NCBI GenBank assembly: GCA_009773645.1
Contig: WSYB01000012.1
Location: 1-64,000, forward strand
Reading direction: 5' to 3'
Length of the DNA: 64,000 bases
Source: Geobacteraceae bacterium
GTDB taxonomy: Bacteria; Desulfobacterota; Desulfuromonadia; Geobacterales; Geobacteraceae
Part shown: positions 1 to 64,000 of the stretch, in pieces
How positions within the stretch are numbered: the stretch's first letter is position 1
Layout of the letters: every line of letters starts with the position of its first letter
Notes under the pieces: generated by a model
Databases searched by the model: none
Told to the model about the DNA's origin: nothing
Seen by the model: only the letters and a program-made list of their open reading frames with translations
Program-made: the position numbers and the translations under genes

Positions 1-49
1 TTGCCTCGCGGCTCTTGCGATCTATTTTCCTGCCGTCTGTTTTTTCCAT
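1..49 (-). CDS. IS630-family-like transposase, N-terminal fragment
   Basis: An ATG at 47-49 on the minus strand opens a frame that reads MEKTDGRKIDRKSREA and runs off the window edge. The Lys-Thr-Asp-Gly-Arg-Lys start resembles, from memory, the N-terminus of IS630-family transposases, whose helix-turn-helix follows just after. Only 16 residues are visible, so the family call is tentative. The position fits an insertion: the neighbouring ATPase gene stops abruptly 36 bases upstream of this ATG, inside its AAA domain. Confidence 0.5.
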   Translation of the reverse strand, partial: MEKTDGRKIDRKSREA

Positions 50-86
50 GGTGGCAGTATAGCACATGTCGAGTTACTTTTGTACT
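1..86 (-). mobile_element. Probable IS630-like insertion sequence end
   Basis: The 37 bases between the broken ATPase frame and the transposase-like ATG are taken to be the outer end of the insertion sequence. IS630 elements target TA dinucleotides and duplicate them; a TA lies at the junction (85-87 reads CTA, the TAG stop of the ATPase). The other end lies outside the window, so terminal repeats and target duplication cannot be verified here. Confidence 0.45.
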
Positions 87-777
87 ACTTAGTAAATATC
101 TCAAAAAAAATTGTCTGCTGAGCCGGAATGAAAGTGTGAGCAGCCTCATCAAAAAAGAAAACTACTTTTTTGATAGAAAAAAGCTCAGTGACTTCCTTGA
201 TAACGTTTGTGAGGAAGGTTGTGTCCTGGGCCTTGGCTAAAAAGTCTTTGCCAATCTGATCAATGATGGCGGTCTGATCTGTCTTCCTAAAAGCTAGTTT
301 TTGAAGAAGGTGAATTTTGTCTTCAAGCTGGGCTTTAGTTTCGCGAACTGACTTAATACCAAATACCCTGTAGTAGGGATCATCGCTGCCACTCTTAGCA
401 ATTAGGTTCAGGGCGAGCAATTTTTCATGTAGCGCCTCAAGCAACTTTATGTTCACCCAGATCTGAAAAGCATCTCTCTGGTCCGCTTTTACGCCTTCCA
501 GAAGCGTGCTCGTCTTGAAATTGACATAGACCCCGAGTTTTCTTTCCGCTGTGAACTCTGTATCAAGCTCTATCTCAGCCATCCGCAACAACATAGACTT
601 ACCAACGCCACGGGCACCTTCCAGCAAATTGGCTCCGCTGCCTTTCAGTGAATCGATGATTCGTCTCTCAAACTCACCAAGTACGGATACTTGACGAATT
701 TGCTCATAGAGCAAATCCTCACATCTTGCGGTTTGCAGCAAGTCCTCGCTAGTGGCTGCGCGTGAAACGTTCATCAT
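85..777 (-). CDS. ORC/CDC6-type AAA ATPase, truncated by insertion
   Basis: This 230-residue product carries a Walker A motif GARGVGKS at residues 54-61 and a Walker B strand VVFFFDEAAH ending around residue 214, typical of ORC-CDC6/STAND-like P-loop ATPases. The frame ends only 16 residues after the Walker B, before sensor, arginine-finger and winged-helix parts. Relatives are, as I recall, several hundred residues longer. The stop lies next to a transposase-like start, so the gene is best read as cut by an insertion sequence and probably non-functional. It starts at an ATG that shares one base with the TAA stop of the gene before it, so the two form a co-transcribed pair. Role unknown; a defence or surveillance ATPase is a guess. 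Confidence 0.7.
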   Translation of the reverse strand: MMNVSRAATSEDLLQTARCEDLLYEQIRQVSVLGEFERRIIDSLKGSGANLLEGARGVGKSMLLRMAEIELDTEFTAERKLGVYVNFKTSTLLEGVKADQRDAFQIWVNIKLLEALHEKLLALNLIAKSGSDDPYYRVFGIKSVRETKAQLEDKIHLLQKLAFRKTDQTAIIDQIGKDFLAKAQDTTFLTNVIKEVTELFSIKKVVFFFDEAAHTFIPAQQTIFFEIFTK

Positions 778-1481
778 TATCTCCCGACTTGTGGAAATGC
801 TTTTTCAATATCTGCTTTGAGTCCATGAAATCTCCCGTATAGAAGTTCGATAAGTGCTTCTTGTACTTCCATAGTCAATTTCAGATGCTCAGCAATGCCA
901 TTTTTATCCGCAGCGAACCGTTCTGGAGTAAGCGGTGGAAGCCCTTCGACCTTACCATGCACCGTATTGCTCAACTTACGGTAAAACCGCTGGAAGTAAA
1001 CAGGATCACAAATCACTTTGGTGTCAGTTCGACCTTGAATGCTGGCCAAATACGCAAGGTAACCAGCGGAATTCAAGTGGGTAACCATATTGGAGAAGCT
1101 TAGGTCCGCATCGAGTTGTCGCCATCCCCAGTATTCATGCGGAAGGTCCCACATATATACGGTAGCCAAACCTAGTTCAAGCGCACGACGGACCGACATT
1201 CTGGCGGGTACAATCAGGCCTATGGCGAACAAATACAAAGCCATAGTAAAGTCGGTAAAAACTTCGTCGAGAATCTCTGCGCAAATCTTCTTTTGGTCGT
1301 CTGTCCCACAGTGATCGACCAATAGTGCAGTTCTTATTCCGTCTATGATTCGAGAATTTAAATCGATCCCATCGAAAAGAGGGATTGTGCCTAACGCAAA
1401 ATTTCCGACGTTCCGCCCAAAGTTCGTATGAAGAGAAGCGATTAGCTCCGTTACTGCCTGCCGCGGTGCATGCTGCGTCAT
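777..1481 (-). CDS. Uncharacterised helical protein paired with AAA ATPase
   Basis: A 234-residue protein that I do not recognise. It is predicted by eye to be mostly helical, with a hydrophobic stretch (about residues 78-95, ALYLFAIGLIVPARMSVRRA) followed by an Arg-Arg-Ala-Leu-Glu-Leu-Gly segment, and it has no obvious catalytic motif, signal peptide or transmembrane span. Its stop codon overlaps the ATPase start by one base, so the products are probably made together and may interact. The pair stands apart from the metabolic operon downstream and is flanked by a transposase start, which suggests an accessory, horizontally moving unit. Function cannot be assigned. Confidence 0.6.
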   Translation of the reverse strand: MTQHAPRQAVTELIASLHTNFGRNVGNFALGTIPLFDGIDLNSRIIDGIRTALLVDHCGTDDQKKICAEILDEVFTDFTMALYLFAIGLIVPARMSVRRALELGLATVYMWDLPHEYWGWRQLDADLSFSNMVTHLNSAGYLAYLASIQGRTDTKVICDPVYFQRFYRKLSNTVHGKVEGLPPLTPERFAADKNGIAEHLKLTMEVQEALIELLYGRFHGLKADIEKAFPQVGR

Positions 1482-1898
1482 TGGTTGCTGGACATCCCTT
1501 CCATGTCTGTCATGTCACTGTGCCAGGCATACGTTGAAATATTATTGATAATTTGTTGGGAATTTCAGGGCCAGTTTACTTAACTACTCTCCCCGCCCAT
1601 CTCCACCGCCCTCGATATTCACCCGGCCCAAGAACACAAAAAAAGCCCCAAATTCCATTTCAGGAATACGGAGCCTTTGTCGTAGCATCAACCATTATCG
1701 AACCATCTATCTGTTCAATGCTTCCAGAACCACCCGAAAATGCGCTCACAAATATCATGCGGCATGGCAAACCTGGGCGGCGTATTGTCCACATCTTCCT
1801 CATCCTTCTGAAAACATGTCACCTCATAAAAACATACTCTCGGAGGTATCAAATGCAGCAGCAAATGTCAAGATAACTATATATTTCATCTAATTTTA
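1482..1898. other. Intergenic region without a clear gene
   Basis: These 417 bases separate the ATPase pair from the end of the met-hdr operon. No protein with recognisable features is seen on either strand. A good Shine-Dalgarno sequence (GGAGG) precedes an ATG at 1853 on the plus strand, but that frame closes after seven codons (MQQQMSR), so it may be the remnant of a lost gene start. No convincing terminator was found. Confidence 0.5.
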
Positions 1899-2591
1899 TT
1901 ACGCCTTGGGCCCCATTCCGGCGATGCATTGATCTTCGCGGACGATCTTGCGTGGTCCGCCGTCGAGTGCGGTTGACCAGTCATTCGGGGGGGCGATCTT
2001 CTCCAGCTTGTCCAGGGTGCCGATATTCTTCGCCCGGTCGTAGATCAACTGCCATGCGCAATCCAGATCTTCACGGACCTCGCACCGCCCTTCCCGCGAG
2101 CCGCCGCAGGGGCCATTGAACAGCCGCTTGGCGCAGCGGGTGATGGGGCAGATCCCGGCAAACTCACCGAGCCGGCAGTTGCCGCAGCCGGCGCACTTTT
2201 CCGCCCAGACCCCCTGCGATTCGAGGAGGCCCATGCATTGCGTGTTCAGGCCGGGATAGACGGCCGTGTTCGGAAAACGCTCGGCCAGTGCCTGGACCCC
2301 GACCCCACAGCCAAACGAGCAGATGGCATCATATTCCGCGCCATGAGAGGCAAGGGGGTCGAAAAAAGCATCATCGCACTGGCGCTCGATGGTGCACTCA
2401 TCAACCACCACGTCGCCGCGGCCGATAAGCTTCAGGGACATGCGCAGGGCCGAGCCGAGGATGCCGGTCTCCCGCTCCCCGCCGGCGAGGCAGACGGTCA
2501 CGCAGGTGCCGCATCCCACCAGCAGAACCCGCTCGTGGTCCTTGATCATATCGCGTATTTCAGGAACGGTCTTACGATTGGCAACGATCAT
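1899..2591 (-). CDS. metV: MetV, methylenetetrahydrofolate reductase zinc/FeS subunit
   Basis: This 230-residue protein matches the MTHFR C-terminal domain family (MetV), the small iron-sulfur/zinc partner of MetF in anaerobes. Cysteines visible are C27, C30, C34, C66, C72, C91, C95, C119 and a tight cluster C133-x2-C136-x2-C139 with C148 and C153, suited to binding zinc and 4Fe-4S clusters. MetV links MetF to other redox modules so that methylene-H4folate can be reduced to methyl-H4folate with electrons from iron-sulfur partners. It is the last gene of the operon, whereas metF lies at the other end about 14 kb away; the two are usually adjacent. An AGGAG ribosome-binding site sits just before the ATG. 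Cytoplasmic. Confidence 0.88.
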   Translation of the reverse strand: MIVANRKTVPEIRDMIKDHERVLLVGCGTCVTVCLAGGERETGILGSALRMSLKLIGRGDVVVDECTIERQCDDAFFDPLASHGAEYDAICSFGCGVGVQALAERFPNTAVYPGLNTQCMGLLESQGVWAEKCAGCGNCRLGEFAGICPITRCAKRLFNGPCGGSREGRCEVREDLDCAWQLIYDRAKNIGTLDKLEKIAPPNDWSTALDGGPRKIVREDQCIAGMGPKA

Positions 2592-2608
2592 TGGCTTCTC
2601 CTGCTATT

Positions 2609-2729
2609 TACAACGCCATAATCCAGCGCTAACTTCGTTGGCTCTTCGAAAGCTCCTCGGCATAGATATTACTATGCCTCCGTCGCTTTCTCATCGCCGC
2701 CTTGTTATCATCTGCATTCTGACGTTGTA
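2609..2729. repeat. 121-bp palindromic element, family with 36463-36589
   Basis: The element is bounded by inverted TACAACG (2609-2615) and CGTTGTA (2723-2729) and has a perfect central hairpin GGCATAG-atatta-CTATGCC (2659-2678). Size, arm layout and inner words such as CGCT..CTTCGT on the left and GC.GCCTTG on the right match the element at 36463-36589. Its right arm runs into mvhD1: the stop codon and last residues of that protein are written by the repeat. Confidence 0.65.
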
Positions 2730-3199
2730 TTGATAAGGTTTGCTTCGGCTTGTATTGTCATTTCCCGAACGCCCTCTTCCGCGCCGCGCGGGGGACGAAA
2801 CGGGCTCGGCCCAAGTTCGGTCAGGCGGGTGGTCATCTCGTTCACGATCTCGGCAAAACGCGGCCCCTGGGCCGAGGAGAGGTTGAACATCTCCACCCGC
2901 TCCGGTTCCAGGCCAATTTCGCTCAACAACACCTTGGCGCGCTCAACCCGGCGGCGCGCCCGAAGGTTTCCTTCGAGGAAGTGACACCCCCCTTCCAGGC
3001 AACCGGCGACGAACACCCCGTCCACACCGCGCTCAAATGCAGCCAGGATGAAATTCACCTCAAGTTTGCCGGTGCAGGGGAGCTTCAGCACGCGCACATT
3101 GTTCGGATACTGGAGGCGCATCGAGCCGGCCAGGTCCGCCGCGGCATATGCGCAGTAGTGGCAGCAGAAGGCGAGTATCAAAGGTTCGTAATCGGCCAT
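2708..3199 (-). CDS. mvhD: MvhD-like [2Fe-2S] electron-transfer subunit (copy 1)
   Basis: A 163-residue MvhD family protein (hydrogenase delta subunit family). It begins with a hydrophobic strand into C12, C13 and C16 (FCCHYC), then has PCTGK and CLEGGCHF cysteines, the set that binds a [2Fe-2S] cluster in MvhD. In methanogens and acetogens MvhD passes electrons from a hydrogenase or dehydrogenase to HdrA. Here it follows the large HdrA-like gene and precedes metV, so it probably docks one side of that HdrA. A GGAG ribosome-binding site lies eight bases before the ATG. The last six residues (TTSECR) and the TGA stop fall inside a palindromic element, so the natural C-terminus was probably replaced. 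A second mvhD (17670) starts the operon. Confidence 0.87.
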   Translation of the reverse strand: MADYEPLILAFCCHYCAYAAADLAGSMRLQYPNNVRVLKLPCTGKLEVNFILAAFERGVDGVFVAGCLEGGCHFLEGNLRARRRVERAKVLLSEIGLEPERVEMFNLSSAQGPRFAEIVNEMTTRLTELGPSPFRPPRGAEEGVREMTIQAEANLINTTSECR

Positions 3200-3217
3200 G
3201 CTCTAACTCCAAGGTAT

Positions 3218-3325
3218 ATAGACTGAAGGCTGAAGACTGTTAGGAAAACCCCGCACAATCAACAAACCCAAGAATCTTCATAATTCGGCCTTCAGCTTTT
3301 AACCTTCAGCCTTCCAGCCTTCAAC
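3218..3325. repeat. Short tandem array with inverted counterpart
   Basis: On the plus strand, two GAAGGCT/GAAGACT-type heptamers near 3225-3240 are followed about 45 bases later by CTTCAGC/CCTTCAGCC/CTTCCAGCC-type units (3289-3325) that are their inverse. The whole spacer between hdrA and mvhD1 can fold back on itself. The same design, with other unit sequences, occurs at 13560, 50304, 60280 and 61121. Confidence 0.55.
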
Positions 3326-6300
3326 CTAACTACCTGATTTATGCCACTTCGGCGGCGCAACACCCACCTGCTCCGGATATGGGTTCTCTACCTGCTTCTC
3401 CACCGGTTCCGCATAGAGGAGACTGTTCACCGCAGCCAGGATCTGGGTGTCGACGTAATGCCGCAGCATGATCGCCTTGGCCGGGCACTCCGATGCGCAG
3501 CTTCCGCATCCCATGCAGACCACTCCCTGCACCTCCGCCTTATTGTCGGTCCCGATCTTTGGCGCCATGTAGGCGCAGAGGTGGACGCAGGTCATGCAGG
3601 AGACGCACTTGTCCGGATCCACATAGGCTATCTGGCCGCTTACCGGCATCTGCTTATGCGACAGGATCGTCGCGGCCCGGGCCGCAACCGCGTTTGCCTG
3701 GGAGATCGATTCGGTGATGAACTTCGGCGAGTGGGCCGTGCCGCAGATGAAGAGCCCCTCGCTCGCAAAATCGACCGGACGCAGCTTCATGTGGGCTTCC
3801 AGGAAGAATCCGTCAGCGTTCAGCGGCACCTTGAGCAAATCGGAGATTTCCTTCCGGTCGGCGCGCGGAGTCATCGGCGCGGCAAGGACGACCATATCCG
3901 GCTCGATCTGCAGGTCACGCCCCAAGGCCGGTTCACGAACCTTCAGCCGAAGCTTGCCCCCCACATCCAGTGTCGGCGGCTGCTCGGCCTCGTAGCGGAC
4001 GAACAGTACCCCTTTCTCCCGGGCGTCCCGGTAGGCCGCCTCGCGGTAGCCGTAGGTCCGCATGTCGCGATAGAGCACCATGATCCGCGCCTTGGGGTAC
4101 CGTTCCTTCAGGAGCAACGCATTACGCACCGCAGTGGTGCAGCAGACCCGGCTGCAGTAAGGCCGCTCCTCGCTGCGCTGTTCCACACACTGGATCATAA
4201 TCACCGTGGCCTTGGCCGGCAGGTCTAACTCCCCCCGCCCCAAGCGGTCGGCCAACTCCAGTTGTGTGAGGACCTGACTGCTCCGGCTGTAGCCGTAACT
4301 CTGCGGTTTCAGCTCCATGGCGCCGGTGGCAACCACCACCACCCCATGTTTGATCTCCTGGGTCTCTCCCTCCGCAGCCACCTTGGAGGTGAAGCCGCCG
4401 ACGTTGCCATCCACCTTGGCGACATGGGAATCGAGGTAAACGGTGATGTGCCGGGAAGCCCTGACCCGCTCGACGGTCTGGGCGAGAAATGCCTGGACGT
4501 CGCCGTGATCGAGGGTGTGGTGAATCTCGTGGATGGTCCCGCCCAGCTGATCGCTCTTTTCCACCAGGTGAACCGGGAACCCCTGGTCTGCCAGCGCCAG
4601 CGCCGCGGTCATGCCGGCAATGCCGCCGCCGACCACGAGAGCGCCGTTACTCACCGGGACGGTGTCTTCCTGGAGCGGCATGAGCCGGGCCGCTCGCCCC
4701 ACTGCCATCCGCACGAGATCTACCGCCTTGGCGGTCGCGTGCTCCGGGCTTGCGGTGTGCACCCAGGAGCATTGGTCGCGGATATTGGCCATTTCGAAGA
4801 GATACGGGTTCAATCCCGCATCGCGCAGGGTGTCGCGGAAGATCGGTTCATGGGTACGCGGGGTGCACGAAGCCACTACGACCCGATTCAGCCGGTTGGC
4901 AACGATCTTTTCCTTCATCAGGTCCTGGTTGTTTGACGCGCAGGTATAGACGTTATGCTCGGCCAGGATCACATCGGGGAAATCCCCGGCCCTTTTCACC
5001 ACCGCCTCCACATCCACGACCGACGCGATGTTGCTGCCGCAATGGCAGACGAACACGCCGATCCTCGGCGGCTCGTCGGTCACATCGCGCTGCGGCGGAT
5101 AGCTCTTGGTCCTAACCAGGGTACCCCTGGCTGAGGCAAGAAGCGACATAGCCCGGGCCGCGGCCGCGCTCGCCTGCATGACCGTATCGGGGATGTCCTT
5201 CGGCTCCTGGAACGCGCCGCCGACATAGACGCCGGGCCGGGAGGTATCGAGCGGCAGGAGTTCGCTCGTCCGGGCGAAGCCCCATCGGTTGAGCACCACC
5301 CCGAGCCTCTCCGCCTGTTCCTGCAGCGAGGCGCTCGGCTCCAGACCGAGGGAGAGCACGATCAGGTCGAATTCCTCCTCGACCGGCTTCATGTCCGGAT
5401 TCATGTGCACAAGGCGCAGGTTTCGCGTCCCTGGCATCTCATAGGTCCGGGAGATGAAGGAACGGACATAACGGACTCCGAGCTTTTGAGCCCGCTCGTA
5501 ATAGCGGTCGAAATCCTTGCCGAAGGCCCGCAGATCGAGGAAGAAGACCGTCACCTCCAGACCGGGCTCGTGTTCCATGGCGAGGATCGCCTCCTTGGTC
5601 GCCGCCATGCAGCAGACCGAAGAGCAATAGTCATTGTCGCACCCTGCATCGCGCGAGCCGACACACTGGATGAACGCCAGCCGTTTCGGGGCTCTTCCGT
5701 CGGAGGGGCGGCTGAGGTGGCCGCGGGTGGGGCCGGAGGCGGAAAGCATCCGCTCGAACTGCACGTTGGTCAGCACGTTAGGGGCGAAGCCATAGCCGAA
5801 TTCGCCCCGCCGGGTGGCGTCGAACGCCTCGAAACCGGGGGTCAGAATGACACTCCCCACCTGGAGGTCGATGGTCTCTGTCATCTGGTCGTAGTCGATG
5901 GCCCCTGCCTGGCAGACCTTGGAACAGAGGCCGCATTCGTCGCTCTTGAAATGGACGCAGTTGTCGCGGTCGATGTACGGCACGCGCGGCGACGCCTGGG
6001 GATGGGCCAGGTCGATGCAGGGCCGGGCCGTTAGAAATTGATCGTAGGCCGTGTTGTGGGGCCGGAAGCGGCGCGAGGTGATCGTCTGAAGGTCTATGGA
6101 GCCGGTGGGGCAGACAAAGGCGCAGGCCCCGCATGCCTGGCACTGGTCGGTCTGTTCGGCGTACGCAGTTCGCACCTGTTTGGCGGTGCCGCGGCCGAAG
6201 AGGTTGACAGCCCCGCGCCCCATCAACTCGTTGCAGACCCGGGCGCAAAGCCCGCAGAGGATGCATTTGCCGCCAGCAACAGGTTGGAACGGGGTTGACT

Positions 6301-6655
6301 CGACCCCGAGGTTTGCTGCGAATTCGGCAAGCTCGGTCGATTCGGGCGCCTGGGCCAGGAGCAGTTCGAGGATGGTCCGCCGCGAATCCCTGACGTTTTC
6401 CGTTTCCGTATGAACCACCAGGCCGCATTCCGCAGGATAGCTGCAAGAGGCCACCAGTTGCCGCCCCTGCCCCCTTTCGATCTCGACCAGGCATACCCGG
6501 CAGGCGCCGTATGAGGAGAGCCCCCGGAAGTTGCACAGCGTGGGGATGGTTACCCCCATCTGCCGGGCGGCGTTGAGGATCGTGGTGCCGACCGGGACTT
6601 CGGCGGTGCGGCCGTCCACGGTCACCATGATCCTGTCGGAAGTCGTTGCATCCAT
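3326..6655 (-). CDS. hdrA: HdrA-like FAD/iron-sulfur protein with NuoG-type N-terminus
   Basis: A 1109-residue fusion. Residues 1-80 form a NuoG-type [2Fe-2S] domain (C41, C52, C55, C71). Two 4Fe-4S motifs follow (C131-x2-C134-x2-C137-x3-C141 and C172-x2-C175-x2-C178-x3-C182), then an HdrA half, and a second HdrA half with the FAD-binding GGGIAGMTAALAL motif. Near the C-terminus are two more ferredoxin motifs (CVSCMTCVHLC and CMGCGSCASEC). HdrA is the bifurcating flavoprotein of heterodisulfide-reductase complexes; the extra N-terminus resembles the part of NuoG or HydA that accepts electrons from NuoEF-type diaphorases. I place the start at the ATG at 6655, preceded by GGGAGGA, because upstream in-frame sequence is a non-coding repeat. 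Neighbours are the NuoF-like gene and mvhD1. Confidence 0.88.
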   Translation of the reverse strand: MDATTSDRIMVTVDGRTAEVPVGTTILNAARQMGVTIPTLCNFRGLSSYGACRVCLVEIERGQGRQLVASCSYPAECGLVVHTETENVRDSRRTILELLLAQAPESTELAEFAANLGVESTPFQPVAGGKCILCGLCARVCNELMGRGAVNLFGRGTAKQVRTAYAEQTDQCQACGACAFVCPTGSIDLQTITSRRFRPHNTAYDQFLTARPCIDLAHPQASPRVPYIDRDNCVHFKSDECGLCSKVCQAGAIDYDQMTETIDLQVGSVILTPGFEAFDATRRGEFGYGFAPNVLTNVQFERMLSASGPTRGHLSRPSDGRAPKRLAFIQCVGSRDAGCDNDYCSSVCCMAATKEAILAMEHEPGLEVTVFFLDLRAFGKDFDRYYERAQKLGVRYVRSFISRTYEMPGTRNLRLVHMNPDMKPVEEEFDLIVLSLGLEPSASLQEQAERLGVVLNRWGFARTSELLPLDTSRPGVYVGGAFQEPKDIPDTVMQASAAAARAMSLLASARGTLVRTKSYPPQRDVTDEPPRIGVFVCHCGSNIASVVDVEAVVKRAGDFPDVILAEHNVYTCASNNQDLMKEKIVANRLNRVVVASCTPRTHEPIFRDTLRDAGLNPYLFEMANIRDQCSWVHTASPEHATAKAVDLVRMAVGRAARLMPLQEDTVPVSNGALVVGGGIAGMTAALALADQGFPVHLVEKSDQLGGTIHEIHHTLDHGDVQAFLAQTVERVRASRHITVYLDSHVAKVDGNVGGFTSKVAAEGETQEIKHGVVVVATGAMELKPQSYGYSRSSQVLTQLELADRLGRGELDLPAKATVIMIQCVEQRSEERPYCSRVCCTTAVRNALLLKERYPKARIMVLYRDMRTYGYREAAYRDAREKGVLFVRYEAEQPPTLDVGGKLRLKVREPALGRDLQIEPDMVVLAAPMTPRADRKEISDLLKVPLNADGFFLEAHMKLRPVDFASEGLFICGTAHSPKFITESISQANAVAARAATILSHKQMPVSGQIAYVDPDKCVSCMTCVHLCAYMAPKIGTDNKAEVQGVVCMGCGSCASECPAKAIMLRHYVDTQILAAVNSLLYAEPVEKQVENPYPEQVGVAPPKWHKSGS

Positions 6656-6723
6656 AGTCAAGCTTCCATCCTCCCTGCGGTTACAGGCTTTTTTTATAGG
6701 TACATTCAGGATGATAAAATCAA

Positions 6724-6782
6724 AGTAGGGGTGGCCCCGTGTGGCCGCCCTGGTTGGGCAACCACATAGGGTTGCCCCTACA
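6724..6782 (-). repeat. GTAGGGGC palindromic repeat (copy 1)
   Basis: Read on the minus strand, the element starts TAGGGGCAACCC, contains a GGGCAACC...GGTTGCCC hairpin and ends in GGCCACCCCTAC, so the two ends are inverted copies. It fills the gap between the NuoF-like gene and hdrA, the only large gap in this part of the operon. Its first bases are the TAG stop codon of the NuoF-like gene. Related copies lie at 39341, 44208 and 46021. Confidence 0.75.
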
Positions 6783-8523
6783 TAGTCAGCCCGCGGCAAA
6801 CCCCGGCTGGGCAGCTCTTGTCATGAATATGCTTCTCGAACTCAGCGCGGAAATGCTGCAGAGTGGCCAGTACCGCGCTTGGCGCCATACCGCCGAGGCC
6901 GCATACCGCCGCCGCCTTCATCGTCCCGGCCAGCCTTTCCAGGAGGAGAAGGTCGGCCTCGTGGCCTTCGCCTGCGCAGATCCGGTCCATGATGCCGGAG
7001 AGCTGCCTTAAGCCCTCGCGGCAGGGGACGCACTTTCCGCACGATTCCTCCAGGAAGAATCCTACGAGATGCCGGGCCATGTCGGCCGTGCACGCACCGT
7101 CATCGAGAACGATGATCCCGCCGGTGCCGATCATCACCGTCTCTCCGGGACGGTCTTCCGTGTCGATAGCCAGGTCCAGCATCGAGGGGGGAATGCATCC
7201 GCGGGCCGCGCCCCCTGCCTGGAGCGCCTTGAGGGGGCGGTCTCCGACGATGCCGCCGCCGATCTCATAGATCATCTCTCGTAAGGAAAACCCGAACGGC
7301 ACTTCCACCAGCCCTGCATTTTTCACCGCGCCTTCCAGGGAGAAAACCGTGGTCCCCTTGGTCCGCTGAGTACCCATAGCGGCATACCAGTCGGCGCCGC
7401 GCGTCAGGATCGGTGCAACGCTCGCCCAGGTCTTCACGTTATTGACCACGGTCGGTTTTCCCCAAAGTCCGTCCGTCACCGGATAGGGAGGACGGCTGCG
7501 CGGCTCGCCGGCATGCCCCTCGATTGATTCGAGCAGGGCGGTTTCTTCCCCGCAGATATAAGCGCCTGCGCCGACCCGGATCCGGACCCGGAACGACCAG
7601 CCGGAGCCTAAGATGTCATCCCCCAGAAGCCCGGCCTTCTCCGCCTCGTTGATCGCCGTCTGCAGGGTGTCGATGGCAAGGGGATACTCGCTGCGGACGT
7701 AGATGAAACCTTCCCGGGCGCCGACGGCAAAGGCGCCGATCAGCATACCTTCTATGATGGCGTGCGGGTCCCCTTCCAGCACCGTGCGGTCCATGTAGGA
7801 GCCCGGCTCGCCCTCGTCGGCGTTGCAGACCACGTATTTCGTATCGCCGCTCGCACTCCTTGCGAATTGCCACTTCTGCCCGGTAGGGAAGGCGGCCCCG
7901 CCGCGGCCGCGCAGCCCGGATTTTGTCATCTCTTCGATGACCTTCTCGGGCGTCATCTCCGCGAAAGCGCGCAGGGCACCACGGTATGCGCCACGCGCGA
8001 CGGCTTCGGAAATCGAGAGGGGATCGATGGAGCCACAATTGCGCAGAATGACCTTTTTCTGATTGCGATAGAACGCGAGGCTCGACCATTCGGGAACCTC
8101 AGTCAGGGCTTTGTTGGGAGGGGGATAGGTATGGGCCTCACCGGTCAGCACGTGCTCTTCGCTAGTAAACCAGCCCAAAGCCATATCCGGCCGCAGGTCT
8201 CCCTTGGCGGCGTACGCGGTCAAAAGGCTCCTGGTCTTTTCGGGAGTCATGTTGCCGTAGCTGATCCTCGGCCCGTTCGGCACGAAGAGGTCGAGGAGCG
8301 GTTCCTGGGAGCAGAAACCGATGCATCCCGTGCGTGTGACCTCCGCGTCAAGACCGAGTTCCTTGACCACGGCAACGGCTGCTGACTCAATCGCCCCTGC
8401 CCCGACCGCCAGGCCGCAGCTGGCCGAGCCGACGACGATTTTTAGCCGATCGGGGTAGAGTGTCGTAAGCCCTGCGGCTTCCACCCCTTTTAAATCCTCT
8501 ATTGTGCGTATGGGTTGGTTCAT
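6778..8523 (-). CDS. NuoF/HndC-like NAD(P)H:acceptor flavoprotein, C-terminus shortened
   Basis: A 581-residue NuoF-family protein. A thioredoxin-like domain with Cys36, Cys67 and Cys71 precedes the NADH/FMN core: GLRGRGGAAFPTGQKW at 203-218, GAGAYICGEETALLESIEG at 318-336, and the N3-type 4Fe-4S set C495, C498, C501 and C541. Such subunits take electrons from NAD(P)H in bifurcating hydrogenases and complex I. The protein stops five residues after CPAGVC (571-576), where HndC/HydB relatives normally continue into a two-cluster ferredoxin domain. The TAG stop belongs to a palindromic repeat, so the ferredoxin domain may have been lost by repeat insertion. The start overlaps the preceding gene by four bases (ATGA), indicating translational coupling to the NuoE-bearing protein. 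Confidence 0.86.
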   Translation of the reverse strand: MNQPIRTIEDLKGVEAAGLTTLYPDRLKIVVGSASCGLAVGAGAIESAAVAVVKELGLDAEVTRTGCIGFCSQEPLLDLFVPNGPRISYGNMTPEKTRSLLTAYAAKGDLRPDMALGWFTSEEHVLTGEAHTYPPPNKALTEVPEWSSLAFYRNQKKVILRNCGSIDPLSISEAVARGAYRGALRAFAEMTPEKVIEEMTKSGLRGRGGAAFPTGQKWQFARSASGDTKYVVCNADEGEPGSYMDRTVLEGDPHAIIEGMLIGAFAVGAREGFIYVRSEYPLAIDTLQTAINEAEKAGLLGDDILGSGWSFRVRIRVGAGAYICGEETALLESIEGHAGEPRSRPPYPVTDGLWGKPTVVNNVKTWASVAPILTRGADWYAAMGTQRTKGTTVFSLEGAVKNAGLVEVPFGFSLREMIYEIGGGIVGDRPLKALQAGGAARGCIPPSMLDLAIDTEDRPGETVMIGTGGIIVLDDGACTADMARHLVGFFLEESCGKCVPCREGLRQLSGIMDRICAGEGHEADLLLLERLAGTMKAAAVCGLGGMAPSAVLATLQHFRAEFEKHIHDKSCPAGVCRGLTM

Positions 8524-9434
8524 TTGAATTGCTCCAGGATCTCCGGAACCCTGTCGAGATTAACCCTGCCGAAGCTCTGACCATCGACCCGCATGGAGGG
8601 CGAACTGGCGCAGAGGCCGAGGCAGCGGACCGTGCGCAGTGTATAGCGGCCGGTTGGGTCGGTCTCGCCGGGCTGCACCCCGATAACCTCCTGAAGCCGC
8701 TCCAGTATGGCCCGCGCTCCACGCGAATGGCAGGAGGTTCCGTCGCAGGCCTCCACGATGTGCCTGCCCACCGGTTGCAATCTGAACTGATCGTAGAAGC
8801 TTGCCACCCGCAGAACCTCGGTCAGCCGCACGTCCCAGCGGGTGGCTATCTGTTCGAGAATCGCGCGGGGAAGATGGCGGTACGTTTCGTTGATCTCCCG
8901 GAGAACCGGCATCATCGCCCCCGGCTCTCCTTCGAGACCGGAAAGGAGTCCGTCCAGGCGTGACGCGTCATCCCCATTGAGTTCATCCTGCGGCAGGAAT
9001 TCCGGCGGGAGTTCCGGGTGGTTGCGCACCGGACAGGCCGACCAGCAGTCACCGCAACCGGTGCACTTGGCGGAATCGACGCTGCGGGGGCGCTTCTGCA
9101 CCCTGGCATGGAAACGTCCCGCTTCCCCGTCCAGTCCTGCCACATCCGCCATGGTCAGCACTTCGATATTGAGGTCGCGCATACATTCAACGAGTTTCGG
9201 GGAAATGATGCAGGTGGCGCAGTCGCCGGTAGGGAATGTCTTGTCAAGTCGCGCCATGCTTCCGCCGATGGTGGGACTTTCCTCCACCAGATAGACGCGG
9301 AATCCGGCTGCAGAAAGGTCGAGGGAGGCCTGGATGCCGGCAATGCCTCCGCCACATACAAGCACGGCGCCCCAGGGGCCCTTATCGTCTTTATGAGAGG
9401 TTGCGGCTTTTTGCTGGTTAGTGTCTGGATTCAT
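8520..9434 (-). CDS. HdrA N-terminal half fused to NuoE-type [2Fe-2S] domain
   Basis: The 304-residue product joins two modules. Residues 20-135 are an HdrA-like segment: CGGGIAG at 27-33 for FAD, C72, C75 and C84, and a 4Fe-4S motif C124-x2-C127-x2-C130-x3-C134. Residues 170-304 form a NuoE/24-kDa domain with the [2Fe-2S] set C230, C235, C271 and C275. NuoE partners NuoF, encoded by the next gene with a four-base overlap. The fusion would tie the diaphorase directly to HdrB/HdrC, encoded just upstream. The HdrA part lacks the second half of the FAD domain, so whether it binds flavin is uncertain. I have high confidence in both halves, less in the functional reading. Confidence 0.85.
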   Translation of the reverse strand: MNPDTNQQKAATSHKDDKGPWGAVLVCGGGIAGIQASLDLSAAGFRVYLVEESPTIGGSMARLDKTFPTGDCATCIISPKLVECMRDLNIEVLTMADVAGLDGEAGRFHARVQKRPRSVDSAKCTGCGDCWSACPVRNHPELPPEFLPQDELNGDDASRLDGLLSGLEGEPGAMMPVLREINETYRHLPRAILEQIATRWDVRLTEVLRVASFYDQFRLQPVGRHIVEACDGTSCHSRGARAILERLQEVIGVQPGETDPTGRYTLRTVRCLGLCASSPSMRVDGQSFGRVNLDRVPEILEQFK

Positions 9435-10303
9435 TGATCTCTTCCAATCCCCGCCAAGAGCGACTCGGCGCTGACAGTCAGGGCTTCCAGTCCCACATCC
9501 CCGCTCGAAAGTCCCAGGGCAAGCCCCAGAAACTGCGTGACGTAAAGCACCGGCGTCTCCGGAATCGCTCCATGGGCCTTAACCGCGTCCGCCTGCCGCA
9601 GGTCCAGGTTGCTCTCGCACAGGGGACAGGCGACTGCCAGACAGTCAGCCCCGGCCTGACGGGCCATGGAGAGGAGCCTATGACTGAGGCGATTGACGAT
9701 CTCGGAACGCGTGATGGACAGCGAAGCACCGCAGCATTCGGTCTTGTACGGCCATTCCACCGGCTCCGCGCCGATGGCAGTCAGCAACCGGTCCATACAG
9801 CTCGGGTGCTCGGCGTTGTCGAAGGCGACGATGTCGGGCGGCCGGGTCAACAAACAGCCGTAATAACAGGCGACCTTCATCCCTTTCAGGGGGCGTCGGA
9901 CCTTTTCGCGGACGGCGTCCACTCCCAGGTCGTTGACCAGCACGTCGAGCAGATGGCGAACCTCCACCCTGCCGTCGTACGGCTTGCCGGTGACCCGCTC
10001 GGCGCGGCCTCGTTCCTCCGGGTCGTTCAGCACCGTATGATTGGCGGTGCGCAGCCGGGCATAGCACGAGGCGCACGCGGTCAGTACCGGCAAACCCATC
10101 TCTTTCGCCTTTTGCAGATTCATGACCGGCAGTGCCACGCTGAGTGACGCGTTGGTCGTATGGGCCGGTGTCGATCCACAACAGACCCAGTCCGGGATAT
10201 CCACAAGATCTATTCCCAGGGCGCGGCAAACCGCCCGCGTGGAGCGGTCGAAGTCCCATCCTGTCGATTCAAGGCTGCAGCCCGGGAAAAACGCATATTT
10301 CAT
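9431..10303 (-). CDS. hdrB: HdrB-like CCG-domain subunit
   Basis: A 290-residue protein with two CCG domains: C9 with C41-C42-G43 and C77-x2-C80, then C150 with C190-C191-G192 and C226-x2-C229. In HdrB these bind non-cubane 4Fe-4S clusters that reduce the heterodisulfide of methanogens. Bacteria lacking that substrate use HdrB-like proteins with other acceptors, here possibly the MetFV pair or another oxidant. It overlaps hdrC upstream and the HdrA-NuoE gene downstream by four bases each. Cytoplasmic, no signal peptide. Confidence 0.9.
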   Translation of the reverse strand: MKYAFFPGCSLESTGWDFDRSTRAVCRALGIDLVDIPDWVCCGSTPAHTTNASLSVALPVMNLQKAKEMGLPVLTACASCYARLRTANHTVLNDPEERGRAERVTGKPYDGRVEVRHLLDVLVNDLGVDAVREKVRRPLKGMKVACYYGCLLTRPPDIVAFDNAEHPSCMDRLLTAIGAEPVEWPYKTECCGASLSITRSEIVNRLSHRLLSMARQAGADCLAVACPLCESNLDLRQADAVKAHGAIPETPVLYVTQFLGLALGLSSGDVGLEALTVSAESLLAGIGRDQ

Positions 10304-10869
10304 CGTTTTTTCTCCTCTTCTTCAGCCCGCCGGAATACGTCGGCTACCGCTCTTGCGCTGCCGCTCTTCTTCGGCAGCAGGGAGAGTTTCCCTTTTGCCA
10401 GCATCTGCCCGGTCTTTTCCGCGTCAGTGAAGAAGTCGCGGCTGCGGAGCTTGTAGGCGACCATCATCCCCAGCTCAAAGACACGGCCGTTGCGGCTGAC
10501 ACTCTGCAGGAACGAGCGGTTGAACTGCTCCCCCCGTGCGTTCGGAAGCTCGACTTTGCGCTCCACGGCCATCATGCGCAGACTGTCCATGACTACGGCA
10601 ATGTCGATCTGCATCGGGCAGCGGGTGGTGCATGCCTCGCAGGATGCGCACAGCCAGATGTCCTGGGATTCGAGAACCTGGAGCTCCTCGCCCAGGTGGA
10701 TCATGCGCATCACCTGGCTCGACAGCAGGTCCATATCCGGACCAATGGGACAGCCGGTGGAGCACTTGTGGCACTGGAAACACGCGCTGACCGGTGTCCC
10801 GCTGCGTCGCTCAACTTCCTTCAAAAACGTATTGTTTTGCCATTCAAGTGTGTCAGGCATTGCACTCAT
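10300..10869 (-). CDS. hdrC: HdrC-like 2x[4Fe-4S] subunit
   Basis: A 189-residue ferredoxin-type protein with two clusters: C30-x2-C33-x2-C36-x3-C40-P and C74-x2-C77-x2-C80-x3-C84-P. HdrC conducts electrons from HdrA to HdrB. The C-terminus is lysine/glutamate rich (EEEEKKR). It starts at the ATG at 10869 behind an AAGGG site, 17 bases inside the end of the amidotransferase gene, and overlaps hdrB by four bases. These overlaps tie the glutamate-synthase-like genes to the Hdr genes in one transcript. Confidence 0.9.
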   Translation of the reverse strand: MSAMPDTLEWQNNTFLKEVERRSGTPVSACFQCHKCSTGCPIGPDMDLLSSQVMRMIHLGEELQVLESQDIWLCASCEACTTRCPMQIDIAVVMDSLRMMAVERKVELPNARGEQFNRSFLQSVSRNGRVFELGMMVAYKLRSRDFFTDAEKTGQMLAKGKLSLLPKKSGSARAVADVFRRAEEEEKKR

Positions 10870-13513
10870 CCAACCCTTCCATATCAGTTTCGATTTCGGC
10901 GTCTTTGGACGGTACCACTTTACGGTAAACCTCGCTCGGGAGCCGCACGACCTTGTCCACGGTCAGAAGATCACGCTCTATCTGAATATCAAACAGTTTT
11001 TCGTTCTCTCTGAGATAGGGAAGTATCAGCTTCCAGTCCGCCTTGGTAAGACGCCGGTACACCCCGCCGTTGAGTTGCTCATCAGCCAGCTTTTTGTGGG
11101 GATCACGGACGTAGATAGCACCGCCCGAGGCGAGCGAAAGCAGGTTGCTCCCCGGATACGGGCTGTCGAGCGGGATCAGGTTCCCTGCCTCGTCGTAGCG
11201 CATGCCGTTCAGAATTGCAAAACCGCCGCCATCGTGCGGATCGCCGGCCATGAATGACTCGGCCAGGAAGTCGAGGGCCGTCCCGTTGATGATTACCCTG
11301 GGCCTGCCAACCGCGTTGATCATAGGGCGGCCCGCCGCATTACCCATGACATAGCAGACTCCCCCTTTTGCTCCGTAGAGAAAGGTCTGTCCAACGTCGC
11401 CGTAGATTACGAGTTTGCCACGCTTGGTGATCTGGCCGAGCTGATCCTGGGCGTTGCCATGCATATATGCCTCAAGACCGTCCATGCCTGACGCGAGGTA
11501 ATCGCCGGCATTGTCGTAACAGTCCACACGCAAGCCGTCGGTAGATGGGCCGAAACCCGCAGCGTGAAAGCGCGTGCCGCGGCTGTTGTAGTGAACCAGA
11601 TGTTTCCAGCCGAGATGATACGCCCGCACCGCCAGGATCGCATCGCAGTCGGCTCCCTCGGGTTCGAAGCCGCTGGCATCGATGAGGAGGGTCTTCTCCA
11701 CCCCGGCAGGAGCGCGCAGGCGGTCGCGAGATTCCCAGGTGATCCGCCGGTACGCGCCTTCGCCGCTCTCGTCGAAGAGGGGTTGAGCCGCAAAAATTTC
11801 TTCCAGAGCGCAGCGGAAAATAGTGAGGACGGAACTCCGCTTTTTCCGCCCGAGCGGGTAGTGGTGATCGAGAAGAAGCGTCAGTGCCTCGATTCCCACG
11901 ACGGGGGCCTTCACCTTCGTCTCCCCGGCAATCCGGCCTGCGATCCAGCGCAGCCGGTCATACTCCAAGTCGGTCATCGAGTCCCGCAGATGCTCATACA
12001 GAAGCCTCGGTTCGCGCTCGGAAATCGCCTGTTCGATCAGCGTCCTCGCCTTTTCCGTGTCGGACGGCCGGTTGATCGGAACGGAAAGGTCGCAATGGAC
12101 CTGTTCCCTGCTGATCGTGACCGGTTTGCCGAATTTGTCGGCGATGGCCATCGAATAGTTTCCTGCAGAGGCGTTGTTGGCATCTTCTGTCGGAGATACG
12201 GTAAATATGAACGACCCGCCGTCGGTATGGCTGCCGCCGCGGGCATTCCAGTATTTATCGGCAATCGGCGTAAAACGCTTGTCCTCGCTCGCCAGACTGG
12301 CGAGGGTGGCATCGATGGCCTGTTTTTCGGAGCAGATCAGGCCGATGGAGACCTCTCCCTCCTGCAGGGCGAAGACCTGGGGCCGGAGCATGGCGGTGTC
12401 CGTGATGCCGATAAGCTGAAATGCCCCTTTTTCAACCAGACTGCGGGCAATGATGAAGAACCAGGGACCGTCGGGGGAGCCGTGCATGTGCATCGCCTGG
12501 ATCTGGCGATAAATCCGCTGCTTCTCGGCCGACAGCTGATCGAAGTCGAATTCGGTCGTTGGAGCCAGGGCCTCGATGATGTATTCCAAGGGGTATTTAT
12601 ACACCCGGTTCCAGAGATCGAAGAGAAGTATCGATGCTTCCGTATCGGTGAGGAACTGGGGAAAGATGTTGCGCTGGGCCAGGTATTCGCAGACCGAGTG
12701 GTAGTTGGCGAAGTCGCCGTTGTGGACCAGGGCCTCATTCATGCCGATGAAGGGATGAGCGCCGCCGGGATGCCAGACGCGCCCCTTGGTCGGAAAACGC
12801 TGGTGGGCTATCCAGACATGGGCCCGCGTGTCGGACAGCTGGTAGTACTGAACCGATGCCTCGGCGAAACCGACGATCTTGAGGATAATCAGGTTCTTGG
12901 CATGGGACATGACAAAGGCCCGCTTGTCCCCCAGCGATGAGTAGAACTCACGGTTGAGCTGGAGCGAATTCTGGATGACGAACTCTTCCGCAAGGTCCTG
13001 CCCGGAGAGAGCGGAAAGTCCCTTCCCCGCGGCGAAACGCTCCAGTACGCCTGCCTTGGGCCGGACGAAGTATCGGGCCACGTCGGGCGGGCGGACCTCC
13101 AGGAGCGGCACATCCCGATAATCGTCGACCGTGGGGATGATTCCGCCGTGATCGATGTCGAAGAATGGCTCGACGTACTTGCGCTCCACCTCGCCTCTGG
13201 CCTCCGGGTCGAGCAGGGCGATCTGAAGGATGTAGTCTTCCTTCAGAACCTGCGGAGTGACACCCAGGTCTTCAGCGACCAGACCGCAGGCCGCGATCCC
13301 GCCACCCTTGCCGTTACCCCGGTTGCGCATCTGCTTTGACGGCTCGTAGATGTGCTTTCCCCCGACCGGTATGGTACAGGCGAAGCCGGTGACGCCGCAG
13401 CCGCCTTCAGCCTCCATCGGCTCGCGAAGCCATTCGCCTTGCGGCCGGAATTCGGCGCGCGAGCGGAGCAGGGCCTGGGCTTGATCATCGGAATATTTCG
13501 TTCGACTTTTCAT
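10853..13513 (-). CDS. Glutamate-synthase-like protein: amidotransferase plus GXGXG domains
   Basis: About 886 residues. The N-terminal part resembles the class II glutamine amidotransferase domain of glutamate synthase, with EGGCGVTGFA placing the candidate nucleophile Cys at residue 39. The C-terminal 250 residues form the GXGXG beta-helix domain (GDVGQTFLYGAKGGVCYVMG). The central FMN synthase domain of GltB is absent and is instead encoded by the two genes just upstream, as in archaeal-type split glutamate synthases. The Cys is not at residue 2, so activity would need removal of a long propeptide; otherwise the domain may be structural. I chose the ATG at 13513; a GTG at 13567 is possible. 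Whether the product makes glutamate or serves as a redox scaffold is open. Confidence 0.8.
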   Translation of the reverse strand: MKSRTKYSDDQAQALLRSRAEFRPQGEWLREPMEAEGGCGVTGFACTIPVGGKHIYEPSKQMRNRGNGKGGGIAACGLVAEDLGVTPQVLKEDYILQIALLDPEARGEVERKYVEPFFDIDHGGIIPTVDDYRDVPLLEVRPPDVARYFVRPKAGVLERFAAGKGLSALSGQDLAEEFVIQNSLQLNREFYSSLGDKRAFVMSHAKNLIILKIVGFAEASVQYYQLSDTRAHVWIAHQRFPTKGRVWHPGGAHPFIGMNEALVHNGDFANYHSVCEYLAQRNIFPQFLTDTEASILLFDLWNRVYKYPLEYIIEALAPTTEFDFDQLSAEKQRIYRQIQAMHMHGSPDGPWFFIIARSLVEKGAFQLIGITDTAMLRPQVFALQEGEVSIGLICSEKQAIDATLASLASEDKRFTPIADKYWNARGGSHTDGGSFIFTVSPTEDANNASAGNYSMAIADKFGKPVTISREQVHCDLSVPINRPSDTEKARTLIEQAISEREPRLLYEHLRDSMTDLEYDRLRWIAGRIAGETKVKAPVVGIEALTLLLDHHYPLGRKKRSSVLTIFRCALEEIFAAQPLFDESGEGAYRRITWESRDRLRAPAGVEKTLLIDASGFEPEGADCDAILAVRAYHLGWKHLVHYNSRGTRFHAAGFGPSTDGLRVDCYDNAGDYLASGMDGLEAYMHGNAQDQLGQITKRGKLVIYGDVGQTFLYGAKGGVCYVMGNAAGRPMINAVGRPRVIINGTALDFLAESFMAGDPHDGGGFAILNGMRYDEAGNLIPLDSPYPGSNLLSLASGGAIYVRDPHKKLADEQLNGGVYRRLTKADWKLILPYLRENEKLFDIQIERDLLTVDKVVRLPSEVYRKVVPSKDAEIETDMEGLDECNA

Positions 13514-13559
13514 ATCGGTCCAATCACAGGAAGAAAAACCCTTTTCACGCCCGTTCGCT

Positions 13560-13676
13560 TCGCTCACTCAAGACGCAAAGACGTAAGGGAAATCAAAAAT
13601 CTTTTGGGTTTAAATCGAAACATCTGGTCTTTAGTTCTTCCGTCTTTCTTTGCGTCTTAGCGCCTTTGCGTGAGAA
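13560..13676. repeat. GACGCAAAG-type inverted repeat spacer
   Basis: On the plus strand CACTCAAGACGCAAAGACGTAAGG (start near 13565) is mirrored after about 60 bases by CTTTGCGTCTTAGCGCCTTTGCGTG near 13650-13673. Units of about eight bases repeat in each arm. It occupies the gap between two operon genes and resembles GACGCAAAG repeats I recall as common in genomes of this bacterial group. Confidence 0.55.
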
Positions 13677-13714
13677 TGCTTTGCTTTTTTCCGTCTCTCT
13701 GTGGGTACATTTCC

Positions 13715-15268
13715 TTATTCAGGCTCGTAATCGAGATGGTAGAGCAGGTCGGTCCGGCCGCGCAGGGCCGCCACGGACTCGACTCCAAGACGGCAGAGTA
13801 TATCCACGAGCATTTCCCGCCATGCGTTGTACAGATTAATCAGGCGCTGTGTTCCCCAGTCGATGGAGATCCGGTCGCAGTAACCGGCAGCAGTCGTGGT
13901 GATGCCGCGTGGGCAGCCGCAGCCGCTCTCGCAGTTGCCGCACCGGATGCATCCCAGCGCGACGACCTCGGCGGTGCCGATGACAACGCCGTCCGCGCCT
14001 AGCGCAATGGACTTGACGATATCGTACGGATTGCGGATCCCGCCGCTGGCTATGACGGTAACCGCATCGCGGATCCCCTCGGCTACCAGGAACCTGTGGA
14101 CCCGGCTGATGCCGTATTCGATCGGCATGGCGATGTTCTTCTTGGCGATATTCGGCGCCGCTCCGGTGCCGCCGTAACTGCCGTCGAGATGCACGATATG
14201 CACGCCGGCGTAGTAGGAGCCGACTGCCACCATGTCCACGTCCGCCGGCGTCGAGACCTTGGCGGAGATCAGAGCCCTGGGATTCACATGGGCGATCCAG
14301 TCGATATGCTTTTTGTGGTCCTCAATGGAGTACACGCTATGGAACGGAAACGGACTGAACAGAGGGACGCCGACTACCGCCTCGCGCATGGCCGCTACCG
14401 GAGGGGTATTTTTGTCCCCCAGCAAGTGCCCACCCAGCCCCGGCTTGGCCCCCTGGGCGTACTTGAATTCCACCACCGGCGCGCGCTGGATGGTCTCCTC
14501 GCGAACGCCGAAAAGGCCAGTGGCGACCTGGGTGATTACGTAATCGGCATACGGAATCAGGCGGTCCACGTACCCGCCTTCGCCGGTGCAGGTAAGCGTG
14601 TTCCAGGCTTTGGCGGACCGCGCCCGGCTCAGGATCGCATTGATGCTGGTGGAGCCGAACGACATGCCGCCGCCGTACCAGGGGACATCGATCTTCAGCC
14701 GCTGGCGCGAATCGTTGCGCCGGTTGAGGTGAATTTCGGTGCTGATGTCCTCAGGGCGAAGATCAGCCGGCGGAGTGGCGGGAAAACGCAAGCGTATCCG
14801 GTCAAAACCACCGCCGCTTGCCCCGGTCTCGCATTCACGGCCCTGCCCCGGCGCATGCCCTGTCTCAGCCATCTGCCAGGTGCTCGTTATCAACTCCGGT
14901 GTCCAGCGATAGTCACCGAGGGTCTCGAAGACGGGGTTCGTAGTGAGCGACAAGGCATTCTGAGGGCATGTCTTGAGACAGCAGGTGTCGGTCTTTTCAC
15001 AGTCGGGACCGATGCAGCGGTAGTCGAAAGGGCGGATGATCAGACGGTAGCCATCCGGCCGGTTATGGACTCCATAGCGGCAAACCTCTACGCAACGGCC
15101 GCACTGCTTGCACTCGGACGACCGGTGGACCCGGAACTTGCCGAGTTCATTCCGATAGCGCGGCGGCATCGGCTTTACATCGCGTGTAACTCGCGCGTAT
15201 TCGGGCCGGTCGAGGAATTCCTCGGTCGCAGCGTTCTGCACGGGTTTGTTGATCGTCGAGGCGCTCAT
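13715..15268 (-). CDS. Ferredoxin-glutamate-synthase-like FMN protein (copy 1)
   Basis: A 517-residue protein with an N-terminal ferredoxin domain (CKQCGRCVEVCRYGV, then CIGPDC and CCLKTCP) and the FMN-binding alpha/beta-barrel of glutamate synthase (COG0069). Visible family signatures are YGGGMSFGS, KPGLGGHLLG, DGSYGGTGAAP and SGGIRNPYDIVKSIALGAD, the last near the FMN phosphate site. A cysteine cluster GCIRCGNCESGCGCPRG corresponds in place to the 3Fe-4S cluster of GltB. The start at the ATG at 15268 overlaps the stop of the previous gene (ATGA) and precedes the ferredoxin domain. With the adjacent amidotransferase/GXGXG gene it could make a split glutamate synthase; association with Hdr/Nuo genes suggests electrons come from that complex. 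Confidence 0.84.
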   Translation of the reverse strand: MSASTINKPVQNAATEEFLDRPEYARVTRDVKPMPPRYRNELGKFRVHRSSECKQCGRCVEVCRYGVHNRPDGYRLIIRPFDYRCIGPDCEKTDTCCLKTCPQNALSLTTNPVFETLGDYRWTPELITSTWQMAETGHAPGQGRECETGASGGGFDRIRLRFPATPPADLRPEDISTEIHLNRRNDSRQRLKIDVPWYGGGMSFGSTSINAILSRARSAKAWNTLTCTGEGGYVDRLIPYADYVITQVATGLFGVREETIQRAPVVEFKYAQGAKPGLGGHLLGDKNTPPVAAMREAVVGVPLFSPFPFHSVYSIEDHKKHIDWIAHVNPRALISAKVSTPADVDMVAVGSYYAGVHIVHLDGSYGGTGAAPNIAKKNIAMPIEYGISRVHRFLVAEGIRDAVTVIASGGIRNPYDIVKSIALGADGVVIGTAEVVALGCIRCGNCESGCGCPRGITTTAAGYCDRISIDWGTQRLINLYNAWREMLVDILCRLGVESVAALRGRTDLLYHLDYEPE

Positions 15269-16668
15269 ATCGTCACGCTCCCCTCTCTGCGCGTTCCGAA
15301 GAGCGGGGCGAAGATCTCGCGCTCCAGGTCCTCGAAGAACATGCATCGGCCGACCTCGCCCCGCAGCCTGCGCACCTCACGGATTCCCATGGCGCCCATC
15401 AATTCAAGCAGCTGTGAATGCCACGCTCCCATAAGGTTGATCATCCGTTCGATGGCGAACTGGGGGTCGATCTCCTCCAGAGCGATCTGGCATCGTTCCC
15501 CGCGGTCACACTCGCCGCACAGCCGGCATTCAAGAGCGATCATGAGCGGGATATCTATCGCGACCAGGTCCGCGCCGCAAATAATGGCCTTGGCCATGTG
15601 CTCAGCCTGGGCGATCCCTCCGGAGACGATGATCGTTATCTGGTCCCGTGTGCCTGCCTTTACCAAGGCACCATGGACTTCACGGATCACATCCCGGGCG
15701 TGGCGCGGCTTGACAGGAGCAATCTCCCGGCCGTGGGAGTCAAAGACCAGGTGCAGCACTTCGACGCCCTTTCCGGCAAGTTCCACAGCCCGCTTAGCCG
15801 TATCCGGCGAGGCGTCCAGCCGAATCGCCACGATCTGCTCCGGATTCCTCTCCTTCAGAGCGGCGACATCCGCACCGATAAGCGGCCTGTCCGGGATCAT
15901 TACCATGCTCGCCGACGCAAACGTCTCGTCTGACAGGGCTGCAACACCGTCCAGCAACGGGATGATATTGTCCTTTGTCACTGAGAGATCTGCCGGAATC
16001 CCGTTGCTGCGGACAACCGAAAACAGCTCCAGTTGGGCAGCAGCCTTGGAAACGGCCGCAGGAATCGGCTCACGCAACCAGCGTTCGGGGACGGCTTCGA
16101 AGAGTATTGGAAGGGGTGATACCACTAAAGGGGGAGAAGGGATCAGGTTGCCGTTTTCGAAGATCAAATGGTCGTTCTTGCGGCCGATGTCGACGCTGGT
16201 GTTGATGTACTCGCGTCCATGGATGCCGTCCCGAGTGGGACGCACGATCTCCGACATGTCGGTCCACATGGAGTCGAAACCGGAGCCGGTGAACGGGCCG
16301 CCGTAACCGGCGCCCGACACGGGGATACGACCGGTGTCCGCCTGGTACCAGGTGGCGAGCAGAATTGCCGGTGTATAGTACGCATCGCCGATCCGCTTGT
16401 ATTCCGGATTCACTATGCGGGTGAGAATCCCCTTGGTGCAATCCTGCACGCAGCTGAGGCATCCCTTGCACTGGTAGATGTAATCGAGATAACCGATCTC
16501 ATCGTGGAGCGTATCGGCCTCTTCCCGGTAAAACCCGTAGGCGCAGGCGCGCTTCACGCAGTTGTGGCAGCTCGCGCAGTCCTCACGCCAATCGACGATG
16601 CCGAATTTACCCACCGGCCTGAAACGGGGCCGGGCCGGATGCGTATGAATATGGTACTTGGCAGGCAC
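15265..16668 (-). CDS. Ferredoxin-glutamate-synthase-like FMN protein (copy 2, divergent)
   Basis: A 467-residue relative of the neighbouring gene. The N-terminus has two ferredoxin-type motifs (CASCHNCVKRAC and CKGCLSCVQDC). The rest is a glutamate-synthase FMN barrel with SGGIAQAEHMAKAIICGAD near the phosphate-binding loop. It lacks the CPxG sequence of the usual 3Fe-4S site (it has CRLCGECDRGERC) and the DGSYGGTGAAP signature, so catalysis may differ or be lost. It overlaps the next gene by four bases. A heterodimer of one active and one divergent FMN subunit is a reasonable inference, not shown. Confidence 0.82.
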   Translation of the reverse strand: MPAKYHIHTHPARPRFRPVGKFGIVDWREDCASCHNCVKRACAYGFYREEADTLHDEIGYLDYIYQCKGCLSCVQDCTKGILTRIVNPEYKRIGDAYYTPAILLATWYQADTGRIPVSGAGYGGPFTGSGFDSMWTDMSEIVRPTRDGIHGREYINTSVDIGRKNDHLIFENGNLIPSPPLVVSPLPILFEAVPERWLREPIPAAVSKAAAQLELFSVVRSNGIPADLSVTKDNIIPLLDGVAALSDETFASASMVMIPDRPLIGADVAALKERNPEQIVAIRLDASPDTAKRAVELAGKGVEVLHLVFDSHGREIAPVKPRHARDVIREVHGALVKAGTRDQITIIVSGGIAQAEHMAKAIICGADLVAIDIPLMIALECRLCGECDRGERCQIALEEIDPQFAIERMINLMGAWHSQLLELMGAMGIREVRRLRGEVGRCMFFEDLEREIFAPLFGTRREGSVTI

Positions 16669-16670
16669 GG

Positions 16671-17588
16671 TTAGTTGATCCCCAGTCCCGATTTCTCGAT
16701 GAGCTCGATGGCAATGTCGGCGTCCGCGTCCCCGCGCACTTCGAAGCCGCGCACCCCTTTCAGGCCGGAGAGCCGCTGAACGGTCTCAAGCGCGATCTCC
16801 AGGCCCACAGCCCGCTGGACCGATTTATCGGACGATGCGGAAATGCGCTGCAGAACCGCGTCCGGGATCATCGGGATGGGGCGTCTGCCGGCGTACGCTT
16901 GTGCGATATCGGCATTGGCCAGCGGCTGAATCCCGGCGATAATGGCCGCCTTCTCGTGCAGGCCGCGTTTGGTCACCTCGCTCCACCAGCTCTCGAAGCG
17001 TTCGACGTCGAAAACCGGCTGGGTAATGATGAATTTTGAGCCGGCGGCAACGGCCTTTGCAAGCCGTATGACCTGCATTTCAAGGGGATCTGCGTAAGGG
17101 GACGCCGTTGTCCCCAGACAAAACGGCCCGGCCCCCTCGAAACGTTCCTCTCCCACGAGAGAACCGTCGTCGGCGAGCCCGCCGTACATCCCGAGCAACT
17201 GAATCGAATCGATATCGAAGACGTTTCTGGCACCGCGGGCGGGCCCGAGGGTTTGATGGGTACCGGTCGTGCAAAGGAGATTGCGGATGCCCAATGCCTG
17301 CGCGCCCAGGCAGTCCGAAACCAGGGCAATACGGTTCCTGTCCCGGGTGGTAACGTGCACTATGGGTTCAACCCCTTCGGCGATGAACAGCGATGCGGCG
17401 GCTATCGCCGACATGTGCACGCCGTCCCGGTTGTCGCTGACACCCACGGCATGCACTTTCCCGGCAAAACGCTTTGCCGCGGCACGCACCGGAGAGGGGT
17501 CTCCTCCCTTGGGCGGTGACAATTCCGCCAGGAGGAGCGGCTTGCCCGATTCGATTCGCTTATGGAGTTCCGTTTTCTCTATTGCCAT
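16671..17588 (-). CDS. metF: MetF, 5,10-methylenetetrahydrofolate reductase
   Basis: A 305-residue MTHFR-family TIM barrel. Visible features are the N-terminal LAELSPPKGGD (the usual glutamate of the active site in ELxPP), the VSDNRDG segment, DRNR with a following CLGAQALGIRNLLCTTGTH strand, and KFIITQPVFD near the C-terminus. It reduces methylene-H4folate to methyl-H4folate using bound FAD. The ATG at 17588 starts directly before the conserved region; a GTG at 17627 would add 13 residues. It is followed after two bases by the FMN-protein gene and preceded by mvhD2. The separate MetV, encoded at the far end of the operon, is expected to complete the enzyme. Confidence 0.88.
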   Translation of the reverse strand: MAIEKTELHKRIESGKPLLLAELSPPKGGDPSPVRAAAKRFAGKVHAVGVSDNRDGVHMSAIAAASLFIAEGVEPIVHVTTRDRNRIALVSDCLGAQALGIRNLLCTTGTHQTLGPARGARNVFDIDSIQLLGMYGGLADDGSLVGEERFEGAGPFCLGTTASPYADPLEMQVIRLAKAVAAGSKFIITQPVFDVERFESWWSEVTKRGLHEKAAIIAGIQPLANADIAQAYAGRRPIPMIPDAVLQRISASSDKSVQRAVGLEIALETVQRLSGLKGVRGFEVRGDADADIAIELIEKSGLGIN

Positions 17589-17669
17589 GACACCCGCCTG
17601 ATGCGGACACTCAAATGCCGTGCCCACTTTTTCTTTTCCCAGAGGCGCACTGCAATGCGTCTCTATACG

Positions 17670-18101
17670 CTAGCCTCCCGCCGGGAGAGTCACCGCCCCC
17701 AATGCAGAAACCCTTTGCACCGCATCCCGGACGAGCGGCTCGAGTCGGTCCGGTGGATCTTCCGGTGAAGCGTGCAGCAGTTCTATCCGCTCCGTTTCAA
17801 TCCCGATCTCGGCGAGCAATCTCTGCATGGTGCGGACGCGTATCTCCGCACGGTAGTTCCCCTGAGCCAGATGACACTCCCCTTTGGGGCATGCGACCAC
17901 GCACAGGCCGCGGCTTCCCCCCTCGAAGGCGTGAAGGAGATACTGTCCGTCCATTTTGCCGCTGCACGGCACCTCCCGCACAAGCACGTGCGCGCCGTCC
18001 TGCTGCCACTGCCGCGGCAGGCGTGCGCCCTGGGCGATGCAGTTGCAGCAGATATAGACGATAATGTCCGGAGAAGCGGACGGTGCCATCTTGTCTCCCA
18101 T
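17670..18101 (-). CDS. MvhD-like [2Fe-2S] electron-transfer subunit (copy 2)
   Basis: A 143-residue MvhD-family protein and the first gene of the operon. It has the ICCNC motif (C18, C19, C21), VPCSGKMDGQYLL and ACPKGECHL cysteines that hold the [2Fe-2S] cluster. It differs clearly from copy 1 (2708), so the two probably dock different partners; adjacency to metF suggests this one delivers electrons to MetF. The start ATG at 18101 or the one four codons later are both possible. A TTGTATACAA palindrome lies about 50 bases upstream. Confidence 0.85.
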   Translation of the reverse strand: MGDKMAPSASPDIIVYICCNCIAQGARLPRQWQQDGAHVLVREVPCSGKMDGQYLLHAFEGGSRGLCVVACPKGECHLAQGNYRAEIRVRTMQRLLAEIGIETERIELLHASPEDPPDRLEPLVRDAVQRVSALGAVTLPAGG

Positions 18102-18150
18102 GTGCTCACTGAGCGCACACCATCATATGTGATGCCGACCGACCAAAGCG

Positions 18151-18160
18151 TTGTATACAA
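18151..18160. promoter_or_regulatory. TTGTATACAA palindrome, candidate operator
   Basis: A perfect 10-base palindrome 50 bases before the first operon gene. The sequence matches the general form of GntR-type operators (TNGTNTACNA). The regulator is unknown. TGTATACA cores also occur upstream of 54388 and of nadC. Confidence 0.4.
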
Positions 18161-18262
18161 GAAACCCGTGTGTTGAACGATTACGGCGAGAAAATTGAGA
18201 CGGTGAAAAGATTCACTTTAGATACAATGATGTAAATTGATGGAGGTTAACGAAAATCTTTT

Positions 18263-18278
18263 TGCCATATTTGTGCCA
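18263..18278 (-). promoter_or_regulatory. Candidate sigma-54 promoter (-24/-12)
   Basis: On the minus strand the sequence is TGGCAC-aaata-TGGCA, one base off the TGGCAC-N5-TTGCA consensus, with the GG and GC at the right spacing. It lies about 160 bases before the operon start. A single mismatch in a critical box keeps this tentative. Confidence 0.3.
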
Positions 18279-18576
18279 AAGTCATAACTTTCTTCAGGGG
18301 GGGTGAGGTAAACTATAACTGCCTGGAATCATTACTATGAAGTTGGCAAATTCTCCGCTCATATTTAACCGTGATCCGACCGGTGAGTTTATTATGCACT
18401 CAATTTAATTATGATATGCACACCGAACGGTCTGGTTTATTGTTTCCCGCAAGAGGAAGAGGAGTGAATTTATGGATGAAAGGATGCAGCAGGAGAAGTG
18501 GCTGCCAGGGGAGGCTATCGGAAATGGGAATAGCATTTCAACAATCTGCCAGGCTGCCCCCCTGCCCTTTGTGAAT

Positions 18577-18975
18577 TCATACCCAGATGATCTTAACAAG
18601 ATGCTCCACCTGACGGAATTCCGGATCGCCGGTCACCAGGCCGGCTGAATGCTCCATAGCCGAGGCCAGGGCAAATGCGTCGGCGTAAGAAATGGCGAAG
18701 CGGGCCTTCAATTCGGCAGCACGGAAGATGAGGTCGTTGGGGCAGGGAAGAATGGTAAACCCCATGCGGTGGATATGCGCTAGCATTTCCAGCTTCTTCT
18801 GAACGCCGAAACGTCGCTGGGTAATGTAGACCAGTTCACCGAGGTTGATGGCGTTGATGAGCCGGGGAGTTTCCTCTTTCAGTGTCTGCCGGAGCAAATC
18901 CCTAACCTTCTCTCCGCCCGGCTCTTTCTGGAAGAAGCTTAGCAGCGCGAAGCTGTCGAAGAGCAGCTTATTCAC
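18577..18975 (-). CDS. PIN-domain toxin (VapC-like)
   Basis: A 132-residue PIN-domain protein. Acidic residues expected for the metal site are visible: Asp near the N-terminus (LLFDSFALLSFF), Glu in NLGELVYI, Asp in SYADAFALASA and GDPEF near the end. VapC toxins are Mg-dependent RNases neutralised by a cognate antitoxin. The start overlaps the AbrB-type antitoxin gene by eight bases, the normal antitoxin-first layout. Confidence 0.85.
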   Translation of the reverse strand: MNKLLFDSFALLSFFQKEPGGEKVRDLLRQTLKEETPRLINAINLGELVYITQRRFGVQKKLEMLAHIHRMGFTILPCPNDLIFRAAELKARFAISYADAFALASAMEHSAGLVTGDPEFRQVEHLVKIIWV

Positions 18976-19204
18976 CGGCGAAGTCCTTGCGCCGTTCCTT
19001 CAGCAGCTCCTCCGCCAGAGATGGGCCGGACGGGAGCGCCCCATATGCCGCCTCCACTGCATCTTTCACCACCGGTGCGATGCAAATAAGATCGCCGTAC
19101 TCGAAGATCTGCACCTTCTCACCGGGCTCCAGATGATGCCGTTTCCGCAACTCCGCGGGAATGACCACCTGCCCCTTGGTTGATACTTTGGCGGTATTGT
19201 CCAT
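18968..19204 (-). CDS. AbrB/MazE-type antitoxin
   Basis: A 78-residue protein with the swapped-hairpin SpoVT/AbrB DNA-binding fold: AKVSTKGQVVIPAELRKRHHLEPGEKVQI. The acidic/helical C-terminus (AEELLKERRKDF) is suited to wrapping the PIN toxin encoded next. The ATG at 19204 has a GAGGTG site. Strong inverted repeats just upstream point to autoregulation by the antitoxin/toxin complex. Confidence 0.87.
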   Translation of the reverse strand: MDNTAKVSTKGQVVIPAELRKRHHLEPGEKVQIFEYGDLICIAPVVKDAVEAAYGALPSGPSLAEELLKERRKDFAGE

Positions 19205-19222
19205 GGTCACCTCACAGGTAAT

Positions 19223-19253
19223 ACGTTTTACTTAAAACGTACAACGTTTTGTA
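19223..19253. promoter_or_regulatory. Palindromic operators of the toxin-antitoxin pair
   Basis: ACGTTTTA-ct-TAAAACGT (19223-19240) is a perfect inverted repeat, directly followed by the near palindrome TACAACGTTTTGTA (19240-19253). Both lie 20-50 bases before the antitoxin start and share ACGTTTT, as expected for two AbrB-type binding sites. Confidence 0.6.
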
Positions 19254-19332
19254 AAACAAGTCAAGCAGCCCGTGCAGCAGGAAAAAAGGCGGCGGGAATA
19301 TTTGTTGATACAGGTGAAGAGCCCGGACTGAC

Positions 19333-19629
19333 CTATAGTTTTTCCTTCACGCTGTTGACCTTGTCTTCCATGGTCTGGTTGCGGTCTGTCCGTGTCCCCA
19401 GCTTGATGGTGGTGGTGATGCGCGGCGCCCCCATCCCGTGCACGACCTCATGGCAGCGCCTGATCGCCGCGAACACGGCATCCCACTCCCCTTCGATGTT
19501 GGTCCCGTATGAGTGGAGCGAGGTCTTCAGCCCGGCCTCGGTCAGCACCTTTTCACATGCCGCGACATATTGCGACAACGACACGCCAACGCCTATCGGG
19601 ACGATGCACAAATCCACCAGTACTTTCAT
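19333..19629 (-). CDS. MTH1187/YkoF-type thiamine-binding protein
   Basis: A 98-residue protein of the MTH1187 family (DUF77). Signatures are VDLCIVPIGVGVSLSQYV at the N-terminus, LHSYGTNIEGEWD in the middle and GAPRITTTIKLGTRTD near the end. Family members form beta-alpha-beta dimers and bind thiamine or related pyrimidines. It stands alone between two toxin-antitoxin pairs with no thiamine genes nearby, so its role here is unclear. Confidence 0.82.
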   Translation of the reverse strand: MKVLVDLCIVPIGVGVSLSQYVAACEKVLTEAGLKTSLHSYGTNIEGEWDAVFAAIRRCHEVVHGMGAPRITTTIKLGTRTDRNQTMEDKVNSVKEKL

Positions 19630-19707
19630 TTTGTCGTTTCTCCTTCCGATCTACAACTTGCAGCGCCCTTTAAGGCTTTAGTGGTGGCGCTGAAGCGGGA
19701 CATCCCC

Positions 19708-19983
19708 TCAACTGTATACTTCATCATGGCTACCGATGTCGAGCAGGATGATTTCCTTCTCGGTGATGAGAAGCGTGAGGACAATCCGGTAACTGTAAGT
19801 AAGGCTGACGGCGTGGCAACCGGCGAGTTTGCCGCCCAAGGGGTGGAGCGCAAGGCCCGGTTGGAACGGGTCGTTCTGCAGATCGGCAACTACTGCGGCA
19901 AAGCGTGGTTTGAGATCGGGATGCTTTTTGAAGAATTTGCGGGCCTGGCGCAGGAACTGCTGCGGGGTGGTGATGGTGTACAT
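19708..19983 (-). CDS. RelE/ParE-family toxin
   Basis: A 91-residue protein with the RelE/ParE fold: N-terminal helices (FLRQARKFFKKHPDLKPRF), then HPLGGKLAGCHAVSL, YRIVLTLL and ILLDIGSHDEVYS, the typical end of these toxins. Such proteins cleave mRNA on ribosomes or poison gyrase. It shares one base with the antitoxin stop codon, so the pair is translationally coupled. Confidence 0.83.
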   Translation of the reverse strand: MYTITTPQQFLRQARKFFKKHPDLKPRFAAVVADLQNDPFQPGLALHPLGGKLAGCHAVSLTYSYRIVLTLLITEKEIILLDIGSHDEVYS

Positions 19984-20255
19984 TACGCCGGCTCTTCCGT
20001 GTCGAGCGCTTTCAGCAAGTCATCGGCGGTCTTGAACTTCTTCACCCGACCCGCCTTGACATCCTCCAGCGCAGCTCGGACCCGCGCCAGATATGCCTCG
20101 TTCGCCTCCGCCACAAGCTCCTGGTAGCGTTCCTCCGAAAGTACGACGTACTGAGGCTGGTTGTTCCTGATCACATGGACGTCACCCTTGGCGATGAGAT
20201 CATCTACTGCGGCAATGCCGCGCCGCTTAAGCTCCTGTGCAGGTATGGAGTTCAT
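19983..20255 (-). CDS. Phd/YefM-like antitoxin
   Basis: A 90-residue antitoxin partner of the RelE-like toxin. The N-terminus (IPAQELKRRGIAAVDDLIAK, VIRNNQPQYVVLSEERYQEL) follows the Phd/YefM pattern for DNA binding; the C-terminal KKFKTADDLLKALD would cover the toxin. The ATG at 20255 follows an AAGGAG site. Upstream AGTACTGTTTTAAGTACT (about 20270-20288) is a possible autoregulatory palindrome. Confidence 0.82.
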   Translation of the reverse strand: MNSIPAQELKRRGIAAVDDLIAKGDVHVIRNNQPQYVVLSEERYQELVAEANEAYLARVRAALEDVKAGRVKKFKTADDLLKALDTEEPA

Positions 20256-20317
20256 ATCACTGACTCCTTTTGGTACTGTTTTAAGTACTGAAATCATAAC
20301 AGAGCTGCGTCGGAATT

Positions 20318-20515
20318 TCAACCAGGATCGCGCTGCATTCGTTCATCTTTGCATCTTGGCAGCTGGCAATCCCACGTTTCCTGTAAAAGCAGGATGCCGG
20401 CGGGCGTATCCTCAACAATAAAGCGAGTGCCCGGTTGCCAGTGATGACTTTCCCGGATGGGCTTCGGAATGATGATCTGTCCTTTGCTCGAAAGGAGCGT
20501 CGTTTCCATGGGCAT
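20318..20515 (-). pseudogene. Decayed AbrB-type antitoxin, orphan
   Basis: The frame starts like an AbrB/MazE antitoxin (METTLLSSKGQIIIPKPIRE, HHWQPGTRFIVEDTPAGILLLQE) but after residue 43 changes to an unrelated basic tail and ends. The usual acidic C-terminus and a downstream PIN toxin are missing. It is probably a remnant left after loss of its toxin, though it might still bind DNA. Confidence 0.6.
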
Positions 20516-20593
20516 CCCTCTGTAAGATTTGGTAAGATCAGTATCTCGCCCAGGGTCAACATCTGTCAAGAACTTGCTCAGGAATCTCCTTTT

Positions 20594-23500
20594 TCAGCGC
20601 GGGTCACCGCCGACCATGACGTTGTCCACGGCCCACCAGCCCGTATTTGCGGGAGTCTGCGGGGTGAAGCGGAACCTGACCACGACGTTCGCCTCCCCCT
20701 TGGCCAGGGTCGAGAGGTTTATGGAACCATAGCCAGAGTTGTTTTCTCCCGGATAGATGGGCGTCTTTCGCCACACATTGGTCCAGGGGCCGCTGTAACC
20801 GTTGAGGCTCACATCCACCTCGGCTACGGAGGGCGATGTCATCTTGTAGTTGTAATTGAACAGCAGTTCCGCCGACTGGTAGTTGGACAGGTTGATGATT
20901 GGGGTGAACATCTGGGCATCGATCTTGGTTGCCTCGTCCACCTTGGCGTAGCCGTTGATCATGTTGCCCAGCGCCGAACCGTTGATGCCCGGATAGATGC
21001 CCATCCACCCACCCCCCCCGCTGGGGTAGCTCGAACTGAAGGGGCTGAGCCAGGTACCCGGAAATGCTTGGTTCACCAACCAGCTGAACTGGGCGGACTT
21101 GGCGGTTGTGAAGCTCCAGGTGTAGCTTCTCGGCAGAAAACCGCCGGCGCTGTTTTTCACCCCGGAGGTGAGGGTAACGGTATACGGGTTGTAATAATCC
21201 AGGGACTGGGCCGGTGCAAAGGTCGCGGTCCTGGTGGCCTCATCGTAGCTGACCGTACCCGCCACGGCGGTTGCGCCGTTCATCACCGAAAACGTTCCGC
21301 CCGTGATGGTGTTCCCGTCCATATCCTCCTTGAAGACCACGGTGATCGGCACGGCCGGCTGCACGTTGTTGCTGCCGTCAGGCGGGCTGAAGGACTGGGG
21401 AGTCTGGGCAAAAAGGCTCCAGTTGATGCTCTTTGCCACGTCGGCGTGACAGGAGACGTCTCTGCAGGAACTGCCGCCGGCGTTGTAGGTGTAGGTGAAG
21501 GAGACAATGCCGTCGGCCGCCACGTCGTAGGCGCCGTTTCCGTGCCTGGTCCGGTCGGCGATGGTGGCACCGTCGGTGGTGACGCTGTAGTGGCACACCT
21601 TGCAGGAATAGCCGGTGTGGCCGGAGTGGCCGTGGCCGTTCCCCTTGGGCGAACCGTCGGTGTAGGCAGGCGGACTTTCGTGGCAGCTGGTACAGCCCAG
21701 GGTGAGCCCTCCCCATTTCACGGATTTCGGACCGTTCACCACGCCGGTGGCGACCGACGTTCCATCGCTGTGACAGACGGTCGCATTGCAGGTGCCGCCG
21801 GTACTGTTGAAGGTGTAGTTGAAGTTGTCGAAATAGCCCCCCGCCACATTATACTGGCCATTGGCATGGGTACTACTGTAGCCGTAGTGGCAGCGATTGC
21901 AGGCATACCCCGTATGTCCGCCCTGGTGGCTGTTAGCTTTCAGGGTGCCGTTGCCGTAGCCTGGTGGATTGCCGTGGCAGCCGTCGCAGCCGAGGGAAGC
22001 CCCGCCCCAGGTCACTGGCGCGACGGAGAACGCCGCCCCGGTGGCGACGGTGACCCCGTTACTGTGACAGTAGGCGCTGGCGCAGCTGCCGATACCGCCA
22101 GCCAGGGAGTAGGTGAAGCTGCATTTGCCGGGGGCGGGCGTCACGTTGTACAGGTTGTTCTTGTGCAGAGACGGCGTAGTGATCGAGGCGCCGTTGGTAG
22201 TCACGGAGTAGTGACAATACTGGCAGCCAATGCCGGTTTGCCACAGCTTGACGTGGCTGTTGGCCTTGGGGGAACCGTTGGCGTAGTTGGGTGGGTTGCC
22301 GTGGCAGCTGCTACAGTTGAGGCTGCTCCCCCAGGAAACGGTGACGGTGCTGCGAGAGGTGCCGGTGACCACGGCGGTGCCGTCGCCATGGCAGATCACG
22401 TTGCTGCAATAGCCGCCCCAGCTGTAGCTGAAGCCGGTGCTTGGGGCCGGCATGACATCGTAGGCATTGTTCTGGTGCCTGGCCGGGTCGGCAATGGTGC
22501 TGCCGTCGGTAGTGGTCGCGTAGTGGCATATCTGGCAGCCATAGGAACCATGGTTCCCCGGGTGGCTGTTCCGCTTCGGACTGTAGTTGGCATAGCTGGG
22601 AGGCATGGCGTGGCAGCCGGTGCAGCCGAGGAGCGGACCGCCCCAGCTTGAGGTTGGACCCGACGAGCGCGGGGTGCCGGTGACGAGGACGGTGCCGTCG
22701 CTGTGGCAGGAGGCGTTGCCGCATGTCCCGCCGCTGACGGAAAAGGTATAGGTGAAGGTCGTGCCCGGCGCCGGGGATGGGTTGTAATCGCCATTGGAGT
22801 GGTAATAATAATTGGCAATGGTGGTTCCCGTGGTCGTGGTGGAATAATGGCAGCGATTGCAGCCAAAGGCGGCATGGGAGCCGAGGTGGCTGTTCTTCTT
22901 CGGCGTGCCGTTTGCGTACGCAGGGGGATTCCCGTGGCAGACGCCGCACCCCATGCTCGTTCCCCAGATAGCAGTTATCGGGGAAATCACCCGTGTGCCG
23001 GTGGCTTTCAAGGTGCCGTCGTGATGGCAGGAAACGCTGCTGCAACTGCCGCCGCTGGCTGCAAAGGTGTAGGAGAAGGTGAAGCCGGGGCCGGGGACCA
23101 GGTCGTACTGACGGTTTATGTGGAGTTGCGGATCGGCGATGGTGCTCCCGTCGGTGGTCACGGCGTAATGGCAGCCCGGACAGCCCGCATGGCTGCCGCT
23201 CAGCCAGTGGCCATAGTGGCTGTTGGCCTTGGCCGCATGAGAGCCGCCCTCGTAAATTCCATGACAGTTGCCGCAGCCGGTCAAGGTGGAGTTCCAGGGG
23301 ATGGGCCAGAAGCCGTTTTTGGGAGTCCCGCCGGTGGCGACGGTGGAACCGTCGCTGTGACAGTAGGTCTGGTCGCAGCTGCCGCCACCGGCGGCAAAGG
23401 TATAGGTGAAGGTCGTTGCAGGAGAAGGCGTCACGTCATACTGGGCGTTGCCGTGTTTGGTGCGGTCGGCAATGGAGCTGCCGTCGGCAGTAACCGCATA

Positions 23501-26500
23501 GTGGCAGTACTGGCAACCGTAATAGGTGTGTTTGCCGTGGGCATTCCCCTTGGGTGAAGCCTTGGGGTAGGCCGGGGGCATGCCGTGGCAGCTGGAGCAT
23601 GATTGCGCCGGAGCTCCCCAGGCGAGCGGCGCAATAGTTCCCTGCACCGTGCCGGTGACGACGGCCGTCCCGTCGGAATGGCAGGAGACCGCCGAGCAGC
23701 TACCGCCGGCAGGGTCGTAGCCGTAGCTGAAGCCGACCCCGGTTCCCGGCGCCACGTCGTAGACGCCGTCGCCATGCCTGATCGGATCGGCAATGGTGCT
23801 GCCGTTGCCGACGACGGTGCTGTGGCAGGTCCGACAGTCCTGAACGGCATGGCTTGAGTGACTGTTGGCCTTGGGAGTGCCGTTCCCGTAAGCGGGCGGG
23901 TTTGCATGGCAGTCGGCGCAGGTCATGGCCGGACCGTTCCATGTCACCGGGGCGGAAACCGCCGGCTGTCCGGAGGCAATGGAAGTGCCGGCACTGTGAC
24001 AGTATATGTTGCTGCAGCTGCCGTTGGTGTAGGTCAACCCCCGCTCGTCCGTCAGAACCGTCGGGCCGCCCGTATAGGAGGAAAACCCGGAGTTCAGCGC
24101 CTTGCGTGAACCTGAAGGTGTCGCGGGATTGTAGAGCTCCACCTGCCTTGTTCCGTCATTATCCATTGCCCTGTCGAGGGGGTGGCAGACCCCGCAGTTG
24201 AAGAGATAGCGCTGACTGGTGCTGGCGTTTCCGTAGGCGGCGGCGACTGCGGGGCCGGTGAAATGCCTGCGGTGCGACGGGTCTCCGGGCACGGCGGCAT
24301 GGCAGTTGCCACAGGGGGTTGCCGCCCAGGTGCGCGGGGCACTGCCGGCGGCATGGCAGCTGACACCGGAGCAGCTTCCGCCCGTCGCCGCATAGGAGTA
24401 AGTGAAGCTTATCCCGGGCCCGCCTGCCAGGTCGTAACGGCTGTTGGCGTGGAGGGTCTGGTCGGCGATGGTGGTCCCGTCGCTGGTGGTGCCGTTGTGG
24501 CAGACGCTGCAGGTATTCGCCGCATGGGCCGCATGGCTGTTTGCCTTGGGAGTCGAATCGGGATATGCCGGGGGATAGCCGTGGCAGCCATCGCAGGTGA
24601 TTCCCGAGATTCCCCAGACCGGGCTCGAAATGACCCCGAAAATTGTCCCGGTGGCTACGGAGGTGCCGCTGCTGTGACAGTAGGTATTGGTGCAGCGCCC
24701 CGGCGTGGTGCCCGGGACCTTCCCCCTGAGTCCTGCGTACAGGGCATTTCCAAGGTCTGCGGACCCGTTCTTGAAATAGACGTCCACCAGACCGTTGGCA
24801 TGCTTGATCGGGACCACCATATGATAAAAGCCGCCGTATTGGGGGTATTGCATCGGGGCCGGTTCGATGCCCCGGCTGCCGCTGACCGTGGAGACATGGC
24901 AATAGTCGCAGCCGAATTGGATATGCTTCTGGTGCGAACCGGTGCCCATCGGCCCGGACGAGGCGGCGTCCCCGTTATGGCAGCCGGTGCAGTCGGCGGG
25001 CATGGGCGCACCTCCCCACTGCACGGTCGCCACGTTGGCCGTCTCGAACGGCGCGCTTCCCCTGGTCCCCTGGCTGTGGCAGTAGATGTTCTGGCAGGCG
25101 CCGTAGGGGGTCCCGGGCGTCGCATCGCCGGTGTAGGTCCCGCCGGCACCGAGCGCGGGCCAGGCCGGGGAAAAGACCACATTGATTTCACCGTTGACAT
25201 GTTCGGACCCTCGGGCCGATTGTACCGGGTGGCTGAAATAGCCGCCAATGTGGCACTGCGGGCAGGCTTCATTGGTGCGGCCGAAGTAATGACAGGCATT
25301 ACAGACCTGGCCGGATTCGAACTTCAGGTGTTTGAGATGGCTGCCGGTGGACATCACCTGGGTGTCCCACGGACGGAATCCCCCCTTGTGGCAGCCACTG
25401 CAGTTGGGACCGCTGGAGTAGGATGGGTCGCTTCTTACCGTCGCATAAACCGGCGGATCGGCCGGGTTGGTGACCCCCTGGGCCGAGCTGTGGCAGTATG
25501 TGTTGGTGCAGCTGCCGCCGACAGGGTCGAACGTGTAGGTCAGGGTTTCACCGGGCGGGGCCGTGATATCGTAAGCCTGGTTGACATGCTTCGAGGTGTC
25601 GCCGATGGTGGTGCCGTCATTGGTGGTAGCGTAGTGGCAGCGGCTGCAGCTGAAACCGTACAAATTGTGACGGCCGTGGGGGTTGCTTTTAGGTCCGCCG
25701 TTGCCGTATGCCGGCGGATAACCGTGGCAGGCGGTACATGCCAGCGCTCCACTGCCCCAGTCGGGGGTGCTGCCTGGGGGGATGGTGCCGGTGGCCACGG
25801 CGGTGCCGCTGCTGTGACAGTAGGTGTTGGTGCAGTTTCCGAACTGGTTGCTCTGGCTCTTGGGGAGGTAGTCGTTCAGCTGCCCGGCGTAAGAACCGGC
25901 AGGCGCTCCATCGGGTTTGCGCAGCCCGATGGCGAGTGACCGGCGGCCGGCGCTCGTGGCGTGGATGAACGGGTTTGTTTCCGACAAGTGGTCCGGATGG
26001 CATCGGCTGCAGCCGTTGGCCCCGCCGTAGTACTGATCGTGCTTCCCATGGCTCCCCTCGGCGCCACCATCGGCTCCAAGGGGCGGGGCACCGTGGCAGG
26101 TGCTGCATCCCGCGGGTGCGGTCAGGGAAGGACTTCCCCAGAGGGGGGTTTCCCGCTCGAAGTGACAGTTCACGCTGGCACAGGTACCAGGAACAGCATT
26201 CGGCGTCTGAAGGAAGGCGGAGGTGGTATTCCGGTACCGTCCCTGCAGCGGGGAGGCGTTTATGTTGGATGAAACCTTTATCGAACGGTCCATATGATCC
26301 GGGGTGTATGCTTCACTGCCCGGATGGCACACCGCGCAACTCGATTGGACGGTAGTTTTCGCCATATGGGTACGGTGATTGCCCTGAAAACCGCCTGTTA
26401 CCGGATTTCGGTAGGAGGAATCCACGGGGCGGAAATCGGGGGGCTCTTTACTGCCGTGGCAGTCGTAACACGCCAGTTCGGCGCCGGCAATTCCCGTTGA

Positions 26501-26566
26501 ATACAGTAATATCACCGGAACGATAATGGCAAAACACCGTTTCAGCACAACATGAACTCCGTGCAT
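20594..26566 (-). CDS. Giant multiheme c-type cytochrome, 46 heme-type motifs
   Basis: A 1990-residue exported protein. Residues 1-29 are a signal peptide ending in AGA. By my count the protein holds 31 CXXCH and 15 CX4CH motifs, mostly in repeats of CX4CH, then CXXCHGxPP, then CxxCHY with spacing near 100 residues, matching the Geobacter CxxxxCH...CXXCH repeat family. If all bind heme, it carries up to 46. The C-terminal 280 residues lack hemes: an SbsA-type Ig-like domain (NVQPAVPITVVFKEDMDG to SYTWSFTTAK) and a beta-sandwich ending in WWAVDNVMVGG. The role is probably extracellular or outer-surface electron transfer. There is no porin-cytochrome partner next to it. The start has a GGGGA site; upstream in-frame sequence lacks a signal peptide. 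Confidence 0.92.
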   Translation of the reverse strand: MHGVHVVLKRCFAIIVPVILLYSTGIAGAELACYDCHGSKEPPDFRPVDSSYRNPVTGGFQGNHRTHMAKTTVQSSCAVCHPGSEAYTPDHMDRSIKVSSNINASPLQGRYRNTTSAFLQTPNAVPGTCASVNCHFERETPLWGSPSLTAPAGCSTCHGAPPLGADGGAEGSHGKHDQYYGGANGCSRCHPDHLSETNPFIHATSAGRRSLAIGLRKPDGAPAGSYAGQLNDYLPKSQSNQFGNCTNTYCHSSGTAVATGTIPPGSTPDWGSGALACTACHGYPPAYGNGGPKSNPHGRHNLYGFSCSRCHYATTNDGTTIGDTSKHVNQAYDITAPPGETLTYTFDPVGGSCTNTYCHSSAQGVTNPADPPVYATVRSDPSYSSGPNCSGCHKGGFRPWDTQVMSTGSHLKHLKFESGQVCNACHYFGRTNEACPQCHIGGYFSHPVQSARGSEHVNGEINVVFSPAWPALGAGGTYTGDATPGTPYGACQNIYCHSQGTRGSAPFETANVATVQWGGAPMPADCTGCHNGDAASSGPMGTGSHQKHIQFGCDYCHVSTVSGSRGIEPAPMQYPQYGGFYHMVVPIKHANGLVDVYFKNGSADLGNALYAGLRGKVPGTTPGRCTNTYCHSSGTSVATGTIFGVISSPVWGISGITCDGCHGYPPAYPDSTPKANSHAAHAANTCSVCHNGTTSDGTTIADQTLHANSRYDLAGGPGISFTYSYAATGGSCSGVSCHAAGSAPRTWAATPCGNCHAAVPGDPSHRRHFTGPAVAAAYGNASTSQRYLFNCGVCHPLDRAMDNDGTRQVELYNPATPSGSRKALNSGFSSYTGGPTVLTDERGLTYTNGSCSNIYCHSAGTSIASGQPAVSAPVTWNGPAMTCADCHANPPAYGNGTPKANSHSSHAVQDCRTCHSTVVGNGSTIADPIRHGDGVYDVAPGTGVGFSYGYDPAGGSCSAVSCHSDGTAVVTGTVQGTIAPLAWGAPAQSCSSCHGMPPAYPKASPKGNAHGKHTYYGCQYCHYAVTADGSSIADRTKHGNAQYDVTPSPATTFTYTFAAGGGSCDQTYCHSDGSTVATGGTPKNGFWPIPWNSTLTGCGNCHGIYEGGSHAAKANSHYGHWLSGSHAGCPGCHYAVTTDGSTIADPQLHINRQYDLVPGPGFTFSYTFAASGGSCSSVSCHHDGTLKATGTRVISPITAIWGTSMGCGVCHGNPPAYANGTPKKNSHLGSHAAFGCNRCHYSTTTTGTTIANYYYHSNGDYNPSPAPGTTFTYTFSVSGGTCGNASCHSDGTVLVTGTPRSSGPTSSWGGPLLGCTGCHAMPPSYANYSPKRNSHPGNHGSYGCQICHYATTTDGSTIADPARHQNNAYDVMPAPSTGFSYSWGGYCSNVICHGDGTAVVTGTSRSTVTVSWGSSLNCSSCHGNPPNYANGSPKANSHVKLWQTGIGCQYCHYSVTTNGASITTPSLHKNNLYNVTPAPGKCSFTYSLAGGIGSCASAYCHSNGVTVATGAAFSVAPVTWGGASLGCDGCHGNPPGYGNGTLKANSHQGGHTGYACNRCHYGYSSTHANGQYNVAGGYFDNFNYTFNSTGGTCNATVCHSDGTSVATGVVNGPKSVKWGGLTLGCTSCHESPPAYTDGSPKGNGHGHSGHTGYSCKVCHYSVTTDGATIADRTRHGNGAYDVAADGIVSFTYTYNAGGSSCRDVSCHADVAKSINWSLFAQTPQSFSPPDGSNNVQPAVPITVVFKEDMDGNTITGGTFSVMNGATAVAGTVSYDEATRTATFAPAQSLDYYNPYTVTLTSGVKNSAGGFLPRSYTWSFTTAKSAQFSWLVNQAFPGTWLSPFSSSYPSGGGGWMGIYPGINGSALGNMINGYAKVDEATKIDAQMFTPIINLSNYQSAELLFNYNYKMTSPSVAEVDVSLNGYSGPWTNVWRKTPIYPGENNSGYGSINLSTLAKGEANVVVRFRFTPQTPANTGWWAVDNVMVGGDPR

Positions 26567-26695
26567 CGAATTCCCCTTTATGGATAACACTCGGCCAGTA
26601 GCAGGTTCAGCCACTGAGAGCAAATTAAACTGCAAAAATTCATTAGATTTTTTGCAAGGTTCGTTCCTAAGATGCAGCAGAGTTATTCCGGCAAT

Positions 26696-28053
26696 TTACC
26701 CCCTCACATACTCCAAAGCCCGCCGGAGGCGCTTCCGGGTCTCCTCCTTCCCCAGCGCCTCGATCACCTCGTATATGCCGGGGGAGGCAGTCCCGCCGGC
26801 CAGGGCCACCCGCACCGCCGGGCCGATCTGCCCCAGCTTGATCCCCTTCTCGGCGCAGAGCTCCTTGAACACCCCCTCGATTCCCTGCTGGGTAAAGTCC
26901 GCCAAAGCCTCCAGCTTCTCCAGAAGCGCCTCGAAGAGGGGCGCCACCTCGGGCTTCAGGAACTTCGCGGCGGCCTCCTCATCGTACGCGACGGCACTGC
27001 GGTAATAGAACAGGGCTCCGTCGGCCATCTCCACCATAGTCCTGGCCCGCTCCTGGAGGGTCTTCACCACCACAGCCAGTTCCGGTCCCTGCGAGATGTC
27101 GCCCCCCCTCTCTGCCATGAACGGGATCAGGAGGTCTGCCAGCCTATGGGGATCGCCGGTCTTTATGTAGTGGGCATTCAGCCAGAGGAGCTTGTCCGGG
27201 TTGAAGACGCCGGCGGAGCGGCCGACGTGCTCGATGGAGAACTTCTCGATCCGAGCCGCACCAGGTAATTAACCATCGCCTCGGGGAGAAAACCCATGTC
27301 GCGGTAGGCCATGACGCTGGTAGCGCCGTGGCGCTTGGAGAGCCGGGCCTTGTCGGCCCCGAGGATCATCGGCACATGGGCGAACCTGGGAACCGGATAG
27401 CCGAGCGCCTCGTAGAGGAGTATCTGACGGGGAGTATTGTTGACATGGTCATCGCCGCGGATGACCGTGGTGATCCCCATGGTGGCGTCGTCGATCACCA
27501 CCGTGAAGTTGTAGGTGGGGGTGCCGTCGGAACGCTGGATGATCAGGTCGTCCAGCTCCTCGTTGCTGAATGAGATGCGCCCCTTGATCAGGTCGTCGAA
27601 GGCGGTGACCCCTTCGTGGGGGGCCTTGAAGCGGACAGCAGAGGGCTTGCCGGGGATATCCGCGGTGAGCCTGCGGCAGGTGCCGTCGTATTTCGGTTTG
27701 CGCCCCTCCTTCATTGCCAGGTCCCGCTTTGCCTCCAGCTCCTCTGGAGTGCAGTAGCATTTATAGGCCTTGCCCGCGTCGAGGAGTTTCTGCACAAACT
27801 CCCTGTAAACCGGAAACCGCTCCGACTGGTAATACGGCCCCTCGTCCCAGTCGAGGCCGAGCCATGTCATCCCTTCCAGAATGGCATTGAGGGATTCCTC
27901 GGTGGAACGGGCCACATCGGTATCCTCGATGCGCAGGATGAACTTTCCCTGTTCCTTTCTGGCCAAAAGCCAGTTAAAGAGGGCCGTGCGGGCGCCTCCC
28001 ACATGGAGGTAACCGGTCGGGCTCGGGGCGAAACGGAGACGGACTTCGGACAT
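26696..28053 (-). pseudogene. gltX: Glutamyl-tRNA synthetase, disrupted by deletion/frameshift
   Basis: The first part (28053 to about 27251) encodes the class I catalytic domain with [12 protein letters not shown] (HIGH-type) and LSKRHG (KMSKS-type). At 27250/27251 the frame breaks after NYLVRLG: the following codons for [20 protein letters not shown] and the anticodon-binding region to 26696 are in another frame. About 14 residues that relatives have here (WSHGDQE...) are missing, so roughly 43 bases are deleted. Downstream sequence is otherwise intact to a normal stop. GluRS is essential, and no other copy is in the window, so either a second gltX exists elsewhere or this is an assembly error. 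The start has an AAGGAG site. Confidence 0.85.
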
Positions 28054-28087
28054 GGGATTCTCCTTCAGATAAATTGCAACATTACGT

Positions 28088-28273
28088 TTATTCTTCTTCC
28101 TCTTCCTCGGCAGGCTTCTTCTCGCCTGGAATGCGGTACTTCTCATCAGCCCATGCGCCGAGATCGATCATCTTGCACCGTTCGGAACAGAAGGGGCGGA
28201 AGGGGTTCCCTTCCCATGCGGCTTCTTTGCGGCAATGGGGACACTTTATACTTTTCAATCGGGTTGCAGTCAT
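28088..28273 (-). CDS. yacG: YacG-like zinc-binding protein
   Basis: A 61-residue protein with the YacG signature: CPHCRKEA, then [17 protein letters not shown] and KYRIPGE. The four cysteines bind zinc. In E. coli YacG binds GyrB and inhibits gyrase. The poly-glutamate tail (EEEEEE) is common in acidic C-termini of this family. It lies 34 bases upstream of gltX on the same strand. Confidence 0.88.
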
Positions 28274-28418
28274 GGCCCTCAAACAAAAGCACCCAAGCGC
28301 TTGCGCGTCGCTGGTGCCCGTTAATTGCGGTTTCGCGGGGAAGTGGATTTTATAGCGAAAGTCCGATGAAAGTCAATTTGTAAATTTCACCCCCATTATC
28401 CAAGTATTGCCAACCCGT

Positions 28419-28446
28419 TTGACTCGGTGTATGGTGCTGGTAATAT
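28419..28446 (+). promoter_or_regulatory. Candidate sigma-70 promoter for the DRTGG ATPase gene
   Basis: TTGACT (28419-28424) and TAATAT (28441-28446) are separated by 16 bases, and the expected start of transcription lies about 30 bases before the ATG at 28483. Confidence 0.5.
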
Positions 28447-28482
28447 GTGAGATATCTTATTTTACGTAATGTGAGGGTCCCA

Positions 28483-29574
28483 ATGGCAAAAAAGATCTTT
28501 ATCGCCGCTACCGGTCAGAACTGCGGAAAAACGACCATCAGCGTCTCCCTCATGCACCTGGCCCGCAAAAAATATGACCGGGTCGGCTTTATCAAGCCCA
28601 TCGGACCCAAGATCGAGTATCATCAGGACTTCATGGTGGATATGGATGCGGTGCTCATGGCCAAGGCTTACGGACTCGAAAGGGATATCGCCCTCATGTC
28701 GCCGGTCGCCCTCCATAAAAACTTCACTAGGGACTACCTGAACGGCCAGCTCGATGACCTGGACCTGCGCAAGTGCATACTCGAGGCTGTGGAGGAACTG
28801 GACGGCAAGTACGATTTCCTGATCATCGAAGGGGCCGGGCATGGCGGAGTCGGGTCGGTCATCGGCCTGAACAACGCCAGAGTGGCCAAGATGTTGAACG
28901 CCCCGGTAATCATCGTCACGGAAAGCGGTATCGGCAGGGTCATCGACGCCGTCAACCTGAATCTGGCCCTCTACCAGCGTGAACAGGCAGACGTACGGGC
29001 AGTCCTGGTAAACAAGCTCCTCGCCAAAAAACGGGACTCGATCCTGGGCTATCTGCAAAAGGGGTTCAACGACTCCGGCCTCCGGGTCATAGGAGGGTTT
29101 AACTTTTCACCGATCCTGGCCAACCCTACCGTGAGTCATATCTCCAAACTCCTGAACCTCCCCCTCCACGGCAACCCGGACGAACGAAGCCGCATCATCC
29201 ATCATATCCAGCTTGGGGCGGCCTCTTCCCAGCGGGTCATCGACGGCTTGCTGGAATCATCCCTCATGATCCTCACCAGTTCCCGCGACGAACTGATAGT
29301 CACCCTCTCCTCACTCTACCACATCCCCGACTACCGGGCAAAGATCGCCGGAATGGTCATCGCGGGCCATGTGCCGATTGCAAAGATCACCCAGCAGATC
29401 CTTGATGACAGCAACATACCCTATATCCGGGTGAACGAAACAACGGCAGACGTATTCACGGCGCTTACGGAAGATGTCTCCAAGATCACCGCGGAAGACC
29501 AGGAGAAGCTGAACTGGATCAAGGCCAATGCGGAAAATGACATCGACTTTGAGGCCATCGACGCCCTGCTGTGA
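28483..29574 (+). CDS. BioD-like P-loop ATPase with DRTGG domain
   Basis: A 363-residue cytoplasmic protein. Residues 1-220 resemble the dethiobiotin-synthetase-like NTPase found at the N-terminus of phosphotransacetylases: GQNCGKTT at 11-18 and LIIEGAGHGG. The C-terminal 120 residues form a DRTGG domain (MILTSSRDELIVTL to AGMVIAGH). The combination is a stand-alone version of the Pta regulatory half, without the acetyltransferase; its substrate is not known. The ATG at 28483 has a GAGGG site. It converges on the CBS-domain gene with an 11-base gap. Confidence 0.8.
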   Translation: MAKKIFIAATGQNCGKTTISVSLMHLARKKYDRVGFIKPIGPKIEYHQDFMVDMDAVLMAKAYGLERDIALMSPVALHKNFTRDYLNGQLDDLDLRKCILEAVEELDGKYDFLIIEGAGHGGVGSVIGLNNARVAKMLNAPVIIVTESGIGRVIDAVNLNLALYQREQADVRAVLVNKLLAKKRDSILGYLQKGFNDSGLRVIGGFNFSPILANPTVSHISKLLNLPLHGNPDERSRIIHHIQLGAASSQRVIDGLLESSLMILTSSRDELIVTLSSLYHIPDYRAKIAGMVIAGHVPIAKITQQILDDSNIPYIRVNETTADVFTALTEDVSKITAEDQEKLNWIKANAENDIDFEAIDALL

Positions 29575-29585
29575 AACTTACCCGC

Positions 29586-29984
29586 CTACCCCCTTCTCTT
29601 CTCCGCAACCAGGGCCTTGACCACGTCCCGTATGGATATGACGCCGCTCACCTCCCCCTCCTTCACAACGGGGAGATGGCGGATATTTTTGTCGGCCATG
29701 AGCGCCATGCAATCTTCAAGAGAACTGCCGGGAGTTACCACCAGCACCTGCGATGTCATGATCTCCCTGACCGGCGTATCCTTCGATGACTTCCCCCTCA
29801 TGATGACCTTGCGTGCATAGTCCCGTTCGGACATGATGCCGACAAGCCGATCCCCCTCCATCACCAGCACCGCCCCGACGTTCTTCCGGGCCAAGAGTCT
29901 CAGTGCCTCAAAAACCGTGGCATGAGGAGCGATGGAAATAATTTCATTCCCCGTGGCGTTGAGTACATCCCTAACAGTTTTCAT
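29586..29984 (-). CDS. CBS-domain pair protein
   Basis: A 132-residue protein consisting of two CBS motifs (residues 8-60 and 72-128) with GIMSERDYARKVI and GVISIRDVVKALV, forming a Bateman module. Such modules bind adenine nucleotides or S-adenosyl ligands and often regulate partners. It has no attached enzyme. It lies 60 bases beyond the end of the cation ATPase gene, on the same strand. Confidence 0.87.
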   Translation of the reverse strand: MKTVRDVLNATGNEIISIAPHATVFEALRLLARKNVGAVLVMEGDRLVGIMSERDYARKVIMRGKSSKDTPVREIMTSQVLVVTPGSSLEDCMALMADKNIRHLPVVKEGEVSGVISIRDVVKALVAEKRRG

Positions 29985-30044
29985 CGGAACCTTCCTTTCG
30001 ATGGGTAATTTCTCATCCGGACTTTCCGGATGGAAACCGGTTAC

Positions 30045-32675
30045 CTATGATGCAGGCTTCTTCCAGAAATTCCGCTTGAAGAGCTTAACCGCTTCGGCAA
30101 CGATAAGCACCACCGGCGCCAGGATCAGGATGAAGGCCAGTTCGTGGACTTTGAGCGGCACGGTGCGAAATACCGGGTTCATGAACGGTGTATAGATTAC
30201 CGCAAACTGCAGGAGAACGGTGATGAGAATCGCCCCGCTGAGGGGCCGATTGCTGAAGACGCCCATCTGAAAGATCGAAAGGCGGTCGGAGCGGACGGTG
30301 AGGGCAACCGCCATGCGGTTTATGACGAGGAAGGAGAATACCATGGTCTGCCACGGAAGGCCGGATTCCATGGCGAACCGTTGCAGGAGAAGGGCCAGCG
30401 CGCCGATAAGGACGCCGAAGGCGATAACGAACTGCCACCTCCCCCCGGCAAGGATCCCTTCGGCGGGTTTGACGGGGGGACGGTTCATGATGTCGCGCTC
30501 GGCTGGTTCGGCGGTAAGCGCCAGCCCGGGAAGGCTGTCACAAAGGAGGTTCATCCAGAGTATCTGGATTGGGAGAAGCGGGAGCGGAAGGCCAAAAAAG
30601 GGTGCAAAGGAAATGGCGACGAGGGTCCCCATGTTGGAGGTGATGGAGTAAACAATGAATTTGAGGATATTGGCGTAGATCCTTCTCCCCTCCTTCACGG
30701 CATTGACAATGGTTGCAAAGTTGTCGTCGAGGAGGATCATGGCCGCCGCCGCCCTGGAAACGTCCGTACCGGTCATCCCCATGGCGATCCCGATGTCGGC
30801 CCGCTTCAGTGCGGGAGCGTCGTTCACTCCGTCCCCGGTCATGGCCACGAAATGCCCCCTGTCCTGGAGGGCCTTGACGATTTTCAGTTTCTGTTCCGGC
30901 GCGACCCGCGCATAGACCCTGATATGTTCAACCTCCCGCTCGAATTCGGCCATGGAGAGCTCCTCCAGTTGGCGACCGGTGACGATCCTCTCGCCCTCAT
31001 CCTCCAGGATATTCAGTCTCCGCGCAATGACCTTCGCCGTAACGGGATGATCGCCGGTAATCATGACCGGCGTTATCCCCGCTGTTTTGCAGAGAGCAAC
31101 CGCGTCTCCGGCCTCCCGGCGCGGCGGGTCAGTTATCCCCACGAGTCCCAGGATGGTAAGCCCGGTTTCTGCTGCTTCAGGGATAACGGGGTCAGGAAGG
31201 CGCTCCCACTGCTTCATGGCGAGACAGAGCACCCTCAACCCCTCGGCCGCCATACGCTCACTGATTTCCAGGATATCCCGAGCCCCCGGCTCCTCTGTTC
31301 CTGCCGGGGAAAGGATGGCAGTCGATCTGCCAAGGAGCACCTCCACCGCCCCCTTGGTAAAGGAGATGACACCGCCATCAAGCCTGTGGAACGTGGTCAT
31401 GCATTTCCGTTCGGAATCAAAGGGAAGTTCGGCAATGCGAGGAAATCTTTCCTCCAGCTCGTACTTTTCAAAGCCCCTCTCTTTTGCCAGAGTAAACAGC
31501 GCCACTTCGGTAGAGTCACCAATTACCGCACTTGAAGCACTCATATGGACGTCATTGTTCAGGGCGGCCGCAACCAGAAAGAGGGTGGAAGAATTGAGCG
31601 GCAAATGACCGGTGGGCATACGTAACGGGTTAGTTGCGTCCGAGACTTCGGGGTAGACCTTTTCCACCGTCATTTTGTCGAGGGTCAGGGTGCCGGTCTT
31701 GTCCGAGCAGATGTAGGAAACCGAACCAAGGGTCTCCACCGCTGGGAGCTTTCGGATCAGTGCGTTCTGCCGCACCATTTTCCTGGCGCCAAAGGCGAGG
31801 GAAATGGTGACCACGGCAGGGAGAGCTTCAGGTATGGCAGCAACGGCCAGGGAAATGGCGGTAAGGAGCATGATAATGGGTGGCTCTCCCCGCTGGAAGC
31901 CGAGATAGAAAACGGCAGCGCAGGTGAGGAGTATGGCCAGGGCGAGCTTCCGGCCGAATACGGCCAGCCTCTTCTGAAGAGGAGTTCTGGCCTCCACTTC
32001 CTCCTGAAGCATGGCTGCGATCCTCCCCAGTTCCGTAGCCATACCGGTCGCCACGGCAACCCCGCCTCCCCGTCCGAATGATACGATCGTACCCTTGTAG
32101 GCCATGTTCCTTCTATCACCCAGGGGAATCTTTTCATCGGGGAGGATGTCAGTCTGCTTTTCAACGGCAGACGACTCCCCTGTCAAAGCCGACTCCTCAA
32201 CCATCAGCCGAGCCGCCGTCACGAGCCTCAGGTCAGCCGGCACCACGTTCCCCGCCTCAAGGAGGACCAGGTCGCCCGCAACTATATCCTTGGCGGGGAT
32301 CATCTCCGGATTGCCATCACGGATGACGGTCGCACTCTGTCCCGCCATCTTCTTCAGGGCTTCCAGCGCCTTTTCGGCCCTGTATTCCTGAATAAAACCT
32401 ATGACCGCATTCAAGACCACGATGGCCACAATCGCAATGGCATCCACCGCATCGCCGATAATTCCGGAAATGATGGCGGCGCCTATCAGGACCAGAATCA
32501 TGAAGTCGGTAAACTGGAAGAAGAACATCATATACGGCGTCCGCCTCTTCTGCTCCTGCAGCTCATTGGGGCCGGATTCCGCCAGGCGTCGCCGTGCATC
32601 TTCCGTCGATATACCCTGAGGTGACGAGTTCAGTTCGTTCAAGACCTGGTCGATCGTTTTCTGATGCCAGTGCAT
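30045..32675 (-). CDS. P-type cation-transporting ATPase (Ca2+-type, P2A)
   Basis: An 876-residue membrane pump. N-terminal cation-ATPase domain (1-75), actuator loop with LTGES, the transmembrane AIPEALPAVVT motif, the phosphorylated Asp in CSDKTGTLT, the MVxxGDGVNDAPALK-type hinge (MTGDGVNDAPAL), and a C-terminal bundle with NLLCDSLPGLALTAEP. In M4 the IPEALP and in M6 the N-x3-D residues are calcium-type ligands, although the Thr of animal SERCA is Cys here. Substrate could be Ca2+ or another divalent cation. An N-terminal cytosolic tail without metal-binding motifs argues against a copper or zinc pump. Confidence 0.88.
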   Translation of the reverse strand: MHWHQKTIDQVLNELNSSPQGISTEDARRRLAESGPNELQEQKRRTPYMMFFFQFTDFMILVLIGAAIISGIIGDAVDAIAIVAIVVLNAVIGFIQEYRAEKALEALKKMAGQSATVIRDGNPEMIPAKDIVAGDLVLLEAGNVVPADLRLVTAARLMVEESALTGESSAVEKQTDILPDEKIPLGDRRNMAYKGTIVSFGRGGGVAVATGMATELGRIAAMLQEEVEARTPLQKRLAVFGRKLALAILLTCAAVFYLGFQRGEPPIIMLLTAISLAVAAIPEALPAVVTISLAFGARKMVRQNALIRKLPAVETLGSVSYICSDKTGTLTLDKMTVEKVYPEVSDATNPLRMPTGHLPLNSSTLFLVAAALNNDVHMSASSAVIGDSTEVALFTLAKERGFEKYELEERFPRIAELPFDSERKCMTTFHRLDGGVISFTKGAVEVLLGRSTAILSPAGTEEPGARDILEISERMAAEGLRVLCLAMKQWERLPDPVIPEAAETGLTILGLVGITDPPRREAGDAVALCKTAGITPVMITGDHPVTAKVIARRLNILEDEGERIVTGRQLEELSMAEFEREVEHIRVYARVAPEQKLKIVKALQDRGHFVAMTGDGVNDAPALKRADIGIAMGMTGTDVSRAAAAMILLDDNFATIVNAVKEGRRIYANILKFIVYSITSNMGTLVAISFAPFFGLPLPLLPIQILWMNLLCDSLPGLALTAEPAERDIMNRPPVKPAEGILAGGRWQFVIAFGVLIGALALLLQRFAMESGLPWQTMVFSFLVINRMAVALTVRSDRLSIFQMGVFSNRPLSGAILITVLLQFAVIYTPFMNPVFRTVPLKVHELAFILILAPVVLIVAEAVKLFKRNFWKKPAS

Positions 32676-32732
32676 GGCGCTCCCTTAAAGTGGTTCGCGG
32701 ATCGATGCTACGGGTTCAATGATTCGAGCATG

Positions 32733-35210
32733 CTAAAGATCGAGAATCGCCTTCCTTGCCATCTCCACAATCTCGCCGGCAGTCTCTCCCCTTAACTGAA
32801 GCGGTTTGTCGAAGGTGACCATCACTCTCCCCCTTTTCGGCCAGCGTGCTCCACGGGGAAAGACCTTTTCCAGCCCGGCTATTTTCACCGGCACGAGCGT
32901 CACTCCCAGCTCCCTGATCATGATGCCGACCCCCTGCTGAAAGGGGAGGAGCCTCCCGTCCCTGGAGCGCTCCCCTTCGGGAAAAACCAGAATGTTTATG
33001 CCGTGGTCAGCCAGCTTCCCCATGAACCGGAGGGCGCTGCGAAAGCCTCCCGTCTGCGGCAGGGGGAAGAGATTGAGCGCAATGGCGCCGTATTCATAGG
33101 TAAACCTCTTCCAGAGCTTCTGCCAGATGTTTTTATAGTTCTGGAAAAAGAACTCGGCCCAGGCTGCCGTGGCCGTATGGTAGCGGAATTCCCGCGGCAG
33201 GGCGAACATGATTGCCGGCTGGTCAAAGTAGCTGGTGTGGTTGGCGACAAAGAAAACCGGCCCGGCAAGACTCTCAAGATTTTCCGCCCCTTTTACCTCC
33301 AGTCTCACGAAACAGCGAAAGAGGGGGTAATGGATCAGAACGTCGCAAATCTTCCGGAACCCCCTTATCGGAGTGCTGTTGGTCCAGAACCTGAACCTTT
33401 CGCGGATTTCCGGTTTTTCCCGCCTCTCGATGATCTTTCGCAGGTCGGCCACCCTGGTCTGCGGACCGATCAGCGAGTCTTCCAGATCCAGACGGTATTC
33501 CTGCTCCAGATAGTTGACCAGTTCAAGTCGGGCGATGGAGGTAAGTCCCAGGTCCGTTACCAGGTACGACTCCTCCCTGACTTCACCGGGGGGATTGCCG
33601 GTCACCTGTGCAATGATGTTGATCAGCCTGTCCCCTGACACCTGGTCTGCACGCAGACCCTGGCCCGCCTTGATCTGCTCCTTCACCTTGAATTTCCGGA
33701 TTTTCAGGGTGGTGGTCTTCGGGAATTCCGCCTCCGGCCAGAGGGAGTGGCCGGTAATCTGATGGAGAGGATCGAGGCCCGTATTGGCCTCCCGGATGAT
33801 CTCCTCCGCAGCTCTTCCGCTTTCGTCCAGGAGCAGAACGGCATGCACTTCATCCCCCCCTCCCCTGTCCAGACCGATGACGCAGGATTCCCTGACCCCC
33901 TTGATCCTGTTCAGGACGTTTTCGATCTCGTCCGGATAGACGTTGACTCCGGCACCGGTGACGATCAGCTCCTTGCTTCTCCCCTTGATGCGCAGAGATC
34001 CCGACTGGTCCATCTCCCCCAGGTCTCCGGTACGGAACCAGCCGTCAGCGGTAAAGGCCTCGTGGGTCGCCTCCATGTTTTCATAGTAACCGGGAAATAT
34101 GTTTTCCCCCCTTGCCAGTATCTCGTTCCCCTCGAGTTTCAACTCCACCCCCGGCAGGGGAGTGCCGACCGTACCAATGACCTGCCGTTCCATGGTATTG
34201 GCGGCCAGCACCGGCGCGCACTCGGTCAGGCCGTACCCTTCAACCACCGTAAACCCCATGGCGTTCCAGAAACGGAAGAGATCGGGGTCGAGGGGAGCGC
34301 CGCCGGAGACAAACAGGGTAAAATGCCTGCCGAACTTACGCTGCACCGGAAAAAAGAGGAGCTTCCTCAGTGCCTGCGGAAATTTTTCTCCGACCGGAAG
34401 ACACGCGCGAAAGAGCCCTCCCAGGCGCTTCGCTTCCAATTCCCGCTCGATTGAGCCTCTCAGGAGTTGCAGCAGTCGCGGCACGGCGATCACGGCAAAA
34501 ATCTCCTCGCCATCCAGCGCCTCCATGATGGCCGATGGCTTGAGGGTGCGGAGATACACGATGGCGCTCCCACGAAAAAGCGGAGTGAAAAACCCTCCCA
34601 TCTGCTCAAACATGTGGGAAAGGGGCAAAAGCGAAAGAAATGTGAACTCAGGGGTGACGACCGGGATATGCCGATTTACCTGATGAAGGTTTGCCATGAG
34701 ATTTCTATGGGTGAGGATGACTCCTTTTGGGTTGCCGGTGGTGCCGGAGGTGTAGATAAGTTGGGCGATATCGTCAGGGGCGCTCTGTGCAATCTCCGGC
34801 AGGGGGCCGGCGTCGGAAAGGGAGTATTCCATATCCTCCATAAAGATAGACGGCGCCCCCACCATCCGCTCCAGTTTAAAGCGGCTCTGGATGACAAGCC
34901 GCGCCCCGGTCAGGCCGGAGATGGTCTCAGCCCGCTCCCGGCCCGACATGAAATCAACGGGAACCGCAATGGCTCCACGGGCAATGATTCCCCAGAACGC
35001 CACTCCCCACCAGGGGGAGTTCGGCCCCCAGAGGATCACCCGATCTCCCTTCCCGATCCCTTGGGTTGCCAGCCAGCCATTCATGCGCAGAGACAGATCA
35101 TGCAATTGGGCGTAGGAAAAGGGGAAACGGCGCACTCCGGTGCGGTATACCATGGCGGTCCTGGCGCCGCGTTCCTTGAAGGTGGCAAACAGATCGACTA
35201 GTGTCTGCAT
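32733..35210 (-). CDS. Acyl-CoA/ACP synthetase - ACP - acyltransferase fusion
   Basis: An 825-residue three-part protein. Residues 1-500 are an AMP-forming acyl-activating enzyme (YTSGTTGNPKGV, EGYGLTECAPVL, GWFRTGDLGE, LKIRKFK). Residues 510-590 look like an acyl carrier domain with DLGLTSIARLELV, where the serine is the phosphopantetheine site. The C-terminal 200 residues are a PlsC-type acyltransferase (NHTSYFDQ and FPEGERS). The architecture resembles Aas plus an embedded carrier, so it may activate free fatty acids, load them on its own carrier and transfer them to lysophospholipids or another acceptor. It may be membrane-attached through the acyltransferase part. Confidence 0.85.
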   Translation of the reverse strand: MQTLVDLFATFKERGARTAMVYRTGVRRFPFSYAQLHDLSLRMNGWLATQGIGKGDRVILWGPNSPWWGVAFWGIIARGAIAVPVDFMSGRERAETISGLTGARLVIQSRFKLERMVGAPSIFMEDMEYSLSDAGPLPEIAQSAPDDIAQLIYTSGTTGNPKGVILTHRNLMANLHQVNRHIPVVTPEFTFLSLLPLSHMFEQMGGFFTPLFRGSAIVYLRTLKPSAIMEALDGEEIFAVIAVPRLLQLLRGSIERELEAKRLGGLFRACLPVGEKFPQALRKLLFFPVQRKFGRHFTLFVSGGAPLDPDLFRFWNAMGFTVVEGYGLTECAPVLAANTMERQVIGTVGTPLPGVELKLEGNEILARGENIFPGYYENMEATHEAFTADGWFRTGDLGEMDQSGSLRIKGRSKELIVTGAGVNVYPDEIENVLNRIKGVRESCVIGLDRGGGDEVHAVLLLDESGRAAEEIIREANTGLDPLHQITGHSLWPEAEFPKTTTLKIRKFKVKEQIKAGQGLRADQVSGDRLINIIAQVTGNPPGEVREESYLVTDLGLTSIARLELVNYLEQEYRLDLEDSLIGPQTRVADLRKIIERREKPEIRERFRFWTNSTPIRGFRKICDVLIHYPLFRCFVRLEVKGAENLESLAGPVFFVANHTSYFDQPAIMFALPREFRYHTATAAWAEFFFQNYKNIWQKLWKRFTYEYGAIALNLFPLPQTGGFRSALRFMGKLADHGINILVFPEGERSRDGRLLPFQQGVGIMIRELGVTLVPVKIAGLEKVFPRGARWPKRGRVMVTFDKPLQLRGETAGEIVEMARKAILDL

Positions 35211-35421
35211 TCCGCTCCCCCGGCACTTGACAAGAGGCAGTTTAAAACAAAGGGTATGTATATCTCAAGGGAATGCCGGGGTTCCAGGTTTTCTTTACGT
35301 GCAGTCATGGTTGATATACCTGAAGTGAAACATGGAATTTTTCACAAAGTGTATCACACGTCTCGGGAAAAGCACCGGATTCACGGCTCCCAAAAACAAA
35401 CAGTGCCGCAGCGCAAACAGC

Positions 35422-35460
35422 AAAGGCTCAGCGAAATCAACCGCTGAGCCTTTGTTTTTA
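35422..35460. terminator. Rho-independent terminator
   Basis: AAAGGCTCAGCG (35422-35433) pairs perfectly with CGCTGAGCCTTT (35442-35453) and is followed on the plus strand by TTTTT. It also has an A run on the other side, so it may work for the minus-strand gene at 35486 as well. Confidence 0.75.
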
Positions 35461-35485
35461 GCACCGCTCTTGGATATTTTAAAAA

Positions 35486-35725
35486 TTAATCGTATGCGCT
35501 GTTAGCCTCCGCCCGGCAGGGTGGTAGCCTGAAGTCTCTGACTCCCATCCTTCTTTCCGGTCCAAAGTGTTCCTTCTCCGGTCCCCGGATAGGGTCTTTC
35601 CCGATTTTGACCCAGCCGCTGGAACGGCAAAACTCCACGATTCTACCGGTGTTAATGAGGTAATCAAGTTGGTAAGCTTCGACCATGTCATGGGTGCCGT
35701 CGTCATAAACTACCAGTATCAGCAT
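35486..35725 (-). CDS. Small conserved RSSGWV/GPERR protein (copy A)
   Basis: A 79-residue protein of unknown function. It shares with the gene at 42335 the pattern ILVxYxD, YxLDxLI, RSSGWVxIGxDPxRG and GPERR. The middle resembles a small beta-strand domain with an invariant tryptophan. It has no signal peptide. The ATG has an AGAGGG site. The C-terminal 15 residues (from RLPPC) differ from the paralogue. It looks like a family limited to this bacterial group; no partner gene is adjacent. Confidence 0.65.
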   Translation of the reverse strand: MLILVVYDDGTHDMVEAYQLDYLINTGRIVEFCRSSGWVKIGKDPIRGPEKEHFGPERRMGVRDFRLPPCRAEANSAYD

Positions 35726-35852
35726 TGCCCTCTTCCCCCGCCAAATATTAATTGCTTCTTATTATACCATGCATATTAATATTGTCTACGGTTATTGTGG
35801 GGAAGGACAAATTTTTTGAAAAAAACGGTCAGGAAATTATTGCCTGCGCGGC

Positions 35853-36446
35853 CTACTTGGCTATTACCCGGGTAAACTTGGCCAGATAATCAATCCCTGA
35901 CCAGATGGTGATGACAGTGGCGACCCAGAGGTAGAATATGCCGATGTTGTGCATGTTGACGTAAAGGTAGGGATTATCTATGCCAAAGAACCAGTGATAG
36001 TCGTAGTGGAGAAGAAGGCCCAGGATGGCAACGATCTGAAAAATGGTCTTGAATTTCCCAAGATTACTGGCTGGAATAACGATCCCCTCGGCGGAGGCAA
36101 TGCCGCGCAGGCCGGTTATGATGATCTCTCTCCCCAGAATCACCAGCACCATCCATGCAGGGACCCGACCGAAGGGGAGAATCATGATCAGCGCCGCCAT
36201 CACAATCAGCTTGTCGGCAATCGGATCGAGAAATTTTCCGAAAATCGTAACAATCCCCATACGGCGGGCCAGATAACCGTCCAGCCAGTCGGTCACGGAA
36301 GCGACGGCAAACAGTGCAGCAGCCCAGAAACCGGCATCTTTTGAAGGAGAAAGGAGCAGTACCGCCAGCAGAGGAATAGCGGCAATCCGCATCAGAGTCA
36401 GGATATTGGGGATGTTCCAGATGGGGCTTTTGGTTTCAGGGGACAT
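35853..36446 (-). CDS. pgsA: CDP-diacylglycerol-glycerol-3-phosphate phosphatidyltransferase
   Basis: A 197-residue integral membrane enzyme of phospholipid synthesis that makes phosphatidylglycerol phosphate. The CDP-alcohol phosphotransferase motif D-G-x2-A-R-x8-G-x3-D-x3-D is present as DWLDGYLARRMG then FGKFLDPIADK. About five to six transmembrane helices are visible. The ATG at 36446 starts the family-typical N-terminus (WNIPNILTLMRI); an upstream start would run into a repeat element. Confidence 0.92.
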   Translation of the reverse strand: MSPETKSPIWNIPNILTLMRIAAIPLLAVLLLSPSKDAGFWAAALFAVASVTDWLDGYLARRMGIVTIFGKFLDPIADKLIVMAALIMILPFGRVPAWMVLVILGREIIITGLRGIASAEGIVIPASNLGKFKTIFQIVAILGLLLHYDYHWFFGIDNPYLYVNMHNIGIFYLWVATVITIWSGIDYLAKFTRVIAK

Positions 36447-36462
36447 GGAACTTCCTAATTGT

Positions 36463-36589
36463 TGACGGCTTCGCAAAAAGTCCATCTGCTGTGTTGCGCT
36501 GCATCCTTCGTCACTGCGGCGTACCTGATGTACGCCTCATTCCTCAGGTTTTGCGCGCCTTGCACCTGGAGCTTTTTGCTGTGCCGTCA
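36463..36589. repeat. 127-bp palindromic element
   Basis: Ends are inverted TGACGGC (36463-36469) and GCCGTCA (36583-36589), extended by GCAAAAAGTCC against GGAGCTTTTTGC. A central hairpin GGCGTAC-ctgat-GTACGCC sits near the middle. Layout matches the element at 2609-2729. It lies between pgsA and the transglycosylase gene, both on the minus strand. Confidence 0.75.
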
Positions 36590-36604
36590 GAGTTGATGAG
36601 GAGA

Positions 36605-37207
36605 TCAATTGTTCTGGTACGTTTTTTGGTAACTCAATACCTTGGAGACATAATTGCGGGTCTCGTCATAGGGGGGAATCCCCCCGTACTGCGCCACTTT
36701 AGAGAGGCCGGCATTATAGGCGGCCAGCGCCATGGGTACGTCTCCCTTACAGGTATCCAGAAGAAACTTGAGATAACGGACACCGCCGCGGATATTCTCT
36801 TCCGGATCAAAGGTGTTGGACACCTTAAGCCCCTGGGCGGTTTTCGGCATCAGTTGCATGAGACCTCTGGCTCCCTTGGAGGAAACTGCATTGGGGTTAT
36901 AGGCGGATTCGGCATGGATGACCGCCTTGATCAGGGACTTGTCCACGCCGTACTGCTGGGCGCAGGAGTTGATGATCGGTTCGAATTCCTCAGGGTTTTT
37001 TACACAGCCTGCCAGCTTAAACGTGGTACGGAGCTTCTTTTCCTTCTTGATATCCCGCATGAATATCTTAAAGCGCCGGTCGGTGGGTGCGTCGGTAAAA
37101 TGGAGCACCCCCTCCCCGTCCTCGTATTTGTAGATATCGGCTGCTGCCGGCGCTGCAAGCACCATGATGACAATAAACAGAAAAAACCGTACCGGTTGCT
37201 TATTCAT
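36605..37207 (-). CDS. Lytic transglycosylase (SLT type) with signal peptide
   Basis: A 200-residue exported enzyme that cleaves peptidoglycan. Residues 1-23 are a signal peptide (FFLFIVIMVLAAPAAA). A short DUF4124-like segment (IYKYEDGEGVLHFTDAP) follows, then the SLT domain with catalytic Glu in AVIHAESAYNPNAVSS, GARGLMQLMPKTA and ALAAYNAG. A good -35/-10 pair lies upstream at 37267-37295. Confidence 0.9.
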   Translation of the reverse strand: MNKQPVRFFLFIVIMVLAAPAAADIYKYEDGEGVLHFTDAPTDRRFKIFMRDIKKEKKLRTTFKLAGCVKNPEEFEPIINSCAQQYGVDKSLIKAVIHAESAYNPNAVSSKGARGLMQLMPKTAQGLKVSNTFDPEENIRGGVRYLKFLLDTCKGDVPMALAAYNAGLSKVAQYGGIPPYDETRNYVSKVLSYQKTYQNN

Positions 37208-37266
37208 CGGTGAAAAAACCTCTCCGCATTTTTGTACGTAAGGAGACGCACAAAAATTTCATTCAA

Positions 37267-37295
37267 TTTATAGACTAATATAATCGACATTTCAA
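37267..37295 (-). promoter_or_regulatory. Candidate sigma-70 promoter for the transglycosylase
   Basis: On the minus strand TTGAAA (37295-37290) and TATAAA (37272-37267) are 17 bases apart, and transcription would start about 50 bases before the ATG. Confidence 0.5.
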
Positions 37296-37337
37296 GGGAT
37301 AAACTTAATTTTTTCTATGGCAACCTATGGAAATGCC

Positions 37338-37366
37338 TTGACAAAACGGCAGTTGGGGTAAATAAT
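37338..37366 (+). promoter_or_regulatory. Candidate sigma-70 promoter for nadB
   Basis: TTGACA at 37338-37343 and AATAAT at 37361-37366 are 17 bases apart, about 50 bases before the nadB start. Confidence 0.5.
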
Positions 37367-37417
37367 TCGGACTCTTTTCTCAGTAATCACTGCTTTTCAG
37401 GCATCATGGGGGATGAA

Positions 37418-39013
37418 ATGAAGGTAGAAAGTGATTTTCTGGTCATAGGTTCAGGCATTGCCGGCCTCTCCTTTGCACTGCGGGCGGCAAATCACGGCAG
37501 AGTCGCACTGGTAACCAAACGGGAGATTACGGAATCGGCCACGAATTACGCCCAGGGGGGAATAGCATCGGTCTTTTCTCAGGAAGACACCTTTGACGCC
37601 CATGTTGAAGACACACTGGTGGCCGGAGCCGGCATTTGTCATGAAGACGTGGTGAGGATGGTGGTGGAGGAGGGACCGCAGGTCATACGCAGCCTGATCG
37701 ACTGGGGAGTGCAGTTTACTACCAGCGGCGACTCCTACGACCTCACCCGCGAGGGGGGGCACAGCCAGCGGCGCATCCTCCATGCCGACGACGTGACCGG
37801 CCGTGAAATAGAAAGGGCTCTGGTGACGGCAGCCAGGGAAAACGGCAACATCGACATCTATGAGCACCATATAGCCGTTGACCTCATTACCGAGGCGAAG
37901 GTCATGCGCAGGCGACTCAACCCCAACCGCTGCCTCGGCGCCCATGTCCTGGACATACAGAGCGGCAGGGTCAAGACCTTTTCCGCCAAGATCACCCTGC
38001 TTGCCAGCGGCGGCGCCGGCAAGGTATACCTTTACACCTGCAACCCCGACGTGGCCACCGGTGACGGAGTGGCCATGGCCTATCGGGCCGGCGCCACTAT
38101 CGCCAATATGGAATTCATGCAGTTTCACCCCACTACTCTTTTTCACCCCCACGCAAAATCATTCCTCATCTCCGAGGCGGTCAGGGGCGAAGGGGCAATT
38201 CTGCGCCGCCGCGACGGCACGGCCTTCATGGAGAAATACCACAAACTCAAAGACCTCGCTCCCCGAGATATCGTGGCCCGTGCCATCGACAATGAGATGA
38301 AGACCTACGGCGACGACTGCGCTTATCTCGACATCACCCATAAAGAGCCGGAGTACGTAAGAAACCGCTTCCCCAACATCTATCAGACCTGCCTGGAATA
38401 CGGGCTGGACATGACGAAAGAACCGCTGCCGGTGGTGCCGGCAGCCCACTACCTGTGTGGAGGGGTGGCGGTCGATACACACGGCGAGACCGACATCAAG
38501 CACCTCTACGCCATCGGAGAAGTTGCCTTCACCGGGCTTCACGGCGCCAACCGGCTGGCAAGCAATTCGCTCCTTGAGGCTGCGGTCTACGCCGGCCGTG
38601 CTTACCAGCACGCGACGGAGCAACTGCAAAACGAGCGGTTTGTGTCCCCTGAAATACCGGAATGGGACGCCGGCACCGCTACCGACAGTGATGAGATGGT
38701 GGTGGTCTCCCAGAACTGGGATGAAATCCGCCGCTTCATGTGGAACTATGTGGGGATCGTCCGCTCCAACAAACGTCTGGAACGGGCCCTGCGCCGCATT
38801 AAACTGATTCAGGATGAGATTGAAGACTATTACTGGAACTTTACCATCACTTCTGATCTTATCGAACTCCGCAACATCTCCAACGTGGCCGAGCTTATCA
38901 TTCTGTGCGCCCAAAACCGTAAGGAATCCCGCGGGCTCCATTATACAATCGACTACCCGGAAAGGGATGATGTCCGCGAGAAAAAGGATACCTTCGTAAA
39001 AAAACAGTTTTGA
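37418..39013 (+). CDS. nadB: L-aspartate oxidase
   Basis: A 531-residue FAD enzyme that oxidises L-aspartate to iminoaspartate, the first step of NAD synthesis. Visible are the N-terminal dinucleotide fold DFLVIGSGIAGLSFALRA, the substrate region QGGIASVFSQEDTFDAHVEDT, SLIDWGVQF, REGGHSQRRILHADDVTG and the C-terminal GLHGANRLASNSLLEA. The helical C-terminal domain is present. I chose ATG 37418, preceded by GGGGGA. The chorismate mutase gene follows in the same direction; nadC lies about 24 kb away. Confidence 0.93.
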   Translation: MKVESDFLVIGSGIAGLSFALRAANHGRVALVTKREITESATNYAQGGIASVFSQEDTFDAHVEDTLVAGAGICHEDVVRMVVEEGPQVIRSLIDWGVQFTTSGDSYDLTREGGHSQRRILHADDVTGREIERALVTAARENGNIDIYEHHIAVDLITEAKVMRRRLNPNRCLGAHVLDIQSGRVKTFSAKITLLASGGAGKVYLYTCNPDVATGDGVAMAYRAGATIANMEFMQFHPTTLFHPHAKSFLISEAVRGEGAILRRRDGTAFMEKYHKLKDLAPRDIVARAIDNEMKTYGDDCAYLDITHKEPEYVRNRFPNIYQTCLEYGLDMTKEPLPVVPAAHYLCGGVAVDTHGETDIKHLYAIGEVAFTGLHGANRLASNSLLEAAVYAGRAYQHATEQLQNERFVSPEIPEWDAGTATDSDEMVVVSQNWDEIRRFMWNYVGIVRSNKRLERALRRIKLIQDEIEDYYWNFTITSDLIELRNISNVAELIILCAQNRKESRGLHYTIDYPERDDVREKKDTFVKKQF

Positions 39014-39060
39014 CCGGAGAGTTGGAACTCGACTCTCCACACTCCGATAACGAGGCTTTT

Positions 39061-39342
39061 ATGAACATTGAGGAATTGAGGCGGGAGATAGACCGGCTCG
39101 ACAACGAGCTGTTACGGATATTCAATGAACGGGCTGCTCTCGCCCTCAGGATAGGGGAGGTAAAAAAAGGGCTTTCGCTCCCCGTTTATGACCCCACCAG
39201 AGAAAAACGGATTTTCCAGCGGATGCGAGAGGAAAACCCCGGCCCGTTGGACGACCAGGCCATTGTCAGGCTGTTCGAGCGCGTTATCGATGAATCAAGA
39301 AGGCTGGAGCGGATCATGACCAGCAAAGAAGAAAATCAGTAG
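39061..39342 (+). CDS. Chorismate mutase (AroQ type)
   Basis: A 93-residue all-helical protein. IEELRREIDRLDNELLRIFNERAALALRIGEVKK gives the Arg and Lys residues of the active site; DQAIVRLFERVIDESRRLE completes the third helix. It converts chorismate to prephenate for Phe/Tyr synthesis. The ATG at 39061 has a GAGG site; the stop TAG is the first triplet of a palindromic repeat. A DAHP-synthase-like domain gene follows, which suggests joint control of the shikimate pathway. Confidence 0.88.
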   Translation: MNIEELRREIDRLDNELLRIFNERAALALRIGEVKKGLSLPVYDPTREKRIFQRMREENPGPLDDQAIVRLFERVIDESRRLERIMTSKEENQ

Positions 39343-39366
39343 GGGCGGGGTTACCCCGCCCCTACA
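39341..39366 (+). repeat. GTAGGGGC palindromic repeat (short copy 2)
   Basis: GTAGGGGCGGGG-tt-ACCCCGCCCCTAC is an almost perfect hairpin. It begins with the TAG stop of the chorismate mutase gene. The short form lacks the inner CAACC hairpin of the other copies. Confidence 0.75.
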
Positions 39367-39383
39367 TCAGGGGGGATTGCACA

Positions 39384-39593
39384 GTGTTGATAATCATGAA
39401 AAAGAGTGCCGATGAAGAGGCGCTGGATCATGTAAAAGAATTCCTGATAAACAGAAACTTCGACATTCACCAGTCAACCGGCGTCAATCGCATCATTATC
39501 GGCGTGATCGGTGACACGGAAACCCTCGACACCGGAGAACTCGAAGCAATGCCCGGCGTGCTGCAGATTATCAGAATCAATAAGGAGGAATGA
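39384..39593 (+). CDS. Free-standing DAHP-synthase N-terminal (FXD-like) domain
   Basis: A 69-residue protein that resembles the ferredoxin-like N-terminal domain of one class of DAHP synthases: LIIMKKSADEEALDHVKEFL, GVNRIIIGVIGDTETLD and EAMPGVLQIIRI. The catalytic barrel does not follow; the next gene is an HD-GYP protein on the other strand. The gene starts with GTG after a run of G bases. In DAHP synthases this domain controls feedback inhibition; alone it could regulate a DAHP synthase encoded elsewhere or pair with the adjacent chorismate mutase. Family call is reasonably firm, role is inferred. Confidence 0.7.
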   Translation: MLIIMKKSADEEALDHVKEFLINRNFDIHQSTGVNRIIIGVIGDTETLDTGELEAMPGVLQIIRINKEE

Positions 39594-39641
39594 CCGGCTT
39601 ACCGCAGGCCTCCGGAATAGCAGACCGGTAATCACAATCGC

Positions 39642-40832
39642 TTAACCGCTTTCCCCTGCCAAGCTTTCGTAAATTTTTTCGAAGATATGCTCGATCTTGA
39701 AAAACGTTGCCAATAGCACGGGATCAAAGTGGGCCAGGGGGTTAATCCTGTCATCACCTTCCTTGAAAACCCGCACCGCTTCAGCATGGCTTACAGGCCG
39801 CTTATAACTCCTTTTTGAACGCAGGGCATCGTAGACATCGGCAATCTTCACTATGCGGCCCGTCAGCGGGATGGCTTCCCCTTTAAGCTTATAGGGGTAA
39901 CCGCTCCCATCCCAGTTTTCATGATGGGCGATTGCAATATCCCTGGCAATCTGCAAACGGGGAGAATCTCCCAGTATCTTCTCGCCGTAAACCGGATGCA
40001 ACATGATAACATCCATTTCTTCCCGAGTAAGTGCCCCCTCCTTTAACAGGATGGAAACCGGCACTTTGATTTTCCCCACATCATGCATCTGCGCCGAGAA
40101 CGAGACGGCATCCACAAAATCGACGGGAAGCCCGGTATTGGCAGCCAGCGCCCCGGCATAACGGTTGACCCTCTGGATGTGCTTGCCGGTACCCTCTTCA
40201 GCCGCTTCACAGGCCCTGGCCAGTGCTTCGATGGTGTATAGGAAGGCTTTCTCCGTCTCACGCACCTCGTCGGAGAGGGTCACCAGCGAACCGATCACCA
40301 CCGCCAGGCTGCGAAGCACATCCGCGTCGTAGTTAGTTGCCCGGCCGTGATAGTTAAAGGCGATTATGGTGCCGGGAGCTTCCCCGCTTATCCGGTAGAT
40401 GATGAAGTTCCTGATCGGCGCCCCCACCGCCGCCTTGATACCGGGGTGAAAATTAGCCTGGTAATCTTCCACGCTCTCGCAGCCGTCGGCCCAGTTCGAA
40501 GCTACCACATCGGTCTGGGCCCCCGTCTGAGCAAGACTTACGGCATAATTCGACAACGGGTCGATGGATATCTCTTCCGATCTCTCGACTACCTCCCCTT
40601 CCTTTAAATGAAAGAGACGACCGCGACGGATGGTGCCGTCCTTCTCCTGAAAAACGATGAAAATGCTGGCTGGGCCGCGCCTTCCCTTCCCCCCCAGAAC
40701 CTTTTGCAGGGCCTCCACATAAAGCTCTTCACCGGTGAACCTTTTGCAGCAGATATTCTGCAGGGTATCATCGGTCAAACGAATCAACGCCTGGGTCTGC
40801 TGCAGAGACATCTCACAGAGTTCCGAAGACAT
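39642..40832 (-). CDS. GAF-like/HD-GYP domain cyclic-di-GMP phosphodiesterase
   Basis: A 396-residue cytoplasmic protein. The first 200 residues look like a GAF-type sensor. Residues 205-370 are an HD-GYP domain: AQMHDVGKIKVP (HD motif), HPVYGEKIL and HHENWDGSGYPYKLKG (GYP motif), IVKIADVYDAL. HD-GYP proteins hydrolyse cyclic dinucleotides. The HD and GYP residues are intact, so activity is likely. It has no response-regulator domain. Confidence 0.88.
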   Translation of the reverse strand: MSSELCEMSLQQTQALIRLTDDTLQNICCKRFTGEELYVEALQKVLGGKGRRGPASIFIVFQEKDGTIRRGRLFHLKEGEVVERSEEISIDPLSNYAVSLAQTGAQTDVVASNWADGCESVEDYQANFHPGIKAAVGAPIRNFIIYRISGEAPGTIIAFNYHGRATNYDADVLRSLAVVIGSLVTLSDEVRETEKAFLYTIEALARACEAAEEGTGKHIQRVNRYAGALAANTGLPVDFVDAVSFSAQMHDVGKIKVPVSILLKEGALTREEMDVIMLHPVYGEKILGDSPRLQIARDIAIAHHENWDGSGYPYKLKGEAIPLTGRIVKIADVYDALRSKRSYKRPVSHAEAVRVFKEGDDRINPLAHFDPVLLATFFKIEHIFEKIYESLAGESG

Positions 40833-40850
40833 AGTGCGCGCACTCCTTTT

Positions 40851-41879
40851 TTATCTTCTCTCCCCTCTCCCGGAAAAACCGCCCCCCCCGCGAGAGGAAG
40901 GACCGCCACCCCTGCCGCCGCCACGTGCGGGAGGGGTGCCCATACTACCGCCGCGTGCGGGGGGGGTACTTATTCTGCCGCCGCCGCGTGCTGGGGGAGT
41001 GCCTATTCTGCCACCGCCACGCAAGGGGGGGGTGTCTATTCTACTGCCCGGCCCCCCGCGGGTACGGGGCCCATTGAATATACTTCTCTCGCTTCTCGGA
41101 ACCCCCGTCGAGATAAATCCTCTCCTATCGGAGACACCTATGCCGGCAAAGGTTCTCCCCCTGAATCTCCGCACGGGATCCACCCGGAAAACCCGGTGGA
41201 CCCTGACATCATTGAAATGATTGGAGATAAACACCGTTCTGTGGCTTACAAAAACCGGCCTGTGAAAATCGCTGAGGATGAAGAACCCGGGAAACCAGAA
41301 ACCGTACCACCAGAACGGATACGGGACCCAGGAATACAGGTAATAGTAATCGGGTGGGGGCGCGTAGTACGTAACCACCGGCGGGCCTTCAGTGGAATAA
41401 TAATTGTTTATTACCGTTGGGCTGGGGTATTTCTCCGCATCCTCGGGTAAGGTTTCGTAGGTTTTGACGACGGTATGCGGCTTGACGGCTACGCTGAACT
41501 CGGCGGAAACATTCTCAAACAGCTTCAGCGCCTCTTCCTTGCTCATCGCTATCTTCTTGGCATCCGCGGCATCGCCAACCGATTTTTGCAGTTCGCCGAT
41601 AACATCGGGCGTAACCGGGTAATCGGCGATCCACCCGTTCCGCGGTGCGATACCGACCTCCCCCAGCTTGGTCTCGGCCTCGATCTCATCCTCGGTAGTT
41701 CCCAGGCCCAATGCTGCTGCAAGCTTGACCGCGAAGTCGCCTTCCCGGACCAATTGCGTTGCTACCGGCGGCGGGCCCTGTTTCGTTTGTTCTGCCTGGG
41801 CATGAACGATTGCCGGCATCACCAGCAAAAGGAGGATGCCGAACAATACCCTGACTTCTCTAAACGGTACTCTTTTCAT
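40851..41879 (-). CDS. Exported protein with tyrosine-rich middle and RG-rich tail
   Basis: A 342-residue secreted or periplasmic protein of unknown function. Residues 1-27 form a signal peptide (LFGILLLLVMPAIVHAQA). A central segment (about 170-210) is rich in Tyr, Trp, Phe and Pro (VTYYAPPPDYYYLYSWVPYP) and is followed by VSHRTVFISNHF. The last 85 residues are low complexity, built from imperfect repeats of TPPARGGGRI. On the DNA the repeat period is about 33 bases with runs of seven or eight G/C. The ATG at 41879 has an AGGGAGA site. Such tails may bind nucleic acid or metal; I cannot say which. Confidence 0.7.
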   Translation of the reverse strand: MKRVPFREVRVLFGILLLLVMPAIVHAQAEQTKQGPPPVATQLVREGDFAVKLAAALGLGTTEDEIEAETKLGEVGIAPRNGWIADYPVTPDVIGELQKSVGDAADAKKIAMSKEEALKLFENVSAEFSVAVKPHTVVKTYETLPEDAEKYPSPTVINNYYSTEGPPVVTYYAPPPDYYYLYSWVPYPFWWYGFWFPGFFILSDFHRPVFVSHRTVFISNHFNDVRVHRVFRVDPVRRFRGRTFAGIGVSDRRGFISTGVPRSERSIFNGPRTRGGPGSRIDTPPLRGGGRIGTPPARGGGRISTPPARGGSMGTPPARGGGRGGGPSSRGGGGFSGRGERR

Positions 41880-42334
41880 ATGATCTTTCTCCCTTCTTAG
41901 TGTGTACAATTGCTTCAGGTGGCAATCACTCAATAATATGACATGATTAACACCTCCTTCCGTTTTCCGCCTGCGCACTGGAAACCGGAGAGCCCGAGCG
42001 CAGGAATGCCGAGCACACTCCGTATTTTTGCCATATTTTATATTATAGCACCATTGGAAGGCCGGGGAAAAAAGGGGACTGATTTATTTTGAGGGAAGCT
42101 ACGGGAAGGCTCGCGGGGCCGGGCTTTACATCTTGTCATTTATTCCTGGAGACACACCGTATATATGAGAAGCACGGGGTTCGGAGATGTTTACGTTGAA
42201 TTGATGGGTTTTGGAGAGGACAACGGATACAAAAAGGAGATAACGGCGCAACCTGACACGGTTCCGCCGGATGGTCCTGTTCAATACAGCAGATTAACGC
42301 CAGTTTTCGGGATGCGCAGCGAACCTGAAGGAAA
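41880..42334. other. Intergenic region, 455 bases
   Basis: No gene is apparent. On the minus strand a TATAAT box (42047-42042) could be the -10 of a promoter for the exported protein, but there is no good -35. Plus-strand frames here are open by chance and lie partly antisense to the next gene. Confidence 0.4.
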
Positions 42335-42538
42335 TTACACGGAGCGGCTTTCTTCAAACTTTCTTCTTTCCGGCCCACTGTATCTTCCCCCTGTACCCCG
42401 TACCGGGTCATGGCCGATGGAAACCCACCCGCTCGAGCGCTGGAAGCCCACGATTTTCTCTTCTCTTATCAGTTTGTCCAGGGAGTAATCTTTCACCACG
42501 GCGTAGGACAAGTCTTTATAGAGCACCAGAATTTCCAT
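42335..42538 (-). CDS. Small conserved RSSGWV/GPERR protein (copy B)
   Basis: A 67-residue protein homologous to copy A at 35486: EILVLYKDLSYAVVKDYSLD, IVGFQRSSGWVSIGHDPVRG, GPERRKFEE. The strong AAAGGAGG site places the start at 42538, making N-terminus and length agree with copy A. Function unknown. Conservation of the tryptophan and of GPERR between two otherwise diverged copies indicates a real, selected gene family. Confidence 0.7.
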   Translation of the reverse strand: MEILVLYKDLSYAVVKDYSLDKLIREEKIVGFQRSSGWVSIGHDPVRGTGGRYSGPERRKFEESRSV

Positions 42539-42702
42539 TGCGTCCTCCTTTATGGGGCATTCATCACAATCCAAAAATAACCGTTAAAGCATCCCTCCAT
42601 AACCGGCAAATGCATAGTACTCCGATTATTTACCAGAAATACTCGGTCTGTTCCATAAAAAACTTTCGGACCCATACCCAAAAAGAACATTGACTATACT
42701 AC

Positions 42703-43446
42703 TTATCCGCTGCCGAGCCGCTGGCGCACCACCTCAAAGAGCATCACGCCGCCTGCCACCGAGGCGTTGAGGGAACTCACCCCGCCCCGGATGGGGATGG
42801 AAACGAGGAAGTCGCACCTCTTGCGTACAAGCGGTCTGATCCCCTCTCCTTCACCTCCGATTACAAGCGCCACATTGCCGGTAAAGTCCTGCTCATAGAG
42901 GGAAGCGGCTGCGTCCGCTGCTGTGCCGTAAATCCAGAACCCTTCCTGTTTCAGTGCCTCCATGGCCTGCACGAGATTGGCAACACGGGCGATAAGAACC
43001 GTCTCCACCGCCCCTGCCGAGGTCTTCTCCACCGAAGCGGTAACACCAACGGCGCGGTCACGGGGAATAATCACCCCGTGCACTCCGGCGCAGGCTGCGC
43101 TCCGTATTATCGCTCCCAGATTGTGCGGGTCCTGGACGCTGTCAAGGATGAGGAACAACCCCCTTTCGCCGGTTTCTTTCCACTTCGCGACGACCTCATC
43201 CAGCTCGGCATAGGCAAACGGCTCGACCCTGAGGGCCACCCCCTGGTGAAATTCGGTGCCGCAGAGGCGGGAGATATCCTCTTTCTCCCGGTGCCTTACC
43301 GGCACCCTTCTTTCCGCCGCAAGCCTCAAAAGCTTCTCCAACCGCTTTTCCGTGCCCATACCTGCAAGAAAAAGCTCAAAGGCCCTCCGTTTTCCGCGGA
43401 GGGCCTCCATTACCGGGTTTATGCCGTAGATGATCTCTTCTTTCAT
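42703..43446 (-). CDS. rlmB: 23S rRNA Gm methyltransferase (RlmB/TrmH family)
   Basis: A 247-residue SpoU-family enzyme with an N-terminal substrate-binding domain (IYGINPVMEALRGKRRAFEL) and a C-terminal knotted methyltransferase domain. The knot motifs are present: LDSVQDPHNLGAIIRSA (motif 1), ALVIGGEGEGIRPL (motif 2) and SIPIRGGVSSLNASVAGGV (motif 3). It methylates the ribose of a guanosine in 23S rRNA. Its start overlaps the pyrF stop by four bases. Confidence 0.9.
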   Translation of the reverse strand: MKEEIIYGINPVMEALRGKRRAFELFLAGMGTEKRLEKLLRLAAERRVPVRHREKEDISRLCGTEFHQGVALRVEPFAYAELDEVVAKWKETGERGLFLILDSVQDPHNLGAIIRSAACAGVHGVIIPRDRAVGVTASVEKTSAGAVETVLIARVANLVQAMEALKQEGFWIYGTAADAAASLYEQDFTGNVALVIGGEGEGIRPLVRKRCDFLVSIPIRGGVSSLNASVAGGVMLFEVVRQRLGSG

Positions 43447-44192
43447 GAGTACCTTTTAGCCACGGATTCCTGCTGTACCCCCATTATCTCATCAATAATC
43501 GTCTCGCAGGCTCTGAGCGGGTCGGGGGCAGCCGCAATGGGGCGGCCGATTACCAGGTAGTCGGAACCGGCGGCAACCGCTTCTCCCGGCGTCATGACCC
43601 GTTTCTGGTCATCAGTGGAGGAGGATGCAGGACGGACACCGGGGGTGACAATGAGGAAATCGTTGCCGCACGCCTCACGGATCAGCGGAACTTCCAGAGG
43701 AGAAGCGACCACCCCGTCGATCCCGGCCTTTTTCGCCAGCTTTGCAAGTCTCACCACCATCTCCTGTACCGGCAGATCGATCCCCACTTCCCGTAAAGTC
43801 GCCTCGGTGGACGAAGTAAGGATAGTGACCGCCAGCACCTTTGGCCGCTTCATCCCCGTGAATTCCCGGTCGAGCATCTCCACGGTCCCGGCCATCATTT
43901 CATAGCCCCCCAAGGCGTGCAGGTTAAAGAGCTTTACCCCCAGACGGGCCGCCTCACGGGAAGCCATGGCCACGGTATTGGGAATGTCGTGGTATTTGAG
44001 ATCGAGAAAGACCTCTCCGCCGTAATTCTCGACCATCCGCACTATCTCGGGGCCGTGGGCCGTAAAGAGCTGTTTCCCGATCTTGAACATCCCCACACGT
44101 CCGGTCAGAACCGACACCCAGTGCCTGGCCTCGGCAATTGTTTCCACATCGAGGGCGAAAATTATCCTGGAACGGGCCTCATCGCGGGTCAT
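43443..44192 (-). CDS. pyrF: Orotidine 5'-phosphate decarboxylase
   Basis: A 249-residue TIM-barrel enzyme that makes UMP in pyrimidine synthesis. IIFALDV at the N-terminus, FLDLKYHDIPNTVA with the catalytic Lys-Asp charge relay, and VTPGVRP near the C-terminus are all present. The ATG at 44192 follows an AAGGAAA site; sequence further upstream belongs to a repeat. Confidence 0.93.
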   Translation of the reverse strand: MTRDEARSRIIFALDVETIAEARHWVSVLTGRVGMFKIGKQLFTAHGPEIVRMVENYGGEVFLDLKYHDIPNTVAMASREAARLGVKLFNLHALGGYEMMAGTVEMLDREFTGMKRPKVLAVTILTSSTEATLREVGIDLPVQEMVVRLAKLAKKAGIDGVVASPLEVPLIREACGNDFLIVTPGVRPASSSTDDQKRVMTPGEAVAAGSDYLVIGRPIAAAPDPLRACETIIDEIMGVQQESVAKRYS

Positions 44193-44207
44193 AAATTTCC
44201 TTATCAT

Positions 44208-44274
44208 AAAAATGCAGGGGCAGGCCCATGTGCCTCCCCTGATGGCGGGCAACCACGTGGGGTTGCCCCTACAA
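44208..44274 (-). repeat. GTAGGGGC palindromic repeat (copy 3)
   Basis: On the minus strand it reads GTAGGGGCAACCCCACGTGGTTGCCC, then a linker and GGGGAGGCACATGGGCCTGCCCCTGC. It lies five bases after the proS stop codon, between proS and pyrF. The outer arms are slightly decayed. Confidence 0.75.
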
Positions 44275-44279
44275 TACCG

Positions 44280-45992
44280 TTATTTCAACGCCTCTTGAAC
44301 CAGCGTTTTTACCCTTTCCACCGCCTCGGCCATGGTAAGCAGCAGAACTTCGCCGCTCTTCCTGATCTTCAGCTCCACCTTCCCTTCGACCAGGTTCTTG
44401 CTCCCCACAACGATCCGCAGGGGGATGCCGATCAGGTCGGCATCCTTGAACTTGAAGCCGGGGCGTTCGTCGCGGTCGTCCAGGAGAACTTCTACCCCTG
44501 CGGCGGCAAGCTCCCCATAGATAGATTCGGAAGCTTTCCGTACCTCGTCCTCCTTGATGTTGAGGGCGGATATAATGCAATGGAACGGGGCAATGGGAAT
44601 GGGAAAGATGATGCCGTTTTCGTCGTAGTTCTGCTCGATGCAGGCCGCCACGGTCCGGCCGATGCCGATGCCGTAGCACCCCATGAAGATCACCTGCTCT
44701 TTTCCTTCCGCATCCAGGTAGGTTGCCTTGAGGGACTTGGAGTACTTTATGCCGAGCTTGAAGACGTGGCCTACCTCGATGCCGCGCCACATCTCCATAA
44801 TGCCGGATTCGCAGCGGGGACAGGAGTCGCCGTGCACCACATTGCGGATATCGGCAAATTTTGCGACGTGAAAATCCCGATCGAGATTAACGTTTTTCAG
44901 ATGGAGGTCCCTGGCGTTTCCACCGGTAACGAAGTTGCGCATCCCCTGCACGGCCAGGTCGGCAATGATCTTCACCTTGAGCCCGATCGGCCCGGCGAAA
45001 CCTGCCGGCGCGCCGGTAACACGTTCCACCACTTCATCGGGCGCCATTTCCAGCGCATCACAGCCGAGGAGATTTTTCAGCTTGATCTCGTTCAGGTCAT
45101 GATCACCACGGAGCAAAGCTACCACCGGCTCGTTGTCCGCCACGAGCAGCAGGGTCTTCACCATGGAGGCAGCGGAGACGTTGAGAAACGCCGAAACCTC
45201 CTCAATGCTCCTTTTGTCCGGAGTCACTACCTTCTCCAGCGTCCGCGGCTCTGAGTGCTCAGGAGCGGCAAAAGCCCTGGCCTCAGCCTTCTCCACGTTG
45301 GCGGCATACTCGCAGGCGGCGCAGGAAACGATTGCATCCTCACCGGAATCGGCCAGCACCATGAACTCGTGGGAAAAGGAGCCGCCGATGGAACCGGTGT
45401 CCGCTTCCACGGCACGGAACTTGAGGCCGCAGCGCTCGAAGATGCGGCGGTAGGCCCGGTACATCTTCTCGTAGGAGAGATCGGCCGCCTTCTCGTCCAC
45501 GTCAAAGGAGTAGGCGTCCTTCATGATGAACTCCCGGCCCCGCATGAGGCCGAAACGGGGACGAATCTCATCGCGGAACTTCCCCTGGATCTGGTAGAGA
45601 TTGAGGGGCATCTGCCGGTAGCTCTTCACCTCCCGGCGCACGATGTCGGTCACCACCTCCTCATGGGTCGGTCCCAGGCAGAACTCGGTATCCTTACGGT
45701 CTTTAAAGCGGAGCAACTCCTTACCATACTGCTCCCACCGCCCCGACTCCTGCCACAGCTCGGCAGGCTGCACCATTGGCATAAGGAGCTCGATGGCACC
45801 GGCACTGTTCATCTCCTCGCGGACGATGTTCTCCACCTTGCGGATGGAGCGGAGCCCCAGGGGGAGATAATTATAGATACCGGCCGCAAGCTTCCTGATC
45901 ATCCCCGCCCGCAACATGAGCTGGTGGGAGATCACTTCCGCATCTGCGGGAGTTTCTTTCACGGTTGGAATGAAATACTGGGAATAGCGCAT
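44280..45992 (-). CDS. proS: Prolyl-tRNA synthetase, bacterial type with editing domain
   Basis: A 570-residue class II aminoacyl-tRNA synthetase. Motif 1 ([26 protein letters not shown]), motif 2 ([24 protein letters not shown]) and motif 3 ([17 protein letters not shown]) are present. Between motifs 2 and 3 lies the insertion domain that hydrolyses mischarged Ala-tRNA (about residues 225-400, including [17 protein letters not shown]). The C-terminal anticodon-binding domain starts around residue 470. The ATG at 45992 matches the usual [10 protein letters not shown] start. Confidence 0.94.
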
Positions 45993-46020
45993 GTATGCAT
46001 CCTTTTCAAATATTCGTCTA

Positions 46021-46081
46021 TGTAGGGGCGGCCCTGCGTGGCCGCCCAAAAACAGGGCAACCACATGGGGTTGCCCCTACC
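46021..46081 (-). repeat. GTAGGGGC palindromic repeat (copy 4)
   Basis: On the minus strand TAGGGGCAACCCCATGTGGTTGCCC, a T-rich linker and GGGCGGCCACGCAGGGCCGCCCCTAC. The left end supplies the TAG stop codon of ispG. It lies between ispG and proS. Confidence 0.8.
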
Positions 46082-47135
46082 CATCTTTCACCAGCTTCAA
46101 CACTTCCGCCACCAGGGCATCGGCCAGCTCGTTTTCCGGCACCTTGCGGACGATCTCGCCGCCACGGAAGAGAAGCCCTTCCCCCTTGCCGCCGGCGATC
46201 CCCACGTCCGCCTCGCGTGCCTCGCCGGGACCATTCACCACGCACCCCATGACCGCCACGGTCAAAGGCGCATCAACGGCGCGAAGCCTTTTTTCCACCT
46301 CTTCGGCCACATGGATCAGATTTATCTGGCAGCGGCCGCAGGTGGGGCAGGAAACGAAGTTGACTCCCCGTTGCCTCAAGCCCAGGGCTTTCAATATTTC
46401 GAAACCGACCCGCACTTCATCCACCGGATCGCCGGTCAGGGAAACCCGCAAGGTATCGCCGATGCCCGAGGCGAGGAGAATACCGAGGCCGACTGACGAC
46501 TTGATGGTGCCTGAAAAGATCGTACCCGCCTCGGTGATGCCGATGTGGAGCGGGTAGTCGACCGCCGCGGAGAGAAGCCGGTAGGCTTCCACCGTCTTCA
46601 TGACGTCGGAGGCCTTGAGGGATATCTTGATCTGGTCATACCCGATCTCTTCCAGTATCCGCACATGCCCCAGGGCCGATTCCACCATGGCTTCCGCCGT
46701 GGGGTGGCCGTATTTCAGCAAAAGCTCCTTCTCCAGGGAACCGGCGTTGACACCGATACGGATCGGCACCCGGCGCTCGGCGGCCGCCTTCACGACCTCG
46801 GCCACCTTCCATCTTTCACCGATGTTGCCGGGATTGAGCCGCAGGCCGTCAATCCCCCGTTCCAGGACCTTCAGGGCCAGCTTATAGTCGAAATGGATGT
46901 CGGCAATGACCGGAATCGGGCTCTCAACCTTGATCTCTCCCAACGCCTCCGCCGCTTCCATATCCGGCACCGCGCAACGGACCAGTTCGCACCCTGCAGA
47001 GGCCAAATCCTTGATTTGCCCCAGGGTGGCAGCCACATCACGGGTGTCGGTATTGCACATGGATTGAACTGAGCAGAGGGCTCCCCCGCCGATCTTCACA
47101 TTACCGACCCGTATCTGTTTCGTCATTTTCTTCAT
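46077..47135 (-). CDS. ispG: 4-hydroxy-3-methylbut-2-enyl diphosphate synthase (IspG/GcpE)
   Basis: A 352-residue 4Fe-4S enzyme of the MEP isoprenoid pathway. TIM barrel with MCNTDTRDVAATL, GIDGLRLNPGNIG and ITEAGTIFSGTIKSS; the cluster ligands are in SCPTCGRC and GCVVNGPGEA, the last with the Glu ligand. It draws electrons from ferredoxin or flavodoxin. The coding frame ends at a TAG that is part of a palindromic repeat. Confidence 0.94.
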   Translation of the reverse strand: MKKMTKQIRVGNVKIGGGALCSVQSMCNTDTRDVAATLGQIKDLASAGCELVRCAVPDMEAAEALGEIKVESPIPVIADIHFDYKLALKVLERGIDGLRLNPGNIGERWKVAEVVKAAAERRVPIRIGVNAGSLEKELLLKYGHPTAEAMVESALGHVRILEEIGYDQIKISLKASDVMKTVEAYRLLSAAVDYPLHIGITEAGTIFSGTIKSSVGLGILLASGIGDTLRVSLTGDPVDEVRVGFEILKALGLRQRGVNFVSCPTCGRCQINLIHVAEEVEKRLRAVDAPLTVAVMGCVVNGPGEAREADVGIAGGKGEGLLFRGGEIVRKVPENELADALVAEVLKLVKDG

Positions 47136-47186
47136 GGCGGGTCATAATAGCGGATTAAGGCGGGAAAAGTCAAGGCAGGGGTGGAT

Positions 47187-47217
47187 AAAAAAAAGCCCGG
47201 CGAAAGCCGGGCTTTTT
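47187..47217. terminator. Rho-independent terminator after gdhA
   Basis: AAAAGCCCGGC-gaaa-GCCGGGCTTTT is a perfect 11-base stem with a stable tetraloop, flanked by A and T runs. It lies 25 bases beyond the gdhA stop and just before ispG, on whose strand it reads with a T tail. Confidence 0.88.
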
Positions 47218-47241
47218 GCAGACTGACTCCTGTCAGGGCAA

Positions 47242-48751
<1,510 letters not shown>

Positions 48752-48898
48752 GTGCAGCACCGGTTTGCAACCGATATTTTCTCTCCTTATCTGACTAAGA
48801 TTTATACTCTGTTAATTCCAAAATCAACTCGGACCAGGTACGCTGCGGCTAAAAAAGAGCCATTGACAACCTGCAAATTTTCCTGTTTATTGACTATA

Positions 48899-50302
48899 AT
48901 GAAAAAGGAATTCAAGAAAACCGAAAAGGCCGCAGAATCAGACAAACTGAAGAGTGGTCAGATTATCGATATTGCCGTATCTGCTCTGGACGAAGAAGGT
49001 TACGGAGTTGGCGACTATGAAGGAATGCCGGTGCTGGCAACAGGGGTCCTGCCGGGCGAAGAGGCGCGGGTCAAGGTCACATTTACCGGCAGACGGGTAT
49101 CCTTTGCCGAAACCGTTAAAATCCTGCGCCATACCCCGAGCCGTCTCAAAACCCCACCCTGCGACAAGGCCGCAATCTGTGACGGATGTCCCCTCATCCA
49201 GATGAAGTACCCTGCCCAACTGGCGTGGAAAACGGAGCTGGTCGAAAGGAAAATCCGACGTTATCGTTCTCTGTCCAAGGCGGAAATTCACCACACCATA
49301 CCTTCCCCGAAGCCTCTCCATTACCGCAATTCCGCCAAGCTGGTCGTTGCCGGGAAATTCGCCGCCCCCTTAATCGGCATCTACCGCCGCAACAGCCACG
49401 AAGTAATCGACATCGGTAACTGCCCGCTCCATCACCCGCTTATCAACAAGGTAGTGCAGGCGGTTAAGGAAGGAATCAAAAAGGGAAAGGTGCCCATTTA
49501 CAGCGCCAGAACCGGCAATGGTATTTTGCGCTATCTGGTGGTTCGCATCTCTGAAATGGAAAACAGGGCAATGGTGATACTGGTTACCGCCCAGCGAAGC
49601 TACAACGAGATCCACCACCTGGCGAAACACCTTCAGTCAGTGGTTCCCGAAGCCTCGATAATCGCCCAGAACGTCAACGGTTCAGCGGGAAACGCCATCC
49701 TGGGAGAGAAGGACTACTTTATCACCAAAGAGCGGGCGTTCATGGACAGCGTCGGCCCCATAAGGTTCTCCATTTCACCCCGTTCCTTTTTTCAGGTGAA
49801 TGGCGGCGGCGCGCAGATAATTTACGAAAAGGTGCGCGAATGGGGGGAGCTTACCGGTAGAGAAGCCGTAATCGACCTGTACTGCGGGATCGGCGGCATT
49901 TCCCTCTATCTGGCGACAGGGGCGAAAGATGTGCTGGGGATCGAAGCGGTCACTGCGGCGGTGACCGACGCGGAGAACAATGCCCGTATAAACGGGATCC
50001 GCAACTGTCGCTTTGAGGCGGGCGATGCGGCGGAGCTTTTGAGCAGAATACAAGAGAAGCAGGATAAATTCGACCTGATCGTGCTGAACCCGCCGCGCAA
50101 AGGGTGTGATGAACGGGTACTGGCATCTGTGGCGTCCCTTGCCCCGGCAAGGGTCATCTATGTTTCCTGTTCCCCCCAAACCCTGGCGCGCGACCTGGAC
50201 ATCCTTTCCGGGCACGGCTACCGGACCCTTGAGATCCAGCCGGTGGACATGTTCCCCCAGACACCCCATGTGGAAAATGTGGCGCTGCTGGTGAAAGATT
50301 GA
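48899..50302 (+). CDS. rlmD: 23S rRNA (uracil-5-)-methyltransferase (RlmD/TrmA family)
   Basis: A 467-residue SAM enzyme of the RlmD/RlmCD/RumA type. A TRAM-type RNA-binding domain starts at residue 16 (KSGQIIDIAVSALDEEGYG). The 4Fe-4S cysteines are in CDKAAICDGCPL. The methyltransferase part has FFQVNGGGAQ, DLYCGIGGISLYLA, LNPPRKGCDE and VSCSPQTLARD with the catalytic cysteine. The ATG at 48899 precedes the TRAM domain; upstream in-frame codons do not look coding. A weak promoter TTGACA (48863) with TTTATT 17 bases on is possible. Confidence 0.9.
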   Translation: MKKEFKKTEKAAESDKLKSGQIIDIAVSALDEEGYGVGDYEGMPVLATGVLPGEEARVKVTFTGRRVSFAETVKILRHTPSRLKTPPCDKAAICDGCPLIQMKYPAQLAWKTELVERKIRRYRSLSKAEIHHTIPSPKPLHYRNSAKLVVAGKFAAPLIGIYRRNSHEVIDIGNCPLHHPLINKVVQAVKEGIKKGKVPIYSARTGNGILRYLVVRISEMENRAMVILVTAQRSYNEIHHLAKHLQSVVPEASIIAQNVNGSAGNAILGEKDYFITKERAFMDSVGPIRFSISPRSFFQVNGGGAQIIYEKVREWGELTGREAVIDLYCGIGGISLYLATGAKDVLGIEAVTAAVTDAENNARINGIRNCRFEAGDAAELLSRIQEKQDKFDLIVLNPPRKGCDERVLASVASLAPARVIYVSCSPQTLARDLDILSGHGYRTLEIQPVDMFPQTPHVENVALLVKD

Positions 50303-50303
50303 T

Positions 50304-50367
50304 GTTCTAGGTTCTAGGTTCTAGGTTCTAGGTTCTAGGTTCGGGTTTTAAACTTAGAACTTAGAAC
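50304..50367. repeat. GTTCTAG heptamer array with inverted units
   Basis: Five perfect GTTCTAG units (50304-50338) plus a partial one start two bases after rlmD. Two TTAGAAC units (50354-50367) follow and are near-inverse, so the array can fold into a hairpin. Confidence 0.75.
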
Positions 50368-50373
50368 AGAAAA

Positions 50374-50405
50374 AGGGCGTCCATCGAATGGGACGCCCTC
50401 TGTTT
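50374..50405. terminator. Bidirectional terminator between rlmD and the GlyR-type gene
   Basis: AGGGCGTCC (50374-50382) pairs with GGACGCCCT (50391-50399) around an eight-base loop. It lies between two converging genes with a T-rich (TGTTTTG) and an A-rich flank. Confidence 0.65.
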
Positions 50406-50432
50406 TGATGTGATATTTTCCTTGTAAACCGA

Positions 50433-51299
50433 TTACTTCCTGAGCACCTTCACCACCGCAGAAAAATCCTCTTCCCCACGCCCGTCCTTTACCGCCTGCT
50501 CGTAAGACTTGCACACCACCTCAGCCGCGGGGAGTTCCAGATTGAGCTTGCCGGCGGTATCCATGACCAGCGAAAGCTGCTCGTGGACATATTTAAGGGC
50601 CAGGTTGCGGGTAAAGTCTCCCCGTGCTATTGTTCGCCCCTTGGAATGGAAGAGGGGGGAGGCAACCCCGCCTGAATCGAGCACCTCGAGGATCTTGTCG
50701 ACGCTGAATCCCAGCTTCTCGCCAAAAACTATCGCTTCCGCCAAAGCCTGCATCAACTCTCCCTGAACCAGATTCACTACGAACTTCATGCGAGTGGCAT
50801 CGCCGACGCCGCCGACATGAATGATGTTCAACCCGAAATAGGAAAAAAGTTCACGGCAACGGCCAACAAGGGACGAATCGCCACCGGTGAGTATGGTCAT
50901 CAGACCGTTCGCCGCATGCTCCTTGGTCCCCCAGACCGGCGCATCAAGAAACATGACCCGGTGTTTCGCCGCTTCATCCGCCATCTCCATGGTGCTCTCC
51001 AGGGAGTGAGTCCCCATATCCACCAGGATGGTACCCGGATCGATCCCGGCAAAAATCCCTTCGGGGCCATAGATGTCCGGCCGGAGACGCTCCTTTTCCG
51101 GGCGGATGATGATGACCAGGTCCATTCCCTTGGCGGTATCTTTGGGAGAAGCCGCACCTGAAGCCCCCAGCTTGACGAGTTCTGCGACAACAGCCGGGTC
51201 TGAATCGTAAACCGTTAATTTGTAGTTCCCTTTAGTAAGGTTAGACGCCATATACCTGCCAACCGTCCCCAAACCGATAAATCCGATGTTCCTCAGCAT
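50433..51299 (-). CDS. beta-hydroxyacid dehydrogenase, GlyR/succinic-semialdehyde-reductase type
   Basis: A 288-residue NAD(P)-dependent enzyme of the 3-hydroxyisobutyrate dehydrogenase family. N-terminal Rossmann site IGFIGLGTVGRYMASNL, substrate signature VFLDAPVWGTKEHAANG, and the catalytic Lys in TRMKFVVNLVQGELMQAL (family KxxxN motif). Geobacter enzymes of this type reduce glyoxylate or succinic semialdehyde. The substrate here is not fixed by sequence. A TTGTAATATTACAA palindrome lies about 45 bases upstream. Confidence 0.87.
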   Translation of the reverse strand: MLRNIGFIGLGTVGRYMASNLTKGNYKLTVYDSDPAVVAELVKLGASGAASPKDTAKGMDLVIIIRPEKERLRPDIYGPEGIFAGIDPGTILVDMGTHSLESTMEMADEAAKHRVMFLDAPVWGTKEHAANGLMTILTGGDSSLVGRCRELFSYFGLNIIHVGGVGDATRMKFVVNLVQGELMQALAEAIVFGEKLGFSVDKILEVLDSGGVASPLFHSKGRTIARGDFTRNLALKYVHEQLSLVMDTAGKLNLELPAAEVVCKSYEQAVKDGRGEEDFSAVVKVLRK

Positions 51300-51343
51300 G
51301 CCTGGCCTCCTGAAATTAAATAATGAGTCATATCACGTTGGAT

Positions 51344-51357
51344 TTGTAATATTACAA
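51344..51357. promoter_or_regulatory. TTGTAATATTACAA palindrome, candidate operator
   Basis: A perfect 14-base palindrome 45 bases before the reductase start and 53 bases beyond nth. Its place near a promoter suggests a repressor or activator site; it could also be a short hairpin of chance origin. Confidence 0.35.
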
Positions 51358-51409
51358 CAGATATCGGCAGAAACAACAGAATAATTTAAAAAAATTCCGT
51401 CAGACGCCG

Positions 51410-52066
51410 TTAACGCGCTTTTCCCACCCCGACCCGGTCACAGAGATGATACAGGGGGCATGTGGAACATTTGGGGGATATGGGTGTGCATTGGTTCTGA
51501 CCAAAGGTCACCAATAGATCGTTAATAACGAGCCAATACTCCTGCGGCAGCTTTTCGCGCAGGGTAAATTCGGTCTGTTCCGGCGTCTTTGTGCGAACAT
51601 ACCCCCATCGGTTGCATATCCTGTGCACATGGGTATCCACACATATACCGGGCTTGCCGAACCCCAGCGTCACCACCAGATTGGCTGTCTTACGCCCTAC
51701 CCCCTTGAATTTCATCAGCTCATCAATCTCGTCAGGTACCTTCCCATCGTATTTTCTCACCAGTATCCGACAGATTTCCTTTATCTGCGCAGCCTTGATG
51801 CGATAAAAACCTACCGGATAAATGGCGTTTTCCACTGCCTCCCGGGGAAGTTCCGCCATTTTCTCCGGGGTGTCGGCCAGGTCGAAAATCCGCGCAGAGG
51901 CGTTTGCAGTGGTGCGGTCCTGGGTGCGAAGCGACAGGATACAGGAAATGAGTACCTTGAACGGGTCCCCTTCCCGCTGGGAGACGATGGTGACCGCCGG
52001 TGTCCGCCATTTGTTCACCGCCTCCCGCAGAACGGCAACCGCCTCACGGATTTCAATGTCTCTCAA
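51410..52066 (-). CDS. nth: Endonuclease III
   Basis: A 218-residue base-excision DNA glycosylase/AP lyase. Helix-hairpin-helix with catalytic Lys region LMKFKGVGRKTANLV, the catalytic Asp in VDTHVHRICNR, and the C-terminal 4Fe-4S set C-x6-C-x2-C-x5-C (CTPISPKCSTCPLYHLC). All key residues are present. It overlaps the upstream membrane-protein gene by four bases. Confidence 0.93.
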   Translation of the reverse strand: MRDIEIREAVAVLREAVNKWRTPAVTIVSQREGDPFKVLISCILSLRTQDRTTANASARIFDLADTPEKMAELPREAVENAIYPVGFYRIKAAQIKEICRILVRKYDGKVPDEIDELMKFKGVGRKTANLVVTLGFGKPGICVDTHVHRICNRWGYVRTKTPEQTEFTLREKLPQEYWLVINDLLVTFGQNQCTPISPKCSTCPLYHLCDRVGVGKAR

Positions 52067-52293
52067 GCATTTCCCCGGTTTCTGAAGATACGCATGAGGA
52101 GAACCCCGATGATCGAGAGGCAGAGGCCTGCACAGAGAAAGAGATATCCGATACTGCGCCCATCTCCCCAGCCAAGGAAGTCGCTACCTTTCATAAAGGC
52201 AATAAGCGCCAGCCCGCCGAAGGTGCATAATCCACCGAGTATGTATATGGCAAAAGCGGTCACTGCCAGTACAATTCCCTGTTTTTTGGCCAT
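52063..52293 (-). CDS. Small membrane protein, unknown
   Basis: A 76-residue protein with two hydrophobic segments (VLAVTAFAIYILGGLCTFGG and GYLFLCAGLCLSIIGVLLM) joined by a short polar loop with KGSDFLGWGDGR. The ATG at 52293 follows a GGGGAG site. It overlaps nth by four bases and so is translated with it. No family recognised. Confidence 0.6.
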   Translation of the reverse strand: MAKKQGIVLAVTAFAIYILGGLCTFGGLALIAFMKGSDFLGWGDGRSIGYLFLCAGLCLSIIGVLLMRIFRNRGNA

Positions 52294-52449
52294 CTGAAAC
52301 TCCCCGAGATAGTGCCCGCCATGAGTCTGCAAGCATTCTACAGAAAGAGGGCAGGCATGGCAACTTCAAACTTGTTCCCTTTCAGTGGTTGAAGGATATA
52401 TGGAAGTAGCCTATAATGTCGCAATCCCTCGACTCAAGAAAGGCACATC

Positions 52450-53307
52450 GTGGAAAGATACATTGATCTGCACATTCATTCCTGTCACTCCGACGGACTC
52501 CATACACCGACCGAGCTGGTTGAGATGGCGGCGGCTAAAGGGTTGAAGGCCATCGCCATTGCCGACCACGACTCCGTCGCAGGAATAGATGAAGCTGTGG
52601 AGGCGGGTAACCGCCTGGGCGTGGAAGTTATTCCCGCTGTGGAACTGTCGGTGGAATTCAAGCATTACCATGACGTCCACCTGCTTGGTTATTGTATCGA
52701 TCACAACGATACGGATTTTCAGGAAAAGCTCGCCGAATTCCGCCGGAGGCGCAACGCCCGGGGGGAAGCCATCGTTGAAAGGATCAACGGCAGGCTTTCC
52801 AGCGAAAAGAAGGGGAGCATATCCTATGAAGAGGTTCTTGCGGCCGCCGATGGGGCGCTGGGTCGTCCGCACATCGCCAGGATTTTGATTGACAAAGGCT
52901 TTGCCCGCAACCTTCAGGATGCGTTCAGAAAATACCTGGATCCTTGTAACGTGCCAAAGCTTTACTTCCCCATGGCCGATGCACTGGCAGAAATCAGGCG
53001 GATAAAAGGAGTATCGGTGCTTGCTCACCCACCAAGCATCACCGAAGACAGAACGACTCTGCGAAACATTATCCATGAACTGGCTGCAATGGGTCTTGAC
53101 GGCCTTGAAGTCTTCAATAATATGTGTTACAACGACGATATGATTTTTTTCGAAAGCGTTGCCATGCAATTGGAGCTTGTCATGACCGGCGGCTCCGACT
53201 TTCACGGCTTTGAAGATGATATCGAGATCGGCGTCGGCCGCGGCGGACTGGCGGTTGCGTACCACCGGCTTGTAGCCTTAAAAAAATTACTGCCGACGAG
53301 TACATGA
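52450..53307 (+). CDS. PHP-domain phosphoesterase (RNase AM/TrpH-like)
   Basis: A 285-residue PHP-family protein. Metal-binding motifs: DLHIHSCHSDG, IADHDSVAG, VELSV, LGRPHIARIL, LAHP and GGSDFHG. The family includes 5'-3' exonucleases and AMP phosphatases. It starts with GTG after an AAAGGCA site. It is followed 28 bases on by a small helical-protein gene. Confidence 0.88.
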   Translation: MERYIDLHIHSCHSDGLHTPTELVEMAAAKGLKAIAIADHDSVAGIDEAVEAGNRLGVEVIPAVELSVEFKHYHDVHLLGYCIDHNDTDFQEKLAEFRRRRNARGEAIVERINGRLSSEKKGSISYEEVLAAADGALGRPHIARILIDKGFARNLQDAFRKYLDPCNVPKLYFPMADALAEIRRIKGVSVLAHPPSITEDRTTLRNIIHELAAMGLDGLEVFNNMCYNDDMIFFESVAMQLELVMTGGSDFHGFEDDIEIGVGRGGLAVAYHRLVALKKLLPTST

Positions 53308-53335
53308 CACGTCGAATCAACGGAAGGATTTCCAT

Positions 53336-53557
53336 ATGGCAGAGGCGAAAGAAGTTCTTGAGATAATGAAAGAAGTGGCTAAGTCCCGCATCGAGATGCT
53401 GAAAGAAGGGATTACGCTATATGACAATGAAAAAAAGGCGTTTTATCTGCAGGAATATGAAAAGAAGCTGCGCGATATAGAGAGGCTGATCCGTCGGCTT
53501 AATCTCAGACTGGTCCACAGCAGAAAGGACGGCCAGCCGGAAGTTTCCCCGGACTAA
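53336..53557 (+). CDS. Small helical protein, unknown
   Basis: A 73-residue highly charged protein, predicted helical throughout, with heptad-like hydrophobic spacing (LEIMKEVAKSRIEMLKEGI). It has no membrane segment. It is probably co-transcribed with the PHP gene and ends ten bases before the convergent kinase-like gene. No family recognised. Confidence 0.55.
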   Translation: MAEAKEVLEIMKEVAKSRIEMLKEGITLYDNEKKAFYLQEYEKKLRDIERLIRRLNLRLVHSRKDGQPEVSPD

Positions 53558-53566
53558 AACTCTTAT

Positions 53567-54388
53567 TCACTCCTTGTAAGGTTTGTAGCTCACTACCTGG
53601 AGATCGTCTTCAACCCGCCGAACCCCCTTGATCCTACCGATGATTTTTATGGCCTTGTTCTTTTCGTCTTCGGAATGGACATGCCCGGATAGAAAAACTT
53701 CGCCCATGTGAGATTCTATTTTAATGTGGGAGTTCCCCACCTTCCCGGACTTTAACAGCTCGGTCTCCGCCATTTTACAGAGAATGATATCTTCCAGAAC
53801 CTCTTTAGCCTCTGTCTCCCCCTGCTTCAGCTTGGGGTCCTTGGCCGCGGCCACTATGCTTTCGACTATGGCGCTTTTGGATAACCGTGAGGTATTGAAC
53901 ACAAGGTCGTAACCGAGCGGGTCGCTCCAATCCCTGTCGAAGTAAAAGTGGATAAATCCGCCGCGCTGATGGTCGCTCTTCCGGATCAGATCCCGCGCCA
54001 GATCAGGATCGATCCATTCCCGCTCGGCAAAGTTCTCCACCCTTTCATCAAAAGGCGCTATAAAGCGGACCCGCACAACATTACGGAGTCCGGTAAGAAG
54101 GTCCTGCCCCCCCCGACCGTAAAGGATGACATTCCCTTGCTTCACGCAGTCCAGAAGTATCAACTCCATGGTGCTCAGGTGGGCGGCCTGTAATCTGTCT
54201 TCTGCGGTTATATAGACAGGGGGTTTTTCATCAATCCGTTCCAGTATATCGGGAGTCAAACCATAGCGGGGAGCCAGTTCGGCGATCTTCTGACCGTCAA
54301 CCAGCGTGTACTTCAATTTTTTTGCCGCTTCCTTCGCAATCAGATAAGCGCCGGTCCCCATCTCCCGGGATATGGTGATAATCGCCAT
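53567..54388 (-). CDS. Cytidylate-kinase-like domain fused to BON domain
   Basis: A 273-residue protein. Residues 1-200 match the cytidylate-kinase-2 family (AIITISREMGTGAYLIAKEA, LYGRGGQDLL, RVRFIAPFDERV); the P-loop is degenerate (SREMGTGAYLI rather than GxxGxGKS). Residues 205-270 look like a BON domain (NSHIKIESHMGEVFLSGHV, GVRRVEDDL), usually involved in lipid or surface binding. The fusion is unusual. Function unknown; kinase activity is doubtful given the missing P-loop lysine. A TGTATACA core lies about 75 bases upstream. Confidence 0.75.
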   Translation of the reverse strand: MAIITISREMGTGAYLIAKEAAKKLKYTLVDGQKIAELAPRYGLTPDILERIDEKPPVYITAEDRLQAAHLSTMELILLDCVKQGNVILYGRGGQDLLTGLRNVVRVRFIAPFDERVENFAEREWIDPDLARDLIRKSDHQRGGFIHFYFDRDWSDPLGYDLVFNTSRLSKSAIVESIVAAAKDPKLKQGETEAKEVLEDIILCKMAETELLKSGKVGNSHIKIESHMGEVFLSGHVHSEDEKNKAIKIIGRIKGVRRVEDDLQVVSYKPYKE

Positions 54389-54575
54389 CTACTCCTCCTT
54401 CAACGGAACAGCTTTTCTGCCTTGTCAAAATTCGCTGGATGCTATCATGTAATTATTGTGTATACAAGGAGATATTTGCATAATCGGTCGAAATGTCCGC
54501 TCCTTGAGGAGGCGACCTTTCAGGTATTGGGGTAAAATCCGAAAGAACTGGGTGAGTCCGCTTCGAGTTTTGCGA

Positions 54576-55259
54576 TTAATCGAGCCGCACCTTCTTGACG
54601 CCGCTGGTGGCCACTATAACATTAACCAGGTTGCAGGCTAACTCCCGGGCGCTGTATTTTACCTCAAATTCGAGAAATATGTCCCTGCTCTCCATATCCT
54701 TTTCGATACTGACATTCATCACCTGCACCTGACAATCCGCCAACAACTTTTCAATTCTCCCCATCTGGCCTTCCATGTCTGCACTCCAGACCTTGACCGA
54801 TGAATAGGTGTCTCTGCTCAGCTTGTTTTCTACCTTTTTTAGAAGCAGGAGGCTGACAAGGGCAAGCATTGTTACCACAGTCGACGTGGCGTACATGCCG
54901 ACACCGCAGGCGATGCCGATTGCCGCAGCCACCCAGAGGCAGGCGGCCGTGGTAAGACCTCGAATGGAAGCCTTTTCTCTTATGATCGCACCGGCGCCGA
55001 GAAAACCGATCCCGGTTACCACCTGAGCGGCGATCCTGGAGGGATCGACCCCCACCGGCACTGTTCCACTGAAATTACCGTACAGTTTGTAAAAGTGGAT
55101 TGAGGCCAAAGCAAAGAGACAGGAGCCGAGGGAAACCAGAAGATGGGTCCTGAAGCCGGCGGGGCGGCCGTGGACCTCCCTTTCCAGACCGATAAGCCCG
55201 CCCAGGATTGAAGCAAGCAGTATTCTAACCACCGAAACCATGTCAAAATCAAATTCCAT
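54576..55259 (-). CDS. MgtC/SapB-family membrane protein
   Basis: A 227-residue inner-membrane protein with an N-terminal MgtC domain of four to five helices: LGGLIGLEREVHGRPAGFRTH, TGIGFLGAGAIIRE, RGLTTAACLWVAAAIGIACG. The C-terminal 80 residues are a soluble ACT-like domain. MgtC proteins act in magnesium stress and membrane energetics, often by modulating other transporters. It is 21 bases beyond the MglA-like gene stop, on the same strand. Confidence 0.9.
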   Translation of the reverse strand: MEFDFDMVSVVRILLASILGGLIGLEREVHGRPAGFRTHLLVSLGSCLFALASIHFYKLYGNFSGTVPVGVDPSRIAAQVVTGIGFLGAGAIIREKASIRGLTTAACLWVAAAIGIACGVGMYATSTVVTMLALVSLLLLKKVENKLSRDTYSSVKVWSADMEGQMGRIEKLLADCQVQVMNVSIEKDMESRDIFLEFEVKYSARELACNLVNVIVATSGVKKVRLD

Positions 55260-55280
55260 TACATGCCTTTCAACGCCGTA

Positions 55281-56111
55281 TCATTCAGAGGTGATGGAGA
55301 TATTTATCGCCACCTTCTTCTCCCGGCCGCCATACCTTACCACCAACGGCAGCCGGACACCGCCGTTGCCTATCAGTTCCGGCTCGCCGAGAAAATCAAC
55401 TGTCGGCTCTCCAGCTACGATACCGGCTGGCTCTTCAGGCATTACCGGCTGTGACGATGGGGGAGCTTCCTCCGTCATGACGGTTGCAGGGGAGATCGCA
55501 GCCTCCTCCTCGGCGCCCAGCTCCGCGCCGCTCTCACGCAGCTCTTTCAACACCATTTTCACCACATTAAAGAGGGCCTCAAGAACCCCTTCTCCTTGTG
55601 CGGCAACGGCAGGTAGCAAAGCTGCATTGCCTGAATTCAAAGTGCGCAGCATCTCCTCCGGAGAAACGGCATTGGCCAGATCCTGTTTATTACACTGGAT
55701 TACACACGGCGTATCCGCCAACGCTTTGCCGTAAGCGGTCAGGTAGGCACAAAGGCTGTTAAAACTCTCCAGATTTGCCGCCATCCTCTCCCGGCCGGAG
55801 TCAGCCACAAACACGACGCCGTCAACCCCCTTCAGCACCATTTTCCAAGGGGAGGGGTGAGATGCTTCCCCGATAATCGTGTAGACGTGAAAGCGGACAT
55901 CGTAGCCGCCGACTGTTCCTTGTCCCGTCGGTGTAAAATCGAAGAAGAGCATCCTCTCCTGCTGGATATTCATCACCTTGAGCTTGCCGCGATACTCGGG
56001 CTTCAGTTTCTTGTAGATATAATTAAGGTTGGTTGTCTTGCCGGAAAGCCCCGGACCGCAATAGACGATTTTTGCATTTATTTCCCGTTTTGCGTGATTG
56101 ATCAGTGCCAT
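55281..56111 (-). CDS. MglA-like small GTPase with C-terminal extension
   Basis: A 276-residue protein whose first 190 residues match MglA, the bacterial Ras-like GTPase of cell polarity. Walker A is GPGLSGKTTN (19-28), the guanine-binding motif is NKQD. The arginine finger R53 of MglA is conserved (QERMLFFDFTPTG), but the catalytic glutamine at position 82 is Glu (TIIGEASHPS). The last 85 residues are acidic/proline-rich and then beta-strand like, not part of known MglA. Third gene of an operon with the SPOR and HEAT-like genes (gaps of 15-16 bases). Confidence 0.85.
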   Translation of the reverse strand: MALINHAKREINAKIVYCGPGLSGKTTNLNYIYKKLKPEYRGKLKVMNIQQERMLFFDFTPTGQGTVGGYDVRFHVYTIIGEASHPSPWKMVLKGVDGVVFVADSGRERMAANLESFNSLCAYLTAYGKALADTPCVIQCNKQDLANAVSPEEMLRTLNSGNAALLPAVAAQGEGVLEALFNVVKMVLKELRESGAELGAEEEAAISPATVMTEEAPPSSQPVMPEEPAGIVAGEPTVDFLGEPELIGNGGVRLPLVVRYGGREKKVAINISITSE

Positions 56112-56127
56112 ACGGTCTTCCTCCCTG

Positions 56128-57006
56128 TTACTGCTTTTTCTTGTTCAACATGATCCTTCGCGCCTGAGTCGAAATCACCGACGAGACATTCTTGCTTTTT
56201 GCCATGGCAGCCAGGTCCTTATCGGTCAGCGATGCTACAAAGCGTAATGCGTAGGGAAGCGGCGTCTTATGATTTTCGGCCAGCGCCTTGCGGATCTGAT
56301 AGTTTTTGGCCCACTCCTTATTGGCACAAATGACGCGCATGATCTCGTCATTTTGCACGCTGGACTTGGCTATGGCCAGAATCTCCGGTTCGGTAATACG
56401 GGGATTTTTCACAACCGACCCGGATACCAGCTTATTGGCATCCTTGATCAGGAGGCTGCGCCATTCCTTATCGCCGGTAAGCGCTGTCTTGATCTTTTCT
56501 GCAACTCCGAGGGTCTGCGCCAATTGGTACTTGGTCTTATATTCCTCACTCTCCTCATCGATTCCCGTCTCTTCGGTTTCCACAGCCTCTTCTTCCACCG
56601 GAACAGGGGAGCGCATCTCTTCCTCGGCGCCGGTTACCCGATTTCTCTCTGCCAGGAATGCGAGGGTCCGGCTCTCGATATTGGGGTGCGCAAAAAGCCT
56701 GTCAACTATCGCCTCTTTTGTACAGTGAAGCCGAGCCAGAACGTCCAGCACCTGCGGATGGGCACCGGCGTAACCAACGATGGACATTACATCGGCTTCC
56801 GACATTTCTTGTAAATGTTTGCGGGCTGCACTCCGTATATCCGTATCGGCATCGTGGCTCAGAAAAAACAGCACTGCTCCCAAGTCCCCGGCCGAAAGGG
56901 GGATATCTCCGCGCGCCGCCTTCATTTTCTCCTCTTTCGACACATCTCCACTGACGAACGCAGCGGCGGCGGCCGATATCTTGAGTATTACCTTGTCCCG
57001 GGCCAC
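56128..57006 (-). CDS. HEAT-like repeat protein (DUF2336 type)
   Basis: A 292-residue helical protein, start GTG at 57006 behind AAAGGAGG. Residues 20-110 have repeats of the form LSHDADTDIRSAARKHL and ILARLHCTKEAIVDRLFAHPN, resembling DUF2336/HEAT repeats. A central acidic stretch (residues 125-155, EEEAVETEETGIDEESEEY) links to a second helical region. It probably serves as a scaffold for the MglA-like protein encoded next. Function is inferred from context only. Confidence 0.6.
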   Translation of the reverse strand: MARDKVILKISAAAAAFVSGDVSKEEKMKAARGDIPLSAGDLGAVLFFLSHDADTDIRSAARKHLQEMSEADVMSIVGYAGAHPQVLDVLARLHCTKEAIVDRLFAHPNIESRTLAFLAERNRVTGAEEEMRSPVPVEEEAVETEETGIDEESEEYKTKYQLAQTLGVAEKIKTALTGDKEWRSLLIKDANKLVSGSVVKNPRITEPEILAIAKSSVQNDEIMRVICANKEWAKNYQIRKALAENHKTPLPYALRFVASLTDKDLAAMAKSKNVSSVISTQARRIMLNKKKQ

Positions 57007-57021
57007 GAGCCTCCTTTCCAA

Positions 57022-58059
57022 TCAGTTCGTTGAGACTACCTTGGCTTCAATACCCGCTTTTTTCAACCTCAGCGCCGCATTCCGCGCATCCTCTTTGTGA
57101 ATAAAACTGCCGGCCGTCACCCTCGTAATCGGAACCTTGACGTCGGCCTTTTTCAAGACCAGCTTCACCCCCTGGTCGTAGAGCCGGTCCTGTTCCTTGG
57201 CAGCCCGCCCCTCCCTGAAATATGAGCCGGCATACACCACATACTTGCCGTTCTCCTGGAGGATAAACGCATCAGTGGTCAATTTATTCAGTTTTTCCAG
57301 CTCGGCCTGAGCCGATTCATGATCTGCAAATTCAGCCAGGAAGAGTCGATGCATCGGTTCAATCTTCATGCTTCTTTTCCTGTGCACCGGAGCAACAGCC
57401 GCCTTCGCAAGCTTTGTCTGTATCTTTTTAACCTCTTCAGCAGCGAAGTCGCCGATAAAAAGGATATACGCACCGTGGGTCCCATTTTCGTACGGCTTTG
57501 ACGCCTTTTGTGACGTCTTTTCATGCTCAACGCCTTTTTTTAGAGAGGCCTTCCCAGAAATGGCAGAAGAAGCGGGTTTCGCTCCCTTCCTCTCCTGGGG
57601 CGTGGTCGACGCAGCAGTAACAGGCGCCGGTTTTGCCGGCGCCTTTTTCCCGGACGGTTGTTCCGGTTTGGCGGCCTTTACCGGTTCAGGTTTTGCCGGA
57701 GGAGGCGCCGGCTTGGCGTTCTGCTGGATCGGAGCCTTTGATTTTTGGGATTCAGACCCACGGGGAGGCGTTGTTTCCTTTTCCTGGGAAGCCATTTTTA
57801 CTTCGGGCTTTATCGATGGCGCCTCTTTTTCTCCCGACTTTTCACTACGCGGCGGGATCGGCTTTTTCACCACAACAGAGGGCTCAGGCGGCGATTTAAC
57901 CGTTTCTTCTCTCGGTTTGATCAATCCGGTAAAGAAATAGAGGTACCCGCACAGGGCCACAACCATGAGGAGCACAAGAAGCGATATCTGCGGCCCCCCT
58001 CCTTTTTCTCCACCGGCAGCGGTTTCCTCTTCCTTTTCCGGTGAAACGCGCTTAAACAT
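57022..58059 (-). CDS. Membrane-anchored protein with SPOR-type domains
   Basis: A 345-residue bitopic protein. One transmembrane helix (about residues 26-43, ISLLVLLMVVALCGYLYFF) follows a short cytoplasmic head, then a long Pro/Lys/Ala-rich linker of about 170 residues. The C-terminal 130 residues have SPOR-like repeats: LEKLNKLTTDAFILQENGKYVVYAGSY and KADVKVPITRVTAGSF. SPOR domains bind denuded glycan strands at the division septum. The start ATG at 58059 has a GGAGG site. First gene of the SPOR/HEAT/MglA operon. Confidence 0.8.
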   Translation of the reverse strand: MFKRVSPEKEEETAAGGEKGGGPQISLLVLLMVVALCGYLYFFTGLIKPREETVKSPPEPSVVVKKPIPPRSEKSGEKEAPSIKPEVKMASQEKETTPPRGSESQKSKAPIQQNAKPAPPPAKPEPVKAAKPEQPSGKKAPAKPAPVTAASTTPQERKGAKPASSAISGKASLKKGVEHEKTSQKASKPYENGTHGAYILFIGDFAAEEVKKIQTKLAKAAVAPVHRKRSMKIEPMHRLFLAEFADHESAQAELEKLNKLTTDAFILQENGKYVVYAGSYFREGRAAKEQDRLYDQGVKLVLKKADVKVPITRVTAGSFIHKEDARNAALRLKKAGIEAKVVSTN

Positions 58060-58084
58060 GTAATCATTCCTCCATCTTAAACAG

Positions 58085-58146
58085 CGGGTTGAGTGGTTAA
58101 ACGGTTGAGCAGTATCATGGTGAAATTCCAACTACTCAACTACTCA
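58085..58146. repeat. GGTTGAG-type array with inverted units
   Basis: GGTTGAG units (58086-58114) are followed by ACTACTCA-type units (58130-58146) that are partly inverse. It lies between the EF-G gene and the SPOR gene; the array is imperfect, so its boundaries are approximate. Confidence 0.45.
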
Positions 58147-58162
58147 CCGGTTCCAGTGGCGA

Positions 58163-60256
58163 TCAATGGGAATTGTTCTTATTGCCTGCTGCGGCTTCGG
58201 CAATTACTTTCTGCGCCAGGTGACTCGGCACCTCTTCATAATGGGAAAACTCCATGGTAAACATGCCCCGGTCGCTGGTCATCGACTTCAGGTCGTTGGC
58301 ATAGGTAAGTACCTCGGCCATCGCAACCACCGCCCTGATGATCTGCGAGTTGGCCTTCGGCTCGACACCAACAACCTTTCCGCGTCGGGCGTTCAGGTCG
58401 CCGATCACATCACCCATACATTCTTCGGGAACAGTGACCTTTAAATTCATTATCGGCTCAAGAAGGACCACCTTGGCGGACTCCATCGCCTTCTTGAACG
58501 CCAGGGAGCCGGCAACCTTGAAAGCCATCTCCGAGGAGTCGACGGTGTGGAATGATCCGTCGTAGACCGCGGCCCTGAAGTCCACCATCGGATATCCGGC
58601 CAGGAACCCATCCTGAGACGCCTCATAAATACCTTTCTCCACCGCCGGAATATACTGGCGCGGGATCACTCCGCCGACGATCTTGTCCTCGAACAGGAAA
58701 CCGTCGCCCGGCTTCTGGGGAGCAAACTCCACCCAGCAGTCGCCATACTGGCCACGCCCGCCGCTTTGTTTCTTATATTTCCCCTGGGCCTTGACAGTTG
58801 CCTTGAAGGTCTCCAGGTACGGAACCTTCTGGGTCTTCATTTCCACCTCAACCCCGAACTTCCGCTTCAGCTTCTCAATGGTTACTTCCAGGTGCACCTG
58901 CCCCATACCTGACAGGATAAGCTCGCGTGTCTTCTCATCCCGGCGCGACTGTATGGTCTGGTCCTCCTCCATGAGGCGGTGGAGCGCACCGTGAATCTTG
59001 TCCTCGTCATTCTTGGTCTTCGGCTGGATGGCGTAGGATATGACCGGCTGGAGCAGTTTGGCCGGCTCGAAGATGATCGGTTTGTCTTTCTGGCAAAGGG
59101 TATCGCCGGTAAGGGTCTCCTTGAGCTTCGCCACCGCAACGATATCACCGGCCACCGCCTGTTTGACAGGTTTCTGCTTTTTCCCTTCCAGTTCGTAAAT
59201 CTGGCCGATCCGCTCTTCACAGTCCCTGACCGGGTTATAGACGTTCGAATCGGAATTGAGGGTCCCGGAATAGACCCTGAAGATGGTTATTTTCCCGGTA
59301 TAGGGGTCGGAGGTCGTCTTGAAGACGAGGGCCGAGAAGGGTGCGCTCTCATCCGGCGCCCGCTCCTCGGATTCCTTCGTCTTCGGATTGGTTCCGACCA
59401 CCTTGCCCCGGTCGAGCGGCGAAGGGAGGCACTGACAGATGTAATCAAGGAGCTGGTGGACACCGACATTCATGACTGCCGACCCGCATAAAACCGGGGT
59501 AAAGGTATAACGCAGCGTGCCTATCCGCAGGCCGTCGAGTATTTCCTCTTCGGTAAGTTCCCCTGTTTCCAGGTACTTTTCCGTGAGGGCGTCATAGGCC
59601 TCCGCCACGGTCTCCACGAGTACGTCCCGCAGGCGCCGGGCTTCCGCCAGGTACTCGGCCGGTATTTCTCCCTCGGCAAAAGCGCCGGAAAGGTCCGTTG
59701 AGTAGCGATAGGCCTTCATCCTGATGAGGTCGATCACCCCCTCGAAAGACTCGGCAGCGCCGATGGGCATCTGCACCGCCACCCCCCGCGCCTTGAGTGA
59801 CTTCTCCATGTCGTCGATCGCCCGGAGAAAATTGGCATGTTCACGGTCCATCTTGTTCACGAAGGCGATGCGCGGGATCTCAAACTCGTTGGCCCATTCC
59901 CATACATCTTCGGTCTGGACCTTGACGCCTGAAATGGCGGAAAGGATCACAACTGCCCCGCCGAGCGCCCGCATACAGGAGCGGGTGTCGGCGATGAAGT
60001 TGCCGTAGCCGGGGGTATCGACAATGTGGAGGAAATGGCCTTTCCATTCACAGTGGTGGAGGGACGAAGATATCGTGATCTTTCTCTTGATTTCCTCGGG
60101 CTCAAAATCCAGATTGGAGGTGCCGTCGTCGACCCTTCCGAGTCGGTCGGTCATCCCGGACGTGAAAAGAATCGCCTCTGCGAGGGAGGTCTTCCCCGCC
60201 CCGCCGTGGGCCACAATACCAAGATTTCTCAGCTTCGCAGTATCATACTTTGCCAT
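58163..60256 (-). CDS. Elongation factor G paralogue (EF-G2-like)
   Basis: A 697-residue translational GTPase. The P-loop is AHGGAGKTS (EF-G has AHIDAGKT), then DTPGYGNF and NKMD. EF-G domains II-V follow (IFRVYSGTLNSDS; GMGQVHLEVTIEKLKRKF; GRGQYGDCWVEFAPQ; GYPMVDFRAAVYDGS; the C-terminal SHYEEVP). EF-G2 paralogues in many bacteria have weak or no translocation activity. It is not beside rpsL/rpsG or tuf, as the true fusA would be. Confidence 0.87.
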   Translation of the reverse strand: MAKYDTAKLRNLGIVAHGGAGKTSLAEAILFTSGMTDRLGRVDDGTSNLDFEPEEIKRKITISSSLHHCEWKGHFLHIVDTPGYGNFIADTRSCMRALGGAVVILSAISGVKVQTEDVWEWANEFEIPRIAFVNKMDREHANFLRAIDDMEKSLKARGVAVQMPIGAAESFEGVIDLIRMKAYRYSTDLSGAFAEGEIPAEYLAEARRLRDVLVETVAEAYDALTEKYLETGELTEEEILDGLRIGTLRYTFTPVLCGSAVMNVGVHQLLDYICQCLPSPLDRGKVVGTNPKTKESEERAPDESAPFSALVFKTTSDPYTGKITIFRVYSGTLNSDSNVYNPVRDCEERIGQIYELEGKKQKPVKQAVAGDIVAVAKLKETLTGDTLCQKDKPIIFEPAKLLQPVISYAIQPKTKNDEDKIHGALHRLMEEDQTIQSRRDEKTRELILSGMGQVHLEVTIEKLKRKFGVEVEMKTQKVPYLETFKATVKAQGKYKKQSGGRGQYGDCWVEFAPQKPGDGFLFEDKIVGGVIPRQYIPAVEKGIYEASQDGFLAGYPMVDFRAAVYDGSFHTVDSSEMAFKVAGSLAFKKAMESAKVVLLEPIMNLKVTVPEECMGDVIGDLNARRGKVVGVEPKANSQIIRAVVAMAEVLTYANDLKSMTSDRGMFTMEFSHYEEVPSHLAQKVIAEAAAGNKNNSH

Positions 60257-60279
60257 ACTACCCCCCTTGAAGAGAATCA

Positions 60280-60338
60280 GGTCAAGGCTAAGGTTAAGAT
60301 TGAGAAGAATCTTAACCTGAACCTGAGCCTCAACCTGT
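60280..60338. repeat. Heptamer-like array with inverted half
   Basis: CAGGTCAAGGCTAAGG then GGTTAAGATT (60292-60301) pairs perfectly with AATCTTAACC (60308-60317), followed by ACCTGAACCTGAGCC units that continue the mirror. It lies just upstream of the EF-G gene, between it and coaX. Confidence 0.6.
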
Positions 60339-60340
60339 TT

Positions 60341-61111
60341 TTAATTTTCCCTGTTGCGCTGATACAGTATCCGCAAACCCTCCAATGTCAGATATTCATC
60401 CACATCATCAATAGTCTTTGATTCCGGAGCGATAAGACCGGCCAACCCGCCGGTGGCGATGACCCGGGGGTTGTCCCTGCTCTCTCCCTTCATCCGCCCG
60501 ACTATCTCGTCCACCAGCCCGATATAGCCGTAAAATATCCCGGCCTGCATGGAATTCACTGTGTTTTTCGCAATTATTGAAGGAGGTTTGACGATCTCGA
60601 CCCTGGGCAGTTTGCTGGCTCTCTGAAACAGGGCCTCCATGGAAATCATCAGACCGGGGGCAATGGCACCGCCGCAGTACTCCCCCTTCCTGTTGACGTA
60701 ATCAAAGGTTGTGGCAGTGCCGAAATCAACGATTATCAGAGAGGCCCTGTACTTTTCATGGCCGGCTACGGCGTTGACAATGCGGTCCGCCCCGACCTCC
60801 TTGGGGTTGTCATAATGAATCGGCATGCCGGTTTTTATGCCGGGGCCGACCACATAAGGTTTGAAGCCGAAATATTGCAGTGAGAGCTTTTCCAGTACCC
60901 CTGTCAGGGTCGGCACCACAGAAGAGATGATAATGTCTTTGATGTCGTCGAATCCTATACCGGCCATCCTGAACAGGTCATGGACCAGAATACCGTATTC
61001 GTCCGGCGTTTTCGACTTATCGGTGGAAACCCGCCAATCCTTGACCAGCCGTTCTTCATCGTAAATACCGAGAACAATGTTGCTGTTGCCCACGTCGATT
61101 ACCAGAAGCAC
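60341..61111 (-). CDS. coaX: Type III pantothenate kinase
   Basis: A 256-residue ASKHA-fold kinase for the first step of CoA synthesis. Motifs [10 protein letters not shown] (phosphate), [27 protein letters not shown] and [11 protein letters not shown] are present. It is downstream of birA, with a heptamer array between, and both probably belong to the nadC-birA-coaX transcript. Confidence 0.92.
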
Positions 61112-61120
61112 AAAAACCTC

Positions 61121-61195
61121 CGGGAAGCGGGAAGCGGGAAGCGGGAAGCGGTAAAGGCTTTTACCATTTCCAGTCCCCTATTCCCGGGTTCCCAA
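61121..61195. repeat. CGGGAAG heptamer array with inverted units
   Basis: Four CGGGAAG units (61121-61148) are followed by TTCCCGGGTTCCC at 61181-61193, the inverse units. It lies between birA and coaX. Confidence 0.75.
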
Positions 61196-61196
61196 A

Positions 61197-62210
61197 TCAC
61201 AGAATCGTCACATCTCCGGCCAGCACTTTTTCGACCCGCCCGTCGGGGAGCTGCAAGAGGAGCGCTCCATAGTCGTCTATCCCCACCGCCACACCGGTGA
61301 TCCCGCTCTCCTGAAAGGAGACCTTGACCTTACGCCCACAGATATCGCAGCGCGCCAGCCATTCTTCTCTGACAGGGGCATATCCCCGTGCCAGATAGGA
61401 ATCGTAGAGCTCATCGAGGGTTTTCAGGAGATTACGGGTAAAATAAAGGCGGCTTACGTCCTTTCCCGCTTCCAGGGCAAGCGAGGTGGCGGGATGGCGC
61501 AGGTCGTCGGGGAACTGCGTACGCTGCATGTTGATGTTAACCCCGATACCGAGCACGACAAAGTTTACCTTCTCGGTTTCGGCGCTCATCTCATTCAAAA
61601 GGCCGGCCACCTTCATGCCGTTGATCAGGACATCGTTGGGCCACTTGATAAAGGGGCGCAAAGCGGCGGTTTCCGCCACGGCCCTGGCAACCGCCACCGT
61701 GGAAAGGAATGTAAGTTGTGCAGCCTGCATCGGCAGTATGGGAGGACGGAGGACTACGGAACAATAGAGGTTAACTCCCGCCGGAGATTCCCAACGCCGT
61801 CCCAGTCTCCCTTTGCCGCGCCGCTGCTTTTCCGCGATCACCACGGTCCCCTCTTCCACCCCTTCCTCGGCCAACCTGAAGGCAACCTCATTGGTGGAAT
61901 CGGTTTCCCGGAAACAGATGATCCTTCGGCCGATCCTCGTAACCGTCAGCCCTGCGGCTATCTCTGCGGGGATAAGGATATCCGGGGAAGTCACGAGACG
62001 ATACCCCTGGGAAGGAACCGCCACAATCTGGTAGCCGAGATCCTTAAGGGACTTGATGTGCTTCCAGACCGCCGTACGGGAAACCTCCAGGACCCTGGAG
62101 AATTCTTCGCCCGAAACTACCCCCCCTTTTTTTGCATGGAACAGTTCCAGGATTCTTTGATCCAGATTTTTTCCACCGGTGCCGCTGGTATGGGTAAAGG
62201 AATCCCTCAT
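61197..62210 (-). CDS. birA: Biotin-[acetyl-CoA-carboxylase] ligase/biotin repressor
   Basis: A 337-residue BirA. Residues 10-70 contain a winged helix (VSGEEFSRVLEVSRTAVWKHIKSL) that could bind DNA, so it may also be a biotin-operon repressor. The ligase domain has RRGKGRLGRRW (biotinyl-AMP loop), KWPNDVLI and GIGVNIN. The ATG at 62210 follows GGAGGGG and overlaps the nadC stop (TGATG). Confidence 0.92.
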   Translation of the reverse strand: MRDSFTHTSGTGGKNLDQRILELFHAKKGGVVSGEEFSRVLEVSRTAVWKHIKSLKDLGYQIVAVPSQGYRLVTSPDILIPAEIAAGLTVTRIGRRIICFRETDSTNEVAFRLAEEGVEEGTVVIAEKQRRGKGRLGRRWESPAGVNLYCSVVLRPPILPMQAAQLTFLSTVAVARAVAETAALRPFIKWPNDVLINGMKVAGLLNEMSAETEKVNFVVLGIGVNINMQRTQFPDDLRHPATSLALEAGKDVSRLYFTRNLLKTLDELYDSYLARGYAPVREEWLARCDICGRKVKVSFQESGITGVAVGIDDYGALLLQLPDGRVEKVLAGDVTIL

Positions 62211-63037
62211 CACCCCTCCAGAAGCATGGAAATGTCCATGGCCCGCGCCGAATGGGTAAGCGCGCCGACAGAGATGATATCTACGCCGGTTTCGGCAATC
62301 TCCCGGACCGTTTTCAGACTTACTCCCCCCGAAGCCTCCACCAGTGCCCGGCCTCCTATCAGGGCAACCGCCTCACGCATCGCTGCAAGATCCATATTAT
62401 CGAGCATGATGATATCGGCTGCTGCGCTCAACGCCTCGGCAACCTCTGCCAGCGTCTCCGTCTCCACCTCGATCTTCATGGTGTGCGGAATGTACGCTCT
62501 GGCCCTGTTTACCGCCTCCGCTATGCCGCCTGCCGCGGCAATATGGTTCTCCTTTATCAGCACCCCGTCGTACAGGCCGGTCCGGTGGTTTATACCGCCG
62601 CCAACCCGCACAGCGTATTTCTCCAGTATCCGCAATCCGGGGGTGGTCTTGCGTGTGTCGACAACCCTCGCCTTGGTTCCCTTGACCGCTTGCACATAAT
62701 GGGAGGTGAGGGTTGCCACTCCGCACATCCGCTGCAACAGATTGAGCGCTACCCGCTCTCCCTGCAAAAGGAAAGCTGCGTCGCCAACGATCTCGGCGAT
62801 GACATCACCGGCTTTAAGCCGCGCTCCATCGGCAAAATGGGAATCAAAGTGTATGCAGGGGTCCAGCAGATGGAAAACCCTTGCCGCCACTTCGATGCCG
62901 GCGAGCACCATTTCTTCCTTGGCCTTGAGCAACGCGCGCCGTTCCTGACTCTTGGCCACTACCGCCAGCGTAGTGATGTCGCCGGTATGGATGTCCTCCA
63001 AAAGGGCGTTTTCAATTATCCTGTCCAGACCGGTCAT
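62210..63037 (-). CDS. nadC: Nicotinate-nucleotide diphosphorylase (carboxylating)
   Basis: A 275-residue enzyme that makes nicotinate mononucleotide from quinolinate and PRPP. Visible are DIHTGDITT, LLQRMCGVAT, DTRKTTPGLR (PRPP site), RVGGGINHRTGLYD, IKENHI and KIEVETETL. A TGTATACA core lies about 110 bases upstream. It heads the nadC-birA-coaX run. Confidence 0.94.
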   Translation of the reverse strand: MTGLDRIIENALLEDIHTGDITTLAVVAKSQERRALLKAKEEMVLAGIEVAARVFHLLDPCIHFDSHFADGARLKAGDVIAEIVGDAAFLLQGERVALNLLQRMCGVATLTSHYVQAVKGTKARVVDTRKTTPGLRILEKYAVRVGGGINHRTGLYDGVLIKENHIAAAGGIAEAVNRARAYIPHTMKIEVETETLAEVAEALSAAADIIMLDNMDLAAMREAVALIGGRALVEASGGVSLKTVREIAETGVDIISVGALTHSARAMDISMLLEG

Positions 63038-63244
63038 AAAACGTCTCCAACACCATTGAATCGCTCGAATCGCTCCTGTTTATAACACAGGTTCAGAAAG
63101 GCCGCAACCGCTAATCCGGCCTTCAGGACGATAATCGCAGCTTGTGTATACATTCCCCCATCACGGGAAATACTTTACCACTGTTGACTTATGACACTCG
63201 CTGCAATACAATGCAGACAAACTGCTGTGGTTAACGACCGACTA

Positions 63245-64000
63245 ATGAAATCAATAACACCCATAACAAGATTTTCACTGATACAGAAACTGATCGCCAG
63301 TTATGCCGCCATGACCTTTTTCACCATGGCCGCGCTCATCTTCTCTATCCTGGGACTCTACTCCCTCAACAAAACGGCGAGGGACATCGCCAGACACGAT
63401 CTGGTTCTTATAAACTCCGCCAATAAACTGCGCGAATCAATTCTGGCACAGGAGAGATATTCGGGGAAATACGCTATCCTGAAGAGCCCTGAATTTATAC
63501 AGCTTTTTCACCAGCGGGAAGTCGAGTTCCTGAACATTCTGACAAATCTGAAACAGGAAAAACAGAAACAGGAATTAAAAGCCCTAGCTGCGCTATACCA
63601 GAATTACAGAGAAGCTGCGGAAAGGCTGTTTCAGGGGAACGCCAGCAACACCCTCCCCATGAAGGCGGCTGCAGAAAAGGTAATCAACGCCATCGATACC
63701 ATTTACAGGAATGGACAGGTGCAGTTGAATGCCAAAGTGGATGAAGCCGACCGAAAAGAAAGCTCGACCATAAAATGGACGCTCCTCCTCTCTTTTACCG
63801 GCTTTTTTCTGGCGATCTGCGTGGCGGCCCTTTTCATCTATACCATCTCGACGGCCATCGGCAAACTGAAGAAGGCTACCCATCGCATTGCCGAAGGGGA
63901 TTTTGATTACGACCCGCGGATCCCGGCCGGCGACGAAATCGGCGATCTGGCTCACGATTTTACCACCATGGCAGGCAGGTTGAAGGTCCTGGAACAGATA
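63245..64000 (+). CDS. Membrane sensor protein, 5' part (HAMP), runs off the window
   Basis: The first 252 residues, from ATG at 63245, form a membrane receptor: a transmembrane helix (about residues 20-45, MTFFTMAALIFSILGLYSL), a periplasmic helical domain of about 130 residues (KLRESILAQERYS..., FLNILTNLKQ), a second transmembrane helix (WTLLLSFTGFFLAICVAALF) and a HAMP segment (KLKKATHRIAEGDFDYDP, AGDEIGDLAHDFTTM). The output domain lies beyond the window; a histidine kinase or chemoreceptor are both possible. The start lacks a strong ribosome-binding site. Confidence 0.8.
   Translation, partial: MKSITPITRFSLIQKLIASYAAMTFFTMAALIFSILGLYSLNKTARDIARHDLVLINSANKLRESILAQERYSGKYAILKSPEFIQLFHQREVEFLNILTNLKQEKQKQELKALAALYQNYREAAERLFQGNASNTLPMKAAAEKVINAIDTIYRNGQVQLNAKVDEADRKESSTIKWTLLLSFTGFFLAICVAALFIYTISTAIGKLKKATHRIAEGDFDYDPRIPAGDEIGDLAHDFTTMAGRLKVLEQI

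Follow-up and report, generated by a model that had tools for sequence, protein, structure and literature searches.

A large gene for a c-type cytochrome was identified on the minus strand of the window, the term used here for the whole stretch of 64,000 nucleotides of Geobacteraceae DNA that was analysed (Table 1). The gene lies within a minus-strand frame (20594-26635) of 2013 codons without a stop, counted from a TTG at position 26635, and residue numbers for the cytochrome refer to this frame. The start codon is likely to be the ATG at 26566, as it is preceded by a Shine-Dalgarno-like sequence, and the limits given to the gene by the first-pass annotation (20594-26566) are thus considered right. 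Assignment as a c-type cytochrome is based on the presence of 46 Cys-Cys-His heme motifs together with an export signal that was read by eye only, with export through this Sec signal peptide being probable. A search against Rfam gave no match.

Table 1. Positions of the cytochrome gene and its parts on the window
Feature	Position	Strand	Basis
Whole gene, c-type cytochrome, 1990 aa, 31 CXXCH and 15 CX4CH	20594..26566	-	ORF, motif count, TIGR01904
Shine-Dalgarno-like AGGGGA, five bases upstream of the ATG	26572..26577	-	read from sequence
Probable Sec signal peptide, 29 aa, ending GIAGA, without lipobox	26480..26566	-	read by eye
Array of 15 units, CXXCH-HxxH-CXXCH-H-CX4CH	21446..26470	-	motif scan, unit HMM
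Units 1-7, head part of the array	23996..26470	-	unit comparison with relatives
Units 8-15, mutually similar, number variable among relatives	21446..23995	-	unit comparison
Extra CXXCH, aa 458-462, in unit 4	25250..25264	-	motif scan; doubled CXXCH likewise in the corresponding unit of relatives
Big_5 bacterial Ig-like domain, aa 1747-1844, no Cys or His	21104..21397	-	PF13205, E 2e-17
Predicted C-terminal beta-sandwich, cleaved-adhesin/MAM/Reelin-like	20597..21088	-	AF2 pLDDT 88, Foldseek, profile

The gene is flanked by gltX upstream and by toxin-antitoxin genes downstream. No porin, periplasmic cytochrome or secretion gene was found to be adjacent, as the first-pass annotation had correctly stated for a porin or periplasmic partner, and no other ORF of the window carries three or more heme motifs. 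The adjacent porin and periplasmic cytochrome that characterize a porin-cytochrome conduit of the Mtr/Omb type are thus absent here. The gltX gene (26696-28146, minus strand) is itself interrupted near 27247, where roughly 14 codons are seemingly missing and the frame shifts, which can be either an assembly error or a real deletion; the only other strong GltX-like match in the genome consists of the N-terminal part alone. The genes directly downstream of the cytochrome (18577-20569, minus strand) encode a MazE-like protein with a PIN protein, a Phd/YefM-like protein with a YafQ-like protein, and a lone MazE-like antitoxin.

Repeat units and family membership

Scanning of the whole frame identified exactly 31 CXXCH and 15 CX4CH motifs, as originally counted, and no other CXnCH motif with n from 0 to 11. 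Composition alone would be expected to yield 0.21 CXXCH and 0.21 CX4CH by chance, and never more than three were obtained in 2000 shuffles. All but two of the 94 cysteines belong to motifs, the exceptions being a signal-peptide cysteine and one at aa 1505. Between the signal peptide and the final motif there are 50 histidines that are not part of a motif, while the 278-aa tail has none. Three heme motifs make up each unit along with three conserved histidines outside the motifs. Their order recurs 15 times over the full span of the motifs with minor departures, and successive CX4CH motifs (n=15) lie 98-138 residues apart, in agreement with the regular placement reported earlier.

Counted from the ends of the protein itself, the array consists of CXXCH-CXXCH-CX4CH fifteen times with one extra CXXCH. 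The order CX4CH-CXXCH-CXXCH proposed in the first-pass annotation is the same repeat in another phase. A CXXCH follows CX4CH in 14 of 15 cases, with the motif histidines 18-34 residues apart, and none follows the last CX4CH. Two of the 13 complete units of the window protein possess only two non-motif histidines, and one heme in each of these may have another ligand.

Comparison with family models showed that the cytochrome belongs to TIGR01904/PF09698, the Geobacter CX4CH...CXXCH cytochromes. The NCBIfam model TIGR01904 matched 15 stretches over the array (E 4e-109, 356 bits against a cut-off of 27), and the Pfam model PF09698 (GSu_C4xC__C2xCH) matched 12 stretches (114 bits against a cut-off of 21.7). 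Cytochrome c7 (PF14522) was also matched in 8 stretches (E 5.5e-30), part of which may be driven by the heme motifs alone. The same genome contains 82 TIGR01904 stretches. It also encodes a larger cytochrome (L077 1980-9677, plus strand) of 2566 aa with 46 CXXCH and 9 CX4CH, amounting to 55 motifs, while one relative has a protein of 2202 aa with 37 CXXCH and 19 CX4CH, amounting to 56. The earlier suggestion that few proteins carry this many motifs did not hold up in this comparison, and the window cytochrome, although large, is neither unique nor exceptional within its known family. Overall, the original observation is real and mostly explained, the protein being a large, intact family member with an unusual tail.

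Read from HxxH, the order of the unit resembles that of triheme c7. For three units (aa 1001-1321), AF2 gave a model with a pLDDT of 77 and a pTM of 0.69 from a 64-row alignment, Foldseek of this model against the PDB gave no match below E 8.7, and phmmer with the whole protein against the PDB gave no match. A c7 fold is not claimed for the repeat, given the moderate quality of its model and the absence of a PDB match. Matches of the repeat profile to many unrelated multiheme proteins were read as motif matches only.

Comparison of units with those of relatives showed that units 1, 2, 4, 5 and 7 have one-to-one matches to relatives' units where these are present, with units 3 and 6 giving best or near-best matches. 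The total is 15 units in the window protein and 11 in the proteins of G024 and G027, where the gene lies beside an S1-like gene (labelled by eye) and other cytochromes rather than gltX. Multiheme cytochromes of Geobacter have been described as fast evolving, with many being species-specific (PMC12977616), and the differing context and unit number fit such turnover. It is nonetheless very improbable that the gene is merely a drifting, weakly selected product of this turnover with no special role. The reported rate of evolution, the variation of genomic context between genera and the lack of a match in 16 of 38 relatives (at E <= 1e-30, a cutoff that does not prove absence) would suit such an origin, but none of the 46 motifs is disrupted, the frame is open, and conservation of both the head units and the tail extends to other genera and families.

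Probable heme at the CX4CH sites

The first-pass annotation held that the regularly placed CX4CH sites carry heme, a claim for which the support obtained is indirect, consisting of spacer variation, histidine stoichiometry and a precedent in MmcA. A unit HMM recovered 294 full units from the window protein and its relatives. The CH at the CX4CH position was kept in 293 of these, a figure that is biased by the seeding of the HMM on CX4CH units. The spacer, for which this bias is smaller, was of 4 residues in 277 units, 3 in 12, 2 in three and 11 in one. Both cysteines and the histidine are thus kept while the spacer varies, even to that of a canonical CXXCH, as is expected of a heme site. The three non-motif histidines, whose counts are likewise less subject to the bias, were kept in 283, 280 and 251 of the 294 units. 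Two loci (L102 3237-7988 and L096 5826-10529) each encode one unit with a much longer CX4CH spacer (11 residues in L102) that retains both cysteines and the histidine; the single unit scored as being without a CX4CH site is the long-spacer version in L096.

Histidine stoichiometry was compared between array units and CXXCH-only runs of the same proteins, a regression of histidines on motifs over whole proteins having been set aside due to its collinearity with length. The CXXCH-only runs have 1.27 non-motif histidines per heme motif. Array units have 3.48, which corresponds to 2.75 heme equivalents per unit (95% 2.59-2.89), where empty CX4CH sites would predict two; occupancy of these sites is thereby supported. 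In MmcA of Methanosarcina acetivorans, all seven motif peptides, including those with CX3CH and CX4CH, were shown by mass spectrometry to carry heme (+615.17 Da) (PMC11024163), and tetraheme cytochrome c3 has two CX4CH motifs (PMC10454114). That the sites instead bind another metal or form disulfides, leaving the protein with around 31 hemes, appears improbable. The two window units lacking a third non-motif histidine would be in keeping with empty sites, but three such histidines are otherwise conserved per unit, the motif changes to CX3CH or CXXCH in relatives, and the MmcA and cytochrome c3 examples argue against it. From the spacer variation, the stoichiometry and the MmcA precedent, the CX4CH sites very likely hold heme, and 46 hemes rather than 31 are predicted, which is open to testing. 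Heme numbers of very large Geobacter cytochromes are often counted by CXXCH alone, and if CX4CH sites are filled such counts would be too low by up to one third, with models of heme spacing and conduction changing in turn.

A promising side lead concerns the heme attachment machinery (system II). Eight or so ResB loci are present in the window genome. Loci were hand-picked from a score list and are not independent. Among them, 12 of 25 loci with a diverged ResB had a CX4CH-array gene at a distance of at most 8 kb, as opposed to none of the 22 loci with a canonical ResB (Fisher p 1.1e-4), and the figures were 12 of 16 and none of 13 when only loci with multiheme genes were counted (p 6e-5). The ResB tree contains an eight-row clade (support 100/100), seven members of which lie beside CX4CH-array genes, all on the same strand, at distances of 21-600 bp in six cases and 5.1 kb in one. 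A ResC-like gene directly follows the diverged ResB in all eight loci checked, and canonical ResB was never within 600 bp of a same-strand CX4CH array in the sample. Loci with a diverged ResB and a ResC-like gene at most 600 bp from a same-strand array are L126 7497-8795, L127 8353-9309, L128 6110-7420 and L129 5483-6403, with further such diverged ResB loci at L138 7266-8621, L140 7294-8613, L144 8008-9324 and L150 7917-9224.

That multiheme cytochromes of Geobacter have ResB-ResC pairs of their own encoded nearby was already suggested in 2009 (PMC2700814), and Wolinella is known to possess heme lyases specific for particular motifs (PMC6976685); the link of ResB to CX4CH specifically appears to be new, as judged from a literature search that was not exhaustive. 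As a tentative possibility, the diverged ResB-ResC proteins beside CX4CH arrays may attach the CX4CH heme and act in trans for arrays like that of the window. A diverged ResB does not seem strictly necessary, since no ResB is adjacent to the window gene and G007 has a CX4CH array with only one canonical and one short ResB found in that genome. Were the link to hold, CX4CH would represent a class of heme site with attachment machinery of its own, one that inventories based on CXXCH miss to the same extent of up to a third.

Heme-free tail and cellular location

The Ig-like domain and beta-sandwich C-terminus described in the first-pass annotation were borne out by the PF13205 match and by an AF2 model of the whole tail (pLDDT 88), in which the last ~165 aa are predicted to form the beta-sandwich. 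The last 168 aa gave no significant match to a Pfam or NCBIfam family. Foldseek with the tail model retrieved the cleaved-adhesin domains K1-K3 of gingipain Kgp, meprin MAM and carbohydrate-binding modules, with TM scores of 0.65 for Kgp K3 and 0.59 for K1 (by target length, E about 1e-5), and a tail profile matched Reelin (1e-5) and Kgp K1 (5e-4). The suggestion that the heme-free tail binds surfaces is therefore plausible, resting on this profile and predicted fold.

The tail domain was found in 12 of the 141 genomes of the order searched. In G024, G027 and G007 its homologs come after cytochrome arrays, while matching head units in G015 end with RCC1 repeats. Another relative has PKD, fn3, SdrD_B and lectin-like domains on its array. 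This variety of tails indicates that the array is joined to interchangeable modules of a surface type. Proteins that by eye resemble secreted proteases of the subtilisin, C10 and M6 types carry the tail domain as well (L106, L107 and L108).

The reading that is on balance favoured is that of an exported TIGR01904 cytochrome with 46 hemes, forming an intramolecular chain at or beyond the outer membrane, with the tail anchoring its distal end. Following export, the protein would take up 46 covalent hemes as 15 triheme units, one of them with a fourth heme, nearly all of which, including the 15 at CX4CH, would have two histidine ligands. At the outer membrane or beyond it, the chain may store electrons and carry them over long distances. 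As no porin is adjacent, these electrons would be supplied by other cytochromes or conduits encoded elsewhere. The Ig and adhesin-like tail may attach the far end of the chain to a partner cell, an electrode, a mineral or a matrix polymer. With 46 hemes in one polypeptide and an adhesin-like terminus, such a protein would amount to a naturally occurring wire that brings its own contact.

The main rival to a chain at the surface is a periplasmic electron reservoir like that of the 12-heme GSU1996, with the tail binding peptidoglycan or an envelope protein. Multidomain triheme cytochromes, among them GSU1996 and the 27-heme GSU2210, are described as periplasmic (PMC10138318), and neither a lipobox, a sorting signal nor a secretion gene was seen for the window cytochrome. 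Against this, the Ig and adhesin-like tail and the surface-type modules on related arrays suit an extracellular place, and large Geobacter relatives are annotated as outer-membrane or surface proteins (PMC10989804). The reservoir is accordingly regarded as rather unlikely, and the outer-surface chain is retained as the preferred reading.

Comparison with known systems

The TIGR01904 model describes one CX4CH...CXXCH stretch, whereas the window protein joins 15 units in one chain with a heme-free tail. Among described proteins it comes closest to the Geobacter cytochromes of the OmcN and OmcO type (annotated with 27-34 hemes), which are likewise very large, rich in heme and described as being on the outer surface; the OmcN-like Gmet_0581 has an Ig-like domain, and a 34-heme cytochrome of G. 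metallireducens with an Ig-like domain is described as surface-located (PMC10989804). This likeness is one of description, and the window protein differs in its 46 sites and additional adhesin-like domain.

GSU1996, a dodecaheme protein of four c7-type triheme domains, resembles the window array in stringing triheme modules together in tandem within one polypeptide to make a heme wire. It differs in being periplasmic with one His-Met heme per domain (PMC10138318), and the repeat model obtained here has no PDB match. MmcA resembles the window protein in mixing CXXCH, CX3CH and CX4CH, with heme at all of the MmcA sites (PMC11024163), but is a relative of octaheme tetrathionate reductase with seven hemes and no tandem array. 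For the tail, the cleaved-adhesin domains of gingipain (K1-K3), MAM and Reelin share the predicted fold of the C-terminal domain at a low identity of roughly 10-20%, and a role in ligand binding is putative for the window protein.

Follow-up and report, generated by a model that had tools for sequence, protein, structure and literature searches.

What does an MglA-like protein do when it has lost residues of the GTPase switch and is encoded without MglB? This question is raised by a locus of a Geobacteraceae bacterium (contig WSYB01000012.1), of which a stretch of 64,000 nucleotides (the window) was analyzed. The protein concerned (276 aa; 55281..56111, reverse strand) was identified from the list of open reading frames and a PDB sequence match, and consists of a G domain (residues 1-195), a low-confidence linker (~200-235) and a C-terminal beta domain (~237-271). 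Its best PDB match is M. xanthus MglA (5ymx, E 7.2e-55), and since residues 1-196 of the one align with residues 1-196 of the other, MglA residue numbers are valid for the window protein. The earlier note on this DNA had reported an arginine finger, Arg53, together with Glu in place of the catalytic Gln82, and both were confirmed on the reverse strand (codon 53 at 55953..55955 and codon 82 at 55866..55868, read as 55955-55953 and 55868-55866). On the same strand, Met replaces the Mg-binding Thr of switch I at codon 54 (55950..55952) and Trp replaces Arg on the switch-II side at codon 89 (55845..55847), while the alignment with 5ymx reveals a further departure, Pro80 to Ile. These three replacements had escaped the earlier note.

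The window protein was compared with MglA of Myxococcus xanthus and Thermus thermophilus, which belong to Group 1 of Wuichet and Sogaard-Andersen. It shares their fold and is similar in sequence, with a P-loop (GPGLSGKT) that fits GxxxxGK[ST], the intrinsic Arg53, Thr78 of the TxxG motif and an NKQD motif that fits both NKxD and [NT]KxD. It differs from them in G2, where Arg53 adjoins Met instead of Thr54, in G3, which reads TIIGE instead of TVPGQ, in Trp for Arg89, in an extra C-terminal domain and in the absence of MglB from the operon, none being coupled to it within four genes in the window. A closer counterpart is found in the 2010 listing of "MglA2" proteins, long MglAs without MglB that include the 291-aa NP_952979.1 of G. 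sulfurreducens (PMC3000849). The features given there, namely a length of 225-327 aa, a C-terminal domain, no MglB immediately upstream and Thr78, are all present in the window protein, which has size, C-terminal domain, lack of an adjacent MglB and lineage in common with NP_952979.1. Compared by published description, the two very probably belong to the same gene family. The part of that paper which describes MglA2 mentions neither motif loss nor operon context, and our literature searches recognized no published account of either; the sections consulted of a G. sulfurreducens Tn-seq study (PMC5585712) held nothing of use.

Structural and mutational work on M. xanthus MglA, in the sections of the two papers that deal with these residues, shows what is at stake. 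MglB shifts Arg53 and Thr54 into the active site, where Thr54 completes the coordination of Mg, and the Q82L variant does not hydrolyze GTP but binds MglB stably (PMC6876712). The T54A protein is stable, but diffuse or mislocalized and non-functional, and Q82A/R protein was not detected (PMC3000849), so that in canonical MglA such a change has consequences. In the MglA-GTPγS structure without MglB there is no contact between Thr54 and Mg (PMC6876712), and the loss of Thr54 thus need not block GTP binding. Judged from the replacement of Thr54 and Gln82, GTP hydrolysis by the window protein is likely to be altered or absent, which supports the slow or altered hydrolysis that had been proposed. 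Because Thr26 of the P-loop, Arg53 and NKxD are retained, this copy probably still binds guanine nucleotide, which would then be locked in place, and the protein may even keep some GTPase activity.

The AlphaFold2 model of the protein (mean pLDDT 89.5) is closest to MglA-GDP (6hjo, rmsd 1.2, TM 0.96), a comparison that has no canonical-MglA model as control; the GTPγS form (6h17) follows with rmsd 1.6 and TM 0.92, and the MglB-bound forms with 0.88-0.90. Over residues 2-194 of the model, VIA gave a Z of 31.5 and 50% identity to 5ymx. A model of the C-terminal domain matched six of the ten operon MglAs with intact motifs from outside the order at E < 0.01 and none of the canonical MglAs, which indicates that many operon MglAs have had the domain for a long time.

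The absence of MglB is a property of the operon and not of the cell. No MglB-like ORF was detected in the window, in 38 operon loci or in 80 named loci, in agreement with the earlier description of the operon, which had left open whether mglB lies elsewhere. It does: contig C14 of the same genome carries a canonical mglB-mglA pair, which rules out that the organism has no MglB. A corresponding canonical pair, GSU0099/GSU0098, is listed in PMC2825233, as far as the relevant entry goes. A third MglA-like protein of this genome, its motifs intact, is encoded on contig C36 (L004 1291-1947); the ORFs on its two sides, judged by eye, are of response-regulator/HD type and histidine-kinase-like, respectively. 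A second Roadblock gene was also found (L006 1420-1779, contig C63); its product is a 119-aa Roadblock/LC7 protein (27.5 bits, cut-off 23), and its neighbors by eye are an SMC-like and an FtsY-like ORF.

To place the replacements in the window protein, 119 unique G domains were compared: 88 from the window clade, 10 from operon MglAs of other Desulfobacterota lineages outside the order (L070-L072, L074, L179, L180, L182, L185, L203 and L204), 20 from canonical MglAs and the third paralogue. The truncated L038 was merged, and so were sequences that share the same first 205 residues, among the latter L210, one of the 20 canonical loci. L073 was dropped by the start-finding rule, its sequence having canonical GKTT, DRT and TVPGQ, and L195, a short MglA beside its own MglB with Lys at position 53, was excluded. 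Five of the 80 named loci contribute no sequence, L118 having an assembly gap inside MglA and L129, L133, L152 and L155 having no MglA that could be found. Thr26, Arg53, Thr54, Gln82, Arg89 and NKxD are all retained in the operon and canonical controls (30/30). Thr54, in contrast, occurs in none of the 88 clade members, which have Met (49), Leu (37), Ile (1) or Ser (1) instead. Position 82 is occupied by 14 different residues (E 19, P 17, D 14, T 6, K 5, A 5, R 5, Q 4, N 3, G 3, L 2, I 2, S 2, M 1), and the four sequences with Gln are nested inside the clade. This tally rules out Glu82 as a conserved functional substitution: the Glu singled out in the earlier note is present, but as one state of a drifting site, while the fixed change is the loss of Thr54, which had been missed. 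Similarly, the arginine finger remains in the window copy but not clade-wide, being kept in only 37 of the 88. Ser/Thr26 is retained in 36 members and gone in 52, NKxD is retained in 58 and gone in 30, and in 12 members all five catalytic or binding elements are gone; these 12 are probably true pseudo-GTPases. Other positions are retained or newly fixed. Gly19 and Lys25 of the P-loop are found in 88/88 and Thr78 in 84/88. Newly fixed are Lys45, in 80 (Arg in 7), and Trp89, in all 88 as against Arg89 in 30/30 controls, which at this site is a replacement and more than drift.

A GTPase that is locked in the GTP-bound, constitutively "on" state, which binds GTP, hardly hydrolyzes it and is controlled by its synthesis, an exchange factor or partners, could account for the window copy, where Gln82 is replaced while Thr26, Arg53 and NKxD remain; the M. 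xanthus Q82L protein, dead in hydrolysis and stably bound to MglB, is a precedent in the portion of the work that reports it (PMC6876712). This reading is close to the view of the earlier note. An "on" switch would need Thr54, Ser/Thr26 and NKxD, and their disappearance from 88, 52 and 30 of the 88 members, respectively, means that it can fit the window copy, one of only 13 members with Thr/Ser26, Arg53 and NKxD all retained, but not the whole family. We therefore regard it as doubtful. The change of a GTPase into a non-cycling protein across the clade is, from the residues lost, very likely.

The 88 sequences form one clade (FastTree support 1.0), and its members from genomes of stated kinship all lie in Geobacterales, the named loci being placed by record titles only. 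Rooting the tree on the canonical MglAs puts L004, the third paralogue, inside the operon MglAs, and the tree thus fixes neither the monophyly of all operon MglAs nor the group most closely related to the decayed clade. The ten operon relatives from other Desulfobacterota lineages share cluster position and length with the window clade but differ from it in that every catalytic motif is retained (10/10), which suggests that in Geobacterales the switch of a long MglA was lost. One of these intact-motif proteins (L180 3155-6016, reverse strand) lies in a 954-codon open frame with a long acidic tail.

Loss of catalytic residues might also mean that the gene is redundant, decays neutrally and will in time disappear, as the decaying motifs and four loci that have the cluster without MglA would allow. 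Pairwise Nei-Gojobori dN/dS of the clade mglA, calculated for pairs with 0.05 < dS < 2 that are not independent of each other, nevertheless has medians between 0.117 and 0.285 in those eight of nine groups of close relatives that gave a usable MglA pair; these values are close to those of the HEAT gene and higher than those of EF-G. They rule out pseudogene decay, and together with Gly19, Lys25 and Trp89 in 88/88 and the conserved gene order they leave neutral decay as a most improbable account. Low dN/dS and conserved gene order argue for working genes. The clade thus combines loss of the residues of the GTPase cycle with purifying selection, a combination expected of a pseudo-GTPase, which in addition would hydrolyze no GTP or bind no nucleotide. 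Eukaryotic hydrolysis-dead small GTPases and pseudo-GTPases have likewise kept the Ras-type fold after losing switch or catalytic residues; unlike them, the window protein is bacterial, derived from MglA and bound to an operon.

Directly upstream of the MglA-like gene, on the same strand and with gaps of 15 and 16 nt, lie a gene for a HEAT-like protein (56128..57006, reverse strand) and one for a membrane protein with a long Pro/Lys-rich linker and a SPOR domain (57022..58059, reverse strand; PF05036, 50.6 bits, cut-off 21). The latter starts with ATG at 58059 and has one membrane segment as judged by eye. The tight HEAT/SPOR/MglA-like operon, which reaches up to 58059, is as first described. 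All on the reverse strand, it is preceded by genes for an EF-G paralogue (58163..60256, profile match), the type III pantothenate kinase CoaX (60341..61111, profile match and gene order), the biotin ligase BirA (61197..62213, gene order) and NadC (62210..63037, gene order), all conserved neighbors. On the other side an MgtC/SapB-family membrane protein (54576..55259, reverse strand; profile match and gene order) is a frequent downstream neighbor, and so is a fusion of a cytidylate-kinase-like PF13189 domain with a BON domain (53567-54388, reverse strand). A scan for promoters and terminators yielded no usable signal above chance. The 38 operon loci come from genomes of the window's class and were picked by a match to MglA; up to the limits of their contigs they repeat the order NadC-BirA-CoaX-EF-G-SPOR-HEAT-MglA. 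In two of them (L075, L076) no HEAT gene was found between SPOR and MglA, which directly follows SPOR.

The 80 named loci are the best 80 of 239 relatives picked by HEAT, not by MglA, with titles that include Geobacter, Geomonas, Geotalea, Citrifermentans, Trichlorobacter and Oryzomonas as well as MAGs with loose names. The gene right after HEAT is MglA in 75 of them; of the other five, one has an assembly gap and four have EF-G-SPOR-HEAT but no MglA (L129, L133, L152, L155). SPOR immediately precedes HEAT in 78, the remaining two being contig ends. The HEAT-like model matches 130 of 395 genomes of the phylum. Among 40 phylum-wide HEAT loci examined, MglA lies directly after HEAT in 11, and one more (L195) has a short MglA, accompanied by an MglB of its own, at a greater distance, whereas EF-G is present in 34, several of them without a SPOR match. 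Conversely, the HEAT gene is absent from three of five genomes searched (G138, G139, G140), two of which are the source of L075 and L076. The proposed HEAT-type partner does adjoin MglA, but it is not an obligate partner of operon MglA.

The earlier suggestion of a role in polarity or division is not supported by this distribution: EF-G is the most constant neighbor, and a septal role is not to be taken for granted. The genome has three EF-G family genes above cut-off, a better-scoring one being on contig C24, which marks the operon copy as a paralogue, and a translation-linked role is accordingly possible. The operon might then be built around translation, with the MglA relative and the HEAT-like protein working for the EF-G paralogue, perhaps as a tether for EF-G or ribosomes, and with SPOR as a later addition, as its absence from several of the EF-G-containing loci would permit. 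The argument is one of gene order, and NadC, BirA and CoaX are equally constant nearby although unrelated to EF-G, while SPOR directly precedes HEAT in nearly all named loci; a translation operon therefore appears rather unlikely.

The HEAT-like protein itself (292 aa) has a GTG start at 57006, preceded by AAAGGAGG, and is a helical-repeat protein of two lobes, the C-terminal one conserved, according to its sequence and predicted fold. The name given to it is a fair one for the predicted fold, since the model is all-helical (mean pLDDT 91.6), yet Pfam yields no HEAT match for this copy up to E 1; HEAT_2 is matched by 13 of 37 orthologues at E ≤ 0.1. Foldseek returned no match to the model at E ≤ 0.001, and the best VIA Z was 7.7, with generic solenoid matches only. 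By our own thresholds, and ignoring kinship, M166 is the only site that passes a weak test for loss together with MglA, and conservation of the HEAT-like protein appears hardly to depend on the presence of MglA. Three residues within a stretch of nine, N219, I222 and C227 in window numbering, are derived in the clade with decayed MglA, and Cys227 is found in all 74 sequences compared. The three may have changed together with Trp89 or may simply record the history of the clade.

In principle, the GTPase cycle could still run if the missing catalytic groups were contributed by the HEAT-like protein or a different partner, acting as an unconventional GAP. The constant adjacency of HEAT and MglA and the three clustered sites would suit such a role. 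We consider it quite improbable, given that the P-loop Ser/Thr and NKxD decay too, that HEAT occurs without MglA and MglA without HEAT, and that the three sites may be nothing but clade history.

Taken together, our results favor, with a probability of roughly 60%, an operon-bound paralogue of the MglA2 type that lost its switch in the ancestor of Geobacterales and became a non-cycling, constitutive adaptor. The ancestor of the operon MglA would have been a normal GTPase in the long form, with G domain and C-terminal domain. In the Geobacterales ancestor Thr54 and Gln82 would have been lost and the fixed Trp89 gained. With Thr54 and Gln82 lost clade-wide, residues of the GAP-assisted hydrolysis step, as characterized in the structural part of PMC6876712, are gone, from which we infer that the ancestor of the clade stopped cycling. 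The protein would then be held in one conformation, fixed rather than acting as a timer, and would probably act on the SPOR and HEAT-like proteins of its operon, putatively at the membrane or septum. Later lines would have lost nucleotide-binding residues as well. A more specific proposal, to which we give somewhat less than even odds, is that of an MglA-derived pseudo-GTPase family in the EF-G/SPOR/HEAT operon in which, with the loss of Thr54 and Gln82 and the gain of Trp89 and Lys45, the switch gave way to an adaptor surface that is permanently set and independent of nucleotide, several sublineages then doing without nucleotide binding.

The conserved cluster of EF-G paralogue, SPOR, HEAT-like and MglA genes was left out of a main survey of bacterial small GTPases, which in 2014, according to its account of sequence selection, excluded sequences > 240 aa (PMC4316618). 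One operon position provides a natural series with an intact GTPase at one end and, at the other, a protein that lacks all five catalytic or binding elements, and the intact canonical MglA and MglB of the same cells are a built-in control for it. The series makes it testable which functions of MglA depend on the GTP cycle and for which the fold is enough.
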